From Nitrospirota bacterium (lineage in GTDB: Bacteria > Nitrospirota > Thermodesulfovibrionia > Thermodesulfovibrionales > UBA9159), in assembly GCA_023382175.1 (NCBI GenBank), contig JAMCQB010000100.1:1-46375 (forward strand): a stretch of 46,375 nt of DNA, read 5' to 3'. The position numbers and the translations under genes are program-made. Below, piece by piece: positions 1-46,375 of the stretch. The notes under the pieces were generated by a model, which was not told the DNA's origin, made no database searches, and saw nothing but the letters and a program-made list of their open reading frames with translations. Each line of letters begins with the position of its first letter. The first letter of the stretch is position 1.

Positions 1-44
1 GCTGAAGAGTCGCCGTGGTAGGCGTTAAGGCCGAGGATCACCAT
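1..44 (-). CDS. Carbamoyltransferase (NodU/HypF-like family), N-terminal fragment cut by the window edge
   Basis: The ATG is at 44 on the minus strand and only 14 full codons are inside the window. They read MVILGLNAYHGDSS, the conserved opening of the carbamoyltransferase family that transfers carbamoyl groups to hydroxyls of sugars and antibiotics. The start lies 4 bases after the stop of the PIN-domain gene, and an AGGTG about 12 bases upstream could be its ribosome site. Carbamoyltransferases with this opening are common in polysaccharide loci, so it may modify the glycan made by the genes to its right. Only the start is seen, so the family call rests on a short but very characteristic motif. 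Confidence 0.7.
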   Translation of the reverse strand, partial: MVILGLNAYHGDSS

Positions 45-47
45 TCT

Positions 48-539
48 CTATTTTTCACCTGCAAGATGTCTGGCTATATTCACCACTTCATCAGAAATCC
101 AATATCCCTGGTTTCTCAACTCATCAAGGAGTGGACTTATCTTTTCAAAAATACCTTTTTCTTTTGCCAGCAATAAAATCCCAATCAATCCCGTTGTGGG
201 TATATTCAGCTTTTCAGCCCCCAATCTTCCCGCGCGATCGTCAAGTAACAGGATAACATTCTCAGAGAATGTAAAGGCAAGTCCGATTGCCTGCCTTTCC
301 CCTTCATCCAAATCTGATAATATCTCTCTGATTGCTGGTTCTAAGGGTTTTAACTCAGTTACCCGAATGAAGTCACTGAGTGCTTTGTCTATCCTTTCTG
401 ATTCAATCCCAACTTTCCCTAATAGCTCTCTATGAACTGCAGGTGGGATTAACACCTCTCGTGCAATATCCTTAAGTATAAAAAGAGCGTCTATTTTAGC
501 CAGACCGATAATAGGACCTGTATCAGAAACTATCTTCAT
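48..539 (-). CDS. DUF3368 PIN-like toxin of a type II toxin-antitoxin pair
   Basis: 163 aa. The N-terminus SDTGPIIGLAKI and the later LLDDRAGR are the acidic motifs of the DUF3368 branch of PIN-fold proteins, which are predicted metal-dependent RNases. The C-terminal part (IPTTGLIGILLLAKEKG) matches the usual family ending. The gene starts inside the last codons of the UPF0175 gene (4-base ATGA overlap), so the two are translationally coupled, as usual for antitoxin-toxin pairs. The role as a toxin comes from the family; nothing in the sequence shows its target. Confidence 0.85.
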   Translation of the reverse strand: MKIVSDTGPIIGLAKIDALFILKDIAREVLIPPAVHRELLGKVGIESERIDKALSDFIRVTELKPLEPAIREILSDLDEGERQAIGLAFTFSENVILLLDDRAGRLGAEKLNIPTTGLIGILLLAKEKGIFEKISPLLDELRNQGYWISDEVVNIARHLAGEK

Positions 540-823
540 TTACTACTTATCTTTCTTGCCGCCTCTAAATCCTTTTGGAGCTCCCTCTCAATCTCCTCTG
601 GCGGATAATTGAAAATACTAACATGGTACCTCCCACATACCTCAAAGAATTCAACCCGTGACATTCCTGCCAATTCAGCCGCCTTCCCTGATGATATCTT
701 ACCGAGTTCAAACATCTTAAGTGCAGCCATTAAACGTATATGCTGTTCCATCTCTTCCTTTGTCATATGTACAGAATGTTCAAATCCGCTCGGGTATTTG
801 ATCTTAAGTTCCTCAGTCTTCAT
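536..823 (-). CDS. UPF0175 family antitoxin
   Basis: 95 aa. The stretch MFELGKISSGKAAELAGMSR is the helix-turn-helix-like core of UPF0175 proteins, usually encoded directly upstream of DUF3368/PIN toxins. A strong GGAGGT lies 6-7 bases before the ATG, and the AT-rich DNA further upstream (TATATATAAT) could hold the promoter. It probably binds DNA and the toxin to autoregulate the pair. The C-terminus overlaps the toxin start by 4 bases. Confidence 0.85.
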   Translation of the reverse strand: MKTEELKIKYPSGFEHSVHMTKEEMEQHIRLMAALKMFELGKISSGKAAELAGMSRVEFFEVCGRYHVSIFNYPPEEIERELQKDLEAARKISSK

Positions 824-1242
824 GTTTTACCTCCTGCATAATCTTATTATATATATCTGAACATCATCAATTAATATATCTTATCATTCTAACCACTTTT
901 AAACCAATTAACAACCTCAGATGGAAACCCGCAGAAAATAGAACCGTCCCCTTTACCTATTACACGAGAAAAGCCAGGAATAGTGCGATCCCGCAAAAGC
1001 CCCGAGGCCACTTTAGCTTGCCGGCAAAGAGCTAAGAGCGCAGAGCCATGAGCAATGAGTGAAAAGCTGACCAGCCAGCCGGTCCGCCATGAAGACTCCG
1101 AGACGGTGAGGTAGGAGAAGAAATAATAGATGAGGGCTTTATTCATGGGTCAGATCGAGTCTATCAATAAAGTCCTATTACGATCGAAAGTCCTTACGGG
1201 GCTCAGCCCCATACCCCAAAGAAATAAATAAAAAAGAAAAAT
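824..1242. other. Gene-free 420 bp stretch with degraded repeat DNA
   Basis: No convincing gene is seen. The 85-codon ORF at 889-1146 (minus) has no ribosome site and no recognisable composition. The stretch holds a fragment AAAGGGGACGGTTCTATTTT (minus strand, about 936-955), typical of REP/RAYT-associated repeats, and a run of ATGAGC-like short units around 1050-1075 that belongs to the short-repeat families seen elsewhere in the window. It looks like remnants of mobile and repeat DNA next to the RAYT gene. Confidence 0.5.
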
Positions 1243-1263
1243 AAATAGGGACAGATACCATTT
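1243..1263. repeat. Left terminal inverted repeat of the RAYT element
   Basis: AAATAGGGACAGATACCATTT at 1243-1263 matches the reverse complement of 1968-1988 in 20 of 21 positions. The pair brackets the transposase gene exactly, and the transposase stop codon lies inside this repeat. These are the probable ends recognised by the HUH transposase. Confidence 0.8.
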
Positions 1264-1927
1264 ATCTAACCTTCTTGGGTCTCCCTTTTGACATTGCCTT
1301 CAGTCTCCTGCCTAATACACCCTCTATTTTCTCGATAAAGCCCTCGTCTCCACATGGTCTTCCTGTCCTCGTATTACTCCTGATAGTATTAATCAGCGCA
1401 TCGTCTTCTTTTTCCCCAAGATATCCAGGCCAATCCCGTATTTGCTCTGTCAAATAACAATCCCCAGATAACACAATGTCCGCCTCTTTATAAACATGAC
1501 TTCTCGCACTCGACCATTTATGATCATCCGGTTTTTCAACTATCTTTGCTCTTACAGGATTGTTTTCCACATACCTTACTGCTGCATATAAATACGCTTC
1601 ATTAAGCACACATGAGTAAAATCGTCCTTGCCATAAGTGTCCGACAGCTCCCATCTTTTGATTAAAATACTGTGAATATCTCATGTGAAGGCTATGAAAT
1701 GTCTTTGCAAGTGAAGTGCTTTCCATAGGAACTGCTATAAAATGGACATGATTGCTCATAAGACAATATGCCCATATCTTTAATTGATATTTTCTACTGT
1801 ACTGTTGTAACCATTCGAGATACTGTAAATAATCACCGTCTGACTCAAAAATCTTCTGACGATAATTGCCTCTTTGAGTTATATGGTGTGGATATCCAAC
1901 AGCAACAGGTCGAGATATTCTCGGCAT
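1262..1927 (-). CDS. REP-associated tyrosine transposase (RAYT, Y1_Tnp/HUH family)
   Basis: 221 aa. The protein opens with PRISRPVAVGYPHHITQRGN, the standard RAYT start. It carries the metal-binding HUH motif in SNHVHF and a Tyr in the AVRYVENNPVRAK segment that fits the single catalytic tyrosine of Y1 transposases. These enzymes act on short palindromic REP sequences as single-stranded DNA. The gene is full length and intact, and sits between two 21-base inverted repeats. It interrupts the space between the toxin-antitoxin pair and gmd and has no obvious partner gene. Confidence 0.93.
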   Translation of the reverse strand: MPRISRPVAVGYPHHITQRGNYRQKIFESDGDYLQYLEWLQQYSRKYQLKIWAYCLMSNHVHFIAVPMESTSLAKTFHSLHMRYSQYFNQKMGAVGHLWQGRFYSCVLNEAYLYAAVRYVENNPVRAKIVEKPDDHKWSSARSHVYKEADIVLSGDCYLTEQIRDWPGYLGEKEDDALINTIRSNTRTGRPCGDEGFIEKIEGVLGRRLKAMSKGRPKKVR

Positions 1928-1967
1928 GACTGTAATAATACCTTTGCATCACGATAAATGTAAATAA

Positions 1968-1988
1968 AAATGGTTTCTGTCCCTATTT
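1968..1988. repeat. Right terminal inverted repeat of the RAYT element
   Basis: Reverse complement of the left repeat with one mismatch. It lies 41 bases upstream of the transposase ATG and directly before the 3' end of gmd, so the whole element is about 746 bp. Confidence 0.8.
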
Positions 1989-1995
1989 TAGGCAA

Positions 1996-3213
1996 CTATT
2001 CATGAGAATTTAAAACCTTGAAGCCTTCGCGGCTACAAAGGTAGTCGCGCTGGGCCTCCAGGACGTCCTCACCGATCATCTCCTTCACCAATTCCTTAAA
2101 CGTCATTTTCGGTTGCCAGCCGAGTTTCTTTCTCGCCTTTGACGCATCGCCGAGGAGCGTTTCCACTTCAGTGGGCCGGAAATAGCGGGAATCGACCTGG
2201 ACCAGCGTGTCTCCGACACGTAAAGGAGAGGTCGAGGTCAAGGGTGAGGTTGAGGTTGAGCGGGAAGAGGTCGAGGCTAAGGCTGAGGTTAAGGACTTAA
2301 TAATACCTCTTTCTTTTACTCCTTCACCTTTCCATTCCAGTTCTATTCCGATTTCTTTGAAGACTGCTTCGACGAATTCACGGACGGAGTGCTGTTCGCC
2401 TGTGGCGATGACGTAATCGTCCGGTTCCTTCTGCTGAAGCATGAGCCACATGGCCTCGACAAAATCCCTCGCATGCCCCCAGTCCCTCTTCGCGTTCAGA
2501 TTCCCCAGATAGAGCTTTTTCTGCAGTCCAAGCTTTATCCTCGCCGCAGCCCTGGTGATCTTCCTCGTCACAAAGGTCTCGCCTCTGACGGGGGATTCAT
2601 GGTTAAAGAGAATGCCGTTGCTTGCATGAATGCCGTAAGCTTCACGGTAGTTCACCACTATCCAGTACGCGTAGAGCTTTGCCGCTGCGTAGGGACTCCT
2701 GGGATAAAAAGGCGTGGTCTCTTTCTGGGGAATCTCCTGAACTTTCCCATATAACTCTGAGGTGGAGGCCTGATAGAACCTCACCTTCTTTGTCATATTC
2801 AGAATCCTCAATGCCTCCAGAAGCCTCAACGTGCCAAGGGCATCGGCATTGGCAGTATATTCGGGAGTCTCAAAGGAAACCTGCACATGTGATTGGGCCG
2901 CCAGGTTATAGAGCTCGTCGGGCTGTGTCTCCTGGATGATGCGTATGAGGTTCGTTGCATCCGTCAGGTCTCCATAGTGCATGAAGAACCTCGGATGCCC
3001 TTCGTGGGGATCAACATAGAGGTGGTCCACGCGCTGGGTATTGAAGAGAGAAGCGCGGCGTTTTATCCCGTGGACCACGTACCCCTTGTGCAAAAGAAAC
3101 TCCGCCAGATACGCGCCGTCCTGGCCGGTGACGCCGGTAATAAGCGCGACGCGCTTCTTACCGGAATTTTCACTGTTGAATGATGAATGTTGAATGCTCA
3201 CTTTCCTTTTCAT
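1996..3213 (-). CDS. gmd: GDP-mannose 4,6-dehydratase
   Basis: 405 aa. It converts GDP-mannose to GDP-4-keto-6-deoxymannose, the first step to GDP-fucose. The Rossmann motif [10 protein letters not shown] follows the N-terminus, the SDR catalytic YxxxK is in [12 protein letters not shown], and RYFRPTEVE is the usual C-terminal signature. Two segments are foreign to the family. Residues 6-14 (SIQHSSFN) are encoded by TTGAATG-type heptamers. A Ser/Thr-rich insert of about 26 residues before [11 protein letters not shown] is encoded by GGTTGA-type hexamers. Both keep the frame. The ATG at 3213 is supported by GGAGAG upstream, so the heptamer really is translated. fcl lies upstream in the same direction. 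Confidence 0.95.
2229..2294. repeat. Degenerate hexanucleotide array inside gmd
   Basis: On the plus strand the units are GGTCGA, GGTCAA, GGGTGA, GGTTGA, GGTTGA, then GGTCGA, GGCTAA, GGCTGA, GGTTAA. It lies wholly inside the gmd reading frame, where it encodes alternating Ser and Thr/Ala. The same unit family occurs in fcl, between manC and the mutase gene, and around 11.7-14.9 kb. Confidence 0.85.
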
Positions 3214-3380
3214 GTTCTCTCCAATATCAGAGCTTTTTCTGCGACGTGGTTTTCACAATCCTGGTCAGCACCGTAAACTCAAAGCTCATTTTCTCGATAA
3301 GATTTTCTTTTACCATAATTCATGATTCATAATTTAGCATTCATAATTGTTTTTATGACTTAATTCAAAATTCAACATTG
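3172..3380. repeat. TTGAATG-type heptamer repeats at the gmd start and in the fcl-gmd gap
   Basis: TTGAATGATGAATGTTGAATG is spread over 3176-3196, inside the first codons of gmd. Looser ATTCAT/ATTCAACAT units run through the fcl-gmd gap (3318-3380), up to and into the last codons of fcl. Besides these units the gap shows only the gmd ribosome site. Confidence 0.7.
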
Positions 3381-4376
3381 CCTTTTAAGGAAGTCTTCAT
3401 AGGCCAGTCTCAGCCCTTCCTTCAGCCCCGTTTTTGCTTTCCAGCCCATGGCGTTTATTTTCGTGCAGTCCACCAGTTTCCTCGGCGTGCCGTCCGGCTT
3501 TGAGTGATCAAAAACGATACCACCGTCAAAGCCCACCACATCCCTGACCATGTCGGCCAGTTCCTTTATCGTCACTTCCTCTCCCGAGCCAACATTCACT
3601 GTCTCATTGCCGGAATAGTTTTTCATTAGAAATACACATGCGTCGGCAAGATCGTCCACGTAGAGAAACTCCCTCAGGGGAGTTCCCGTGCCCCAAATAA
3701 CAACAGGTTCAGGTTGAGGCAAAAAAAAGGTCGAGGTCAAGGTTGAGGTTGAGCGATCCTTAGCCTTAACCTCGGCCTCAGCCTGCTCCGAGAGGAGCTT
3801 TGCTTCATGGAACCGTCTTATCAACGCCGGGATCACGTGGGAATTCATGGGATCGTAATTGTCATTTGGCCCATAAAGATTCGTCGGCATGCACGAAATG
3901 AAGTCGGTGCCGTACTGCCGGTTATAGGACTCGCAAAGCTTTATGCCCGCGATCTTTGCTACGGCATAGGGCTCGTTCGTAGGTTCGAGCTTGCCGTCAA
4001 GGAGATACTCCTCCTTCATCGGCTGGGCAGCAAGCTTGGGATAGATGCAGGACGACCCCAAAAAGAGCAGTTTCTTCACGCCTGCCTTAAATGCGCCGTG
4101 GATAATATTGCATTCGATCATCAGATTGGTATAGATAAACTCAGCGCGATAGGTGTTGTTGGCATATATCCCTCCCGCTTTCGCAGCAGCAAGGAAAATA
4201 TATTCAGGCCTTTCTCTCCGGAGACACTCCGTTACCGCCTTCTGGTCAGTCAGGTCCAGTTCTTTTGAGGCAGGGCCGATAATGTTCGTGAATCCTTCTG
4301 CCCTGAGCCGCCGCTCGATGGCAGAGCCCACCATGCCACGACGGCCGGCGATATAGATTTTAGAGTTCAAATGCAT
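3372..4376 (-). CDS. fcl: GDP-L-fucose synthase (GDP-4-keto-6-deoxymannose epimerase/reductase)
   Basis: 334 aa from the chosen start. It epimerises and reduces the Gmd product to GDP-L-fucose. The opening [16 protein letters not shown] is the family's NADP-binding start, and [17 protein letters not shown] carries the YxxxK pair. I chose the ATG at 4376 because the track start at 4466 adds 30 residues encoded by heptamer repeat DNA; neither start has a clear ribosome site. An insert of about 25 residues, rich in Ala/Glu then Ser/Thr, separates FHEAK from the conserved [17 protein letters not shown] and is encoded by inverted hexamer arrays. Confidence 0.93.
3706..3786. repeat. Inverted pair of hexanucleotide arrays inside fcl
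   Basis: A GGTCGA/GGTTGA arm is followed after a short spacer by a CCTTAG/CCTCAG arm in the opposite orientation. The same arm-spacer-arm layout is found at 5960-6040. The whole element is in frame in fcl. Confidence 0.8.
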
Positions 4377-4392
4377 CGTAAGAGGAAAACGA

Positions 4393-4479
4393 TTTTGAAT
4401 GCTCAATGTTGAATATTGAATAAAGGAAATGCATGAAGCCATTTGTCCGCGTAATTCAACATTCAAAATCCAACATTGC
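4393..4479. repeat. Heptamer repeats in the manC-fcl gap
   Basis: TTGAATGCTCAATGTTGAAT (4395-4414) and ATTCAACATTCAAAATCCAAC (4453-4473) are oppositely oriented copies of the TTGAATG family filling the space between manC and the preferred fcl start. Confidence 0.75.
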
Positions 4480-4480
4480 T

Positions 4481-5947
4481 CTATATTCTTCCATATACGT
4501 CATCCACCCTCACGATATCATCCTCTCCCACATACTCTCCGTTCTGCACCTCGATTATCTCAAGAGGCACCTTGCCGGGGTTTTCGAGCTTGTGGAGGGT
4601 TGATTTGGGCACATAGGCTGATTCATTCTCGTGGATGAATGTTTCCCTGCCGTCTATAGTGACCTTTGCGGCTCCCTTTATCACCACCCAGTGCTCGGAC
4701 CGGTGATGGTGCTTCTGGAGGCTGAGCTTCTCGCCGGGATTCACCACGATCCTCTTGATCTTATACCGCTCCCCTTCCTCAAGGATGGTGTAGCTTCCCC
4801 AGGGCCGGTATGTGGTCAGATGCTCGGAAACCTCCTTGCGGTTATCGATCTTCAGCTTATGTATCAGATCCTTAACCTTCTGGGAATGTCCTCGTCTGGC
4901 TATCAGAATGGCATCCCCTGTTTCGACGATAAGACAGTCCTCCAATCCTATGGTGGCGATCAACCTCTTGTCGCCGATTATCATGCTTCCTTTCGTGTCT
5001 ATGACTATCACATCTCCGCTTTTCGCATTTGACCTTTCATCCTTTTCAAGGATATCGAAAAGGGAGTCCCACGAGCCTATGTCATTCCAGTAGAGATCCA
5101 TGGGAATGGTCACCACGCTGCCTGAGTTCTCCATGACCGCATAGTCAATGGAGATATCCGGCATATGTGAAAAGCCGGAAAGCATATCATCAAAACTCTT
5201 TTCGAGCATCCCCCCTATTCTCGGTTCGTGCTTTTCCAATTCATCCATGAGCGTGCCTATGGAAAAAGCGAACATGCCCGAATTCCAGTAATAAGAGCCT
5301 TCCTTCAGGTACCGTTCCGCAGTTTCCGCATCAGGCTTTTCAGTAAACCTTTCCACCTCTAGGAAGCTCATAACTTCCGGCTCATGGCTCATTGCCCCCC
5401 TCTCCCTGCTCTTTGCTTTTATGTACCCATACCCTGTCTCGGGTCTTGTGGGCTGGATTCCGAAGGTGACGATATGGCCTTTCTTGGCGATCTCTTCTGC
5501 CTTGCGCAGGTATTCCCTGAACTTCTTCACAGGCTTGATTATGTGATCAGATGGAGATACAAAGATCACTTCGTCACGGCCACAGCCCAGCCTCTCCAGG
5601 CAGTACTTGACCCCGAGAGCTATTGCCGGGGCTGTGTTTCTCGCTGAAGGCTCCAGGAGCAGATGAAAAACAGTGTTGAGTGAGACGCGATGGTCAAGGT
5701 TTGAATGTTGAATGTTGAATGTTGGATTATCAAATAAAGGCGCCAAATCGGACATGACGTGGAATTTGTAGGCGCTGTTCGTCATCACAATAATGTCGTC
5801 GGGATTTACCACTTCCAGGAGTCTCTCGGCGGTTTCCTGAAGGAAGGACATCCTGTTGTCCAGTTTCAGAAACTGCTTGGGGTAATTTTTTCTGGACAGA
5901 GGCCAGAGCCTTGTCCCTGAACCCCCCGCAAGGATAAGCGCTTTCAT
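4481..5947 (-). CDS. manC: Mannose-1-phosphate guanylyltransferase / mannose-6-phosphate isomerase
   Basis: 488 aa, bifunctional. It joins mannose-1-phosphate and GTP to give GDP-mannose for Gmd. The N-terminal nucleotidyltransferase starts [16 protein letters not shown], with FVSPSDHII and FTEKPD following. The C-terminal cupin (from about residue 370) has [25 protein letters not shown] and [13 protein letters not shown]. Two short family-foreign segments are encoded by repeats: FNIQHSNL after the [10 protein letters not shown] stretch, from TTGAATG units, and [12 protein letters not shown] after GYGYIKAK, from ATGAGCC-like units. Both are in frame, between conserved blocks. The ATG at 5947 fits the family start. 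Confidence 0.95.
5370..5396. repeat. ATGAGCC-type short repeat inside manC
   Basis: GGCTCATGGCTCATTG (5379-5394) encodes part of the extra segment in ManC. The same ATGAGCC unit recurs at about 30990-31003 at the end of the ferredoxin gene and near 1050. Confidence 0.6.
5699..5727. repeat. TTGAATG heptamer array inside manC
   Basis: Three nearly perfect heptamers (TTGAATG TTGAATG TTGAATG) and a partial TTGGATT unit encode the FNIQHSN segment of ManC. Confidence 0.85.
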
Positions 5948-5959
5948 AAATTCGCCATA

Positions 5960-6040
5960 AAGGTCAAGGTTAAGGTTGAGGTTGAGAATAAGATTTGTGT
6001 TTGCATTGTCTTGACCTTAGCCTCAGCCTAAGCCTTACCT
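5960..6040. repeat. Inverted hexanucleotide arrays between the mutase gene and manC
   Basis: AAGGTCAAGGTTAAGGTTGA and following units, then an AT-rich spacer, then TTGACCTTAGCCTCAGCC in inverse orientation. The right arm supplies the last codons and the TAG stop of the phosphomannomutase gene. Confidence 0.8.
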
Positions 6041-7443
6041 TCCTGAGATTTTTCGATTTCCCTCTCCATAAATTGCTTGTAAGCAGCGAGGCTGTCTTCA
6101 TCCTCTGCTTCTACTCTCACAACAATTACCGGCTGGGTATTGCTCGATCTCAAAAGACCCCAGCCTTTCTCAAAGAGAACTCTTATTCCATCGATGGTAT
6201 TTATATCTTTAATGGGATACGGACTGCCGCCATTGTTTCTATATTCCTTGAATCTCAATACAACTCTCTCAACAACCTCCCTCTTTTTGTCATCAGGGCA
6301 GTCAATCCTGATCTCGGGAGTAGAGGACATCTTCGGGATATCGGAAAGAAGCCCTCTCATATCCATTCCGCTCTTTTTCATAATTTCGACCAGTCTTAAA
6401 GTGGCATAGAGGGCATCGTCATAACCGAAATAGTCGTCCCCTATGAAGATATGGCCGCTGAACTCTCCCGCGAGAAGGGCGCCCTCGTCCCGCATTTTCT
6501 GTTTTATCAATGAATGTCCCGTCTTCCACATTATGGGGATGCCTCCATGCCGCTGGATGTCATCGAACATCACATGGGAACACTTTACATCTCCGATGAT
6601 CCTGGCCCCGGGGTTTCCCTGGAGTATTTCACGGGAAAGGACTATCATGAGCTGATCACCCCATATAATATCTCCGTTATTGCTTACAACACCGATCCTG
6701 TCTGCATCGCCATCATATCCGATACCCACATCTGCCTTCGACTTCCTGGTCTCAGCGATTAAGTCCCTGATGTATTCAGGGACTGTAGGGTCAGGATGAT
6801 GGTTGGGGAAGCTGCCGTCCGGCTCACAATAAAGAGATATGACTTCACAGTTCATCTTTTCAAGGATATCAGGCACGATGATACCTGCGGTGCCGTTTCC
6901 CGCATCCACCACCACTTTCAGACTTTTATACCTACTGCCGCCTAGATAGGAAAATCTCTTCAGCATGAAATCCCGATAGGCGCCGAGAATGTCATAGTGC
7001 TCAACCTTCCCTTTTTGAGAGGACATAACCCAATTTTCGTGCAGGATTATCTCCTTCAGGGACTGAATATTATTGCCGTGGATCGTCTCCTTCCCCAGAC
7101 TGAGCTTAAAACCGTTGTATTCAGGGGGATTATGGCTTCCGGTAATCATAATTCCGCCATCCAGATCGAGATGGAAAAGGGAAAAGTACTGGACAGGGGT
7201 GGGACAGACACCAATATCGTAAACGTCGATGCCTGTGGAGATCATGCCCTCGATAATGCCTGAGGCCAAGTCCTCTGAACTTAATCTCACATCCCTTCCC
7301 ACGCTTAAATGTTTCGCAGTGGGGTTGGATCTTTTCACAAAAGAGCCGAAGGCACGACCAAGGGAGACAGCCGTGTCCCTGTCAATATCCTTCCCGGCGA
7401 TCCCCCGTATATCGTATTCTCTGAATATTCTTTCGCTGATCAT
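6028..7443 (-). CDS. manB: Phosphomannomutase / phosphoglucomutase
   Basis: 471 aa. It interconverts mannose-6-phosphate and mannose-1-phosphate, feeding ManC. The alpha-D-phosphohexomutase landmarks are in order: FREYDIRGIAG at the N-terminus, the phosphoserine loop TGSHNPPEYNG (about residue 100), the Mg-binding loop GYDGDADRIG (about 245), the sugar loop GEFSGHIFIGDD (about 325) and the phosphate-binding RSSNTQPVIVVR near the end. Length is normal. The last residues (EGKA) and the stop come from the hexamer repeat shared with the manC gap. Gene order with manC, fcl and gmd argues for a mannose role; glucose-1-phosphate may also be used. Confidence 0.94.
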   Translation of the reverse strand: MISERIFREYDIRGIAGKDIDRDTAVSLGRAFGSFVKRSNPTAKHLSVGRDVRLSSEDLASGIIEGMISTGIDVYDIGVCPTPVQYFSLFHLDLDGGIMITGSHNPPEYNGFKLSLGKETIHGNNIQSLKEIILHENWVMSSQKGKVEHYDILGAYRDFMLKRFSYLGGSRYKSLKVVVDAGNGTAGIIVPDILEKMNCEVISLYCEPDGSFPNHHPDPTVPEYIRDLIAETRKSKADVGIGYDGDADRIGVVSNNGDIIWGDQLMIVLSREILQGNPGARIIGDVKCSHVMFDDIQRHGGIPIMWKTGHSLIKQKMRDEGALLAGEFSGHIFIGDDYFGYDDALYATLRLVEIMKKSGMDMRGLLSDIPKMSSTPEIRIDCPDDKKREVVERVVLRFKEYRNNGGSPYPIKDINTIDGIRVLFEKGWGLLRSSNTQPVIVVRVEAEDEDSLAAYKQFMEREIEKSQEGKA

Positions 7444-7559
7444 TTCTCAATAAAGACCGTAAAGCGTAAGGTGTAAACCGCATAGGGCATAGAGCAAAGC
7501 GCTACAGCAGAGCATATTCTGTAGTATTCCCTATAAAGTGAAAGACATGTAGCCCCCTA
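7444..7559. repeat. Intergenic short repeats (GTAAGGT/GCATAGG-like units)
   Basis: The 116-base gap holds GTAAAGCGTAAGGTGTAAAC followed by GCATAGGGCATAGAGCAAAG, two runs of the degenerate heptamer type. No promoter or terminator is obvious. Confidence 0.55.
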
Positions 7560-8591
7560 TTAAACTCCGAAATAAGACTTATACCACTCTACAAAACGCT
7601 GAATACCGGTTTCTATAGGTGTTTCGGGCTTAAAGCCAACATCCTTCATCAGATCGTCCACATCCGCATAGGTGGCGGGGACGTCCCCGGCCTGCATGGG
7701 CAACAGGTTTTTCTCTGCCTTCTTGCCCAGGCAATTTTCCAGCGCTTCAATGAAGTGCATAAGCTCTACAGGATTGTTGTTGCCGATGTTGTAGAGCTTA
7801 TACGGTGCATAGCTTGTGGCAGAATCGGGATCATCACCGGACCAGCGGGGATCAGGCTCCGGGACCCTCTCCATAACTCTCACCACACCTTCCGTGATAT
7901 CGTCGATATACGTGAAGTCCCTCCGCATTTTTCCGTAATTAAAGACATTGATGGGCTTGCCTTCCAGAATGGCCTTCGTAAAGAGGAACAGGGCCATATC
8001 GGGGCGACCCCATGGGCCGTAGACCGTGAAGAACCTGAGTCCGGTGCACGGTATCTTGTAAAGGCTCGCATAGGTGTGCGCCATGAGTTCATTGGCCTTT
8101 TTGGTGGCCGCATAGAGAGAAACAGGATGGTCCACGTTGTGATGGACTGAGAACGGCATCTTTGTATTTGCGCCGTAGACAGAGCTTGAGGAAGCAAAGA
8201 CGAGGTGCTTCACGTCGCTATGCCTGCAGCCTTCCAGGATGTTCAGGAACCCGCTGATGTTGCTGTCGATGTAGGAATAGGGGTTGATGAGAGAATAACG
8301 GACTCCTGCCTGGGCAGCCAGGTTCACCACAATGTCGAACTTCTCTTCCCTGAAGAGCCTTGCAATGCCTTCCCTGTCAGCAAGGTCGAGCCTCACCGGC
8401 TTGAAGTTCCTCTCCATGGTGATCTGTTTGAGACGCTTCAGCTTCAGGTTCACGTCATAATAGTCGTTCAGGTTGTCCAGTCCCACTACTTCATCCCCGC
8501 GTTCAAGAAGCCTCTTGCAGAGATGAAATCCGATGAATCCGGCAGCGCCGGTGACCAGGATTTTGTTCAATGTTCGATGTTCCACATTCAA
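7560..8591 (-). CDS. UDP-glucuronate 4-epimerase-like NAD-dependent epimerase (CapI/LspL type)
   Basis: 343 aa. Extended SDR with [10 protein letters not shown] (NAD binding), [13 protein letters not shown] (typical of UDP-GlcA/UDP-GlcNAc epimerases), the Ser-rich SSSSVYG, catalytic YAATK and [14 protein letters not shown]. It most likely interconverts UDP-glucuronate and UDP-galacturonate for the polysaccharide; the substrate is inferred. The track start at 8591 is a TTG. The first ten residues (NVEHRTLN) are encoded by GAACATY heptamers, and no ATG precedes the Rossmann motif in frame, so translation must begin at a TTG or GTG inside or beside the repeat. The start could be up to 8 codons downstream. 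Confidence 0.9.
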
Positions 8592-8592
8592 G
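8565..8592. repeat. GTTCAATGTTCGATGTTCC heptamers at the epimerase start
   Basis: Three heptamer units overlap the first ten codons of the epimerase gene and its possible start codons. Confidence 0.7.
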
Positions 8593-8628
8593 GTTTTAGT
8601 TTATTTGGTTTATCCAGTTTCTCTCGTT

Positions 8629-8955
8629 TTAAACTTCTTTCAGGCTGTCTGTTTCCTGCCTCAGCGCCTCGATCTCGTCCTTCAGCCGGTGGTATTCGTC
8701 GAGCTTCCTCTGGAGGAAGCTGTGGGTCTGGGAGAGCTTCGCGCTCATGCCCCTGGGGGTGAGGATGTACATATAGGCGATCTTGTTCCTTGAGTTCTTG
8801 AACCGGTCGGCCTTGATGTACCCTGCCCTGAGGAGCTCGTTCACAAGATAGTTCACCCGCCCCAGGCTCACCCCCATCCTCTTTGAGAGGTTCCGCTGGG
8901 AAAGGGTCCCGTCCTTTGCCAGTTCACGGAGGGCCTGAAATTGCTGGTCGTCCAT
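8629..8955 (-). CDS. MarR-family EPS-associated transcriptional regulator
   Basis: 108 aa from the ATG at 8955; a GTG sits one codon upstream. The winged helix comes from residues about 5-70 (QFQALRELAKDGTLSQRNLSKRMGVSLGRVNYLVNELLRAGYIKA), followed by a C-terminal coiled coil (LQRKLDEYHRLKDEIEALRQE). This matches the small MarR-like family found at the head of exopolysaccharide operons. It is the first gene after the ops-type leader and probably controls the sugar-nucleotide operon that follows. No clear ribosome site precedes it, and the upstream DNA is heptamer repeat. Confidence 0.88.
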   Translation of the reverse strand: MDDQQFQALRELAKDGTLSQRNLSKRMGVSLGRVNYLVNELLRAGYIKADRFKNSRNKIAYMYILTPRGMSAKLSQTHSFLQRKLDEYHRLKDEIEALRQETDSLKEV

Positions 8956-8965
8956 CACAAGAAAA

Positions 8966-9038
8966 GTTCAACGTTCGATGTTCGAGGTTCAACGTTCAAA
9001 TCAACAGAGACTGTTCAATACTAAAGGCTGTTCAACGT
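8966..9038. repeat. GTTCAACG heptamer array upstream of the MarR-type gene
   Basis: GTTCAACGTTCGATGTTCGA, then GGTTCAACGTTCAA, then looser CTGTTCAAT and CTGTTCAACG copies. It lies in the transcribed leader between the ops-like site and the regulator gene. Confidence 0.75.
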
Positions 9039-9141
9039 TTTCTATCAGTGGATCTCAGATAGCGTATAAAACCGTTAATCAGGCTGGTCAGCTTGAACTT
9101 GGAACGTTGAACTGTCTTGAGGCGTCTTCCGCCGCCTAAAG

Positions 9142-9154
9142 ACAAGCTACCGCC
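9142..9154 (-). promoter_or_regulatory. ops-type recruitment site for the RfaH-like factor
   Basis: The minus strand reads GGCGGTAGCTTGT. The E. coli ops element that loads RfaH on RNA polymerase is GGCGGTAGCGTGC, so 11 of 13 positions match, including the full GGCGGTAGC core. The site is about 50-65 bases downstream of a sigma70-like promoter, in the untranslated leader of the sugar-nucleotide operon and just beyond the gene for the RfaH-like protein. Location, orientation and partner gene all agree. Confidence 0.75.
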
Positions 9155-9213
9155 AGTTCCTGACATGAACAGGACTGATAAATAAGGAATTTAGTGCGTT
9201 CAGGCACTGAACT

Positions 9214-9242
9214 AATATAAAACAACAAGGGGCAAAAATCAA
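9214..9242 (-). promoter_or_regulatory. Sigma70-type promoter of the MarR-epimerase-manB-manC-fcl-gmd operon
   Basis: On the minus strand TTGATT (9242-9237), 17 bases, then TATATT (9219-9214). Predicted start of transcription near 9207. It lies just after the stop of the RfaH-like gene, and the leader it makes contains the ops-like element. Confidence 0.65.
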
Positions 9243-9250
9243 TAAAAAAC

Positions 9251-9292
9251 CGTCAGGCGTAAGGCGTCAGCTGTAAGGTGTGAGGGGTGAGG
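9251..9292. repeat. GTAAGGC/GTGAGGG heptamers at the end of the RfaH-like gene
   Basis: GTCAGGCGTAAGGCGTCAGC and the units after it overlap the last codons (SPLTPYS) and the stop of the RfaH-like gene. Confidence 0.8.
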
Positions 9293-9770
9293 CTTTCTTT
9301 ATCGACCTTTGGTCGATCTCGAGGCTGCAGGTGAGGGCATCGAGGAGGATCATGGCCCTTGCCTTCCCCGGCATGTCCCTCTGGAAGATGCCATAGAAGT
9401 CCTTGAAGGGACCTTCCTTAATCAGGACCCTGTCTCCTTTCTTGATGTCCTCGGGGACCGGCGCTACGATTTCGTCCCGCATCCTCTCGCGTATGGCCTG
9501 GATGATCTCAAGGGGGACCGCCAGGGGGTTTTCCTTGCCCACGATGTATTTCACTCCCCGGGTGTATTTGATCATGTGGCAGTGTTTTTCCCTGTCGAAA
9601 CAGGCAAAAATGTAGGAAGGGAAGAGCTGCTCTATGACATCAACATACTTCCTTCTCACCCGCTTCAGCGCCCTGATTTTAGGGGTGAGGGTCTCTATGT
9701 CCGCGTTGTTGAGGAACCGGGCTACGGAATCCTCGCATTTCGGCTTTGTATAAATGGCGTACCAATCCAT
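9267..9770 (-). CDS. RfaH-like specialised NusG paralogue (operon-specific antiterminator)
   Basis: 167 aa. The NGN domain starts WYAIYTKPKCEDSVARFL and includes LFPSYIFACFD and TRGVKYIVG. The KOW part reads GDRVLIKEGPFKDFYGIFQ and ends KARAMILLDAL, very like RfaH's GEARSMLLLNL, and there is no long insertion as in housekeeping NusG. Such proteins bind paused RNA polymerase at ops sites and suppress termination in long polysaccharide operons. An ops-like site is found in the leader just downstream. The C-terminal seven residues are encoded by a GTAAGGC-type repeat. It is probably the last gene of the fecR-to-phosphatase operon. Confidence 0.9.
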   Translation of the reverse strand: MDWYAIYTKPKCEDSVARFLNNADIETLTPKIRALKRVRRKYVDVIEQLFPSYIFACFDREKHCHMIKYTRGVKYIVGKENPLAVPLEIIQAIRERMRDEIVAPVPEDIKKGDRVLIKEGPFKDFYGIFQRDMPGKARAMILLDALTCSLEIDQRSIKKASPLTPYS

Positions 9771-9778
9771 ATTAAAAC

Positions 9779-9877
9779 CGTAAGTCGTAAGTCGTCAGTC
9801 GTAAGGTGTGAGGCGTAAGGCGCAAGGCGTCAGTAGTGGACCAGGACCGGAGGCTCACGACTGACGCCTTACGTCTT
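9779..9877. repeat. GTAAGTC/GTAAGGC heptamer array between the phosphatase and RfaH-like genes
   Basis: About eight units (GTAAGTC, GTCAGTC, GTAAGGT, GTGAGGC, GTAAGGC, GCAAGGC, GTCAGTA), then after about 15 bases a short inverse arm (ACTGACGCCTTACGTC) that encodes the end of the phosphatase (DVRRQS) and its stop codon. Confidence 0.85.
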
Positions 9878-10574
9878 CCATAATCCTTCCGGGATTATGG
9901 AAAAAAAGCGCGTCAGCGATTTTCTCGCCGAAGTGTTTCTTCACTTCTTTATAGGCATTTGAGAGGATGGGTGGTCTTCTGTCATGATTGTGGGCGTCGG
10001 AGGCGACCATGTCCGCCAGTCCCCTTTCGATCATGGTGAAGCTTGCCCTCATGATCTCCCTGCCGAACCCTCCGGTGATGCTCATGGCGGTTATCTGGCA
10101 CATGGCGCCCATGTCCCGCAGTCCGCTCAATCCCTTATGGTCATGCATCAGGCGGAGATGCCTCTCGGGATGGGTGATTATGGGCGTGATCCCCTTGTGC
10201 CTCAGATTGAAGATGAGGGAATCAAGATGGGGGGGGACTATAAATTCAGGGAGTTCCATAAGCATGTAGTCCGAACCGTTCAGGGTGGGGATCTCTCCGG
10301 ATTCCATCCGATGTATGAGGTCAGGGATGACCCTCACATCCGCGCCGTAGAAGAGTTCCAGCCCCCCGGGCAGATGTTTTTTCAGATTCCCGACGGAGGA
10401 TATGATCTCTGAGCCCTTATTGGAATAGAGGCCGTCCAGAATGTGGGGAGTGGCAAAGATGCAGGATATGCCGTCCTTCTCTGCCACCTCCAGCATCTTC
10501 AGAGACTCCTCCATGGTGGAAGGACCGTCGTCCATTCCGGGCAGGATATGGCAGTGTATATCAATAAAATTCAA
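9855..10574 (-). CDS. PHP-type protein tyrosine phosphatase (CpsB/YwqE family)
   Basis: 239 aa from the preferred TTG at 10574, which has AGGAG six bases upstream; the track's ATG at 10592 has no such site. The PHP-domain metal ligands are visible: FIDIHCHILPGMDDG at the start, FATPH, ITHPERH and SDAHNHDRRPP. The family removes phosphate from the tyrosine cluster of Wzc-type kinases; the kinase here has such a cluster, encoded six genes upstream. The gene overlaps the end of the glycosidase-like gene by 14 bases, so translation is coupled. The last residues come from repeat DNA. Confidence 0.9.
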   Translation of the reverse strand: MNFIDIHCHILPGMDDGPSTMEESLKMLEVAEKDGISCIFATPHILDGLYSNKGSEIISSVGNLKKHLPGGLELFYGADVRVIPDLIHRMESGEIPTLNGSDYMLMELPEFIVPPHLDSLIFNLRHKGITPIITHPERHLRLMHDHKGLSGLRDMGAMCQITAMSITGGFGREIMRASFTMIERGLADMVASDAHNHDRRPPILSNAYKEVKKHFGEKIADALFFHNPGRIMEDVRRQS

Positions 10575-12528
10575 TCTTATCTCCTGCAGCAATATGAAAT
10601 CTCTCCGCGACCCCTGCCCTGGTCTCCAGCGCCATCTTCGAAGGAACCGGTGATCTGTATTGTCTGCAGGACTTCGGGTCGGTGCAGGGATTCACATTCC
10701 TGTGAACAGCCGAAACCCTGTTATCGCCGTCAAAGAAGATGATGTCAAAAGGAATCTTCATATTCAGGGCATGGATCCATACATCTTCGCTTTTCTCATT
10801 CATAAAAAGGAGCGCCCTCTCTTCAGAGGGAAGGTCCCGGAACATCAGGCCAAGGGTAGTTTCGAAGGTTGTAGCAGCAACCTCAGCATAAAAACTCCCC
10901 TTCACCCCGCCGGTCCCGCCATCCAGAATCCTCACCTTTCTGAAATCCTTACCCGCAATGTAGAGCTTCACCTCATAGGGTCTGAATTCGTCAATGATAT
11001 TCCCGTCCTTCACCACATATCGTTTGCCGGAGAAATATTCATCGAAATACGTAACATCGCTCCCCATGCCCACCAGCCTGCCCTTCACCTCTTTGTCCAA
11101 CACATTCACCGCCATGATGATCTTCTGCTTCCCTGGGCTGAAGATCTTTGCATGCACAGGTTTTGTTCCGTCAGGAGCAAAGACATAAAGGGAGTCTGAA
11201 AAGAAGCCGGGCGTGCCTGAAGCCTCACCAAGGAAGTAGGGGCTGAGGGCTCCCACTTCCCGCATGAGGCGCTTCACGTCATCCAGATGCGAGCTGTTAA
11301 GTTTGAGGTCATAGTTGCTGTCCTTCACCGTATAGAAAAAGAGTCCCTTTGCGCCGTGGACAATGGCGAGATAACTCAATGCTTTCATCTCGGCATAGGT
11401 GGGTTCCCTGTCCCATCCCTTGCCCTTCCATCCCTGGCCTCCGAATATCTGAATGACGGCCCAGACCTCCCCTGCCCCTGCATGCTTTGCTTCGTCCATG
11501 CTCTTGCTGAGCCATATCACGGGGTTATGGGGAATGGGGTACTGGTCCATGAGGATGACGTCTGCTGCGGCCCTGTACGCCCTCACAAACTCCGGCCTCA
11601 CCATGGCCATGAAGGACGGATGGGTTGAGCCGGAATCCCGTATCTTTTTCACCTTCTTCATTATCTCTTCGGGGGGGACAGACCTGCCTTCAGGTTCGTC
11701 CTCCACATACCAGCCGAGGAGGGAAGAAAAGGCTGAGGCCGAGGCAAAGGCAGAGATCTTTTTTATGGCGGCATCATCATGCACGTTGGCCACGATCTTC
11801 AGGTCCGCCTTTACTGCGGAGTCCATTACTTCATTTAAATTTTTTTCGTTCACCCCGATGACAACACCGTTAAAACCTGCGTCCCTGACAAAGGGGAAAT
11901 CCTGCACCCTTGCGCCGTAGGCCACGAGGGGAAAGAAATCGGGCATGACAGGCTTGAACTTCTCGTCATGAACATTGACCCTCATTTCTTCAGCATCCGC
12001 AATCTTCACCATGGTGGGAGAAGAGAAGTAAAACGTCTCCGGATGATCGTTAATGAACTTAAGTGTTGTCGATTCATCCGGGGCAATGAAGAACAGGCCG
12101 AATTCCTGCCACGCGCCGAAGGTAAGGAGGTTGCTCATCCTTATCCTGGAGCCGAACAGCTCCAGTTCGGGAAAGACGCCGTCAACAAACTCTTCTCTGT
12201 AGACCCTGAAGGAGAGGCGATATCTCTTCCCCTTTTCGAGGCCTTCAAGACTGCACCACCATTGGCCGGACCTGTCCGCCCCTCCCTTTACTCTCAATGC
12301 CCTGAGAGGAGGAGAGCCTGCAGGACCGACGCTGAACTCGCTCTTCCTTACTCCCTCGATGTCGGAGCTTCCGTGCTCCCAGAAGAAAGGGGAAAGCCCA
12401 TCCCCCTCCGGCGTCAGGAACTCCGGATTGGGGACGAGGTTCTCCGCCCCAAAACTGCAGGTTGAGGTACAGGCAAAGGTAGAGATAAAAATAAAGACAC
12501 AGGCACAGGCAGAGACAAAGAGTTTCAC
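10561..12528 (-). CDS. Secreted CBM-like / glycosidase-like TIM-barrel protein fused to a C-terminal DUF192 domain
   Basis: 655 aa, GTG start overlapping the four-helix gene stop (GTGA). Residues 1-27 form a signal peptide whose core (SACACVFIFISTFACTSTC) is encoded by hexamer repeat DNA. Residues about 30-170 look like a carbohydrate-binding jelly roll (NLVPNPEF, YRLSFRVY). About 190-440 look like a TIM-barrel glycosidase (GFNGVVIGV, LGWYVEDEPEG, DVILMDQYPIP, GAKGLFFYTV), with the acidic pair in VEDEPEG a possible catalytic site. Residues about 545-655 are a DUF192 domain (LGLMFRDL, IPFDIIFFDGDNRV, PCTDPKSC). The order is unusual. The role is probably trimming or binding the exported polysaccharide; the substrate is unknown. 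The segment SAFASASAFSS is another repeat-encoded insert. Confidence 0.75.
   Translation of the reverse strand: MKLFVSACACVFIFISTFACTSTCSFGAENLVPNPEFLTPEGDGLSPFFWEHGSSDIEGVRKSEFSVGPAGSPPLRALRVKGGADRSGQWWCSLEGLEKGKRYRLSFRVYREEFVDGVFPELELFGSRIRMSNLLTFGAWQEFGLFFIAPDESTTLKFINDHPETFYFSSPTMVKIADAEEMRVNVHDEKFKPVMPDFFPLVAYGARVQDFPFVRDAGFNGVVIGVNEKNLNEVMDSAVKADLKIVANVHDDAAIKKISAFASASAFSSLLGWYVEDEPEGRSVPPEEIMKKVKKIRDSGSTHPSFMAMVRPEFVRAYRAAADVILMDQYPIPHNPVIWLSKSMDEAKHAGAGEVWAVIQIFGGQGWKGKGWDREPTYAEMKALSYLAIVHGAKGLFFYTVKDSNYDLKLNSSHLDDVKRLMREVGALSPYFLGEASGTPGFFSDSLYVFAPDGTKPVHAKIFSPGKQKIIMAVNVLDKEVKGRLVGMGSDVTYFDEYFSGKRYVVKDGNIIDEFRPYEVKLYIAGKDFRKVRILDGGTGGVKGSFYAEVAATTFETTLGLMFRDLPSEERALLFMNEKSEDVWIHALNMKIPFDIIFFDGDNRVSAVHRNVNPCTDPKSCRQYRSPVPSKMALETRAGVAERFHIAAGDKIEFY
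11730..11756. repeat. Hexanucleotide array inside the glycosidase-like gene
   Basis: GGCTGAGGCCGAGGCAAAGG plus CAGAG, NAGGYN units read in frame as alternating Ala, Ser and Phe. Confidence 0.75.
12459..12520. repeat. Hexanucleotide array encoding a signal peptide
   Basis: Degenerate units CAGGTTGAGGTACAGGCAAA, then TAGAGA, TAAAAA, TAAAGA, CACAGG, CACAGG, CAGAGA. Read on the minus strand it gives the alternating Ala/Cys/Phe/Ile/Thr core of the signal peptide of the glycosidase-like protein. Confidence 0.8.
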
Positions 12529-12890
12529 TTGTTTGATTCCCGCAAGAACAAAATAATTTTATTTAAATCGCCATATATTTCGCACAAAATCGTATCTAAT
12601 TCTTCGGCGTTTTTCTTCTTAAGATACCCAACTCTCATGCCATATTCGACATGGCTTTGGGTTTCGGTCAATGAGCCCCTCGCTACATAGTAAAAATTTA
12701 TTTTATCTAACGTATGATTTCTGCCAAATGCTTCAGCGATGTTTGCCGAAATACTGAGGGCGGACCTCCTTATTTGAGAAGTGAATCCGTAGTCTTCTTT
12801 GCGGGGCAATTTATCCGTAAGTCTGTGTATGGTTTCCGCGACTTCTGTCGCCCTTTGCCAAATCGGCATCTCTTTAAAGCTTCTATACAT
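12525..12890 (-). CDS. Four-helix bundle protein (S23 / 23S rRNA intervening-sequence protein family)
   Basis: 121 aa. The pattern MPIWQRATEVAETIHRLTDKLP, FTSQIRRSALSISANIAEAFGR and GSLTETQSHVEYGMRVGYL is the signature of the small four-helix family first seen in rRNA intervening sequences and now known as free-standing genes of unknown function. It overlaps the downstream glycosidase-like gene by 3-4 bases, so it is expressed within the EPS operon. No rRNA sequence is near. The job here is unknown. Confidence 0.88.
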   Translation of the reverse strand: MYRSFKEMPIWQRATEVAETIHRLTDKLPRKEDYGFTSQIRRSALSISANIAEAFGRNHTLDKINFYYVARGSLTETQSHVEYGMRVGYLKKKNAEELDTILCEIYGDLNKIILFLRESNK

Positions 12891-12920
12891 TTCTCTTCGG
12901 TCCTATTCTTAGTTAAAGTC

Positions 12921-13000
12921 TTTGTTGTTGTCTTTTTCTTTGTATTTGTATTTGTATTTTTCTATGCCTTTACCTATACCTATACCTATACCTATACCTG
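12921..13000. repeat. Hexanucleotide array (TATTTG then CTATAC units) in the ligase/four-helix gap
   Basis: GTATTTGTATTTGTATTT is followed by CCTTTACCTATACC and three more perfect CTATAC units, the least degenerate array of the hexamer family in the window. Its right end enters the last codons of the O-antigen ligase gene (SKEQV and stop). Confidence 0.85.
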
Positions 13001-14269
13001 TTCTTTACTCATTGCCACTCCCAGCCCGAGGATGAGGGAAAAGAGGATGGCGTTGGAGGGGATATGGAGGTTGAAGTCGGTAATGCTGTGGACCGCCATG
13101 GTGGTTATGGAAGCGAAGAAGGCGGCTCCCAGGTATATGTCCCTGCCCTTCCACTCTGCCTTGACCATGATCCTGAAAAGGGAAAAGAAGAACGCTGCAG
13201 CAATAAGGGTTCCGATGATCCCTGCCTCCAGGAGAAGCTCAAGGTAATCATTATGCGCATGGTCCCAGTAGAGGGTGAGGCCATCCGGCTGATAGACCTT
13301 GAAGATGTGCTGGAATGTTCCCATGCCTGACCCGAAGAGGGGGAAATCCCTGAAGGCTGAAAGGGTCCCCTGCCATGCAGCAAATCTCTGTTCACCGGAC
13401 ACGTCCGTGCGCATGAACCGCTCAACGATGGGGGAGATGCCCAGGGAGAGAAGATACACAGTGAGAACAAGGACAAAGAGGAAGACCGGGATGAGCTTTT
13501 TCTTTGACATGCCCTTTGTGAAACTCACAAAGGAGAAGACGAGGAGGCCGGCAAAGAACGAGATGATGCCGCCCCTGGAGAGGCTGAAGAAAAGGCTTAT
13601 GGCCATCACCACCGCAAAGAAGCCGAACATCAGCCTTCTCTCTGTTTTCCTTGACCTGAAGGCGATGCCCAGGGAAAGGGGGATGATCATGCCCACAAAG
13701 CCTGCAAAATGGTTCCTGTTCACAAAAGGACCGAAAGGGGCGCCGCCGTAAGTGAGCTCCCTGAACCAGTATATCTTTCCGTTCCATGCGGCATGCTGTA
13801 TTATGCCGAATATGGCAAGTATGAATCCGAAAACCGCCAGCGTCCTGATGACTCTGTGTACGCCGTCCTCGCCCCTTATTCCGAAGGCTGCCGCTGAAAA
13901 AACCATGGCATAGATGAGCATACGGGAAAAGTCCATCTCTGTGGCAAAGGGATAGAGGGATATGCTGTGAAAGGCAGGAGCGGCCTTTGGAGAAAGGGTG
14001 ACGATATCCCTGAACTTTTCCTGGACCGCTCCAAGGATCGAAACAGGAAGGGGAAGGAGCTGGAAAAGGGGATAGAGGAGGCACAGCGCCAGGGAGATCA
14101 TGAGGCCTTTTCTCCCGGCAGAGGCGAAATCATCTTTTTCCTCGGTGCAAGCAAAGGAGATGAAGGCCAAGGCAATGAAGATGCTCACCAGGGCCATGGA
14201 CCACGGCTCCACAGCGCCGAAGAGAAGGGCGGAAATGATCACTGCGGCGATGAGGCTACCTTCTCTCAT
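12992..14269 (-). CDS. O-antigen ligase / Wzy-type polymerase family membrane protein
   Basis: 425 aa with about ten to twelve membrane helices. The family landmarks are FVNRNHFAGFVGMIIPL in the middle and, after a periplasmic loop, HAHNDYLELLLEAGIIGT, the loop motif of WaaL/Wzy-type enzymes. It probably joins or polymerises lipid-linked repeat units of the exopolysaccharide at the periplasmic face. The 3' end overlaps the hexamer array, and the 5' end overlaps the J-domain gene by 14 bases. Ligase versus polymerase cannot be decided from sequence; the kinase/exporter neighbours favour polymerase. Confidence 0.88.
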   Translation of the reverse strand: MREGSLIAAVIISALLFGAVEPWSMALVSIFIALAFISFACTEEKDDFASAGRKGLMISLALCLLYPLFQLLPLPVSILGAVQEKFRDIVTLSPKAAPAFHSISLYPFATEMDFSRMLIYAMVFSAAAFGIRGEDGVHRVIRTLAVFGFILAIFGIIQHAAWNGKIYWFRELTYGGAPFGPFVNRNHFAGFVGMIIPLSLGIAFRSRKTERRLMFGFFAVVMAISLFFSLSRGGIISFFAGLLVFSFVSFTKGMSKKKLIPVFLFVLVLTVYLLSLGISPIVERFMRTDVSGEQRFAAWQGTLSAFRDFPLFGSGMGTFQHIFKVYQPDGLTLYWDHAHNDYLELLLEAGIIGTLIAAAFFFSLFRIMVKAEWKGRDIYLGAAFFASITTMAVHSITDFNLHIPSNAILFSLILGLGVAMSKEQV

Positions 14270-15593
14270 AATCCACCTTCAGCACCTTAAGGGCTCCCCC
14301 TTCCCTTGCAAGGATCCACCGTATGTCCCCCTGCACAAGGGCCTCTCCGCCGGCATCCACGGACTTGTTTATGCTGTAGGAAGCGGCCACAATGACGTCA
14401 TCCCCGTTTTTCCTGAACTGGACATTTCTCAGGCTGTACCGGTATCTGCTTTTTTCAAAATTGTGCTTGTACGCCCTCTTGATCTCATCATAGTTCATCC
14501 TGCCGTTTTCCACGGCTGACCTCACATAAAGGGACATGAATTTTTCGATGTCTCCCTCTTCATAGGCCCGGGTATACCGGCTTATGAAAAGGTTCACCCA
14601 TCGTTCGATATTCTCCGGCTCAGCCTTAGCAACGCTCTGCTGTTGCGGCACGGGTGAAGGTCTGAGACCTCCCTCGCCGGCCGTGTCCTGGGGTTTTTCC
14701 TGTTTTTGCTCCTCTCCCTTTACCTTTGCCTTTACCTGGTTTTCTTCCTCTGCCTGTTTCTTTTCCTGTATTTGCTTCTCTTCCTCTGCCTTTACCTCTC
14801 CCTTTGCCTTTTCCCGTGTATTGATCTGTATCTCTATCTTTGCCTGTTTTTGTGCTTTTACCTGTGCCTGGGCCTTTTCTTGTACCTTTTCCTTTACCTG
14901 GGCCTTTTCTTTTACCTCTCCCTTTTCCTGTGCCTTTTCCTTTACCGGCGCCTGCTGCTGACCGTCCGCCTTATCGGTCACCCCTGCATGGTGGACGTGC
15001 CTTTGCTGCCTGTTTTCGAGGAATATGACCAGCAATATGACACCGGCAATGACCACGCAGGAGGGAATAATGAGCTTCGACAGAATGCTTCTCATCTTCG
15101 GTGACCCGAGGACGTGCTCCTCCGGAGGAGGCGTGCGAAATTTTCTGATCTCAGGCCGCAGGTGATGCCCCTCCGCTCTCCTCCTGTGGTATTCCCTTCT
15201 CTTTTCCGGGTTCTTCAATACGCTGTACGCCTCGTTGATCCTGGCGGCGCACGACGCTGCCTCTTCATCCCTGTTCCTGTCAGGATGGTACAGGAGCATC
15301 AGTTCCTTCCAGCGTTTATGGATATGGGATTCTGACGCGTTATGGGGCAGGGCAAGGGTGAGGTAATGGTCATTTTCCCTGTTGAAATGGAGCCTATAGA
15401 GGATTTTCGTGATCTGGCCGGAGATATACTCCCTGGAGATGCCCATGGACGACAGAAACTTCCTTGCCCCCTCAGTATCGTTCAGGATATCGATGAAGGC
15501 ATCGGAATGCCGAACGCCGTGGATGCAGAATCGCTCCCACGAAATGCCCGCCCGCACCTCGCCGATGAATTCCAGGGCCTCCTGATGGCTCAC
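14256..15593 (-). CDS. Membrane-anchored J-domain protein with repeat-encoded linker and NTF2-like C-terminal domain
   Basis: 445 aa, GTG start overlapping the TPR gene stop (GTGA). The J domain is at about residues 78-140, with the HPD motif in YHPDRNRDE. There is one membrane helix at about 175-192 (IIPSCVVIAGVILLVIFLE). Residues about 215-310 are a K/E/Q/A/V low-complexity stretch, encoded by hexamer repeat DNA. The last 125 residues (ERWVNLFISRYTRAYEEGDIE to the end) resemble an NTF2/SnoaL-like fold. Topology is probably J domain cytoplasmic and C-terminus periplasmic. J proteins recruit DnaK; a role in assembling the EPS machinery is inferred from position only. Confidence 0.8.
   Translation of the reverse strand: MSHQEALEFIGEVRAGISWERFCIHGVRHSDAFIDILNDTEGARKFLSSMGISREYISGQITKILYRLHFNRENDHYLTLALPHNASESHIHKRWKELMLLYHPDRNRDEEAASCAARINEAYSVLKNPEKRREYHRRRAEGHHLRPEIRKFRTPPPEEHVLGSPKMRSILSKLIIPSCVVIAGVILLVIFLENRQQRHVHHAGVTDKADGQQQAPVKEKAQEKGEVKEKAQVKEKVQEKAQAQVKAQKQAKIEIQINTREKAKGEVKAEEEKQIQEKKQAEEENQVKAKVKGEEQKQEKPQDTAGEGGLRPSPVPQQQSVAKAEPENIERWVNLFISRYTRAYEEGDIEKFMSLYVRSAVENGRMNYDEIKRAYKHNFEKSRYRYSLRNVQFRKNGDDVIVAASYSINKSVDAGGEALVQGDIRWILAREGGALKVLKVDYERR
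14694..14946. repeat. 250 bp degenerate hexanucleotide array coding the J-protein linker
   Basis: Units such as CCTTTACCTTTGCCTTTACC and CCTGTGCCTGGGCC recur across this stretch. The strand orientation relative to the gene is the reverse of that in the glycosidase-like signal peptide, so the translation is rich in Lys/Glu/Gln/Ala rather than Ala/Cys/Phe. Confidence 0.85.
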
Positions 15594-16840
15594 TGCTTTT
15601 TCACCTCGGACAGGGAGAGGGAATCTATCCAGGCATCGCCGCTTATCTTGCTGTCAAGCTTGTCGGACTTCTCCCTCGCTATCACGACCCTCACCGCCTT
15701 GCACGTGGATGGCGTTGCAAATTCCAGTTCCGTCTTCTTCCACATGGTGGTGCCCGTAACAGGCTCTGTCTTCACAGCAAAGGGGTCGCAGTGGAGCCCG
15801 GAAACCCCGAAGATGATGCCATTTCGCGTGGTGAGCTTTTCGGTCTTTATGTATCCGCTCAATTTATACCTCTTCCCCGGCGCCACCGGGACGATCTCCT
15901 GGGCGATGGCGATGCCGGGGTTGGACTGCCCATCGAAATTCACGCTCAGGGACGTATCACTGAGCCACTTGACGTCCTTGTCCCTGAATACCCTCACTCC
16001 CCCGGCTTTGCCGATCCTCCAGTCAAACCCGCCATTCTCCGGGGGGAGCTCGAAATCGCCGTTCCAGAGGAACTCCCCTGCGGGCCTTGACCCTTCCACC
16101 ACCCTGAACATCTTCACAAAATCATCCCATTCCTTCAGGGCCTTATCCACCTCGCTGCTTCCCAGGAGGAAATCGATGTATCTGAGATAGTCCTCCCGCT
16201 GTGGATTCATGTCCTTCATCCTTTTCCAGACCTCCATGGATTCGTCCAGCAGTTTATTAGAAGCGAGGAAGCCGAGATACCGCTGGTAAAAGGCATACTC
16301 TGCAGGAACAAGATTTTCGAGGAGATATGCCGGATTCACTCCCATGGCGTAACAGAGGGAATAGACGCTCTCCTGCTCCTCCGGGACCATGGAGATGAAT
16401 CTCCTGAACAACCGCATGGCTTCTGCCGTGTGCCCCTCCAGGAGGAAAAAGACACCGGATTCCCATATGATGGTGGAGTTGTTCCTGTCCAGGGAGACCG
16501 CCTTTCTTGCTGCAAATTCGGCCTTCTCCTTCATGCCGGTGTCCCGGTATGCCTTGGCAATGGCGAGCCACGTCCGTCCGTCCGTGGGGTTTCTCTCCAG
16601 GGAAAGGACGTAGCTCTTTAAGGCTTTTTCTATGTTGGGACGGTCGTGGACATTGTAGGCCAGCAGGCCGGAGAGGTAATGGTACCGGGCATCTTCACCG
16701 GTTATCCTTGAGGCCAGCGAGACGCTCTTTTCGATGATTTCAGGATTTCCCGGGAGAAAGTACTCCGAGAGAGCGGGCCTGAGGAAAAGCATCACGGGGA
16801 TGAGCGCCATGGCCGTTGAGACGATCCTGAAAAGCGCCAT
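15590..16840 (-). CDS. TPR-repeat protein with C-terminal carbohydrate-binding-like domain, EPS operon
   Basis: 416 aa. One N-terminal hydrophobic segment (VSTAMALIPVMLFL) acts as anchor or uncleaved signal. TPR-like helices run from about residue 45 to 235 (ALKSYVLSLERNPTDGRTWLAIAKAYRDTGMKEKAEFAARKAV). Residues about 255-410 form a jelly-roll-like domain (WNGDFELPPENGGFDWRI, KRYKLSGYIKTEKL, DAWIDSLSL) of the CBM4/9 type. It fits a periplasmic scaffold that touches the glycan between polymerase and exporter. It is coupled to the kinase gene (TAATG overlap) and to the J-protein gene. Confidence 0.75.
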   Translation of the reverse strand: MALFRIVSTAMALIPVMLFLRPALSEYFLPGNPEIIEKSVSLASRITGEDARYHYLSGLLAYNVHDRPNIEKALKSYVLSLERNPTDGRTWLAIAKAYRDTGMKEKAEFAARKAVSLDRNNSTIIWESGVFFLLEGHTAEAMRLFRRFISMVPEEQESVYSLCYAMGVNPAYLLENLVPAEYAFYQRYLGFLASNKLLDESMEVWKRMKDMNPQREDYLRYIDFLLGSSEVDKALKEWDDFVKMFRVVEGSRPAGEFLWNGDFELPPENGGFDWRIGKAGGVRVFRDKDVKWLSDTSLSVNFDGQSNPGIAIAQEIVPVAPGKRYKLSGYIKTEKLTTRNGIIFGVSGLHCDPFAVKTEPVTGTTMWKKTELEFATPSTCKAVRVVIAREKSDKLDSKISGDAWIDSLSLSEVKKQ

Positions 16841-19131
16841 TACGCGTTGTCCCCGTGCCTCCTTTTTTTCTTCCTTTTGCCTTTCCGGCCAGCCTCCTCA
16901 TCATAATAGTAGGAGGAGTAATAGGAATAGGAGCCGTACCTGAGGTCGGATTCCTTGATGCCGTTCAGGACCACGCCGAGGATCTTGGCGTTCACCCCGT
17001 AAAGGAGTTTCTTGGTCTGGGTCACCAGGTCTCTGGGCGTGCTCCCTGACCTCACCACCACGATCACCCCGTCAGTCAGCGTGCTCAGTATGATGCTGTC
17101 GGAAAGCCCCAGCAGCGGGGGCGAGTCAATGACCACAAAGGAATAGAGGGTGAACAACCCATTGATGAGATCCCTCATCCTGTAGGAGCTGAGGAGCTCC
17201 GAGGGGTTGGGAGGGATGATCCCTGCAGGGATGATGTCAAGGTTCTCGACCTTTGTCCTCTTTATGAGGCCGTCACCGAATTCTATGTTCCCGGTGAGGA
17301 AGGATGAAAGACCGTTAAGGGGATCCACATCAAATATCTTGTGAAGCTGGGGATTGCGCATGTCCGCGTCGATGATAAGCCCTTTTCCGTAGGAGTGGGC
17401 CATGGTGATGGCGGTGTTTACCGCTGTGGTAGTCTTCCCTTCTCCCTTTCTTGCCGATGTGATGAGCATACTCTTGGGGGGTTTCACCGCAGAGGAGAAC
17501 TGAATATAGGTGCCGATGGCCCTGTATGCCTCGGAAAGGGTGGATTTCCCGTCTTCGTGGGTGATCATAGGCCTGGTGGAGGAATCCACGTTTTCCGTAA
17601 CATTCGGGACGATGCCCAGGGAAGGAAGCGCCATTCCCTTTTCCACGTCGTCAGGATGTTTCACCGTGTTGTCCAGGTACTCCACAAAGAAGGCGAGCCC
17701 AACGCCTCCGAACAGACCGGTGATGAGGGCGATGAGGAGGTTCAGGGTCTTCTTCGGTTTATGGGGGCTCTGGGGTGTCTCTGCCCTGTCCAGAACCTGG
17801 ATATTGCTTGAGGTGAGACTCGCCGAGATGCCGGTCTCCTTCAATCTCTGGAGAAGGCCGTTGTAAAGTTCCCGGTTCGTCTCCGCCTCCCGTTTCAGGA
17901 TCTGGTACTGCACCATTTTCTCGTTGAGCGTCAGGGCCTCTGTCTTGTATTTGTCCAGGGTGGATTTGAGGTAGTTCTCCCTCTTCACCGCAGCCTCGTA
18001 ATCCCTCTTTATCCCCGATACCGTCTTTGCGGTCTCCGCAGATATCCTGGTCTTTATCTGGTTGATCTGCTCCCTCAGCCTCACCATCCTGGGATAGTCA
18101 GGCTTGTAGACCCTGGAAAGCTGGGAGTACTCGGCTTCCGCAGTGGCATAATCTTTCTTCATCGCCTGGATGAGGGGGTTGTTCAGCACCGTTGAAATGG
18201 ACTCGGCATCACCCTTCTCCACCTCCCGGTACATGGCTTCCTTGGATATCCTGTCCGAGGTGGCCTGCACCAGCTGCGTGGAGAGTTCGGAGAGCTTCTG
18301 GGTGATCATGCTCTTGCCGTCTGAAGAATCCTTTGACCCGTGCGTGCCCTCGGTGAGGAATATGATGCCGTTCTGCGCCGCGTATTTGTTCAGCGCTTCT
18401 TCAGCCCTTTCCACCCTCGCCTTCATCTCCTCAAGCTGCTTTTCGAGCCATTCCCTGGCCTGCTGGGTGGCGTCGAACTTGCTTTCGATATTGAAGTCTA
18501 TGTAAGACTTTGCCACGGCGTTGGCGATGTTTGCGGACATCACCGGGCTGTAGCTGTCGAAACTCACCTTCACCAGCATGGACTTCTGCTGGGGCTCCAC
18601 ATTGAGCCTCGAAAGGAACCTGTTCACTATCCCGGGATCTATGCCTTCCTCAGCATTCCGCCTGTCGGTATTTTCCGCAGCCACCGGCGCTGCTGCTGAT
18701 GCCTTTTGTGCGCCCGCTGCCGCGCCCCCGAACTCGGGGTTCTGGTCCAGCTTCAGCTGCCTGATGACCCTCTTTGCAAGGTTCCTGCTCTTCAGGATCT
18801 TGTACTGGGTCTGGTAATAATCGTCCGCCGCCCTTTCGACCTCGATCACATCCTTGAACTGAAGGACATTGGGATTTTCCTTATCGATCTTTATGGTGGC
18901 GGTTGACCGGTAGACAGGGGTCATGAGAAACGTTCCGATGAGGACCGTAGTGACGGTGATGATGAGGAAGGTGATGGCGGTCCATTTTCTTCTCATAAGG
19001 ACGTGGAGGTAGTCCCTGAGATGGACTTCTTCCTCCTGCTGCTGGGGGTAATTCAGGGGAAAGGCAACAGGATATTCTTCCGTCTTCTGGATGTTCGTGT
19101 TTACCGGCCTGTTCTCATCCGTTCCGTTCAT
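16840..19131 (-). CDS. Wzc-type polysaccharide co-polymerase with C-terminal tyrosine autokinase
   Basis: 763 aa. The Wzz domain (HLRDYLHVLMRRKW, first membrane helix about 53-72) is followed by a long periplasmic coiled coil. A GNVR-type region (ETNRELYNGLLQRLKE) and second helix lie at about 465-490. The BY-kinase has Walker A SARKGEGKTTTAVN, A' GLIIDADMRNP and Walker B FVVIDSPP, and the tail has a tyrosine cluster (YGSYSYYSSYYYDEE). It controls chain length and export, and cycles between phosphorylated and dephosphorylated states, the latter probably set by the PHP phosphatase of the same operon. An Ala-rich stretch near residue 140-155 looks locally inserted. Confidence 0.93.
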   Translation of the reverse strand: MNGTDENRPVNTNIQKTEEYPVAFPLNYPQQQEEEVHLRDYLHVLMRRKWTAITFLIITVTTVLIGTFLMTPVYRSTATIKIDKENPNVLQFKDVIEVERAADDYYQTQYKILKSRNLAKRVIRQLKLDQNPEFGGAAAGAQKASAAAPVAAENTDRRNAEEGIDPGIVNRFLSRLNVEPQQKSMLVKVSFDSYSPVMSANIANAVAKSYIDFNIESKFDATQQAREWLEKQLEEMKARVERAEEALNKYAAQNGIIFLTEGTHGSKDSSDGKSMITQKLSELSTQLVQATSDRISKEAMYREVEKGDAESISTVLNNPLIQAMKKDYATAEAEYSQLSRVYKPDYPRMVRLREQINQIKTRISAETAKTVSGIKRDYEAAVKRENYLKSTLDKYKTEALTLNEKMVQYQILKREAETNRELYNGLLQRLKETGISASLTSSNIQVLDRAETPQSPHKPKKTLNLLIALITGLFGGVGLAFFVEYLDNTVKHPDDVEKGMALPSLGIVPNVTENVDSSTRPMITHEDGKSTLSEAYRAIGTYIQFSSAVKPPKSMLITSARKGEGKTTTAVNTAITMAHSYGKGLIIDADMRNPQLHKIFDVDPLNGLSSFLTGNIEFGDGLIKRTKVENLDIIPAGIIPPNPSELLSSYRMRDLINGLFTLYSFVVIDSPPLLGLSDSIILSTLTDGVIVVVRSGSTPRDLVTQTKKLLYGVNAKILGVVLNGIKESDLRYGSYSYYSSYYYDEEAGRKGKRKKKRRHGDNA

Positions 19132-19147
19132 TTATATTCCCCCCATG

Positions 19148-20164
19148 TTAATATAACCGCGCCCCGAAGGAGACGATCCCTCTTACCGTGTTCAGGAACC
19201 CGCTCAGGAAATTCTTCACGCCGCTCTTGGGCACGATAATGATGTCATTTTCCTTGAGCAGGATGTCCTTGCTACCGCCGTCCCTGACGGCATCGTAATC
19301 CGCGGTGAGGACCACCCTGTCCCCTTCACCGTTGTCCCTCAGTATTTTGATGTCCGATCTGTCAGCCTCGTACCTCAGGCCCTCTGCCACTGCAATCGCC
19401 TGGACAAGGGTGGTCTTTCCCTGGATCTGGAAGGACCCGGGTTTGTTCACAGCGCCGTCCACAAAAAAGATACCGCCCTTGGGAACATTGACCACGTCAC
19501 CGCCGAAGACAGGGATATTGAGAGTGATGTTCCCCCTTTCCAGGAGCTCGGTAAGGTCCACCACAATGGTCTCTGTCTTCGAAATCCCCTGCTTCTCAGC
19601 ATTGAGGGGCCTCAGGATGTAACAGATGCTCCCCGCCTCCTTTGTGAGGCCTCCTGCCAGGGAGAGCATCTCCAGAAGATACCTCTGTCCGGTGACCGCA
19701 TACACCTGGGGATTCGTCACCGCTCCGATCACCCCGATCTTCTGCGCCTTGTATTCCTTCACATACACGCTCACCAGGGGCTCTTCCATGTATCTGTCGA
19801 GCTTCTCCACTATCTCGGCCTCCAGTTGAAGGGGCGTCAGTCCCTTTGCCTTGATCTGCCCGATGAGGGGAAGCCCGATGTAGCCCTGGGAACTGACCCT
19901 CACTGTCCGCTTCAGTTCTTCTGCCTGGAACACGTCAATTTCGAGGAGGTCCTCGGAACCGATCACATAATCGGCATTGGGGTCCACGTTCTGCATCATG
20001 GCGGAGTTGAACATCAGGGCATTCAGTTTGTCCGGTTTGGAGCTTCTCGCCATCTGGGCATCTATCTGGTGAACGTTGACTTCCCGGTTCCCGCCGCATC
20101 CTGCAATGAGGGACAGGAGAAACGTCGTCCATAGTAAATATGTGATATTAAATTCTTTCATCAT
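19148..20164 (-). CDS. Outer-membrane polysaccharide export lipoprotein (Wza-like, Poly_export/SLBB)
   Basis: 338 aa. The lipobox is in SLIAGCGG. The Poly_export domain is at about residues 65-145 (DYVIGSEDLLEIDVF, QGYIGLPLIGQIKAKGLT) and is followed by two SLBB-like domains (QKIGVIGAVTNPQVYAV; GIFFVDGAVNKPGSFQI). It forms the exit channel paired with the Wzc-type protein encoded 16 bases downstream. ATG codons at 20164 and 20161 are alternatives; no strong ribosome site is seen. Confidence 0.93.
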   Translation of the reverse strand: MMKEFNITYLLWTTFLLSLIAGCGGNREVNVHQIDAQMARSSKPDKLNALMFNSAMMQNVDPNADYVIGSEDLLEIDVFQAEELKRTVRVSSQGYIGLPLIGQIKAKGLTPLQLEAEIVEKLDRYMEEPLVSVYVKEYKAQKIGVIGAVTNPQVYAVTGQRYLLEMLSLAGGLTKEAGSICYILRPLNAEKQGISKTETIVVDLTELLERGNITLNIPVFGGDVVNVPKGGIFFVDGAVNKPGSFQIQGKTTLVQAIAVAEGLRYEADRSDIKILRDNGEGDRVVLTADYDAVRDGGSKDILLKENDIIIVPKSGVKNFLSGFLNTVRGIVSFGARLY

Positions 20165-20297
20165 ATAGTCTTATTTTATAGGACACAGAAGCATCAAGTC
20201 AGAAACAGCCCGAGGGAATAAGAACACTACAGGAAGAGAATAGAAAAACAGCTTATGCCGTTCAGATGCCGTCTTACATGCCTCGCTGAATGTGCGG

Positions 20298-21089
20298 TTA
20301 TGGAATATAAGGACTTGCGACCCCTTTTACTTTTGTCCTGCTGTTCACATATAAGTATGTCCCGCCCAGAAGGGCAGCGCCGCCAAGAGGGACGAAGGGC
20401 GACAGCACCGGCTCTCTTTTTTCATCGCCAGGGGTTGGAGAACCTCCCCGAGGCGCAGCTTCGGGCTCGGCCAGCTGAGCAGGTGTTGCACGATGACCGC
20501 TCCCCTCCCCCGCAATATAAACCGAGTTTCCTGGGGTGACGGTGTGGGCTGCGGCTCCCCTGGCATCTCTCACCATGATGGTCCCGCTCATTGCAGTGAT
20601 CGTGGTCCCTTTTCCGTCATATCCCACGGTGCCCCTTATATAATCCTGCGAGGTCGTGCTCACCTTCTGGATAATGTTCGGCTGCACCTGGGTCTGTACG
20701 GTTGCGGTCGGTGTGGTCACCGAGAAAGAAATTCCCCTGGGCATGCTGAAGGCTATCTTCCCCTTGCTCAGGTCCACAGCATAGGTTCCCCGGGCGCCGG
20801 TCACAATGATCTCGGAGTTCTTTCCGATCTCCATTCTGGCCCCGTCCCTGAAGATGGAAGACATCATGCCGTCCCCTGACCTGAGGTGTGAACCGTCCAT
20901 CAGGGGATATGCCTTGTCGCTTATGGATATCCATTTATTAAAGGCGGCCTTCATCTCTGTACTGCCTTTGCCCACCACATCGCCGAGGATGGTAACTGAA
21001 GGCTCAATGGAAAAGGCAAACTGACCGGATAATAAAAGTATTCCCATTACAAGGGATATGACAACTCTATACTTCTGCTTTCTGTCCAT
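20298..21089 (-). CDS. FecR-domain periplasmic protein heading the EPS operon
   Basis: 263 aa. Signal peptide (VISLVMGILLLSGQFAFS), then a FecR-type beta domain from about residue 45 to 185 (GSHLRSGDGMMSSIFRDGARMEIGKNSEI, VDLSKGKIAFSM, TPTATVQTQ, GTTITAMSGTIMV). A disordered Pro/Glu/Gly stretch follows, with a hydrophobic C-terminal segment (PLGGAALLGGTYLYV). FecR domains without FecI/FecA partners occur in envelope and polysaccharide loci; the function here is not known. It is the first gene after a strong promoter, so it probably leads the export operon. Confidence 0.82.
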   Translation of the reverse strand: MDRKQKYRVVISLVMGILLLSGQFAFSIEPSVTILGDVVGKGSTEMKAAFNKWISISDKAYPLMDGSHLRSGDGMMSSIFRDGARMEIGKNSEIIVTGARGTYAVDLSKGKIAFSMPRGISFSVTTPTATVQTQVQPNIIQKVSTTSQDYIRGTVGYDGKGTTITAMSGTIMVRDARGAAAHTVTPGNSVYIAGEGSGHRATPAQLAEPEAAPRGGSPTPGDEKREPVLSPFVPLGGAALLGGTYLYVNSRTKVKGVASPYIP

Positions 21090-21127
21090 CTTTCTACCCC
21101 TTTCACACCTTTCACATTCTGACCATA

Positions 21128-21156
21128 TTTATACCTGTTTCTTTGCGAATTGTCAA
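21128..21156 (-). promoter_or_regulatory. Sigma70-type promoter of the EPS export operon
   Basis: Minus strand TTGACA (21156-21151), 17 bases, TATAAA (21133-21128), about 40 bases before the fecR-like ATG. A good ribosome site (AAAGGGG) follows. It is the best promoter match on the minus strand in this part of the window. Confidence 0.75.
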
Positions 21157-21218
21157 TAAGTATTTACCCTTATGTGCATTCCTCTTGTCTTGGAAACAAC
21201 TGACTGGTGACAATGCAA

Positions 21219-21281
21219 GTCATTCCTGCGGAAGCAGGAATCCAGATAAAAAACTAGATTCCGGGTCAAGCCCGGAATGAC
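21219..21281. repeat. Dispersed palindromic repeat (GTCATTCC...GGAATGAC)
   Basis: 63 bases with inverse ends GTCATTCCTGCGGAAGCAGG and CCGGGTCAAGCCCGGAATGA. This is the well-known hairpin repeat found in many proteobacterial and related genomes. It sits upstream of the peptidase fusion gene, and its right end falls within the overlong track ORF, which supports a later start for that gene. Confidence 0.85.
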
Positions 21282-21324
21282 AATCAAAGGAAAGGGACTT
21301 CTGATGCACCACACGACTGGCATT

Positions 21325-21353
21325 TTGTCACCAGGAAGAATTTCTGGTATAGT
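21325..21353 (+). promoter_or_regulatory. Possible promoter of the peptidase fusion gene
   Basis: TTGTCA, 17 bases, TATAGT. The spacer CCAGGAAGAATTTCTGG is partly palindromic. Transcription would begin near 21360, only a few bases before the preferred ATG at 21364, so the mRNA would be nearly leaderless if this promoter is used. Confidence 0.4.
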
Positions 21354-21363
21354 GGGTGACAGG

Positions 21364-24357
21364 ATGAGAACACTTATTACCGGTTTACAATTACTCACCG
21401 TCCTCTTTTCGGGGATCACCATTGCTGTATTCCTTTGGCCTTCTCCTTCTTTCTCAGGGGACACGAACGGGAAGATCCCGGAGATCTCCACGGCAATATC
21501 CGTTGACATGGACCACAAAACAGTGGAGGGGAAGTCAGTCATCACCTTTCATGGGAGTAAAGAGGCAGTAATCCGGACCAGCTCTTTGAAGATAAAATCC
21601 GTAAAGTTCAACGGCATCCCTCTGGAGCCGGTGTACAGGGAGGGAGCCTTTACGATCAAGGCAGAGAAGGACAGCGTGCTGGAGATGGAATACACGTGCG
21701 TTTCCAGGGAGGATGGCCCGTGCATCATGGGAGAAAAGGGCATATTCCTCACCGGGGACTGGTATCCGTCCATGGAGGGGCTGGAATATCACCGGCTCAC
21801 AGCCCTGGTGCCGGAGCATTTCACTGCAGTCTCTGAGGCAGAAGTGATTGAGGTCGAAAAGAAGCCTGAAGGGAACCTTTACTCCTTCTCCTTCCCCCAT
21901 CCAGTTGAGGGACTGAACTTCATAGCCGGCAGGTTCAGCATAAAAAAAGATACCTTCAGGGACATTGAGCTCTCGGCCTATTTCTTTCCTGAGGATGAAG
22001 GACTTGCCGACACCTATCTTGAGCATACAAAAAAATATCTCGAACTCTATGAGGGTGTTGCAGGGAAATTTCCTTTCAGGAGATTTTCTGTGGTGGAGAA
22101 TTTCCTGCCCACCGGTTATTCCATGCCGACCTTCACCCTCCTTGGACAGGACGTGGTGAGGCTCCCCTTCATTGTGAGGACGTCCCTGGGCCATGAGATA
22201 CTCCACCAGTGGCTCGGGAATTCCGTATATGTTGACTACGAAAAGGGCAACTGGTCTGAGGGGTTGACCACCTATCTTTCAGACCACCTCTACGAGGAGT
22301 GGGAAGGGAGGGGATGGCAATACAGGAAACAGATACTCATCGACTATGAAAGCTATGTGATGCCGGACAATGAATTCCCCCTGGAGGACTTCAGAACCAG
22401 GACCGATTTTGCCTCCAGGGCCATCGGCTACGGTAAGGGCGCCATGGTCTTTCACATGCTCAGGAGGCTGGTGGGCGATGAAGTCTTTTCGAAGGCCCTG
22501 CGGAACTTCATTGAGGCAAACAGCTTCAGGAAAGCCTCATGGGATGACATCCGGGTGGCCTTTGAGACTGAATCAGGAAAGGACCTCCGCCTTTTCTTCA
22601 AGGGATGGATCAAGGAGAAGGGATATCCCTCCTTGGAGGTGAAGGAACCCGACATAAGTCCGAAGGGCCTTCAGTACGCAGTCTCCTTTGATGTCCTCCA
22701 GAAGGAGAAGACATATGTCTTTGACCTTCCCGTCCAAATAAAGACGGACAAGGGGGATACAAAACAGGTCTTAAGGATAGAGAATGAAAAACAGAGCTTC
22801 TCAATGATCACCGACGGTTCTCCGGAGAAGCTTGTCCTTGATGAAGACTACGACGTCTTCAGAAAACTCACCGGGAAGGAGACGCCTCCTGTGATAGGAA
22901 AACTCCTCAGTGAGGAGAAGGGCGTGCTGGTACTTCCCCGGGAGGAGCAGTTATCCATGTATTCAGGGTTGGTGAAGTTTTTCGAGGAAAAGGGATACAA
23001 GGTGAAAAAGCCCGGGGAGATCAAGAACGAGGATTTCAGGGATTCCCCTCTCATTGTCCTGGATGGCGGAAGCCCCCTGGTAAAAAGACTCTTCGCCAAA
23101 ATCGGAATGCCGGCCCGGGGCTTTGCCCTTACGGTGAAGAAGAATCCTTTTGATCCCTCAAAGGTGGCGGCTGTTGCCCATGCCTCATCAAAGGAAGAGG
23201 TGGACGCCTCCCTTCCCAAGATATCCCATTACGGGAAATACAGCATGATCTCCTTTGATCTGGGGAAGAACACGGAAAAAAAGATTGACGAAAGTGAAAG
23301 GGGGTGGATCATGCCGCTCAGGGAGACCATAACAGGCGTCAGGACATCCGCTGCCGTGAACCTTGCGGATATCGTCGGGAACGTCTCGGACCGGAAGATC
23401 GTCTATCTGGGTGAGCAGCACGATAAATACGAGCACCACGTGGCACAGTTCGAGGCCATCAGGGAGCTCTATGTGAAGAACAGGAAGATCGCCATCGGCA
23501 TGGAGATGTTCCAGAGACCGTTCCAGAAGGCGCTGGATGATTACATCGGGGGGAAGATAGAGGAAAGGGAGTTCCTGAAATCATCGGAGTACTTCAAGCG
23601 GTGGGGCTTTGACTACAACCTGTATAAGGACATCCTGAGGTTTGCCAGGGAGGAGAAGCTCCCGGTGGTGGCCCTGAATATGAGAAGCGAGATCGTGGAA
23701 AAGGTCTCGAAAAAGGGTATCGATTCCCTCACCGAAGAAGAAAAGAAGGAATTGCCCGAAACCATGGACATGGCGGACGAAGACTACCGGCAGAGGCTGA
23801 AGGAGGTCTTCGACCGGCATGAGGCAGCCGCGGGCATGGACTTCTTCAACTTCTACCAGTCCCAGATCATCTGGGATGAGACCATGGCCCGGTCCATTGA
23901 CGAGTACCTGAGGAAAAACCCTGACCGGCAGATGGTGGTCCTTGCAGGGGGAGGCCATCTGGCATTCGGCTCCGGCATTCCAAAGAGGGCCTTCAGGAGG
24001 AACAGACTGGAGTATGCCATACTCCTCAATGATGACTCGGTTGAGAAAAAGATCGCGGACTACATACTCTTCCCCCAGCCGCTCACTGCGGTAAAAGCGC
24101 CGAAGCTCATGGCGCTTCTGAAAAAAGAAGACAACAGGGTGAGGATCATCGGGTTCGGCGAACACAGTGTCGCACAAAAAGCAGGTCTTCAGAAGGATGA
24201 TATCATCGTCGCCCTTGACGGCGAGAAGGTGAGCAGCGTAGAGGAGATGCAGCTCTTCCTCTTTTACAAAAAGCGGGGAGACAGCATTACGGTCACTGTC
24301 CTAAGAAAGAGGTTTCTCTTTGGCGAGCGGGAGCTGCGGATCGAGGTAACCCTTTAA
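21364..24357 (+). CDS. M1-like metallopeptidase / ChaN-like / PDZ fusion protein
   Basis: 997 aa from the ATG at 21364; the longer track ORF starts inside a dispersed repeat. A signal peptide or anchor (LITGLQLLTVLFSGITIAVFLW) opens the protein. The M1-type gluzincin part has HEILHQW at about residue 277 and WSEGLTTYLSD about 18 residues on, so zinc ligands and catalytic Glu are in place. From about 678 to 865 lies a ChaN/Tiki-like domain (VYLGEQHDKYEHHVAQ, GMEMFQRPFQKALDDYI, AGGGHLAFGSGIPKR). From about 925 to the end is a PDZ domain (AGLQKDDIIVALDGEKV). It is probably an envelope protease or haem/peptide-binding protein. The 3' end overlaps waaA on the other strand by 57 bases. Confidence 0.85.
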   Translation: MRTLITGLQLLTVLFSGITIAVFLWPSPSFSGDTNGKIPEISTAISVDMDHKTVEGKSVITFHGSKEAVIRTSSLKIKSVKFNGIPLEPVYREGAFTIKAEKDSVLEMEYTCVSREDGPCIMGEKGIFLTGDWYPSMEGLEYHRLTALVPEHFTAVSEAEVIEVEKKPEGNLYSFSFPHPVEGLNFIAGRFSIKKDTFRDIELSAYFFPEDEGLADTYLEHTKKYLELYEGVAGKFPFRRFSVVENFLPTGYSMPTFTLLGQDVVRLPFIVRTSLGHEILHQWLGNSVYVDYEKGNWSEGLTTYLSDHLYEEWEGRGWQYRKQILIDYESYVMPDNEFPLEDFRTRTDFASRAIGYGKGAMVFHMLRRLVGDEVFSKALRNFIEANSFRKASWDDIRVAFETESGKDLRLFFKGWIKEKGYPSLEVKEPDISPKGLQYAVSFDVLQKEKTYVFDLPVQIKTDKGDTKQVLRIENEKQSFSMITDGSPEKLVLDEDYDVFRKLTGKETPPVIGKLLSEEKGVLVLPREEQLSMYSGLVKFFEEKGYKVKKPGEIKNEDFRDSPLIVLDGGSPLVKRLFAKIGMPARGFALTVKKNPFDPSKVAAVAHASSKEEVDASLPKISHYGKYSMISFDLGKNTEKKIDESERGWIMPLRETITGVRTSAAVNLADIVGNVSDRKIVYLGEQHDKYEHHVAQFEAIRELYVKNRKIAIGMEMFQRPFQKALDDYIGGKIEEREFLKSSEYFKRWGFDYNLYKDILRFAREEKLPVVALNMRSEIVEKVSKKGIDSLTEEEKKELPETMDMADEDYRQRLKEVFDRHEAAAGMDFFNFYQSQIIWDETMARSIDEYLRKNPDRQMVVLAGGGHLAFGSGIPKRAFRRNRLEYAILLNDDSVEKKIADYILFPQPLTAVKAPKLMALLKKEDNRVRIIGFGEHSVAQKAGLQKDDIIVALDGEKVSSVEEMQLFLFYKKRGDSITVTVLRKRFLFGERELRIEVTL

Positions 24358-25596
24358 AATCTCCACAGCCCTGCCCACAGCGCCGGCCTTTTCATTGTAG
24401 AGCGCCTTTGCCCTCTCCCCCATGGCCTTCCTTTTTGCCGGGGACCTGAGGAGCTCTTTGATCACCTCATACAACCCCTCAGCATCGGTCTTTATGGCGC
24501 CGCTGCCAATGTAAAAGTCCTGGATAAAGGGGAAATTCTCCATGTGAGGCCCGCAGACCACGGGCTTCCCCCAGAAGGCAGGCTCAAGGGGATTGTGACC
24601 TCCGACCTTGTAGAAACTCCCGCCCATGATCGCAACATCGGATATGCCGTAGGAAGAGGCCAGCTCGCCCATGGTGTCGAGGATCACGATCCTCCCCTTT
24701 ATCGTTCCCTGTTCAACGTTCACCGCGCCGATTTCAGACCGCTTCACGCAGGGAAGCCCCAGCGAATGTATCATATCCTCAACTTTTCTGAACCGCTCAG
24801 GATGCCTCGGGGCGAGGATGAGATTCATCTCGGGGAAATCCTTCCTCAGTCTCTCAAAAACAGAGGCCATCAGTTCTTCTTCCCCTTCGTGGGTGCTTCC
24901 CGCCAGCGCCACCGGATGGCCCAGTGAGTTCGCCCATTCAGGCAGTTTCTCTGCAGGTCTTGTGTCGAACTTGAAATTCCCCGTCACCCTGACCTTATTC
25001 CCCTCCACACCCAGTTCCCTTATCCTTTCCTCATAGACGCGGTCCTGCATGCAGAAGAGCTCCACGCACGCCAGCACATCCCTTATAAAGAATTTGATCC
25101 GCCTGTAGCCTTTGAAGGAATTCTCGGAAAGCCTTCCGTTCAGCACCAGGATAGGGATGCCCTCCTGTTTAAACGTACGAAAGATATTGGGCCACAGTTC
25201 TGTTTCCACAGTGATAAAGAGCGCAGGCCGTATCCTCTTGAGAACCCTCCTGACGATATGCACAAGGTCAAAGGGGAGATAAATGATTTGGGCAAGGTCT
25301 GAAACCCTTTCGCAGGCGACCTTCTGGCCGGTGTCCGTTACGGTGGAAAGGACAAGAGGGATGGAAGGGTATCTTTCCTTCAGTTCTTTTATGAACGGCA
25401 CTGCCGAGATGACCTCCCCCACCGAGACCGCATGGACCCAGACCGGCGATGGATGTCCTTTGGCAGGAGAAGGCGAGAGAAAGCCCGTTCTCTCCCTGAG
25501 CCATCGGGAGCGGAGATCCCTCGGCCTCTTCAGATACTCAAAGGGAGCCAGGAAGAGCAGAACCACAGAATAGAGGAGGCTGTAAATGAGATACAT
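24301..25596 (-). CDS. waaA: 3-deoxy-D-manno-octulosonic acid (Kdo) transferase
   Basis: 431 aa. N-terminal membrane anchor YSLLYSVVLLFLAPFEYLKRP, then the GT-B fold with VWVHAVSVGEVISAVPFI, LVLSTVTDTGQKVA, FITVETELWPN and the C-terminal GGSFYKVGGHNPLEPAFWGKPV. It adds Kdo to lipid IVA at the inner membrane. The start codon follows directly after the msbA stop (TAAATG). A segment NVEQGTIKG is encoded by a GTTCAACGTTCA repeat in a variable loop. The 3' end is convergent with and overlaps the peptidase fusion gene. Confidence 0.95.
   Translation of the reverse strand: MYLIYSLLYSVVLLFLAPFEYLKRPRDLRSRWLRERTGFLSPSPAKGHPSPVWVHAVSVGEVISAVPFIKELKERYPSIPLVLSTVTDTGQKVACERVSDLAQIIYLPFDLVHIVRRVLKRIRPALFITVETELWPNIFRTFKQEGIPILVLNGRLSENSFKGYRRIKFFIRDVLACVELFCMQDRVYEERIRELGVEGNKVRVTGNFKFDTRPAEKLPEWANSLGHPVALAGSTHEGEEELMASVFERLRKDFPEMNLILAPRHPERFRKVEDMIHSLGLPCVKRSEIGAVNVEQGTIKGRIVILDTMGELASSYGISDVAIMGGSFYKVGGHNPLEPAFWGKPVVCGPHMENFPFIQDFYIGSGAIKTDAEGLYEVIKELLRSPAKRKAMGERAKALYNEKAGAVGRAVEILKGYLDPQLPLAKEKPLS
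24709..24724. repeat. GTTCAACG heptamers inside waaA
   Basis: CTGTTCAACGTTCA, two units, in frame within waaA; gives the residues VNVEQ. Confidence 0.5.
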
Positions 25597-27366
25597 TTAG
25601 AGGGGTCGCTCCGAAGGCACGGAGGATTGCGATGCAAGATGTTCCAGGGCCGCGTCGTCAAACTGCAGGCTGTAGAGCTTCTTGTAGATCCCGCCGGCTG
25701 CCAGCAGCTCCTCATGGGTGCCGGACTCCACGACCTTGCCCTTGTCCATTACGATGATCCTGTTCGCCCTTCTCACCGTGGAAAGCCTGTGGGCGATCAC
25801 AAAGGCGGTCCTGTCACTCATAAGGTTCTCCAGGGCCCTCTGCACCATGATCTCTGAGGCGGTGTCAAGGGATGATGTAGCCTCATCCAGAATAAGGATA
25901 GGCGGGTTTTTCAGTATGGCCCGTGCTATGGAAAGCCTCTGCTTCTGTCCTCCCGAAAGCCTCACGCCCCTCTCCCCCACCACGGTGTCATAGCCATCGG
26001 GGAACTGGGTGATGAAATCATGGGCATATGCTGCCTTTGCCGCATTGAAGAGCTCCTCTTCCGATGCGTCGGGTTTACCGTATATGATATTCGCTCGTAC
26101 CGTATCATTGAACAGGATAATGTCCTGGCTCACGATTCCGATGAGGGAACGGAGGGATTTCAGCGTCACCTTCGATATATCAACACCGTCCACAAGAATT
26201 CTTCCTTCCACGGGCACAAAGAACTTTGGGATCAGGTCTACAAAGGTTGTCTTGCCCGCGCCGCTCCTTCCCACAAGGGCTATGATCTCCCCCTTCTTCA
26301 CCGTGAGGGAGACGCTGTTCAGCGCATCGTCCTCCGTCCCTTCGTAACGGAAGGAGACGTTGTCAAAGACGATCTCATTCGTGAATCCCTCAAGGGGAAC
26401 GGCGCCGTCCTCTTCCTTCGCTTCGTCCAGAAGCTTGTCGATCCTGTCAAGGGGCGCGCTGGCCTGATGCAGAGAGTTGTTGGCAGAAACAAGCCTTCGC
26501 GCAGGCGTATAGATCAGGAATATGGCTGCCAGGAAGGAAAAGAAATCTCCGGCGGTAATTGCTCCCCTGATGACCAGGTTGCCTCCGTACCAGAGGACAA
26601 AGGCGATGCCGAACCCTCCCACGAATTCCATCATCAGGGACGTGGCCTCGATGATCCTCTGCGACCGCATCACCTCACGGTAGAAATCGTGGTTCCTGTC
26701 CCTGAACCGTTTCATCTCGTCTTCCTCGCGACAGAAGGACTTTATGATCTTGCTCCCCGAGAAGCTTTCGGTAAGCATCTCGGTGATCTCTTCGATCTTC
26801 TCCTGGGTCATGCGACTGACCCTCTTCAGCCTCTTTCCGAGCCTCGACACAAAATAGAAGGCCACCGGCAGGACGATGAGGGAGAGGAGGGTAAGATCCC
26901 AGCGCCGGTATGTGGCAACGCCTATGAGAACGATGATCGTTCCGGTCTCAACAAAAATGTCCTTTATCGTGTAGGAGAGCAGACCCTGGACAAAACCTGC
27001 GTCATTGATCACCCTGGAGACCATGGCGCCGGTGGAGTCCTTGTGGAGGTAGCTCATGGGGAGATAGAGCATGTGGTGAAAGAGTCTGTTCCTGATGTCC
27101 CTCACCACCTTAGCCCCGGCCGACCGCATGAGATAGGAATGGAAGAAGGAAAAAACTCCCCTGCCGAGATAAGCGCCCATCACGCCAAGGCTCAGGAGAA
27201 TGAGGAAGGTCGGCTCCCTGCTCACAAAGACCTTGTCCACCGCGGGTTTCACGAGCCATGCCAGCGAACCGTTCAGCCCCGAGACAATGACGCTGCAGAC
27301 ACCGGCAACCACCAGACGTCCCCAGTAGGGTTTCACAAGAGCGAGTATCCGCTTAAAGTCCTTCAC
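25597..27366 (-). CDS. msbA: Lipid A export ABC transporter (MsbA type)
   Basis: 589 aa, fused half transporter. Six membrane helices lie in the first about 320 residues. The nucleotide-binding domain has Walker A GRSGAGKTTFVD, signature LSGGQKQRLSIARAIL, Walker B ILILDEATSSLD and the H-loop IAHRLSTV. It flips core-lipid A across the inner membrane; the position between lpxB and waaA supports this over other ABC exporters. Start codon is GTG within a GCGTGAAGG unit of the repeat that also ends lpxB, giving a 4-base overlap with lpxB. Confidence 0.93.
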   Translation of the reverse strand: MKDFKRILALVKPYWGRLVVAGVCSVIVSGLNGSLAWLVKPAVDKVFVSREPTFLILLSLGVMGAYLGRGVFSFFHSYLMRSAGAKVVRDIRNRLFHHMLYLPMSYLHKDSTGAMVSRVINDAGFVQGLLSYTIKDIFVETGTIIVLIGVATYRRWDLTLLSLIVLPVAFYFVSRLGKRLKRVSRMTQEKIEEITEMLTESFSGSKIIKSFCREEDEMKRFRDRNHDFYREVMRSQRIIEATSLMMEFVGGFGIAFVLWYGGNLVIRGAITAGDFFSFLAAIFLIYTPARRLVSANNSLHQASAPLDRIDKLLDEAKEEDGAVPLEGFTNEIVFDNVSFRYEGTEDDALNSVSLTVKKGEIIALVGRSGAGKTTFVDLIPKFFVPVEGRILVDGVDISKVTLKSLRSLIGIVSQDIILFNDTVRANIIYGKPDASEEELFNAAKAAYAHDFITQFPDGYDTVVGERGVRLSGGQKQRLSIARAILKNPPILILDEATSSLDTASEIMVQRALENLMSDRTAFVIAHRLSTVRRANRIIVMDKGKVVESGTHEELLAAGGIYKKLYSLQFDDAALEHLASQSSVPSERPL

Positions 27367-27400
27367 GCCTCACGCCTCACGTCTTGCGCCTCACGGTCTT
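27362..27400. repeat. GTGAGGC heptamer array at the lpxB stop / msbA start
   Basis: GCCTCACGCCTCACGTCTTG and GCGCCTCACGG, about five units. On the coding strand it encodes LpxB's last residues, its TGA and the GTG of msbA. Confidence 0.8.
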
Positions 27401-28529
27401 TCCATCCCGCCATCTCACCGATCATTTCCGCAACCCTCCGGGACGGCCTTTTCCCGAAAAAAACTTCCCGAACCCTTCTGAATGCAGAGACCTTAGAGGT
27501 CCTGTACGTTTCATCATACAAAATCTTCCTGCATTGTTTCATTATATTCTCTTTATTTGCCTCATGCTGAATGAGTTCAGGGATGACCTCCCTCCCGGCG
27601 ATGATGTTCACAAGGGATATGTATTTCACCTTCAGCATCCTCTTCGCCAGGAAGTATGTCAACGGGGAGACTTTATAAACAACCACTGTGGGCACGCCCA
27701 TAAGCGCAGCCTGGAGGGTGGCGGTGCCCGATGCGATTATTGCCATGTCCGAAGAGGCGAGGGCCTGTATCGCCCCGCCTCGCGCCACTTTCACCCCTTC
27801 TTTTCCAAGGGCGTCAAGGGAAGCACGGAACCTTTCCGGTTCTATGTTCGGCGCAAGGGGGAGGACGAACCTGCATTCCTTGAACTCCCTCTTCGACTCC
27901 GTTACAACGTCAATGAACAAAGGCAGGAGGGTCTTCAGTTCATTGGGCCTGCTTCCCGGCAGAAGGGAGATTATGGGATTACCTGTTTTGGCTTTTGAAC
28001 GTTGAACGTCAGGGTTTTCGGTTTCGTATTCCTCTATCTCTTCCATTATGGGATGCCCCACAAATTCACAGGGGATGCCGGCGCTTTTGTAGATCTCCTC
28101 TTCAAAGGGAAGGAGCACCGCGACCCTGTCCGCGATCTTTCCCATGGTCTTCACCCTCCCCTTCCGCCATGCCCAGACCTGGGGGCTTACATAATACAGC
28201 ACTTTTATTCCCCGCCTTTTCGCGACCCGTGCCACTCTGAAATTGAATTCAGGGTAGTCGATGAGGACCAGGACATCAGGCGAACATTCGGTCAGGGCTT
28301 TTACCGCACGTCTATATGATTCATGGACCTTTTGTAGAGAAAGGAGCGCCTCTGTTAAGCCCAGGGCGCTTGATATGCCGGAGAGAAGCTCAACGCCTGC
28401 ATCCTTCATCCTGTCCCCGCCGATACCCACGAGCCTTGTCCCGGGCCACGCAGACCTCAATGCCGTTGCGAGAAGGGAACCGTAAAGTTCACCGGAACTC
28501 TCCCCTGCCACGATCATGACGGTCTTCAT
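27363..28529 (-). CDS. lpxB: Lipid-A-disaccharide synthase
   Basis: 388 aa. It joins UDP-2,3-diacyl sugar and lipid X. Starts IVAGESSGELYG, with LIDYPEFNFRVA, YYVSPQVWAWRKGR, LLPFEEEIY, GHPIMEE, SLLPGSRPNEL and ASGTATLQAALMGVPTVVVYK in the expected order. A short extra piece (DVQRSKAK) between the GHPIMEE region and SLLPGSR is encoded by GTTGAACG heptamers, and the last 11 residues (REAQDVRREA) by GTGAGGC heptamers. It follows gnnB with a gap of about 200 bases. Confidence 0.95.
   Translation of the reverse strand: MKTVMIVAGESSGELYGSLLATALRSAWPGTRLVGIGGDRMKDAGVELLSGISSALGLTEALLSLQKVHESYRRAVKALTECSPDVLVLIDYPEFNFRVARVAKRRGIKVLYYVSPQVWAWRKGRVKTMGKIADRVAVLLPFEEEIYKSAGIPCEFVGHPIMEEIEEYETENPDVQRSKAKTGNPIISLLPGSRPNELKTLLPLFIDVVTESKREFKECRFVLPLAPNIEPERFRASLDALGKEGVKVARGGAIQALASSDMAIIASGTATLQAALMGVPTVVVYKVSPLTYFLAKRMLKVKYISLVNIIAGREVIPELIQHEANKENIMKQCRKILYDETYRTSKVSAFRRVREVFFGKRPSRRVAEMIGEMAGWKDREAQDVRREA
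27993..28012. repeat. GTTGAACG heptamers inside lpxB
   Basis: TTTTGAACGTTGAACGTCAG, in frame in a non-conserved loop of lpxB. Confidence 0.65.
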
Positions 28530-28726
28530 TGTAAAATTCCGGATTCAGCGATGAGGAAGGTTGGCTTGAGATGCACTTGTTGGTGATGCTTTATGGTTCT
28601 TGAAGAAAAATTTATCCGGCGGTTCCGGCCGGCCACAACGCAATTGGCAGGCAGAATGCCGACTTGCGGACCTGGAGAGCTGTCAATGAGGACTATTATA
28701 AATTTTTCGGAAAGGATCATGAAGCA
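28530..28726. other. lpxB upstream gap with a diverged GCAGGCAGAATGCC repeat
   Basis: The plus strand holds GGCAGGCAGAATGCCGACTT, which resembles the common dispersed AGGCAGGATGCCTG-type repeat. A 64-codon minus ORF (28526-28720) crosses it but has no ribosome site and its composition looks like repeat translation. No terminator is evident, so lpxB may be transcribed with gnnB. Confidence 0.4.
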
Positions 28727-29821
28727 CTATCCCGCGACACTTTTTATGATCTCCGCGATCTGCTCGATGCTCGATTCCTCAAGCTCCGGATACATGGGCA
28801 AAGAGAGTACCTCCCTTGACGCCTGTTCGGCGAAGGGGAAATCACCCTCTTTGTGACCGAGAAAACCGAGGGCCTTCTGGAGATGAAGGGGCTGCGGGTA
28901 ATAGACCACAGAGGATACGGAATGCTCCTTAAGAGCCTTCTGTATCCTGTCCCGGTCCCCGGAAAGGATCGTGTACTGGTTATACACGTGGTAAGCGCCC
29001 TCTTTTTCGGAAGGGCACCGCACTGAGTCGCAGAGGGCGGCACGATAGAATGAGGCATTCATCCTCCGCTTTTTGTTGTATTCATCCAGCCTCTTTAACT
29101 TCACCAGGAGTATGCCAGCCTGTATCTCATCGAGCCTGCTGTTAAAGCCCACGGATTCGTGGACGTAGGAGCCCTTTGAGCCGTGATTCCTGAGACCTTT
29201 TATGGAATCGGCCAGTTCACTGCTCTTAAGCGTAATCATGCCCCCATCTCCATACGCGCCGAGATTCTTGCTGGGATAGAAGCTGAAACACCCCGCATCC
29301 CCGAAACTGCCGACTTTCTTCCCCTTGACCGCTGCACCTATGGCCTGGGCGCAGTCCTCGATTACAAAGAGGTTATGCCTCCCCGCAATCTCCATGATCT
29401 TCTCCATATCGCAGGGGTGCCCAAAAAGGTGGACGGGCAGGATCGCTTTGGTCCTCGGGGTTATCTTCTCCTCGATCTTGCTGCAATCCATATTGAACGT
29501 GTCCAGTTCGATATCCGCAAAGACCGGTTTTGCCCCTGTGTAGACAATGGCCTCAGCTGTGGCAAAAAAGGTGAAGGGGGTAGTGATCACCTCATCGCCG
29601 TCCCCGATGTCAAGGGCCTCCATGGCCAGATGAAGGGCGTCCGTCCCTGATGCGACCCCTATGGCCTGGGAAACCCCTGTGTACTCCGCCATCTTCCCTT
29701 CAAATTCACGGACCTTCGGTCCCAGAATATACTGCGAACTCTCCAGTATCTGGCTCATCATCAAAAATATCTCTTCCCTGATCCCTGAAAACTGCTTCCC
29801 CAAGTCGACCATAGGTATCAT
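28727..29821 (-). CDS. DegT/DnrJ/EryC1-family PLP aminotransferase, GnnB-like
   Basis: 364 aa from the ATG at 29821, which has GGAGAGG upstream; the track start is a TTG one codon earlier. Typical landmarks: [46 protein letters not shown] and the PLP lysine in [14 protein letters not shown]. With the oxidoreductase gene it overlaps, it probably makes a 3-amino sugar nucleotide. In Acidithiobacillus, gnnA-gnnB stand next to lpxB and convert UDP-GlcNAc to UDP-GlcNAc3N for amide-linked lipid A; the gene order here is the same. A role in an EPS sugar (WbpE type) is the alternative. Confidence 0.85.
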
Positions 29822-30732
29822 CAATGCCTCTCCATTACCGAATTTATTTCCAGCACCACACTCAGAGCGTTTCTTCCCTCAATACCCGAGACCTTCGGCC
29901 GTTCCCTGGTCCCGATGCAGCGGATAAAATCCTTCAGCTCCTCTTTAAGGGGTTCACGGTATTCAGGCCTGACAATCTCCGCATCCCCCGGCTCGGTGGG
30001 GGAACGCAGTTCCACCGTGGATGTCTGGTAATCCAGCTCCATGTATGCGTTCTTTTGAAATACCTTGAGCATCCTCTGCTTTTCACCGGCAATGCGGCTC
30101 GCGGTGAGGGATGCCACCGCGCCGTTTTCGAATTCGAGCCATGCCCTGGCCTCATCGATCTTTTCTGTTACGAGAGAAAATCCAAAGGCGCTGATGCTCT
30201 TCACAGGGGAACGGACAAGACCTAAGATTATGTCGATGTCGTGGATCATGAGATCCAGGGTAACATCAACGTCAAAGCATCTGTTGAGGAAAGGAGAGAC
30301 CCTCACCGCCTCCAGAAATCTCGGCTCTTCGATCATACGCGTCAAAGCGACGACTCCGGGATTATACCGTTCCAGATGTCCGACCTGGAGGATGCGGTCC
30401 CGTTTCGCTGCCTCGCTGATGAGCTCGTCCGCTTCGGATACTGTGGTCGTGATGGGCTTTTCCACGAGGACGTCTTTCCCGGCCCTTATACAATCCAGGG
30501 CAACCTCAAAATGCTGGGAAGTGGGCACCGCTATGCTCAATGCATCTACGTCATTCAAGGAGTCCTGATAATTACGATAGGCTCTCGAGGCATATTTTCC
30601 TGCCACTTCCTGCGCCCGTTTTTCGTCGGTGTCCACCACCCCCGCAAGCTCCGCATCCTGCAGTTCCGAATAGATCCTCGCGTGGTGCTGTCCCAGATAT
30701 CCGGCGCCCACCACAGCTACCCTCAGAGCCAT
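29821..30732 (-). CDS. Gfo/Idh/MocA-family oxidoreductase, GnnA-like
   Basis: 303 aa. Rossmann start [22 protein letters not shown], then [18 protein letters not shown], the family EKP motif in [10 protein letters not shown], and [22 protein letters not shown] carries the usual active-site His/Asp. It would oxidise the C3 hydroxyl of a UDP-sugar for the aminotransferase encoded directly downstream (TGATG overlap). A good AAAGGAA precedes the ATG. It heads the gnnA-gnnB-lpxB-msbA-waaA run; the space upstream is repeat DNA. Confidence 0.85.
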
Positions 30733-30989
30733 AAATTCCTTTCCATAAGATTTGCCGGATATTTTGCACTAAACGCATGCATTTGAGCAAGCACTTAAAC
30801 AGGACGTAAGGCGCAAGACGTGAAGTGTGAAACGCAAAAGTGTGAGACGTAAAACATAAAGGGTCAAGTGGTAAAGCGGCGAAAAGGTCAAGAGGAAACG
30901 GACTCAGGGAAAAGCCTTTTGACCTTTTTGTCTGTTAGCCTGTTTACGATTTACACCTTACCCTTTGCGGTCTTTTGGTCGACTGAGAG
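30733..30989. repeat. Repeat-filled gap: GTAAGGC-type units and a hairpin repeat
   Basis: GACGTAAGGCGCAAGACGTG and further diverged units run over about 30803-30865. Next comes GGGTCAAGTGGTAAAG, then AAAAGGTCAAGAGG with inverse CCTTTTGACCTTTTT, which could act as a terminator for the recN-ferredoxin transcript. A related GGGTTCAAGTGG block is found at about 35030-35060. Confidence 0.65.
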
Positions 30990-31229
30990 CTATGAGCCAT
31001 GAGCCGCTTCAGTTTGCTCCTCTTCCTTCCAGACCACAATGGCGATCTCGGGACACATCTGCGCGCACAATGCGCAGCCGTTGCACATTTCCAGGGTTTC
31101 CACTTTTGCAGGGAAGTATCCGCTGGAATTGAATTCCCTGTCCATGACGATGACGCCCTTGGGGCAGGCAAGCACACAGTACTTGCATCCCTTGCACAAC
31201 TGCCGGTCTATGGAAATCTTTCCTTTCAT
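30990..31229 (-). CDS. Small 2x[4Fe-4S] ferredoxin (oxidoreductase delta-subunit-like)
   Basis: 79 aa. Two cluster motifs: CKGCKYCVLACPKG and CNGCALCAQMCPEI. It resembles the delta subunit of 2-oxoacid:ferredoxin oxidoreductases, but no other subunit lies nearby in the window, so it may be a free electron carrier. It overlaps recN by 4 bases (ATGA). The last residues (AAHGS) and the TAG are encoded by the ATGAGCC-type repeat. Confidence 0.88.
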   Translation of the reverse strand: MKGKISIDRQLCKGCKYCVLACPKGVIVMDREFNSSGYFPAKVETLEMCNGCALCAQMCPEIAIVVWKEEEQTEAAHGS

Positions 31230-32890
31230 ATGAGCTTCTCCTGCGGCCGCAATTCCCTCCCCAGAAGCTCCCGTGCATGCCTGAGGGAAATGTCCGTCAC
31301 CTTTCCGCTGAGCATACGCGCAATCTCTTCTTCCCGTTCCTTCGGCGAAAGTTTTTTTAGTTTAACATATACTCCCTCTTTCCTCTCCCCTTTTTCGATC
31401 ATGATATGATGGTCGGCCATTGCCGCGATCTGGGGAAGATGGGTGATGCACAGCACCTGATGCCTCTTCGCGAGGTTCTTCAGCCTCCTGCCGACGCTCT
31501 CCGCCGTCCTGCCGCCGATGCCGGCGTCCACCTCGTCAAAGATCAAGACAGGGATACTGTCAACCTCTGCCAGTGTCCCCTTCAGTGCGAGCATGATCCG
31601 GGAAAGCTCCCCCCCGGAAGCAACCCTGCTCAGGGGTTTCGGCGGTTCTCCCTTGTTTGCGGTAAAGAGAAATTCCACGCCGTCCATTCCTGTGGAGGAC
31701 AGGGGAGCGGGCTTTATCCCGACCGCAAAATCAGCCTTCTCCATAGCCAACTCTCCCAGTACCCCCTTCACACTGTAGGCTATCTTTTTCGCAACCTCTT
31801 TCCTCTTTACAGAGAGCCGGGAGGCAAGGTCATTGAGTCTCTTATCCTTCCCGGCCAGCTCATTTTCCAGCTCCCTCACCCGTTCATCTGACAGGGTGAG
31901 TCTCTCCAACTCCTCTGCCGCCCCATCCCTGTGCTTCAGTATCCCTTCGATCCCCTCGCCGTACTTTTTCTCCAGTCTCTTTATGAGGTCGAGCCTCTCC
32001 TCTATGCTCTCAAGCCTTTGGGGGTCACCGTCATATCTGTCCTTATGCCGCCTCAAGGAGACCGTTGCATCCTCCACCAGCGGCAGCGCTGATTCAAGGA
32101 GATCCAGAGTCTCTGCTACCCCGTGATCTATCCTGGATATCTCCTTGATCATGGCAACAGCTGCAGAAAGCTTTTCCGAGGATGAGCCTTCACCGCTGTA
32201 AAGGAGGAGATATGCGCTATCCGCCAGTTCTTTCAGTTTTGCAAAATTCGCGAGGATTGCCCTCTCTTCCGTCAACGCCTCCTTTTCTCCGGCCTTCAGG
32301 GAAGCAGCGTCGATCTCGCTTATCTGAAACTTCAGCAGATCGAGCCGCTGTTCCTTCTCCCTGATATTCGACGTGAGGGTGGACAGTTCGTGCTTGAGGG
32401 ACTGGACCTCGTGAAACATCCCCTCCAGTTCCGTACGTTCATCCAGGAGCTTTCCGTAAGCATCAAGCATTGTTCTCTGGTTATCGGTGAAAAGGAGACT
32501 CTGGTGTTCGTGCTGACCATGGATATCCACCAGGGATCTCCCGATTTCGAGGAGGGTCTGGACATTCACCATGGTATCGTTGACATACGCCCTGCTCTTT
32601 CCTCCCGAGGAGAGATTTCTTCTGAGGATGACGCCGTTTTCAGAAGGGATGCCGAGCCGCTCCAGATGCGGGCCGGCGGGAACGTCGAAATAGGCCTCCA
32701 CTGTTGTTTCGTTCTTTCCCGTCCTGATGGCGTCCGTCTGTGCCCTGGCTCCCAGGGTGAGGCTGAGGGCGTCCACGATGATGGATTTGCCTGCTCCGGT
32801 CTCACCTGTCAGGACATTGAATCCCGGTTCAAAGCGTATGGCGAGGGTGTCGATAATAGCAAAGTCCCTGATCCGCAACTGCATCAGCAT
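31226..32890 (-). CDS. recN: DNA repair ATPase RecN
   Basis: 554 aa from the ATG at 32890; a second ATG is at 32884. The track start (33037) adds 49 residues without family likeness. SMC-like: Walker A GETGAGKSIIVDALSL at the N-terminus, central coiled coils, LSSGGKSRAYVN, then signature SGGELSRIMLALK and Walker B PVLIFDEVDAGIGG. It acts in double-strand break repair. No good ribosome site is visible. The ferredoxin gene is coupled downstream. Confidence 0.93.
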   Translation of the reverse strand: MLMQLRIRDFAIIDTLAIRFEPGFNVLTGETGAGKSIIVDALSLTLGARAQTDAIRTGKNETTVEAYFDVPAGPHLERLGIPSENGVILRRNLSSGGKSRAYVNDTMVNVQTLLEIGRSLVDIHGQHEHQSLLFTDNQRTMLDAYGKLLDERTELEGMFHEVQSLKHELSTLTSNIREKEQRLDLLKFQISEIDAASLKAGEKEALTEERAILANFAKLKELADSAYLLLYSGEGSSSEKLSAAVAMIKEISRIDHGVAETLDLLESALPLVEDATVSLRRHKDRYDGDPQRLESIEERLDLIKRLEKKYGEGIEGILKHRDGAAEELERLTLSDERVRELENELAGKDKRLNDLASRLSVKRKEVAKKIAYSVKGVLGELAMEKADFAVGIKPAPLSSTGMDGVEFLFTANKGEPPKPLSRVASGGELSRIMLALKGTLAEVDSIPVLIFDEVDAGIGGRTAESVGRRLKNLAKRHQVLCITHLPQIAAMADHHIMIEKGERKEGVYVKLKKLSPKEREEEIARMLSGKVTDISLRHARELLGRELRPQEKLI

Positions 32891-33013
32891 GCTACAAAAA
32901 TACCACAGAGGAATGGGGAAATTCCAACTTCTAAACTTTAAATTACGAACTGGAGTGGAAAATCGGAATGCACGTCCCGCAAAGTGGCATCTGGCACGAT
33001 TTTTTCTAAATGC

Positions 33014-33030
33014 GCCCAAAAATTTTGGGC
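33014..33030. promoter_or_regulatory. Perfect 8+8 palindrome abutting the HU promoter
   Basis: GCCCAAAAATTTTGGGC, arms of 8 bases around a central A, ends one base before the -35 box of the HU gene. It could be an operator or a terminator-like hairpin without a T-run. Confidence 0.45.
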
Positions 33031-33059
33031 TTGACAAAAGAATCTCTTCTTGATACCTT
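33031..33059 (+). promoter_or_regulatory. Sigma70-type promoter of the HU gene
   Basis: TTGACA (33031-33036), 17 bases, TACCTT (33054-33059). Transcription would start about 40 bases before the HU ATG, which has AAAGGGGGG upstream. Confidence 0.7.
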
Positions 33060-33108
33060 TATCTCAATACGGAATTATCAAGTACTACCAAAGAAAGGGG
33101 GGACCTAG

Positions 33109-33381
33109 ATGACTAAGGCGGAGCTTATCGACAAGATAGCTTCTGGCGCCGGGTTCAGCAAGGCAGATGCTTCCAAGGCACTTGATTCCACGCTGAATGC
33201 TGTTAAGGCGTCATTGAAGAAAGGCCAGAAGGTGACACTGGTGGGATTTGGAACCTTTTCAGTAGTGAAGAGGAAGGCTCGGAAGGGGCGGAACCCGAGG
33301 ACAGGTGCGGTAATAACCATTCCTGCTGCCAAGACTCCAAAGTTCACATCCGGCAAGGCGCTCAAGGATGCAGTAAGATAA
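33109..33381 (+). CDS. hup: HU-family nucleoid DNA-binding protein
   Basis: 90 aa. Standard HU/IHF fold: [20 protein letters not shown] helices, then [25 protein letters not shown] with the DNA-intercalating arm and [19 protein letters not shown]. The length is that of HU. It is monocistronic, with its own promoter and a strong terminator. Confidence 0.96.
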
Positions 33382-33410
33382 TTATTATTTTTCCCTCAAT
33401 GCAAAAATGA

Positions 33411-33442
33411 AAAAGGGGACAGGAAACTGTCCCCTTTTTTTT
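33411..33442 (+). terminator. Rho-independent terminator of the HU gene
   Basis: Stem AAAGGGGACAG, loop GAAA, CTGTCCCCTTT, followed by a T-run. The GGGGACAG core resembles the ends of RAYT-linked repeats seen at 1.2 and 2.0 kb, so it may be a reused REP-like sequence. Confidence 0.88.
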
Positions 33443-33483
33443 CACCTCTTTTTCTGCTATCCTTTGCTTATAAGGTTCTTTAT

Positions 33484-33515
33484 CCTCTGTGAAACGTAAA
33501 CCGCCTTCACAGAGG
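33484..33515 (+). promoter_or_regulatory. Perfect 10-bp stem-loop directly before a ribosome site
   Basis: CCTCTGTGAA, a 12-base loop, TTCACAGAGG, then at once AGGAAAGGAGGG and the ATG of the thiamine-binding protein gene. Pairing could extend control to the ribosome site. The stem shares CACAGAGG with the long dispersed repeats at 35.4 and 43.4 kb. Confidence 0.5.
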
Positions 33516-33532
33516 AGGAAAGGAGGGTTTCC

Positions 33533-33838
33533 ATGCTTGCGGAATTCAGTATCGTCCCGGTGGGTGTCGGCAGCAGCATTGGCGATCAGCTGGCCGAGGT
33601 CCTGAAGATCGTTGATGCCAGCGGGCTTCCCTATAAGATCAATCCCATGGGCACGGTGGTCGAGGGTGAGTGGGATGAAGTGATGAAACTCATCAAGACG
33701 TGTCACAAGACCGTCATGAAAACGGGGGAGCGGGCAATCACCACCATTGCCATTGACGACAGAAAGGGGAAGCCGAAGAGGATTGAGGAGAAGGTGAAGT
33801 CCATCGAGAGAAGGATAGGAAAGTCACTGAAAAAATGA
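33533..33838 (+). CDS. MTH1187 family thiamine-binding protein (DUF77)
   Basis: 101 aa. AEFSIVPVGVGSSIGDQLAEVLKIVDASGLPYKINPMGTVVEG is the full family signature; the small ferredoxin-like fold forms tetramers that bind thiamine. GGAGG lies in the right place upstream. It stands 40 bases before the class V FBPase gene in the same direction, so the two are probably cotranscribed. Confidence 0.93.
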   Translation: MLAEFSIVPVGVGSSIGDQLAEVLKIVDASGLPYKINPMGTVVEGEWDEVMKLIKTCHKTVMKTGERAITTIAIDDRKGKPKRIEEKVKSIERRIGKSLKK

Positions 33839-33878
33839 GACTGCCTTTGCCGGTTCTCTGATCGAGAGGAGGGAACAA

Positions 33879-34976
33879 ATGTCTGAGAAGATCACTGTCA
33901 GTGTCATAAAGGCGGATGTGGGCGGGTATGTGGGCCATTCGTCTCTCCATCCGGACCTGTTGAAAACCGCTGAGGACAGGTTGTCCAATGCCACGGAAAA
34001 AGGGGCGCTCACAGACTACCATGTAACAAGGTGCGGTGACGACCTGGAGCTCATCATGACCCATCAGCACGGGGTGGATAACGAAAAGGTTCACAAGCTG
34101 GCCTGGGATACCTTTGTCTCATGCACGGAAGTGGCAAAGGAACTGAGGCTCTACGGTGCCGGCCAGGACCTGCTTAAGGACACCTTCACCGGTACAGTGA
34201 AAGGGATGGGCCCGGGTGTGGCCGAGATGGAGTTTGAGGAGAGGAAAAGTGAACCCCTCATCATCTTCATGGCTGACAAGACCTCTCCCGGCGCATGGAA
34301 TCTTCCCCTCTTCAGGATATTCGCAGACCCCTTCAATACCGCGGGGCTCGTGATAGACCCTGCAATGCACGAAGGATTCACGTTTGAAGTCGTGGACGTG
34401 TACGAGAATAAGAAGATATTCCTGTCTGCTCCCGAGGAGATCTATGACCTCCTGATGTTCATCGGCGCCATGAGACGGTTCATGATAAAAAACGTGTACA
34501 GAAAAGACGGCGTGATCACCGCATCCGCTTCAACGCAGAAACTGAGCCTCATCGCGGGCCGCTATGTGGGCAAGGACGACCCGGTCCTCATCGTAAGATG
34601 CCAGTCAGGACTGCCCGCGGTGGGTGAAGTGCTGGAACCCTTCGCCTTTTCCCATCTTGTGGAAGGATGGATGCGGGGTTCCCATCACGGCCCCCTCATG
34701 CCTGTGCCCTTCTATGAGGCGAACCCTTCACGGTTCGACGGACCGCCCCGGGTGATCGCAGCAGGTTTTCAGTTGAGCGGGGGCAAACTCATCGGCCCGA
34801 GGGATCTCTTTGATGATCCTGCCTTTGACCACGCAAGGAAGCAGGCCAATGAGATCGCCAATTATCTCAGGCATCACGGCCCCTTCGAACCTCACCGTTT
34901 GGGCCTCGATGACATGGAATACACCACCATGCCCCAGCTCATGAAAAAACTGGAAAGCAGGTTCGTCCCGGAATAA
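33879..34976 (+). CDS. fbp: Class V fructose-1,6-bisphosphate aldolase/phosphatase
   Basis: 365 aa. Bifunctional gluconeogenic enzyme, known from archaea and deep-branching thermophiles or anaerobes. It condenses triose phosphates and dephosphorylates the product. Visible family parts: TVSVIKADVGGYVGHSSLHP (metal-binding Asp and His), HQHGVDNEKVHKLAWDTF, DKTSPGAWNLPLFRIFADPFNTAGL, and RYVGKDDPVLIVRCQSG around the Tyr/Lys Schiff-base region. Length is normal. It is a useful lineage hint, since most Gram-negative bacteria use class I or II enzymes. Confidence 0.95.
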   Translation: MSEKITVSVIKADVGGYVGHSSLHPDLLKTAEDRLSNATEKGALTDYHVTRCGDDLELIMTHQHGVDNEKVHKLAWDTFVSCTEVAKELRLYGAGQDLLKDTFTGTVKGMGPGVAEMEFEERKSEPLIIFMADKTSPGAWNLPLFRIFADPFNTAGLVIDPAMHEGFTFEVVDVYENKKIFLSAPEEIYDLLMFIGAMRRFMIKNVYRKDGVITASASTQKLSLIAGRYVGKDDPVLIVRCQSGLPAVGEVLEPFAFSHLVEGWMRGSHHGPLMPVPFYEANPSRFDGPPRVIAAGFQLSGGKLIGPRDLFDDPAFDHARKQANEIANYLRHHGPFEPHRLGLDDMEYTTMPQLMKKLESRFVPE

Positions 34977-34977
34977 T

Positions 34978-35063
34978 AAAGGGCGAAAGGGTCCTTTAAG
35001 CAGGACCGGGTCGGAATGAGTTTTTTTCCTCACTCGACCACTTGACCACTTGAACCCTTTTTT
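34978..35063. repeat. CGACCACTTGACCACTTGAACCC-type repeat after fbp
   Basis: GGTCC...GGACC hairpin, then a T-run, then GACCACTT units in inverse orientation to GGGTC at the left. It resembles the block near 30865. It probably ends the fbp transcript and the convergent zinc-ribbon gene. Confidence 0.5.
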
Positions 35064-35072
35064 GTTGAAGAC

Positions 35073-35360
35073 TCACTTTTTGAACAGGTCGTCCAATCTC
35101 TTCAGGGCATTCGCCTTCTCTTTTGCAGAGCCTGAGACGGCCCGCCCTTCACTGAAGACAAAGTAGTCGCAGAAGTTCGCCTTGTCCCTGGACCGCTGGA
35201 ACTCGGCCTTCGGTTCGAGACATTTATTATGGGCGGTGACGGAGTAGAACCTGCAGTTCATACAGATATGCAGGTCGCCCCCGCAATGGGGACAGACAGC
35301 CTTCCTCGATAAATATTTATCGATGTCCAGTTGCCTGCTGCATAATGCGCACATCTTCAC
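35073..35360 (-). CDS. Small zinc-ribbon protein of unknown function
   Basis: 95 aa from the GTG at 35360, chosen because GGAGG stands five bases upstream; the track ATG at 35399 lacks such a site and an ATG lies two codons inside. Cysteine pairs CALC, CPHC, CMNC plus two later Cys suggest two zinc sites in the first 65 residues. The tail is charged and helical (KEKANALKRLDDLF). I know no function. The mixed Cys spacing fits a zinc-binding regulator or adaptor. Confidence 0.75.
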   Translation of the reverse strand: MKMCALCSRQLDIDKYLSRKAVCPHCGGDLHICMNCRFYSVTAHNKCLEPKAEFQRSRDKANFCDYFVFSEGRAVSGSAKEKANALKRLDDLFKK

Positions 35361-35691
35361 GTCAACCTCCCTTTGGCCAATGAAGACTCGATCTTTCACT
35401 CGAATCCTTGTCCCGAAAATATCTAAAATGCATTTTTTACCACAGAGGTCACAGAGGAGACTGAGAAAGATCTAATTTTTTTTAATTTTCTACGAACTCT
35501 GTGTTCTCTGTGGCTAAATTTTCATCCCCCTTTGTGAGCCAAAGGCTCGTGTGGGTTTGACCCCCAGATCCCTCGAATCCTTTTCATGATTTTACCATAT
35601 TGCCGTTCCATGGAGCTGACCGCAGCTGCATCGCCGGCTCCGGGGATATTGAGCTTTGATGCGGAAAGGATGTAAACTATTCTATCCGAAT
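35361..35691. other. 330 bp gene-free region with a dispersed repeat and a possible tRNA promoter
   Basis: The left part holds the CACAGAGGT repeat (separate entry). The remainder shows AAAGGCTC and other fragments with no recognisable structure. A weak promoter for the tRNA may be TTGAGC, 18 bases, TAAACT ending at 35678. No gene is seen on either strand. Confidence 0.45.
35437..35515. repeat. CACAGAGGT inverted dispersed repeat, copy 1
   Basis: CCACAGAGGTCACAGAGGAG, an AT-rich centre, and CTCTGTGTTCTCTGTGG in inverse orientation. Nine-base CACAGAGRT units. A second copy is at 43391-43471. Confidence 0.85.
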
Positions 35692-35766
35692 GCCGGGGTA
35701 GCTCAGTGGTAGAGCAGCTGATTCGTAATCAGCAGGTCGAGGGTTCGATGCCCTTCCCCGGCTCCA
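35692..35766 (+). tRNA. tRNA-Thr (anticodon CGT)
   Basis: Acceptor GCCGGGG pairs with CCCCGGC; D arm GCTC-AGTGGTA-GAGC; anticodon arm GCTGA-TTCGTAA-TCAGC gives CGT; T arm GAGGG-TTCGATG-CCCTT. The CCA end is encoded (35764-35766). It reads codon ACG. Confidence 0.95.
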
Positions 35767-35796
35767 GTTATTTTGAACCGATTACGCTCAGAAGTA

Positions 35797-36195
35797 TCAG
35801 GGCCCCTGGTATTTGAGTTCGGATGCAGAGCCTGATGCAAACTGTTTCAATATCTCCGGGATCTTGTTGTATTCGGTGAATTTGTCCACAAGAAAATCCG
35901 CTTTTTCAGATACCTTCCTCTGATACCTTGAATAGGCATCGCTGGTGAGCATTATCACCCTGGGGACAGGACTGATCTTCCTGATGCTCTTGATGAGGTC
36001 AATGCCGAAATGCCATTGGGCCTTTGCATCCATGATAATTGCATCGGGCTTCATTATGCGTATGAACTTCAACGCGATGAGAGGGTCTCCCGCCTCGCCA
36101 AGAATCCGGATTCCGGGGAGCGCCGGAATGAGTTTTCTGAACCACCTGCGAAAAAAAGGAGACTCATCCACAATGATAATTCTCAATTTCTTCAT
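35797..36195 (-). CDS. Single-domain response regulator (CheY-like receiver)
   Basis: 132 aa, receiver domain only. RIIIVDESPFFRRWF holds one acidic residue less than usual (DE rather than DD). The phosphoacceptor Asp is in DAIIMDAKAQWHFGIDL (about residue 56). LTSDAYSRYQ supplies the Thr/Ser switch and DKFTE the conserved Lys. No kinase or output domain is nearby, so the partner is unknown. Three phased GATTAA motifs lie upstream. Confidence 0.88.
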   Translation of the reverse strand: MKKLRIIIVDESPFFRRWFRKLIPALPGIRILGEAGDPLIALKFIRIMKPDAIIMDAKAQWHFGIDLIKSIRKISPVPRVIMLTSDAYSRYQRKVSEKADFLVDKFTEYNKIPEILKQFASGSASELKYQGP

Positions 36196-36233
36196 CTCTG
36201 TGCCTTCTTTCTGATATGATGATACAGAAGAAA

Positions 36234-36261
36234 GATTAAATTCCGATTAACTCTTGATTAA
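36234..36261 (-). promoter_or_regulatory. Three GATTAA motifs at exact 11-base spacing upstream of the response regulator
   Basis: GATTAA at 36234, 36245 and 36256 on the plus strand (TTAATC on the coding strand). They lie 39-66 bases before the ATG and recur once per helical turn, as for a binding site of an oligomeric regulator. Confidence 0.5.
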
Positions 36262-36414
36262 ATTTCTTTAACCTCTCTACGCTGAATCGTGAAAGCCTGT
36301 CAAAGCGTATTTCTCATAATCTGTTGACCGCGAGCTCAATCACCCCACCCGGCCTCGTTCTCTTCGATGGCATTTGGCGACCCTATATCCAGCTCGGCAA
36401 TTCTGTTTGAACGA

Positions 36415-36444
36415 TTTACAGGGCCAAAAAACATCTGTTATTAT
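36415..36444 (+). promoter_or_regulatory. Sigma70-type promoter of the double-zinc-module gene
   Basis: TTTACA (36415-36420), 18 bases, TATTAT (36439-36444). Its position rules out the earlier ATGs of the track ORF as starts and supports the ATG at 36482. Confidence 0.55.
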
Positions 36445-36481
36445 GCAAAACAGCAATGAGAATAACCGCTGGAAGATGAAG

Positions 36482-37039
36482 ATGAAGGAATTCCGTTGTT
36501 CCTGTACCGGCTGCGGAAAGAAGCCTGAATTCGCCTCGGCAGGCATATGGATCGAGACAGAAAGCGGCATGCTCTGCGATTCATGCTGGAAGGAGGCGGT
36601 CAGGATAAGCGGCCTCTCTCCGGGAAAGAGCGCCGAGGGAGAGAGCGAGTTCTGCTGTTTCTGCGCCCTCTGCAAGCGGACGCCGCCCGACCCTGATTAC
36701 AAGATGTGGATAGGGACAGAGAAGGGGTGCATCTGCGAAAAGTGCTGGAAGGAGGTCATCGCCGGGATCCTTGGCGAGAAGATAGAGTCAGCCCTCCTTG
36801 AGAAGAAACCGGTAAGCTCAGAGCCCCTTGATGTCCAGCTGGGCTGTTGCCTCCTGAATAAGAGGCTGCTCAATAAAGCCCTGGACGCGCTCCTGCAGGG
36901 TGAGGTCCTCAAAATAATCGCCGAGAACACCGAGACGATGAAGTCCATGGTGGAGAAATACGCCGGGGCAAAAGGCTGCACCATCACCGGGATAACGGAC
37001 AGGAACGGCACCTGCCTTATCAGCATCAGACGAACGTAG
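36482..37039 (+). CDS. Protein with two zinc-binding modules and a TusA-like C-terminal domain, function unknown
   Basis: 185 aa from the ATG at 36482 (GGAAG six bases upstream); the track start is 36 codons earlier, before the predicted promoter. Two similar modules follow each other: CSCTGC...MLCDSCWKEAV and CCFCALC...CICEKCWKEVI, each with two CxxC pairs, so an internal duplication. The last about 60 residues (VLKIIAENTETMKSMVEKYAG, GCTITGITDRNGTCLISIRR) look like the alpha/beta fold of TusA-type sulfur-transfer proteins without the N-terminal active Cys loop. Function is not known. Confidence 0.7.
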   Translation: MKEFRCSCTGCGKKPEFASAGIWIETESGMLCDSCWKEAVRISGLSPGKSAEGESEFCCFCALCKRTPPDPDYKMWIGTEKGCICEKCWKEVIAGILGEKIESALLEKKPVSSEPLDVQLGCCLLNKRLLNKALDALLQGEVLKIIAENTETMKSMVEKYAGAKGCTITGITDRNGTCLISIRRT

Positions 37040-37067
37040 CTTACCAGGAACCTGCATCTTTCCGGAA

Positions 37068-37454
37068 TTATTTCGGAGGAGATATCATTATGGACTTGCC
37101 TTTCACGGTTTTCACGAGGTTGTGGTTCTCCACAAGGAAATCGAGCACCTCATCCCACGATACCTTTGTCATCTTCAGTGTGATCTTCCCCTGTATCCGC
37201 TTATCCACGGTCAGCGTGTAGCCGTCCTGCCGGGCTATGTCGGACAGAACGGTGAGTACGCCGGTGAGATTTGCTTCATTGAAATCAAGGGTGACTTTCC
37301 TGCCGGTATATTTGACCGATGTCTCGATGCCTTTTTTGCCGGTGTACTTCTCCAGGTCTTTATTCGTATAGATTTTCTTGCTCGCTCCAAAAACAGAGGA
37401 TACAGCAAACAACACCAGCAGAGTCAGAGCAAACATCATCATCCGTTTCATCAT
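37068..37454 (-). CDS. Exported stand-alone STN (secretin/TonB short N-terminal) domain protein
   Basis: 128 aa. Signal peptide MMMFALTLLVLFAVSSVFGAS, then an STN-type fold at about residues 50-125 (VTLDFNEANLTGVLTVLSDIARQDGYTLTVDKRIQGKITLKM). In secretins and TonB receptors this domain is N-terminal to a large barrel; here it ends after one copy, so it is probably a periplasmic adaptor. AGGAAG precedes the ATG. It is divergent from the LPP20 cluster, about 200 bases away. Confidence 0.8.
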   Translation of the reverse strand: MMKRMMMFALTLLVLFAVSSVFGASKKIYTNKDLEKYTGKKGIETSVKYTGRKVTLDFNEANLTGVLTVLSDIARQDGYTLTVDKRIQGKITLKMTKVSWDEVLDFLVENHNLVKTVKGKSIMISPPK

Positions 37455-37543
37455 TGAACTCTTCCTTAAATCCTAAAAACCATTATAGCATGACATGGCA
37501 AAAAGCAATTTTTCATGGAATGCTCAGGCAGGTGAATTTTACC

Positions 37544-37572
37544 TTGACATTGCAGCATTGGGGATGTATTTT
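37544..37572 (+). promoter_or_regulatory. Sigma70-type promoter of the LPP20-FecR cluster
   Basis: TTGACA (37544-37549), 17 bases, TATTTT (37567-37572). It stands about 80 bases before the first small lipoprotein gene, and no other good promoter is seen before 42.28 kb. Confidence 0.7.
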
Positions 37573-37652
37573 CAAAGCAGGAACAAAATTGACTAAGGAA
37601 TGGGGAGTTTAATGGCATTTCTTAGAAAATCCGACACAGGAGGGATCAAACA

Positions 37653-37832
37653 ATGAAGCGCTTTCTCAGTCTTCTCTTATTGTTCATTCTGCTTTCTCTG
37701 TCTCTGAGCGGTTGCTATATCTATACAAAGGAACCGCCGCCTGAGCCCGTGATCGTCATATCGCCCGATGGGCCGCCGCCTCCACCTCCGCCGCCGCCTG
37801 CAGGAGCGGTCGGGCCGGCGCCGCGATATTGA
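37653..37832 (+). CDS. Small proline-rich lipoprotein
   Basis: 59 aa, too short for the ORF track. Starts MKRFLSLLLLFILLSLSLSG with the lipobox LSGC, then a short tail ending in a run of prolines and Gly/Ala. AGGAGGG lies about eight bases before the ATG. It is the first gene after the cluster promoter and ends where the next gene begins. Function is unknown; it may tether or space other envelope proteins. Confidence 0.75.
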   Translation: MKRFLSLLLLFILLSLSLSGCYIYTKEPPPEPVIVISPDGPPPPPPPPPAGAVGPAPRY

Positions 37833-37849
37833 AGATGTCAGGTTCGGGC

Positions 37850-38323
37850 ATGAAGATCACGGTATCCGTTTTCCTGCTTGCTGTTCTGGTTTTTCCTGCT
37901 CTGCTTCTGTCAGTTGAGTTCGGGGGCGGCCAGGACCGCGCTGACAATGATACCCTTGTGGTGAGCGGCATCGGGTATCCGCCCATAAAGGCAGAGAACG
38001 CTGCCCAGGCCCGTTTGATGGCGAGGAGGGCAGCCATTCTTGATGCATACAGGAATGCCCTGGCAGGCACGGGATCATCAAATAACGATGAACAGGCGTT
38101 CTATGCCGGTCTGTCAGGTTTTGTGAGGGGGCTGACCATAGAAAGGGAAGAATACCTGGAAGACGGCGGGGTAAGGATTTTTGCGAAAGTCCCCGGCAGA
38201 AGCGTTGCCGTAACGCCACGGGCAACTCGTGAAGGCGTTACCGAAAAAGGTCTGGCGGGGCCATCAGCGGTTCCCCTGAACGAATGGTATAGAATCATAG
38301 AACGCGCAGTAAGATTCCAATAG
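37850..38323 (+). CDS. Exported LPP20-like domain protein (copy 1)
   Basis: 157 aa from the ATG at 37850; TTG 37829 and ATG 37835 are other starts. Signal peptide ITVSVFLLAVLVFPALLLS. A diverged LPP20-like domain spans about residues 45-125 (NAAQARLMARRAAILDAYRNAL, FVRGLTIEREEYLEDGGVRI). The C-terminal 40 residues are unlike the other copies. It is next to a domain family named after the Helicobacter lipoprotein LPP20 and found in flagellar FlgT. Confidence 0.75.
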   Translation: MKITVSVFLLAVLVFPALLLSVEFGGGQDRADNDTLVVSGIGYPPIKAENAAQARLMARRAAILDAYRNALAGTGSSNNDEQAFYAGLSGFVRGLTIEREEYLEDGGVRIFAKVPGRSVAVTPRATREGVTEKGLAGPSAVPLNEWYRIIERAVRFQ

Positions 38324-38341
38324 AATATAAGGGAGGGTTGT

Positions 38342-39103
38342 ATGGAAAAGAGGCTGCGTCGGATATTCGGAGTATTCCTTTCGGTGGCTATTCTTGCTGT
38401 CATGCTTTCCCTGGCTGGAGAGGGAGGCGCCCAGCTGGATCCACAGAAAAGGCTCATGGCCAAAAGGGCGGCCAAGGTGGACGCCCTGAGAAACCTGGCA
38501 GAGATTGTATATGGGGTCCGGATCAATTCCAGCACAACAGTGAGGGATTTCGTGACGCAGTCTGACGTCATTCGGGCGAGGCTTGATTCAGTAATACAGG
38601 GCGCAAGGGAAGTGGATTATGTGGAGCGCCCTGACGGTACTGCAGAAGTGACAGTGGAAATAACCCTGGGGCAGGTGGAGGACATCCTCGGACGAAGACT
38701 TTCGTATAATTACCAGACATTCTCTGCAACGGGCTATGGAGCGCCATCCGGATCTTACGTGGAACCTGCGCCTCCTGCGCCTGCTTTAGACTATGTGAGG
38801 GCAAAGGGCTATGGGATAGAACCGAAGGATCCATCCATGACCTCTGCAGAGAAGACCCTCATGGCAAAGAGGGCTGCAAAGGTGGATGCCCTGAGAAACC
38901 TGGCAGAGCAGGTCAGGGGAGTGAGGATAACCAGCGATTCCTATGTCAGGGACTTCATCACCCAGAGCGATGAAATGAGAGCTAGGGTCAATACCTTCAT
39001 TCAAGGGGCAAGGGTCGTATCGGAGCGGCAGATGCCCGACGGCAGTTATGAAGTGGAAGTGGAAGCCGAACTGGAACCTTTAAGGAGAATCTTTTCGAGA
39101 TGA
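38342..39103 (+). CDS. Exported protein with two tandem LPP20-like domains
   Basis: 253 aa. Signal peptide or anchor FGVFLSVAILAVMLSLAGEG, no lipobox. Two closely similar domains: residues about 33-118 (KRLMAKRAAKVDALRNLAEI, VTQSDVIRARLDSVIQGARE) and about 168-250 (KTLMAKRAAKVDALRNLAEQ, ITQSDEMRARVNTFIQGARV), joined by a Pro/Tyr-rich linker. The near identity of the two suggests a recent internal duplication. AGGGAGGG precedes the ATG. Confidence 0.8.
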   Translation: MEKRLRRIFGVFLSVAILAVMLSLAGEGGAQLDPQKRLMAKRAAKVDALRNLAEIVYGVRINSSTTVRDFVTQSDVIRARLDSVIQGAREVDYVERPDGTAEVTVEITLGQVEDILGRRLSYNYQTFSATGYGAPSGSYVEPAPPAPALDYVRAKGYGIEPKDPSMTSAEKTLMAKRAAKVDALRNLAEQVRGVRITSDSYVRDFITQSDEMRARVNTFIQGARVVSERQMPDGSYEVEVEAELEPLRRIFSR

Positions 39104-39114
39104 GGAGGGATGAG

Positions 39115-39540
39115 ATGTTGAAAGTGAGAGCAGTCGTTATTCTGGCAGTCTTTCTCGTTATGGCAGTAGCGGGTTGTTATGTACAGCAGGTTCCGCCGGC
39201 ACCGGAGCCCAGGGCTGAGTGGGTTCCCATAAAGATATCAGCCAAGGGAGCGGGGGCGCCGCCCGCGACAGCGGTGAATCAGGCACAGGCGAGGCTCATG
39301 GCGGAAAGGGCTGCAAAGGTGGATGCCATGAGAAATCTCCTTGAGCAGGCCTATGGAGTAACCATATCCTCCAACACCACGGTGAGGAACTTCATCACGG
39401 AGAACGATACCATAAGAGCAAGGGTTGACGCGTACATCAGGGGCGCAAAGATTGTTGACACAAGGTACCTGAGTGACGGCAGTGTCGAAGTCGAGATGGA
39501 ACTCACCCTCGGATATGAGTTCAGGAGGATCTTCCCGTGA
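39115..39540 (+). CDS. LPP20-like lipoprotein
   Basis: 141 aa from the ATG at 39115, chosen because GAGGAGGGA is just upstream; the track start at 39100 lies within that site. Lipobox in VMAVAGCYVQQ. One LPP20-like domain from about residue 55 to 138 (AQARLMAERAAKVDAMRNLLEQAYGVTISS, DTIRARVDAYIRGAKIV). It would sit in the outer or inner membrane leaflet facing the periplasm. It overlaps the next gene by 4 bases (GTGA). Confidence 0.82.
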   Translation: MLKVRAVVILAVFLVMAVAGCYVQQVPPAPEPRAEWVPIKISAKGAGAPPATAVNQAQARLMAERAAKVDAMRNLLEQAYGVTISSNTTVRNFITENDTIRARVDAYIRGAKIVDTRYLSDGSVEVEMELTLGYEFRRIFP

Positions 39541-40820
39541 AAAGGGTTACTTCCCCTCATCTGTCATTGCGAGGGACGGAGTCCCGAAGCAATCTTATCG
39601 GTCCAGGGCAGACCATCCCGTCTCATTCACACAAAGATTGCTTCGCTTCGCTCGCAATGACAATATTGGTAGCGCTTTTTGTAATACCCTGCGTAATTGC
39701 CTATTCACAACCCTATGCTGAAGGGGGTGAACTCATCACTGCAGACGGTATGGCAGCCATAATCGGCAGCAATACGGTAATTGCCCGGGACAAGGCCATT
39801 GACGACGCCCTGAGAAAAGCGGTGGAGCAGGCAGTGGGCACCGTGGTATCCTCCGACACCATGACCGAGAACTACAAGGTCATACACGATAAGATCCTTG
39901 CCCAAACCGCAGGGTACATCGAACGGTATAAGGTGCTCTCGGAGAAGTCCCAGGGGGACGTGTATGTAGTGACCATACAGGCCGAAGTGGGCAAGGCTAA
40001 CCTCATGAACGACCTCCGCGCCCTGGGTCTCCTCCACGTCCTCAAGGAAAAGCCGAAAGTCATGGTGCTCATCGATGAAAAAGTGGGCGGCATGTACGGG
40101 ACCACAGGATGGGAGAGCGTGGGACAGGCTGAATCCACCATCATGGAAAAATTCATCGCCGCGGGATTTAATGTGGTGGACCCCGCCGCGGTAAAAGCGA
40201 ACATAACGAGGGACAAGGCCCTCAGGATCCTTGAAGGAGATCCTGCAGCCTCGGCAGCAGAAGGCCTCAAATATGGAGCCCAGGTCGTTATCACGGGCAA
40301 GGCCTTTTCAAAGAATGCGGGAGGTAAGATCCTCGGGACAAGGATGCAGTCCATGCAGGCGACCCTTCAGGCCCGTGTAGTGAGGACCGATACGGCGAAG
40401 GTCATCTCATCAAGGAGCGCAACAGGGGCACAGGCTCACATTGATGAACTGCAGGGCGGGGCCCTTGCGATCAAGGAGGCAAGCGAACAACTGGCCGATG
40501 CGTTGATACAGGACATCGTTAAACAGTGGAGCGGAGAGGTGTATGGCCGTTCCCAGGAGATGACCATCATGATCAGCGGGCTCTCCTCATACAACCAGCT
40601 GGCCGCCATCAAGAAGTTCCTCGAAAAGGAGGCGCAAGGAGTGAAGGCGGTGCACCAGAGGAGTTTTACCGGAGGCGTGGCAGAGTTATCCCTGGATTAC
40701 GGCGGCAAGTCAAGCAATATCGCTGATGAGCTTGCGAACAGGAAATTCCCCGGGTTCAGACTGGAGCCCACCAATGTGACACCAAACAGGATCGATGTGA
40801 GGTCACTCAGACAAAAATGA
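39537..40820 (+). CDS. FlgT-like exported protein (LPP20-like plus TolB/CsgG-like plus C-terminal domain) with repeat in its leader
   Basis: 427 aa. The GTG at 39537 has AGGAGG eight bases upstream. Residues about 8-41 are translated from a 101-base palindromic repeat, and the hydrophobic segment of the signal peptide (ILVALFVIPCVIA) only follows after it. An ATG inside the right end of the repeat (39658) could give a normal signal peptide. Then LPP20-like (IARDKAIDDALRKAVEQAVG), a middle alpha/beta domain (KVMVLIDEKVGG, AAEGLKYGAQVVITGKAF) as in FlgT/CsgG, and a C-terminal domain (EMTIMISGLSSYNQLAAIKKFL). Flagellar genes are absent. Confidence 0.78.
   Translation: MKRVTSPHLSLRGTESRSNLIGPGQTIPSHSHKDCFASLAMTILVALFVIPCVIAYSQPYAEGGELITADGMAAIIGSNTVIARDKAIDDALRKAVEQAVGTVVSSDTMTENYKVIHDKILAQTAGYIERYKVLSEKSQGDVYVVTIQAEVGKANLMNDLRALGLLHVLKEKPKVMVLIDEKVGGMYGTTGWESVGQAESTIMEKFIAAGFNVVDPAAVKANITRDKALRILEGDPAASAAEGLKYGAQVVITGKAFSKNAGGKILGTRMQSMQATLQARVVRTDTAKVISSRSATGAQAHIDELQGGALAIKEASEQLADALIQDIVKQWSGEVYGRSQEMTIMISGLSSYNQLAAIKKFLEKEAQGVKAVHQRSFTGGVAELSLDYGGKSSNIADELANRKFPGFRLEPTNVTPNRIDVRSLRQK
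39562..39662. repeat. TGTCATTGCGAG...GCAATGACA palindromic repeat inserted in a signal-peptide coding region
   Basis: 101 bases with inverse ends TGTCATTGCGAG/GAAGCAATCT and AGATTGCTTCG/CTCGCAATGACA. The same repeat type is widespread among bacteria. Both the frame before and the frame after it are open. Confidence 0.88.
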
Positions 40821-41797
40821 TGAAAGCATCCCGTCTCGCCGGCTTAGCCTTTGTCTCAGGCGGCATTATCCTTTTTGCCTCTGCAGGAGGCGCCACCGCA
40901 GCCGCCGAAAAGGAAGTGGGCAATGTTAAGGATATGAGGGGTTCTGCCAGTATTCTGAGGGAAAAACAGACAGTTGACGCCCGGAAAAACGAGCCCATCT
41001 TCAAGGCTGATACGGTAAAGACCTCTGACAAGTCAAAGATGAAGCTGTTGTTCATCGATGATTCGCTGCTCATGATCGGTGAAAACTCGAAGGTCCTGGT
41101 ATCGGTACACCTGGACAAGAGGGGCAAGACCAATGTATTCAACCTTGTGGACGGGGTAGTGAATGTCATTGTCGGGAAATCGGGGCTGGAGATTCACACC
41201 CCCACGACAGTCTCAACGGCCCGGGGGACTTCCTATGTGGTCTGGGTCGAAAATGATGGAGCGCAGAAAACCGGGGTGGCGGTCTCGGAGGGAAGAGTCG
41301 AGGTAAGGAACAAAGAGGAAACCCTTGCGGAGAAGGTCGTTGTCCCTGCCGGAAAAATGTCCTTCGTTGAGAAAGGAAAGATACCGACGCCGGCGGTGGT
41401 GGCTCCCCCTGAAGTCATCCAGGTTCTGTATAAAAAGACTCTTGAGCAGGAAGAAATATGGGGGCCGGTGATCCTCAGGGCAAAGGGGAGCGCCATCCCG
41501 CCTCCTGACGCCATAAGTCCTGCACAGGCCCGGCTGATGGCGCTCAGGGCAGCCAAGGTGGAGGCATTGAGAAATCTCCTTGAACAGTCATACAGCGTCA
41601 CCATTGTCTCTGATTCCACAGTGCAGGATTATGTACTCAAGAACGACACCATAAAGGCGAAGGTTGACGGCTTCATAAAAGGGGCGTGGGTATCGGAAGA
41701 GAGACTCCTTGCCGACGGCAGCTACGAGGTGGAGATGGAAATAGGACTGGGTATCGGCTTCAGAAGGATGCTTCTGGAGCAGGGAGACATAAAATAA
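40817..41797 (+). CDS. FecR domain fused to an LPP20-like domain
   Basis: 326 aa. Signal peptide ASRLAGLAFVSGGIILFASAGG. FecR-type beta domain from about residue 30 to 190 (VGNVKDMRGSASIL, KTSDKSKMKLLFIDDSLLMIGENSKVLV, GLEIHTPTTVSTARGTSYVVW). LPP20-like domain from about 225 to 318 (AQARLMALRAAKVEALRNLLEQSYSV, YEVEMEIGLGIGFRRML). The fusion links the two families of this cluster physically. It overlaps the upstream gene by 4 bases (ATGA). Confidence 0.82.
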   Translation: MMKASRLAGLAFVSGGIILFASAGGATAAAEKEVGNVKDMRGSASILREKQTVDARKNEPIFKADTVKTSDKSKMKLLFIDDSLLMIGENSKVLVSVHLDKRGKTNVFNLVDGVVNVIVGKSGLEIHTPTTVSTARGTSYVVWVENDGAQKTGVAVSEGRVEVRNKEETLAEKVVVPAGKMSFVEKGKIPTPAVVAPPEVIQVLYKKTLEQEEIWGPVILRAKGSAIPPPDAISPAQARLMALRAAKVEALRNLLEQSYSVTIVSDSTVQDYVLKNDTIKAKVDGFIKGAWVSEERLLADGSYEVEMEIGLGIGFRRMLLEQGDIK

Positions 41798-41834
41798 CCA
41801 TGCCCACAAGGCGTACGAACAGGAGCGGATCGGT

Positions 41835-42248
41835 ATGAGAATGTCAGGGATCTTTATTGCGGCCATTGTCTTTGTTCTCCTTCTTTCTTGTCCCGGATAC
41901 TCCGGGGACATCGAAAGGGCAAATGAACTTGGAGAGGATTTTCAGAGACAGATGCCCTGGTCAAAGGAAAAGCCCCGGAGCGGCGAGACCCCCGGACAGG
42001 CCCAGCCAAGGGATTACGTTGCTCCCCCGGAAAGGGAAAAAAACGAACCACCATCCCAGCCCCAAGGTGGCGATTATCCCGTGTGCTACAACCCTTATAC
42101 GCGGGCATATGAAAACTGTTATCCCCAGGATTCCGAATACTGGCGCCTGAGGTACAGTTCTCCGGATTTCCGTTTCTGGTGGGAACACGGCCGGTCCTGT
42201 CCTTCCGGATACTACTTCAGGCCGGGCCGGGGCTGCTACCGGTATTAG
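41835..42248 (+). CDS. Small secreted Tyr/Cys-rich protein of unknown function
   Basis: 137 aa. Signal peptide IFIAAIVFVLLLSCPGYS. The middle is Pro/Glu/Gln-rich and probably disordered. The last 55 residues have four Cys and many Tyr/Trp (YPVCYNPYTRAYENCY, CPSGYYFRPGRGCYRY), perhaps two disulfides. AGGAG lies about nine bases before the ATG. I do not recognise the family. Confidence 0.65.
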   Translation: MRMSGIFIAAIVFVLLLSCPGYSGDIERANELGEDFQRQMPWSKEKPRSGETPGQAQPRDYVAPPEREKNEPPSQPQGGDYPVCYNPYTRAYENCYPQDSEYWRLRYSSPDFRFWWEHGRSCPSGYYFRPGRGCYRY

Positions 42249-42284
42249 GCGCCATTTCCGGCATGGCTAAAGATTTTCCGCGTG

Positions 42285-42314
42285 TTGATTTGTTGATTTT
42301 GGCTGTTCTATAAT
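42285..42314 (+). promoter_or_regulatory. Sigma70-type promoter of the CsgG-family gene
   Basis: TTGATT (42285-42290), 18 bases, TATAAT (42309-42314). The CsgG-like gene can thus be expressed apart from the LPP20 cluster. Confidence 0.65.
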
Positions 42315-42378
42315 TTGACAGAACCATACGTCATCGCATGGCACATGAAGATAAGGAAAAATTAAAGGGGGAGAGTGT

Positions 42379-43380
42379 ATGAGAAAAAAACCGTTATTGT
42401 TCCTGGTCTGTATCATGTTTGCTTTTAGTGTCACCATGTCCTCCGCTTATGATCAGGGTTCCGGCATGAAGGCCGGGAGTCGAGAGGTGATGATGCTTGC
42501 ACAGGCAAATCCTTCTGATTCCCCGGAGCATGTATGGCCTGCGTACACCGGACCGAAGAAGAGGATCGCAGTGACAAAGTTCGAAAACAAAGTTACCGGG
42601 GTGTACGGCAACTGGAAGCTGGGTGAAGGATTCTCAGAAATGCTCACTACGGAACTGATGAAAACAGGTCAGTTCGTCGTGGTGGAACGCCAGGCCCTCC
42701 AGGATGTGCTCGGAGAACAGGAGCTGGGCCAATCAGGGTTAGTAAAGAAGGAGACTGCTGCAAAGGTTGGACAGATCCTTGGTGCCCAGATCATTGTCCG
42801 GGGTGTAGTATCGGAATTTACCCTCAATGAGTCGGGGGGAGGCGCAGGCATCGGCATCGCCGGCTTCAGACTCGGCGGCAGATCATCCAACGCCCATGTT
42901 GCTGTTGATATCAGGCTCGTTGATACCGCCACCGGACAGGTCCTGCAGTCCCACAATGCGGTGGGAAAGGCAGAATCCAGCGGTGTCAGTGTGGGAGTCT
43001 CGAGGGGAGATGTGGATTTCGGCGCAGACACTTTTAAGAACACCCCCCTTGGTCAGGCAACACGGCAGGCGATCCGCGACGCGGTCCAATTCATTATCCT
43101 CAATATGGAAAAAATGCCTTTTACCGCCAAAGTGATAAAGATTGAGGGGAACAAGGTTTACATAAACGCAGGTTCTCAGATGAATATCAGGAATGGGTTT
43201 AAATTCTATGCCTATTCGGTGGGAGAGGATATCGTGGATCCTGACACCGGATTGAAACTGGGTGCGGATGAAAAACTTGTGGGAACCGTGGAAGTGAGGG
43301 ATGTCCAGGAAAAGTATTCCATCGGATTTCTGTCATCCGGGGGCGGACTCAAGCGGGGAGACGTGCTGAAACTTCAGTAG
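42379..43380 (+). CDS. CsgG-family protein with C-terminal FlgT/SH3-like domain
   Basis: 333 aa. Signal peptide LLFLVCIMFAFSVTMSSA, no lipobox, unlike E. coli CsgG. CsgG-type domain from about residue 58 to 240 (KKRIAVTKFENKV, GEGFSEMLTTELMKTGQFVVVERQALQDVLGEQ, GAQIIVRGVVSEF, VAVDIRLVDTATGQVL). A C-terminal beta domain (AKVIKIEGNKVYINAGSQMNI, GTVEVRDVQEKYSIG) resembles that of FlgT-type proteins. CsgG forms outer-membrane pores for curli; no curli subunit genes are in view. It probably completes the LPP20/FecR system. Confidence 0.85.
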   Translation: MRKKPLLFLVCIMFAFSVTMSSAYDQGSGMKAGSREVMMLAQANPSDSPEHVWPAYTGPKKRIAVTKFENKVTGVYGNWKLGEGFSEMLTTELMKTGQFVVVERQALQDVLGEQELGQSGLVKKETAAKVGQILGAQIIVRGVVSEFTLNESGGGAGIGIAGFRLGGRSSNAHVAVDIRLVDTATGQVLQSHNAVGKAESSGVSVGVSRGDVDFGADTFKNTPLGQATRQAIRDAVQFIILNMEKMPFTAKVIKIEGNKVYINAGSQMNIRNGFKFYAYSVGEDIVDPDTGLKLGADEKLVGTVEVRDVQEKYSIGFLSSGGGLKRGDVLKLQ

Positions 43381-43390
43381 AAACTCTTTT

Positions 43391-43471
43391 AGCCACAGAG
43401 ATCACAGAGGTCACAGAGAAAAACTTTCTTTTCAGTAAATTAACTCTGTGCTCTCTGCGTGCTCTGTGGCA
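43391..43471. repeat. CACAGAGRT inverted dispersed repeat, copy 2
   Basis: CCACAGAGATCACAGAGGTC and, after an AT-rich centre, CTCTGTG...CTCTGTGGC in inverse orientation. It lies between the convergent csgG-like and cytochrome genes and could act as a two-way terminator. Confidence 0.85.
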
Positions 43472-43495
43472 AATTTCGCTTAATTTTTTTGCGCC

Positions 43496-44248
43496 TCACC
43501 TCTTGTGGCACTTCCCGCAGTCAGTGGAGGGGAAAGCCTTTTCCCCGTTATGGCAGGAGCCGCAGTATTTACCGTTATACATGGCGTCCATGGTCATCTT
43601 CTTCTGAGTCCTCTTCATCTCGAAGACCTTTGGATGGCAATTGTCACAGGGAAATATCTGGGTGTGGAATTCGTGGCTGAAAGAGACATTGCCTATGCTT
43701 TCCACCTTGTAAGTGACAGGCTTCTTGAAGGCATTCATCTCGTGGCACCGCCCGCAATCAGAAGATGAGAACGCCTTCTTCCCGTTATGACATGCTCCGC
43801 AGTATCTTCCCTGGTAGATGGCATCCATGGTCATCCTGCTTGTGCCCTTTTTCATCTGGAAAATTCCTGTATGGCACTCCTTGCATCCCAGCTTTGCGTG
43901 GGACTCATGGTTGAATTTCGCAGGGAACCCTGATGCAGCATACGTAAACGTCTTTATGTTGTGGCAGGTATTGCAGACGGACAAGTCTGTCTTCATGAAA
44001 CGGTGCGCCTCAAAGCGGTGGCACTGGTTGCAGTGATATCCCGTCGTCATGTGAATACTGTGGGAGAAGGCCCCTTTCTCGGGAGACACGAACTTCTGAT
44101 ACGAGTGGCACTTGAAGCAGGGGAGTTCTCCCACGGCCTCATCCCTGCTGATGATCCTCTCCTGGGGTTTCTCCACCTTTTCCTTTTCCCTATGGGGAGA
44201 ACATGAGACAGAAAGAACAAGGAGACAAATGTATATAACCCACTTCAT
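43496..44248 (-). CDS. Nine-haem c-type cytochrome (c7/c3-like modules)
   Basis: 250 aa with nine CxxCH motifs (CFKCH, CNQCH, CNTCH, CKECH, CGACH, CGRCH, CDNCH, CGSCH, CGKCH). N-terminal hydrophobic segment ends LLVLSVSCS, perhaps a lipoprotein signal. Two similar modules occur, TMDAIYQGRYCGACHNGKKAFSS and TMDAMYNGKYCGSCHNGEKAFPS, so an internal duplication. It is exported and most likely accepts electrons from the cytochrome b/seven-haem pair encoded just upstream. GGAGGG precedes the ATG. Confidence 0.92.
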   Translation of the reverse strand: MKWVIYICLLVLSVSCSPHREKEKVEKPQERIISRDEAVGELPCFKCHSYQKFVSPEKGAFSHSIHMTTGYHCNQCHRFEAHRFMKTDLSVCNTCHNIKTFTYAASGFPAKFNHESHAKLGCKECHTGIFQMKKGTSRMTMDAIYQGRYCGACHNGKKAFSSSDCGRCHEMNAFKKPVTYKVESIGNVSFSHEFHTQIFPCDNCHPKVFEMKRTQKKMTMDAMYNGKYCGSCHNGEKAFPSTDCGKCHKR

Positions 44249-44272
44249 CTATATGCCCTCCATCTCATCATC

Positions 44273-45016
44273 CTAAGGATTCCCGGGATTCTTGAAGGCC
44301 TCGGGGTTTTCCTTGAGTTCCAGTTCGTATTCCAGAGGGTGCTCGTGCTTGAATGCATCCATTGAGATCTTGCCTGTAATCCAGGTCATGCTCATGGGGA
44401 AATTTTCCCATTTCAGATGTTCAGAGTAGAAGTGCATGATGAGAATATAGGTAATGGCAAGGAGCGCTTCATCACTGTGAAGGACGAAGAAGACCTCCCA
44501 TATCCAGTTCGCGCTCCACTGGGGCAAAAAGATCGCCGCTTTTGTCGGAAATGCGAGTACCAATCCCGAGAGACCGATGATGGCCATGCCCCAGAAAGGC
44601 GCCCAATAATCGAACTTCTGGATATAGTTGTATCTCCCGAATTTCGGCTTCGTTTCGCTCAACCCCACAAAATAAAGAATATTCTGCATAGCATCCTTCA
44701 CATCCTTTGGAAGAGGAACTATGGTTGTCACTGGATCGAATTTCATCTTTCCAGTGAGCAATGAATAGGTTACGTATATGCAATGCCATAGGAAATCAAG
44801 GACCATTGTTACACCTGCAACTCTGTGAATAATGCCTGCCGTCTTCGGTCCTCCCCACAAACGTATCCACCAGCCTGCATGCTCAAGAGCAGGCTCAGGG
44901 TATTTAAGGGACCAGCCGGTAAATGCGAGGAGCAAGAATGTTACGAGCAGGATGACATGCTGAATCCTGAAGGTTACGTTGAATCGCTGAAATTCTTGCG
45001 TTTTTGCATCAGTCAT
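44273..45016 (-). CDS. Membrane cytochrome b (formate-dehydrogenase-gamma / NiFe-hydrogenase b-like)
   Basis: 247 aa from the ATG at 45016, which has GGAGG seven bases upstream; the track start is 26 codons earlier and lies inside the seven-haem gene. About four membrane helices with His ligand candidates in RIQHVILLV, IIHRVAGV, FLWHCIYV and ILIMHFYSEH. It probably oxidises menaquinol and passes electrons to the multihaem partners. No catalytic molybdenum or nickel subunit is near, so this is a quinol:cytochrome c module rather than a dehydrogenase. Confidence 0.87.
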   Translation of the reverse strand: MTDAKTQEFQRFNVTFRIQHVILLVTFLLLAFTGWSLKYPEPALEHAGWWIRLWGGPKTAGIIHRVAGVTMVLDFLWHCIYVTYSLLTGKMKFDPVTTIVPLPKDVKDAMQNILYFVGLSETKPKFGRYNYIQKFDYWAPFWGMAIIGLSGLVLAFPTKAAIFLPQWSANWIWEVFFVLHSDEALLAITYILIMHFYSEHLKWENFPMSMTWITGKISMDAFKHEHPLEYELELKENPEAFKNPGNP

Positions 45017-45947
45017 GGGGTTCCTCCTTCCTCTTTCTGAAAACACGGTCTCTGATATCTGCGAATGCCTCCAGGAAAACATGGAATATGACAAAGGCTA
45101 TGGTCCCTGCGGTCAGTATGATAAGCCCCTTTTCGGCGTAGAAGGGAATCGGGTTGTGCTTGCCGACGGGTTTATGAGTTATCGCAGCAACAAACTTTTT
45201 ATTTGCCCCCGGATGGCATTTCCCACAAGTTGCTATCCTGTTATCCCATGCAACAGGGGATTGAGGGTCATCCCATTTCTTTATGTCATGAGCACCATGA
45301 CAATCAACACATGTTGGTGCGCCTGGAAGTCCCAATTTGTATTTTTTCCCGTGAAAACTTTCATCATATTTTTCCACGATGTGCGTCCCGAGATTGTATT
45401 TCTTGGCAATCTCCTCCTTGTCGTGGCATTCGCCGCAGGTCTTTACAATATTCCACTTGTTGACCGAAGAATCTTTTGATTCACTGGGCATGATGTAGTG
45501 TGGAGAACCATGACAGTCGATACAGAGAGCGCCGTCAGACTGCTTCTTTTCCATAACATTCTTGCCGTGAACGCTTTCCGATACCCGCTTATAGATATCA
45601 CCATGGCATTCACTGCATGCAGCATAGGCCACAGGATCCACCTTTGCTTTCGGAGAGACGAGGCCAGCTAACTCTGACAAGCTTTTTGAGACATCTCCCT
45701 TTGGCGGTTCATGGGGGTTATCCTTGAATGTCTTATGGCATGTGGTGCATCCGATCCCGCCATGAACAGACTGGGAGAATCGTGCTTCGTCAATCTGGAC
45801 ATCTATGAGCACTCCCTTGTCGGTCCTGATCTTGCCTTTCATTGTGCTGTGGCAGGCAAGGCAGGTAAATGTTTCGGCAGATGCTGGCGGTGAAAGAAAA
45901 TACAGTGATCCCAATAGGAGCGCCAGTAACAGCAAAACCTTTTTCAT
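45009..45947 (-). CDS. Membrane-anchored seven-haem c-type cytochrome
   Basis: 312 aa from the ATG at 45947 with GAGGAGG upstream; the track start at 46133 is far upstream. Signal peptide VLLLLALLLGSLYFLSPPASA, seven CxxCH motifs (CLACH, CTTCH, CSECH, CIDCH, CGECH, CVDCH, CGKCH), extra conserved His in SVHGG and SFHGKKY, and one C-terminal helix (LIILTAGTIAFVIFHVFLEAF). Topology: haem domain periplasmic, anchor at the C-terminus. It overlaps the cytochrome b gene by 8 bases, so the two are coupled. Confidence 0.92.
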   Translation of the reverse strand: MKKVLLLLALLLGSLYFLSPPASAETFTCLACHSTMKGKIRTDKGVLIDVQIDEARFSQSVHGGIGCTTCHKTFKDNPHEPPKGDVSKSLSELAGLVSPKAKVDPVAYAACSECHGDIYKRVSESVHGKNVMEKKQSDGALCIDCHGSPHYIMPSESKDSSVNKWNIVKTCGECHDKEEIAKKYNLGTHIVEKYDESFHGKKYKLGLPGAPTCVDCHGAHDIKKWDDPQSPVAWDNRIATCGKCHPGANKKFVAAITHKPVGKHNPIPFYAEKGLIILTAGTIAFVIFHVFLEAFADIRDRVFRKRKEEPHD

Positions 45948-46141
45948 GTATCCTCCTCTATGTGACAGTCTGACAGGCAACGCCTGCATAAAAGAATTAT
46001 CCGTTCTGTTGGATGGTTTCTTCTTTGACAGGTGAAAGAAGGCCCCTAAAGAGCCAAAATGAGAAACTTCCGGAAACGTTCTTCTCCTTTTAGAATGCAC
46101 TTCTTTTGGTCCCCTCCATCCAGAAGTGATCAATGAACACG

Positions 46142-46170
46142 ATTTTACAATGAGCCATCTAAATTTTCAA
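46142..46170 (-). promoter_or_regulatory. Sigma70-type promoter of the cytochrome operon
   Basis: Minus strand TTGAAA (46170-46165), 17 bases, TAAAAT (46147-46142). It implies a leader of roughly 190 bases before the cytochrome ATG. That leader shows a CAGGCAACGCCTG near-palindrome (about 45973-45986) but no riboswitch I can recognise. Confidence 0.65.
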
Positions 46171-46204
46171 TTAAAAAATCTTATGGATTTATAACTTTGG
46201 GGAG

Positions 46205-46236
46205 GTTATAAAAGGGGGGAGGCGTGAGACCTCCCC
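46205..46236 (-). terminator. Rho-independent terminator of the gene at the right edge
   Basis: Minus strand GGGGAGG, loop TCTCACG, CCTCCCC, then CCTTTTAT. It follows the stop codon at 46248 by about 12 bases. Confidence 0.75.
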
Positions 46237-46247
46237 TCTTCATCGAA

Positions 46248-46375
46248 CTATTCAGCCTTGACGTGCGCTTCCTCTGCAGGCGCCTTTGCCCTGGCCGCGC
46301 TTGAGAGCGCCTCAGTGAGATAGCCTACCATTGTCCCGAATATGGCTCCCACTACAATGGTTACCGATGCAATGC
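46248..46375 (-). CDS. C-terminal fragment of a small membrane protein, cut by the window edge
   Basis: 42 codons ending in TAG at 46248. It reads a hydrophobic, Gly-rich segment (IASVTIVVGAIFGTMVGYL) and then an Ala/Glu/Lys tail (SSAARAKAPAEEAHVKAE). It is followed by a clear terminator, so the frame is real. The family cannot be told from this piece. Confidence 0.6.
   Translation of the reverse strand, partial: IASVTIVVGAIFGTMVGYLTEALSSAARAKAPAEEAHVKAE

Follow-up and report, generated by a model that had tools for sequence, protein, structure and literature searches.

Genes and features at the FlgT-like locus

The DNA analyzed here, referred to as the window, is an entire contig (C23) of 46,375 nt from a Nitrospirae MAG (2.85 Mb, 171 contigs). 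The locus of interest comprises the following features.

39100–39540, plus strand: upstream gene for an LPP20-type lipoprotein; its last codons (FRRIFP*) hold the ribosome site of the next gene, and orthologs are arranged alike
39523–39528, plus strand: AGGAGG ribosome site with an 8-nt spacer to the GTG, kept in orthologs as the Arg-Arg codons of FRRIFP
39537–40820, plus strand: gene with a GTG start for a FlgT_N-domain protein of 427 aa, predicted to be exported (ORF and Pfam)
39537–39561, plus strand: gene-derived N-region, VKRVTSPH and the first base of the next codon, without similarity to a left outer palindrome arm
39562–39662, no strand assigned: inner palindromic repeat, in which a spacer separates two REP-like arms arranged head to head (fold, pattern, and BLAST matches)
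39562–39594, plus strand: left arm TGTCATTGCGAGGGACGGAGTCCCGAAGCAATC, sharing 97% identity with a copy on C168
39634–39662, plus strand: right arm, ending in GATTGCTTCGCTTCGCTCGCAATGACA, with exact copies on C89 and C65
39657–39659, plus strand: ATG in the right arm, an alternative start proposed in the preliminary description; it has no ribosome site and lies within the hairpin stem
39663–39698, plus strand: right outer palindrome arm, ending in ATACCCTGCGTAATT, coinciding exactly with the 12 codons that encode the hydrophobic core ILVALFVIPCVI (BLAST and arm alignment)

The GTG at 39537 overlaps the TGA of the upstream LPP20 gene (GTGA). The good ribosome site ahead of this start and the open reading frame across the repeat, both pointed out in the preliminary description, were corroborated. 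The encoded protein matches the Pfam FlgT_N domain at 9.3e-11, above the Pfam cut-off. The Pfam scan detected no FlgT middle domain in the protein, and no flagellar genes were identified among the scanned proteins. The neighbours of the gene encode LPP20, FecR, and CsgG proteins. This LPP20/FlgT_N/FecR/CsgG cluster occupies positions 37829–43380 of the window, and an LPP20-domain DNA repeat is found there in four diverged copies (38441, 38846, 39283, and 41522). The putative signal peptide of the FlgT-like protein has an N-region of 42 residues, with five K/R and two D/E, followed by the core ILVALFVIPCVI, whose mean hydropathy is 3.3. A possible cleavage site between AYS and QP was recognized by inspection.

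The inner palindrome and its genome-wide family

The inner palindrome extends from TGTCATTGCGAG to CTCGCAATGACA, covering 101 nt with perfect ends of 12 bp. Its folding energy is −43 kcal/mol (z −5.4), a value reached by none of 200 shuffled sequences. A pattern of the right-arm type matched 41 places in the genome, far above chance, whereas the reversed control matched nowhere, and BLAST yielded 64 matches. The fold and the pattern counts bear out the earlier view of a 101-base palindromic repeat. The repeat lies in frame in this gene, and its right arm does offer an ATG at 39657. The fetched loci contain 54 distinct TCATTGCGAG arms, of which 44 are preceded by TG and 8 by CG (52/54), and the size of the family in the 2.85-Mb MAG is about 40–50 arms. 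Its elements consist of two head-to-head arms, each able to form its own hairpin, around a spacer that varies in both length and sequence.

REP-like paired arms are shared with the RAYT/REP systems, which involve Y1 tyrosine transposases, and the genome contains three Y1_Tnp matches, one of them in the window. However, TCATTGCGAG arms flank none of the three (0/3), and an association of the TCATTGCGAG repeat with a RAYT transposase was rejected for this reason. A Y1 tyrosine transposase gene of the window, at 1243–1988 (match at 1559–1885, minus strand), lies between inverted copies of AAATAGGGACAGATACCATTT, a sequence unlike the TCATTGCGAG repeat.

Orthologs and the origin of the hydrophobic core

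The repeat is absent from eight relatives with 72–80% identity. In six of these, the same upstream gene precedes the ortholog, its stop overlaps or directly adjoins the start, and its FRR codons hold the ribosome site. The signal peptides of the orthologs, 28–29 residues long, start at the same place as that of the window gene. The shared start and the missing repeat support the proposal that a mobile palindrome was inserted in frame. Relatives had been expected to show four residues followed directly by the hydrophobic segment; the close relatives instead have 7–10 N-region residues and then cores, such as GILFGILAISLWVLVSSAMA, that are unrelated to the window core in both DNA and protein. 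A search for relatives with the same leader at the protein level but without the repeat DNA, a case that would speak against insertion, found none. The closest view of the empty site comes from species of other genera, at about 80% protein identity.

In a protein search, residues 22–56 unexpectedly gave short matches in genomes G048 and G095. The matched sites appear to be copies outside genes, with the TCATTGCGAG element enclosed by a larger palindrome, GAATTACGCAAGG...CCTTGCGTAATTC. An outer copy in G095 (L124, C206, 2090–2222) carries a different inner palindrome (GTAGCCGCAGGCTTTAGCCTGCG) within the outer GAATTACGCAAGG palindrome, and the outer palindrome therefore hosts more than one inner repeat.

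An unbiased BLAST search was conducted with positions 39640–39705 as the query and 177 genomes of the order as the database. Outside the window, the longest matches extend across the core DNA, while many others stop at the inner arm. Five matches end at 39698 (G079, 82%; G095, 80% and 76%; G147, 76%; and G127, 79%), and a match in G131 covers query positions 12–59. The window has a fixed spacing in common with G095 and G127. Consequently, the repeat end placed in the preliminary description at 39662, before the hydrophobic segment, had to be revised, as the homology to copies in other genomes runs to about 39698 and covers that segment. Compared with six outer arms, the core DNA scored at z 8.6, and neither any of 30,852 window positions nor any of 20,000 synonymous recodings scored as high. 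The core DNA of the orthologs does not match the outer arm. Given the strength of this match, its failure to arise in synonymous shuffles, and the unrelated cores of the orthologs, the hydrophobic core was most likely supplied by the repeat, rather than being part of an old signal peptide that was split. Read most simply, the sequences indicate that the present core arrived with the composite repeat and that the old core was lost. A search of the window for the left outer arm did not find it, as 54% of random window positions align with that arm as well as the N-region DNA at 39537–39561 does, and the right outer arm lacks its outermost CGGGTTAA. The insertion in the window is therefore not a clean full-length copy.

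The missing left outer arm would also fit a simpler event, in which only the 101-bp inner repeat entered between the ancestral N-region and the ancestral core, and the likeness to the outer arm is a coincidence. Removal of the inner repeat would leave a signal peptide of about 30 residues, like those of the orthologs, and a peroxidase core that follows the repeat in the same genome (described below) does not visibly resemble the outer arm. A coincidence of this kind is nevertheless unlikely in view of the z score and the shuffles, the spacing fixed as in G095 and G127, the BLAST matches that end at the same base, and the ortholog cores that differ in DNA and protein. It is very improbable that the FlgT-like gene is a recent pseudogene or that the region is an assembly artefact at the repeat. 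The fragmentation of the MAG into 171 contigs and the multi-copy nature of the repeat would favor such an error, but the 427-aa frame is intact at 72–80% identity to close orthologs, both flanks are syntenic with the relatives, the identical stretches shared with other copies are shorter than 40 nt, and the spacer is unique.

Recurrent insertions in a peroxidase signal peptide

A second gene of the same genome combines an overlapping start with the repeat. It encodes a cytochrome c peroxidase, a name based on the sequence itself, its CXXCH motifs, and a MauG-like context, and its GTG overlaps a DsbA-like gene and has a GGAGGAG site.

G000:C167:9372–10529, minus strand: peroxidase locus (L052/L188); further peroxidase loci are L189, L190, L194, L206, L213, L216, and L221

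The N-terminus of this peroxidase consists of VRKNRKLKSYDLVKM, the repeat (SLRETQSRSNPKQEDCQALLAMT), and then GIALLLLYLFAFPLNTFAG; the core after the repeat has no visible likeness to the outer arm. Peroxidase N-termini were examined across the order (n = 55). The overlap with the DsbA-like gene is mostly 14 nt, and the conserved overlapping start is open and in frame to the mature protein in 49 cases. In G005, G006, G104, G117, G163, and G172, the true peroxidase start is in frame, and a TTG located just before it is not the true start. At one locus (L233, G078:C15), the peroxidase frame is continuous from the DsbA-like gene without a stop, which may represent a gene fusion.

The length from the start to a fixed motif is usually 34–46 residues, and it reaches 55–132 residues in twelve genomes. 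Each of the twelve long inserts keeps the gene in frame and open from the conserved start, and in ten of them no frame other than the one used is open. With ten inserts treated as independent, a simple product of the frame chances is about 1e-9, where the number of independent events is an estimate. The insertions begin right after the upstream stop codon. In at least eight genomes, the inserts are repeat-derived, as they match dispersed copies in their own or related genomes, and they represent several unrelated repeat types. The inserts of G039, G120, and G176 and the short low-complexity N-region extensions of G018, G012, G006, G172, and G173 are not counted among the dispersed repeats. Genus g19 includes four species with a different insert each and three species without any, which shows that insertion into this N-region has been repeated. 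Across the order, the signal-peptide N-region of the peroxidase beside the DsbA-like gene has repeatedly taken up in-frame repeats. The peroxidase signal peptides of G006 and G172 (RRLRLR...LVLTLVLTL) contain units akin to degenerate six-base repeats of the window, which are CCTTTACCT-like and GAGGTTGAGGTCAAG-like and are located at 14687–14953 and 2222–6000.

Translation start and a proposed mechanism

The preliminary description had left two options for the FlgT-like gene, namely that a long N-region is tolerated or that translation moved to the ATG of the repeat. By analogy with the peroxidases, in which all twelve long inserts stay open from the conserved start, the first option is favored, and read-through of the long N-region appears preferable to a relocated start. 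Initiation at 39657 would produce a short leader, MTILVALFVIPCVIAYSQ, and reduce the upstream open frame to a relic. The ATG directly precedes the hydrophobic core, and the same ATG-ACA end is found ahead of the core in three of the peroxidase inserts (G000, G082, and G066). Such a shift is nonetheless quite unlikely, as this ATG lacks a ribosome site, is buried in the −43 kcal/mol stem, and has no positive charge between it and the core, whereas the GTG has a conserved ribosome site coupled to the upstream stop. Moreover, after a shift the upstream frame would be free to break, yet it is intact in the long peroxidase inserts (12/12).

We consider it probable that a composite palindrome lies in frame in this gene, that its right outer arm constitutes the hydrophobic core, and that translation from the conserved GTG reads through the repeat. 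In the mechanism that we propose, the mobile unit would be a TCATTGCGAG REP-like dimer nested in the outer GAATTACGCAAGG...CCTTGCGTAATTC palindrome, and this unit would have come to lie in frame in the signal-peptide region of the FlgT-like gene. The right outer arm would now encode the hydrophobic core, replacing the ancestral one. Translation would still begin at the GTG coupled to the upstream stop, resulting in a signal peptide with an N-region of roughly 42 residues. We infer the order of events, the use of the GTG in the cell, and the export of the protein from sequence comparisons.

The same reasoning may apply to other overlapping gene pairs of this kind in these bacteria. The second gene of such a pair has its ribosome site within the upstream gene, and the only spare DNA would be that between the upstream stop and the hydrophobic core. 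Because of this position of the ribosome site, an insert after the upstream stop must be in frame and open, as translation of the second gene would otherwise be lost, and repeats landing in this interval would survive only under these constraints. Extra residues are probably better tolerated in a signal-peptide N-region than in the mature protein; therefore, inserts would accumulate in the N-region, all of them in frame. It is an evenly balanced proposition that such pairs have no spare DNA other than the signal-peptide N-region of the second gene, that this region repeatedly accepts unrelated mobile repeats in frame and can thereby reach lengths of up to about 100 residues, and that some palindromes ending in ATG and a hydrophobic stretch serve as portable signal-peptide cores. 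If true, a rule would follow for the places at which mobile repeats are tolerated in bacterial coding DNA, signal peptides with very long N-regions would form a natural series, and export signals could have their functional core exchanged by a mobile element. For annotation, these cases warn against trimming such N-termini, because the conserved start lies upstream of the repeat.

Comparison with known in-frame repeats

Palindromes that lie in frame and code for protein have been described in Rickettsia and other genera, as set out in the main text of Di Nocera et al. 2013 (PMC3733652). According to that text, which cites Ogata et al., the Rickettsia RPE and the CGTC-type REPs in genes are short palindromes arranged as head-to-head dimers that lie in frame and encode 20–30 (up to 82) residues, and some REP dimers are nested in larger palindromes; its main text mentions neither Nitrospira nor Thermodesulfovibrio. 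Like RPE, the window repeat is a multi-copy palindrome dispersed in the genome and lies in the open frame of a gene with repeat-free orthologs. It differs from RPE in its position in and next to a signal peptide, in the outer arm that supplies the core, and in belonging to another sequence family and phylum. With respect to the Rickettsia RPE and CGTC families, 8 of the 54 arms of the window family begin with CGTC and 44 with TGTC, in a comparison by arm beginnings.

The closest precedent for the window gene is the enterobacterial RU-2 repeat in YPO1552 (Delihas 2007, PMC2759123). That case concerns a different repeat and one exported protein, with neither a recurrent landing site in an N-region nor a link to overlapping gene pairs. 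A literature search with the arm sequence retrieved no relevant paper, and a search combining signal peptide, N-region, and repetitive element likewise found none. Within the reach of these searches, two points are new: an outer arm coincides exactly with a hydrophobic core, and unrelated repeats have repeatedly entered a single N-region.

Other in-frame copies of the repeat

Three genes of the genome carry an in-frame repeat that is absent from one or more orthologs, namely the FlgT-like gene, the peroxidase gene, and a type III methyltransferase gene. In the methyltransferase (L105, G000:C150, 612–3029; also L244 and L245), an in-frame TCATTGCGAG element is located in a linker. The linker of the G109 ortholog is free of this element; in the G167 ortholog, another repeat-like insert (SPQPPFAKGGQGG) takes its place. 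L107, L001, and L032 were considered as further N-terminal insertions and rejected, as they have plausible starts downstream of the repeat. A methylase gene on another contig (L106, G000:C166, 1–3027) contains a single in-frame repeat arm (SLRAEGEAI), and a repeat-like SPLAKGGTQGG is found in it just before GGFDVVIGNPPY.
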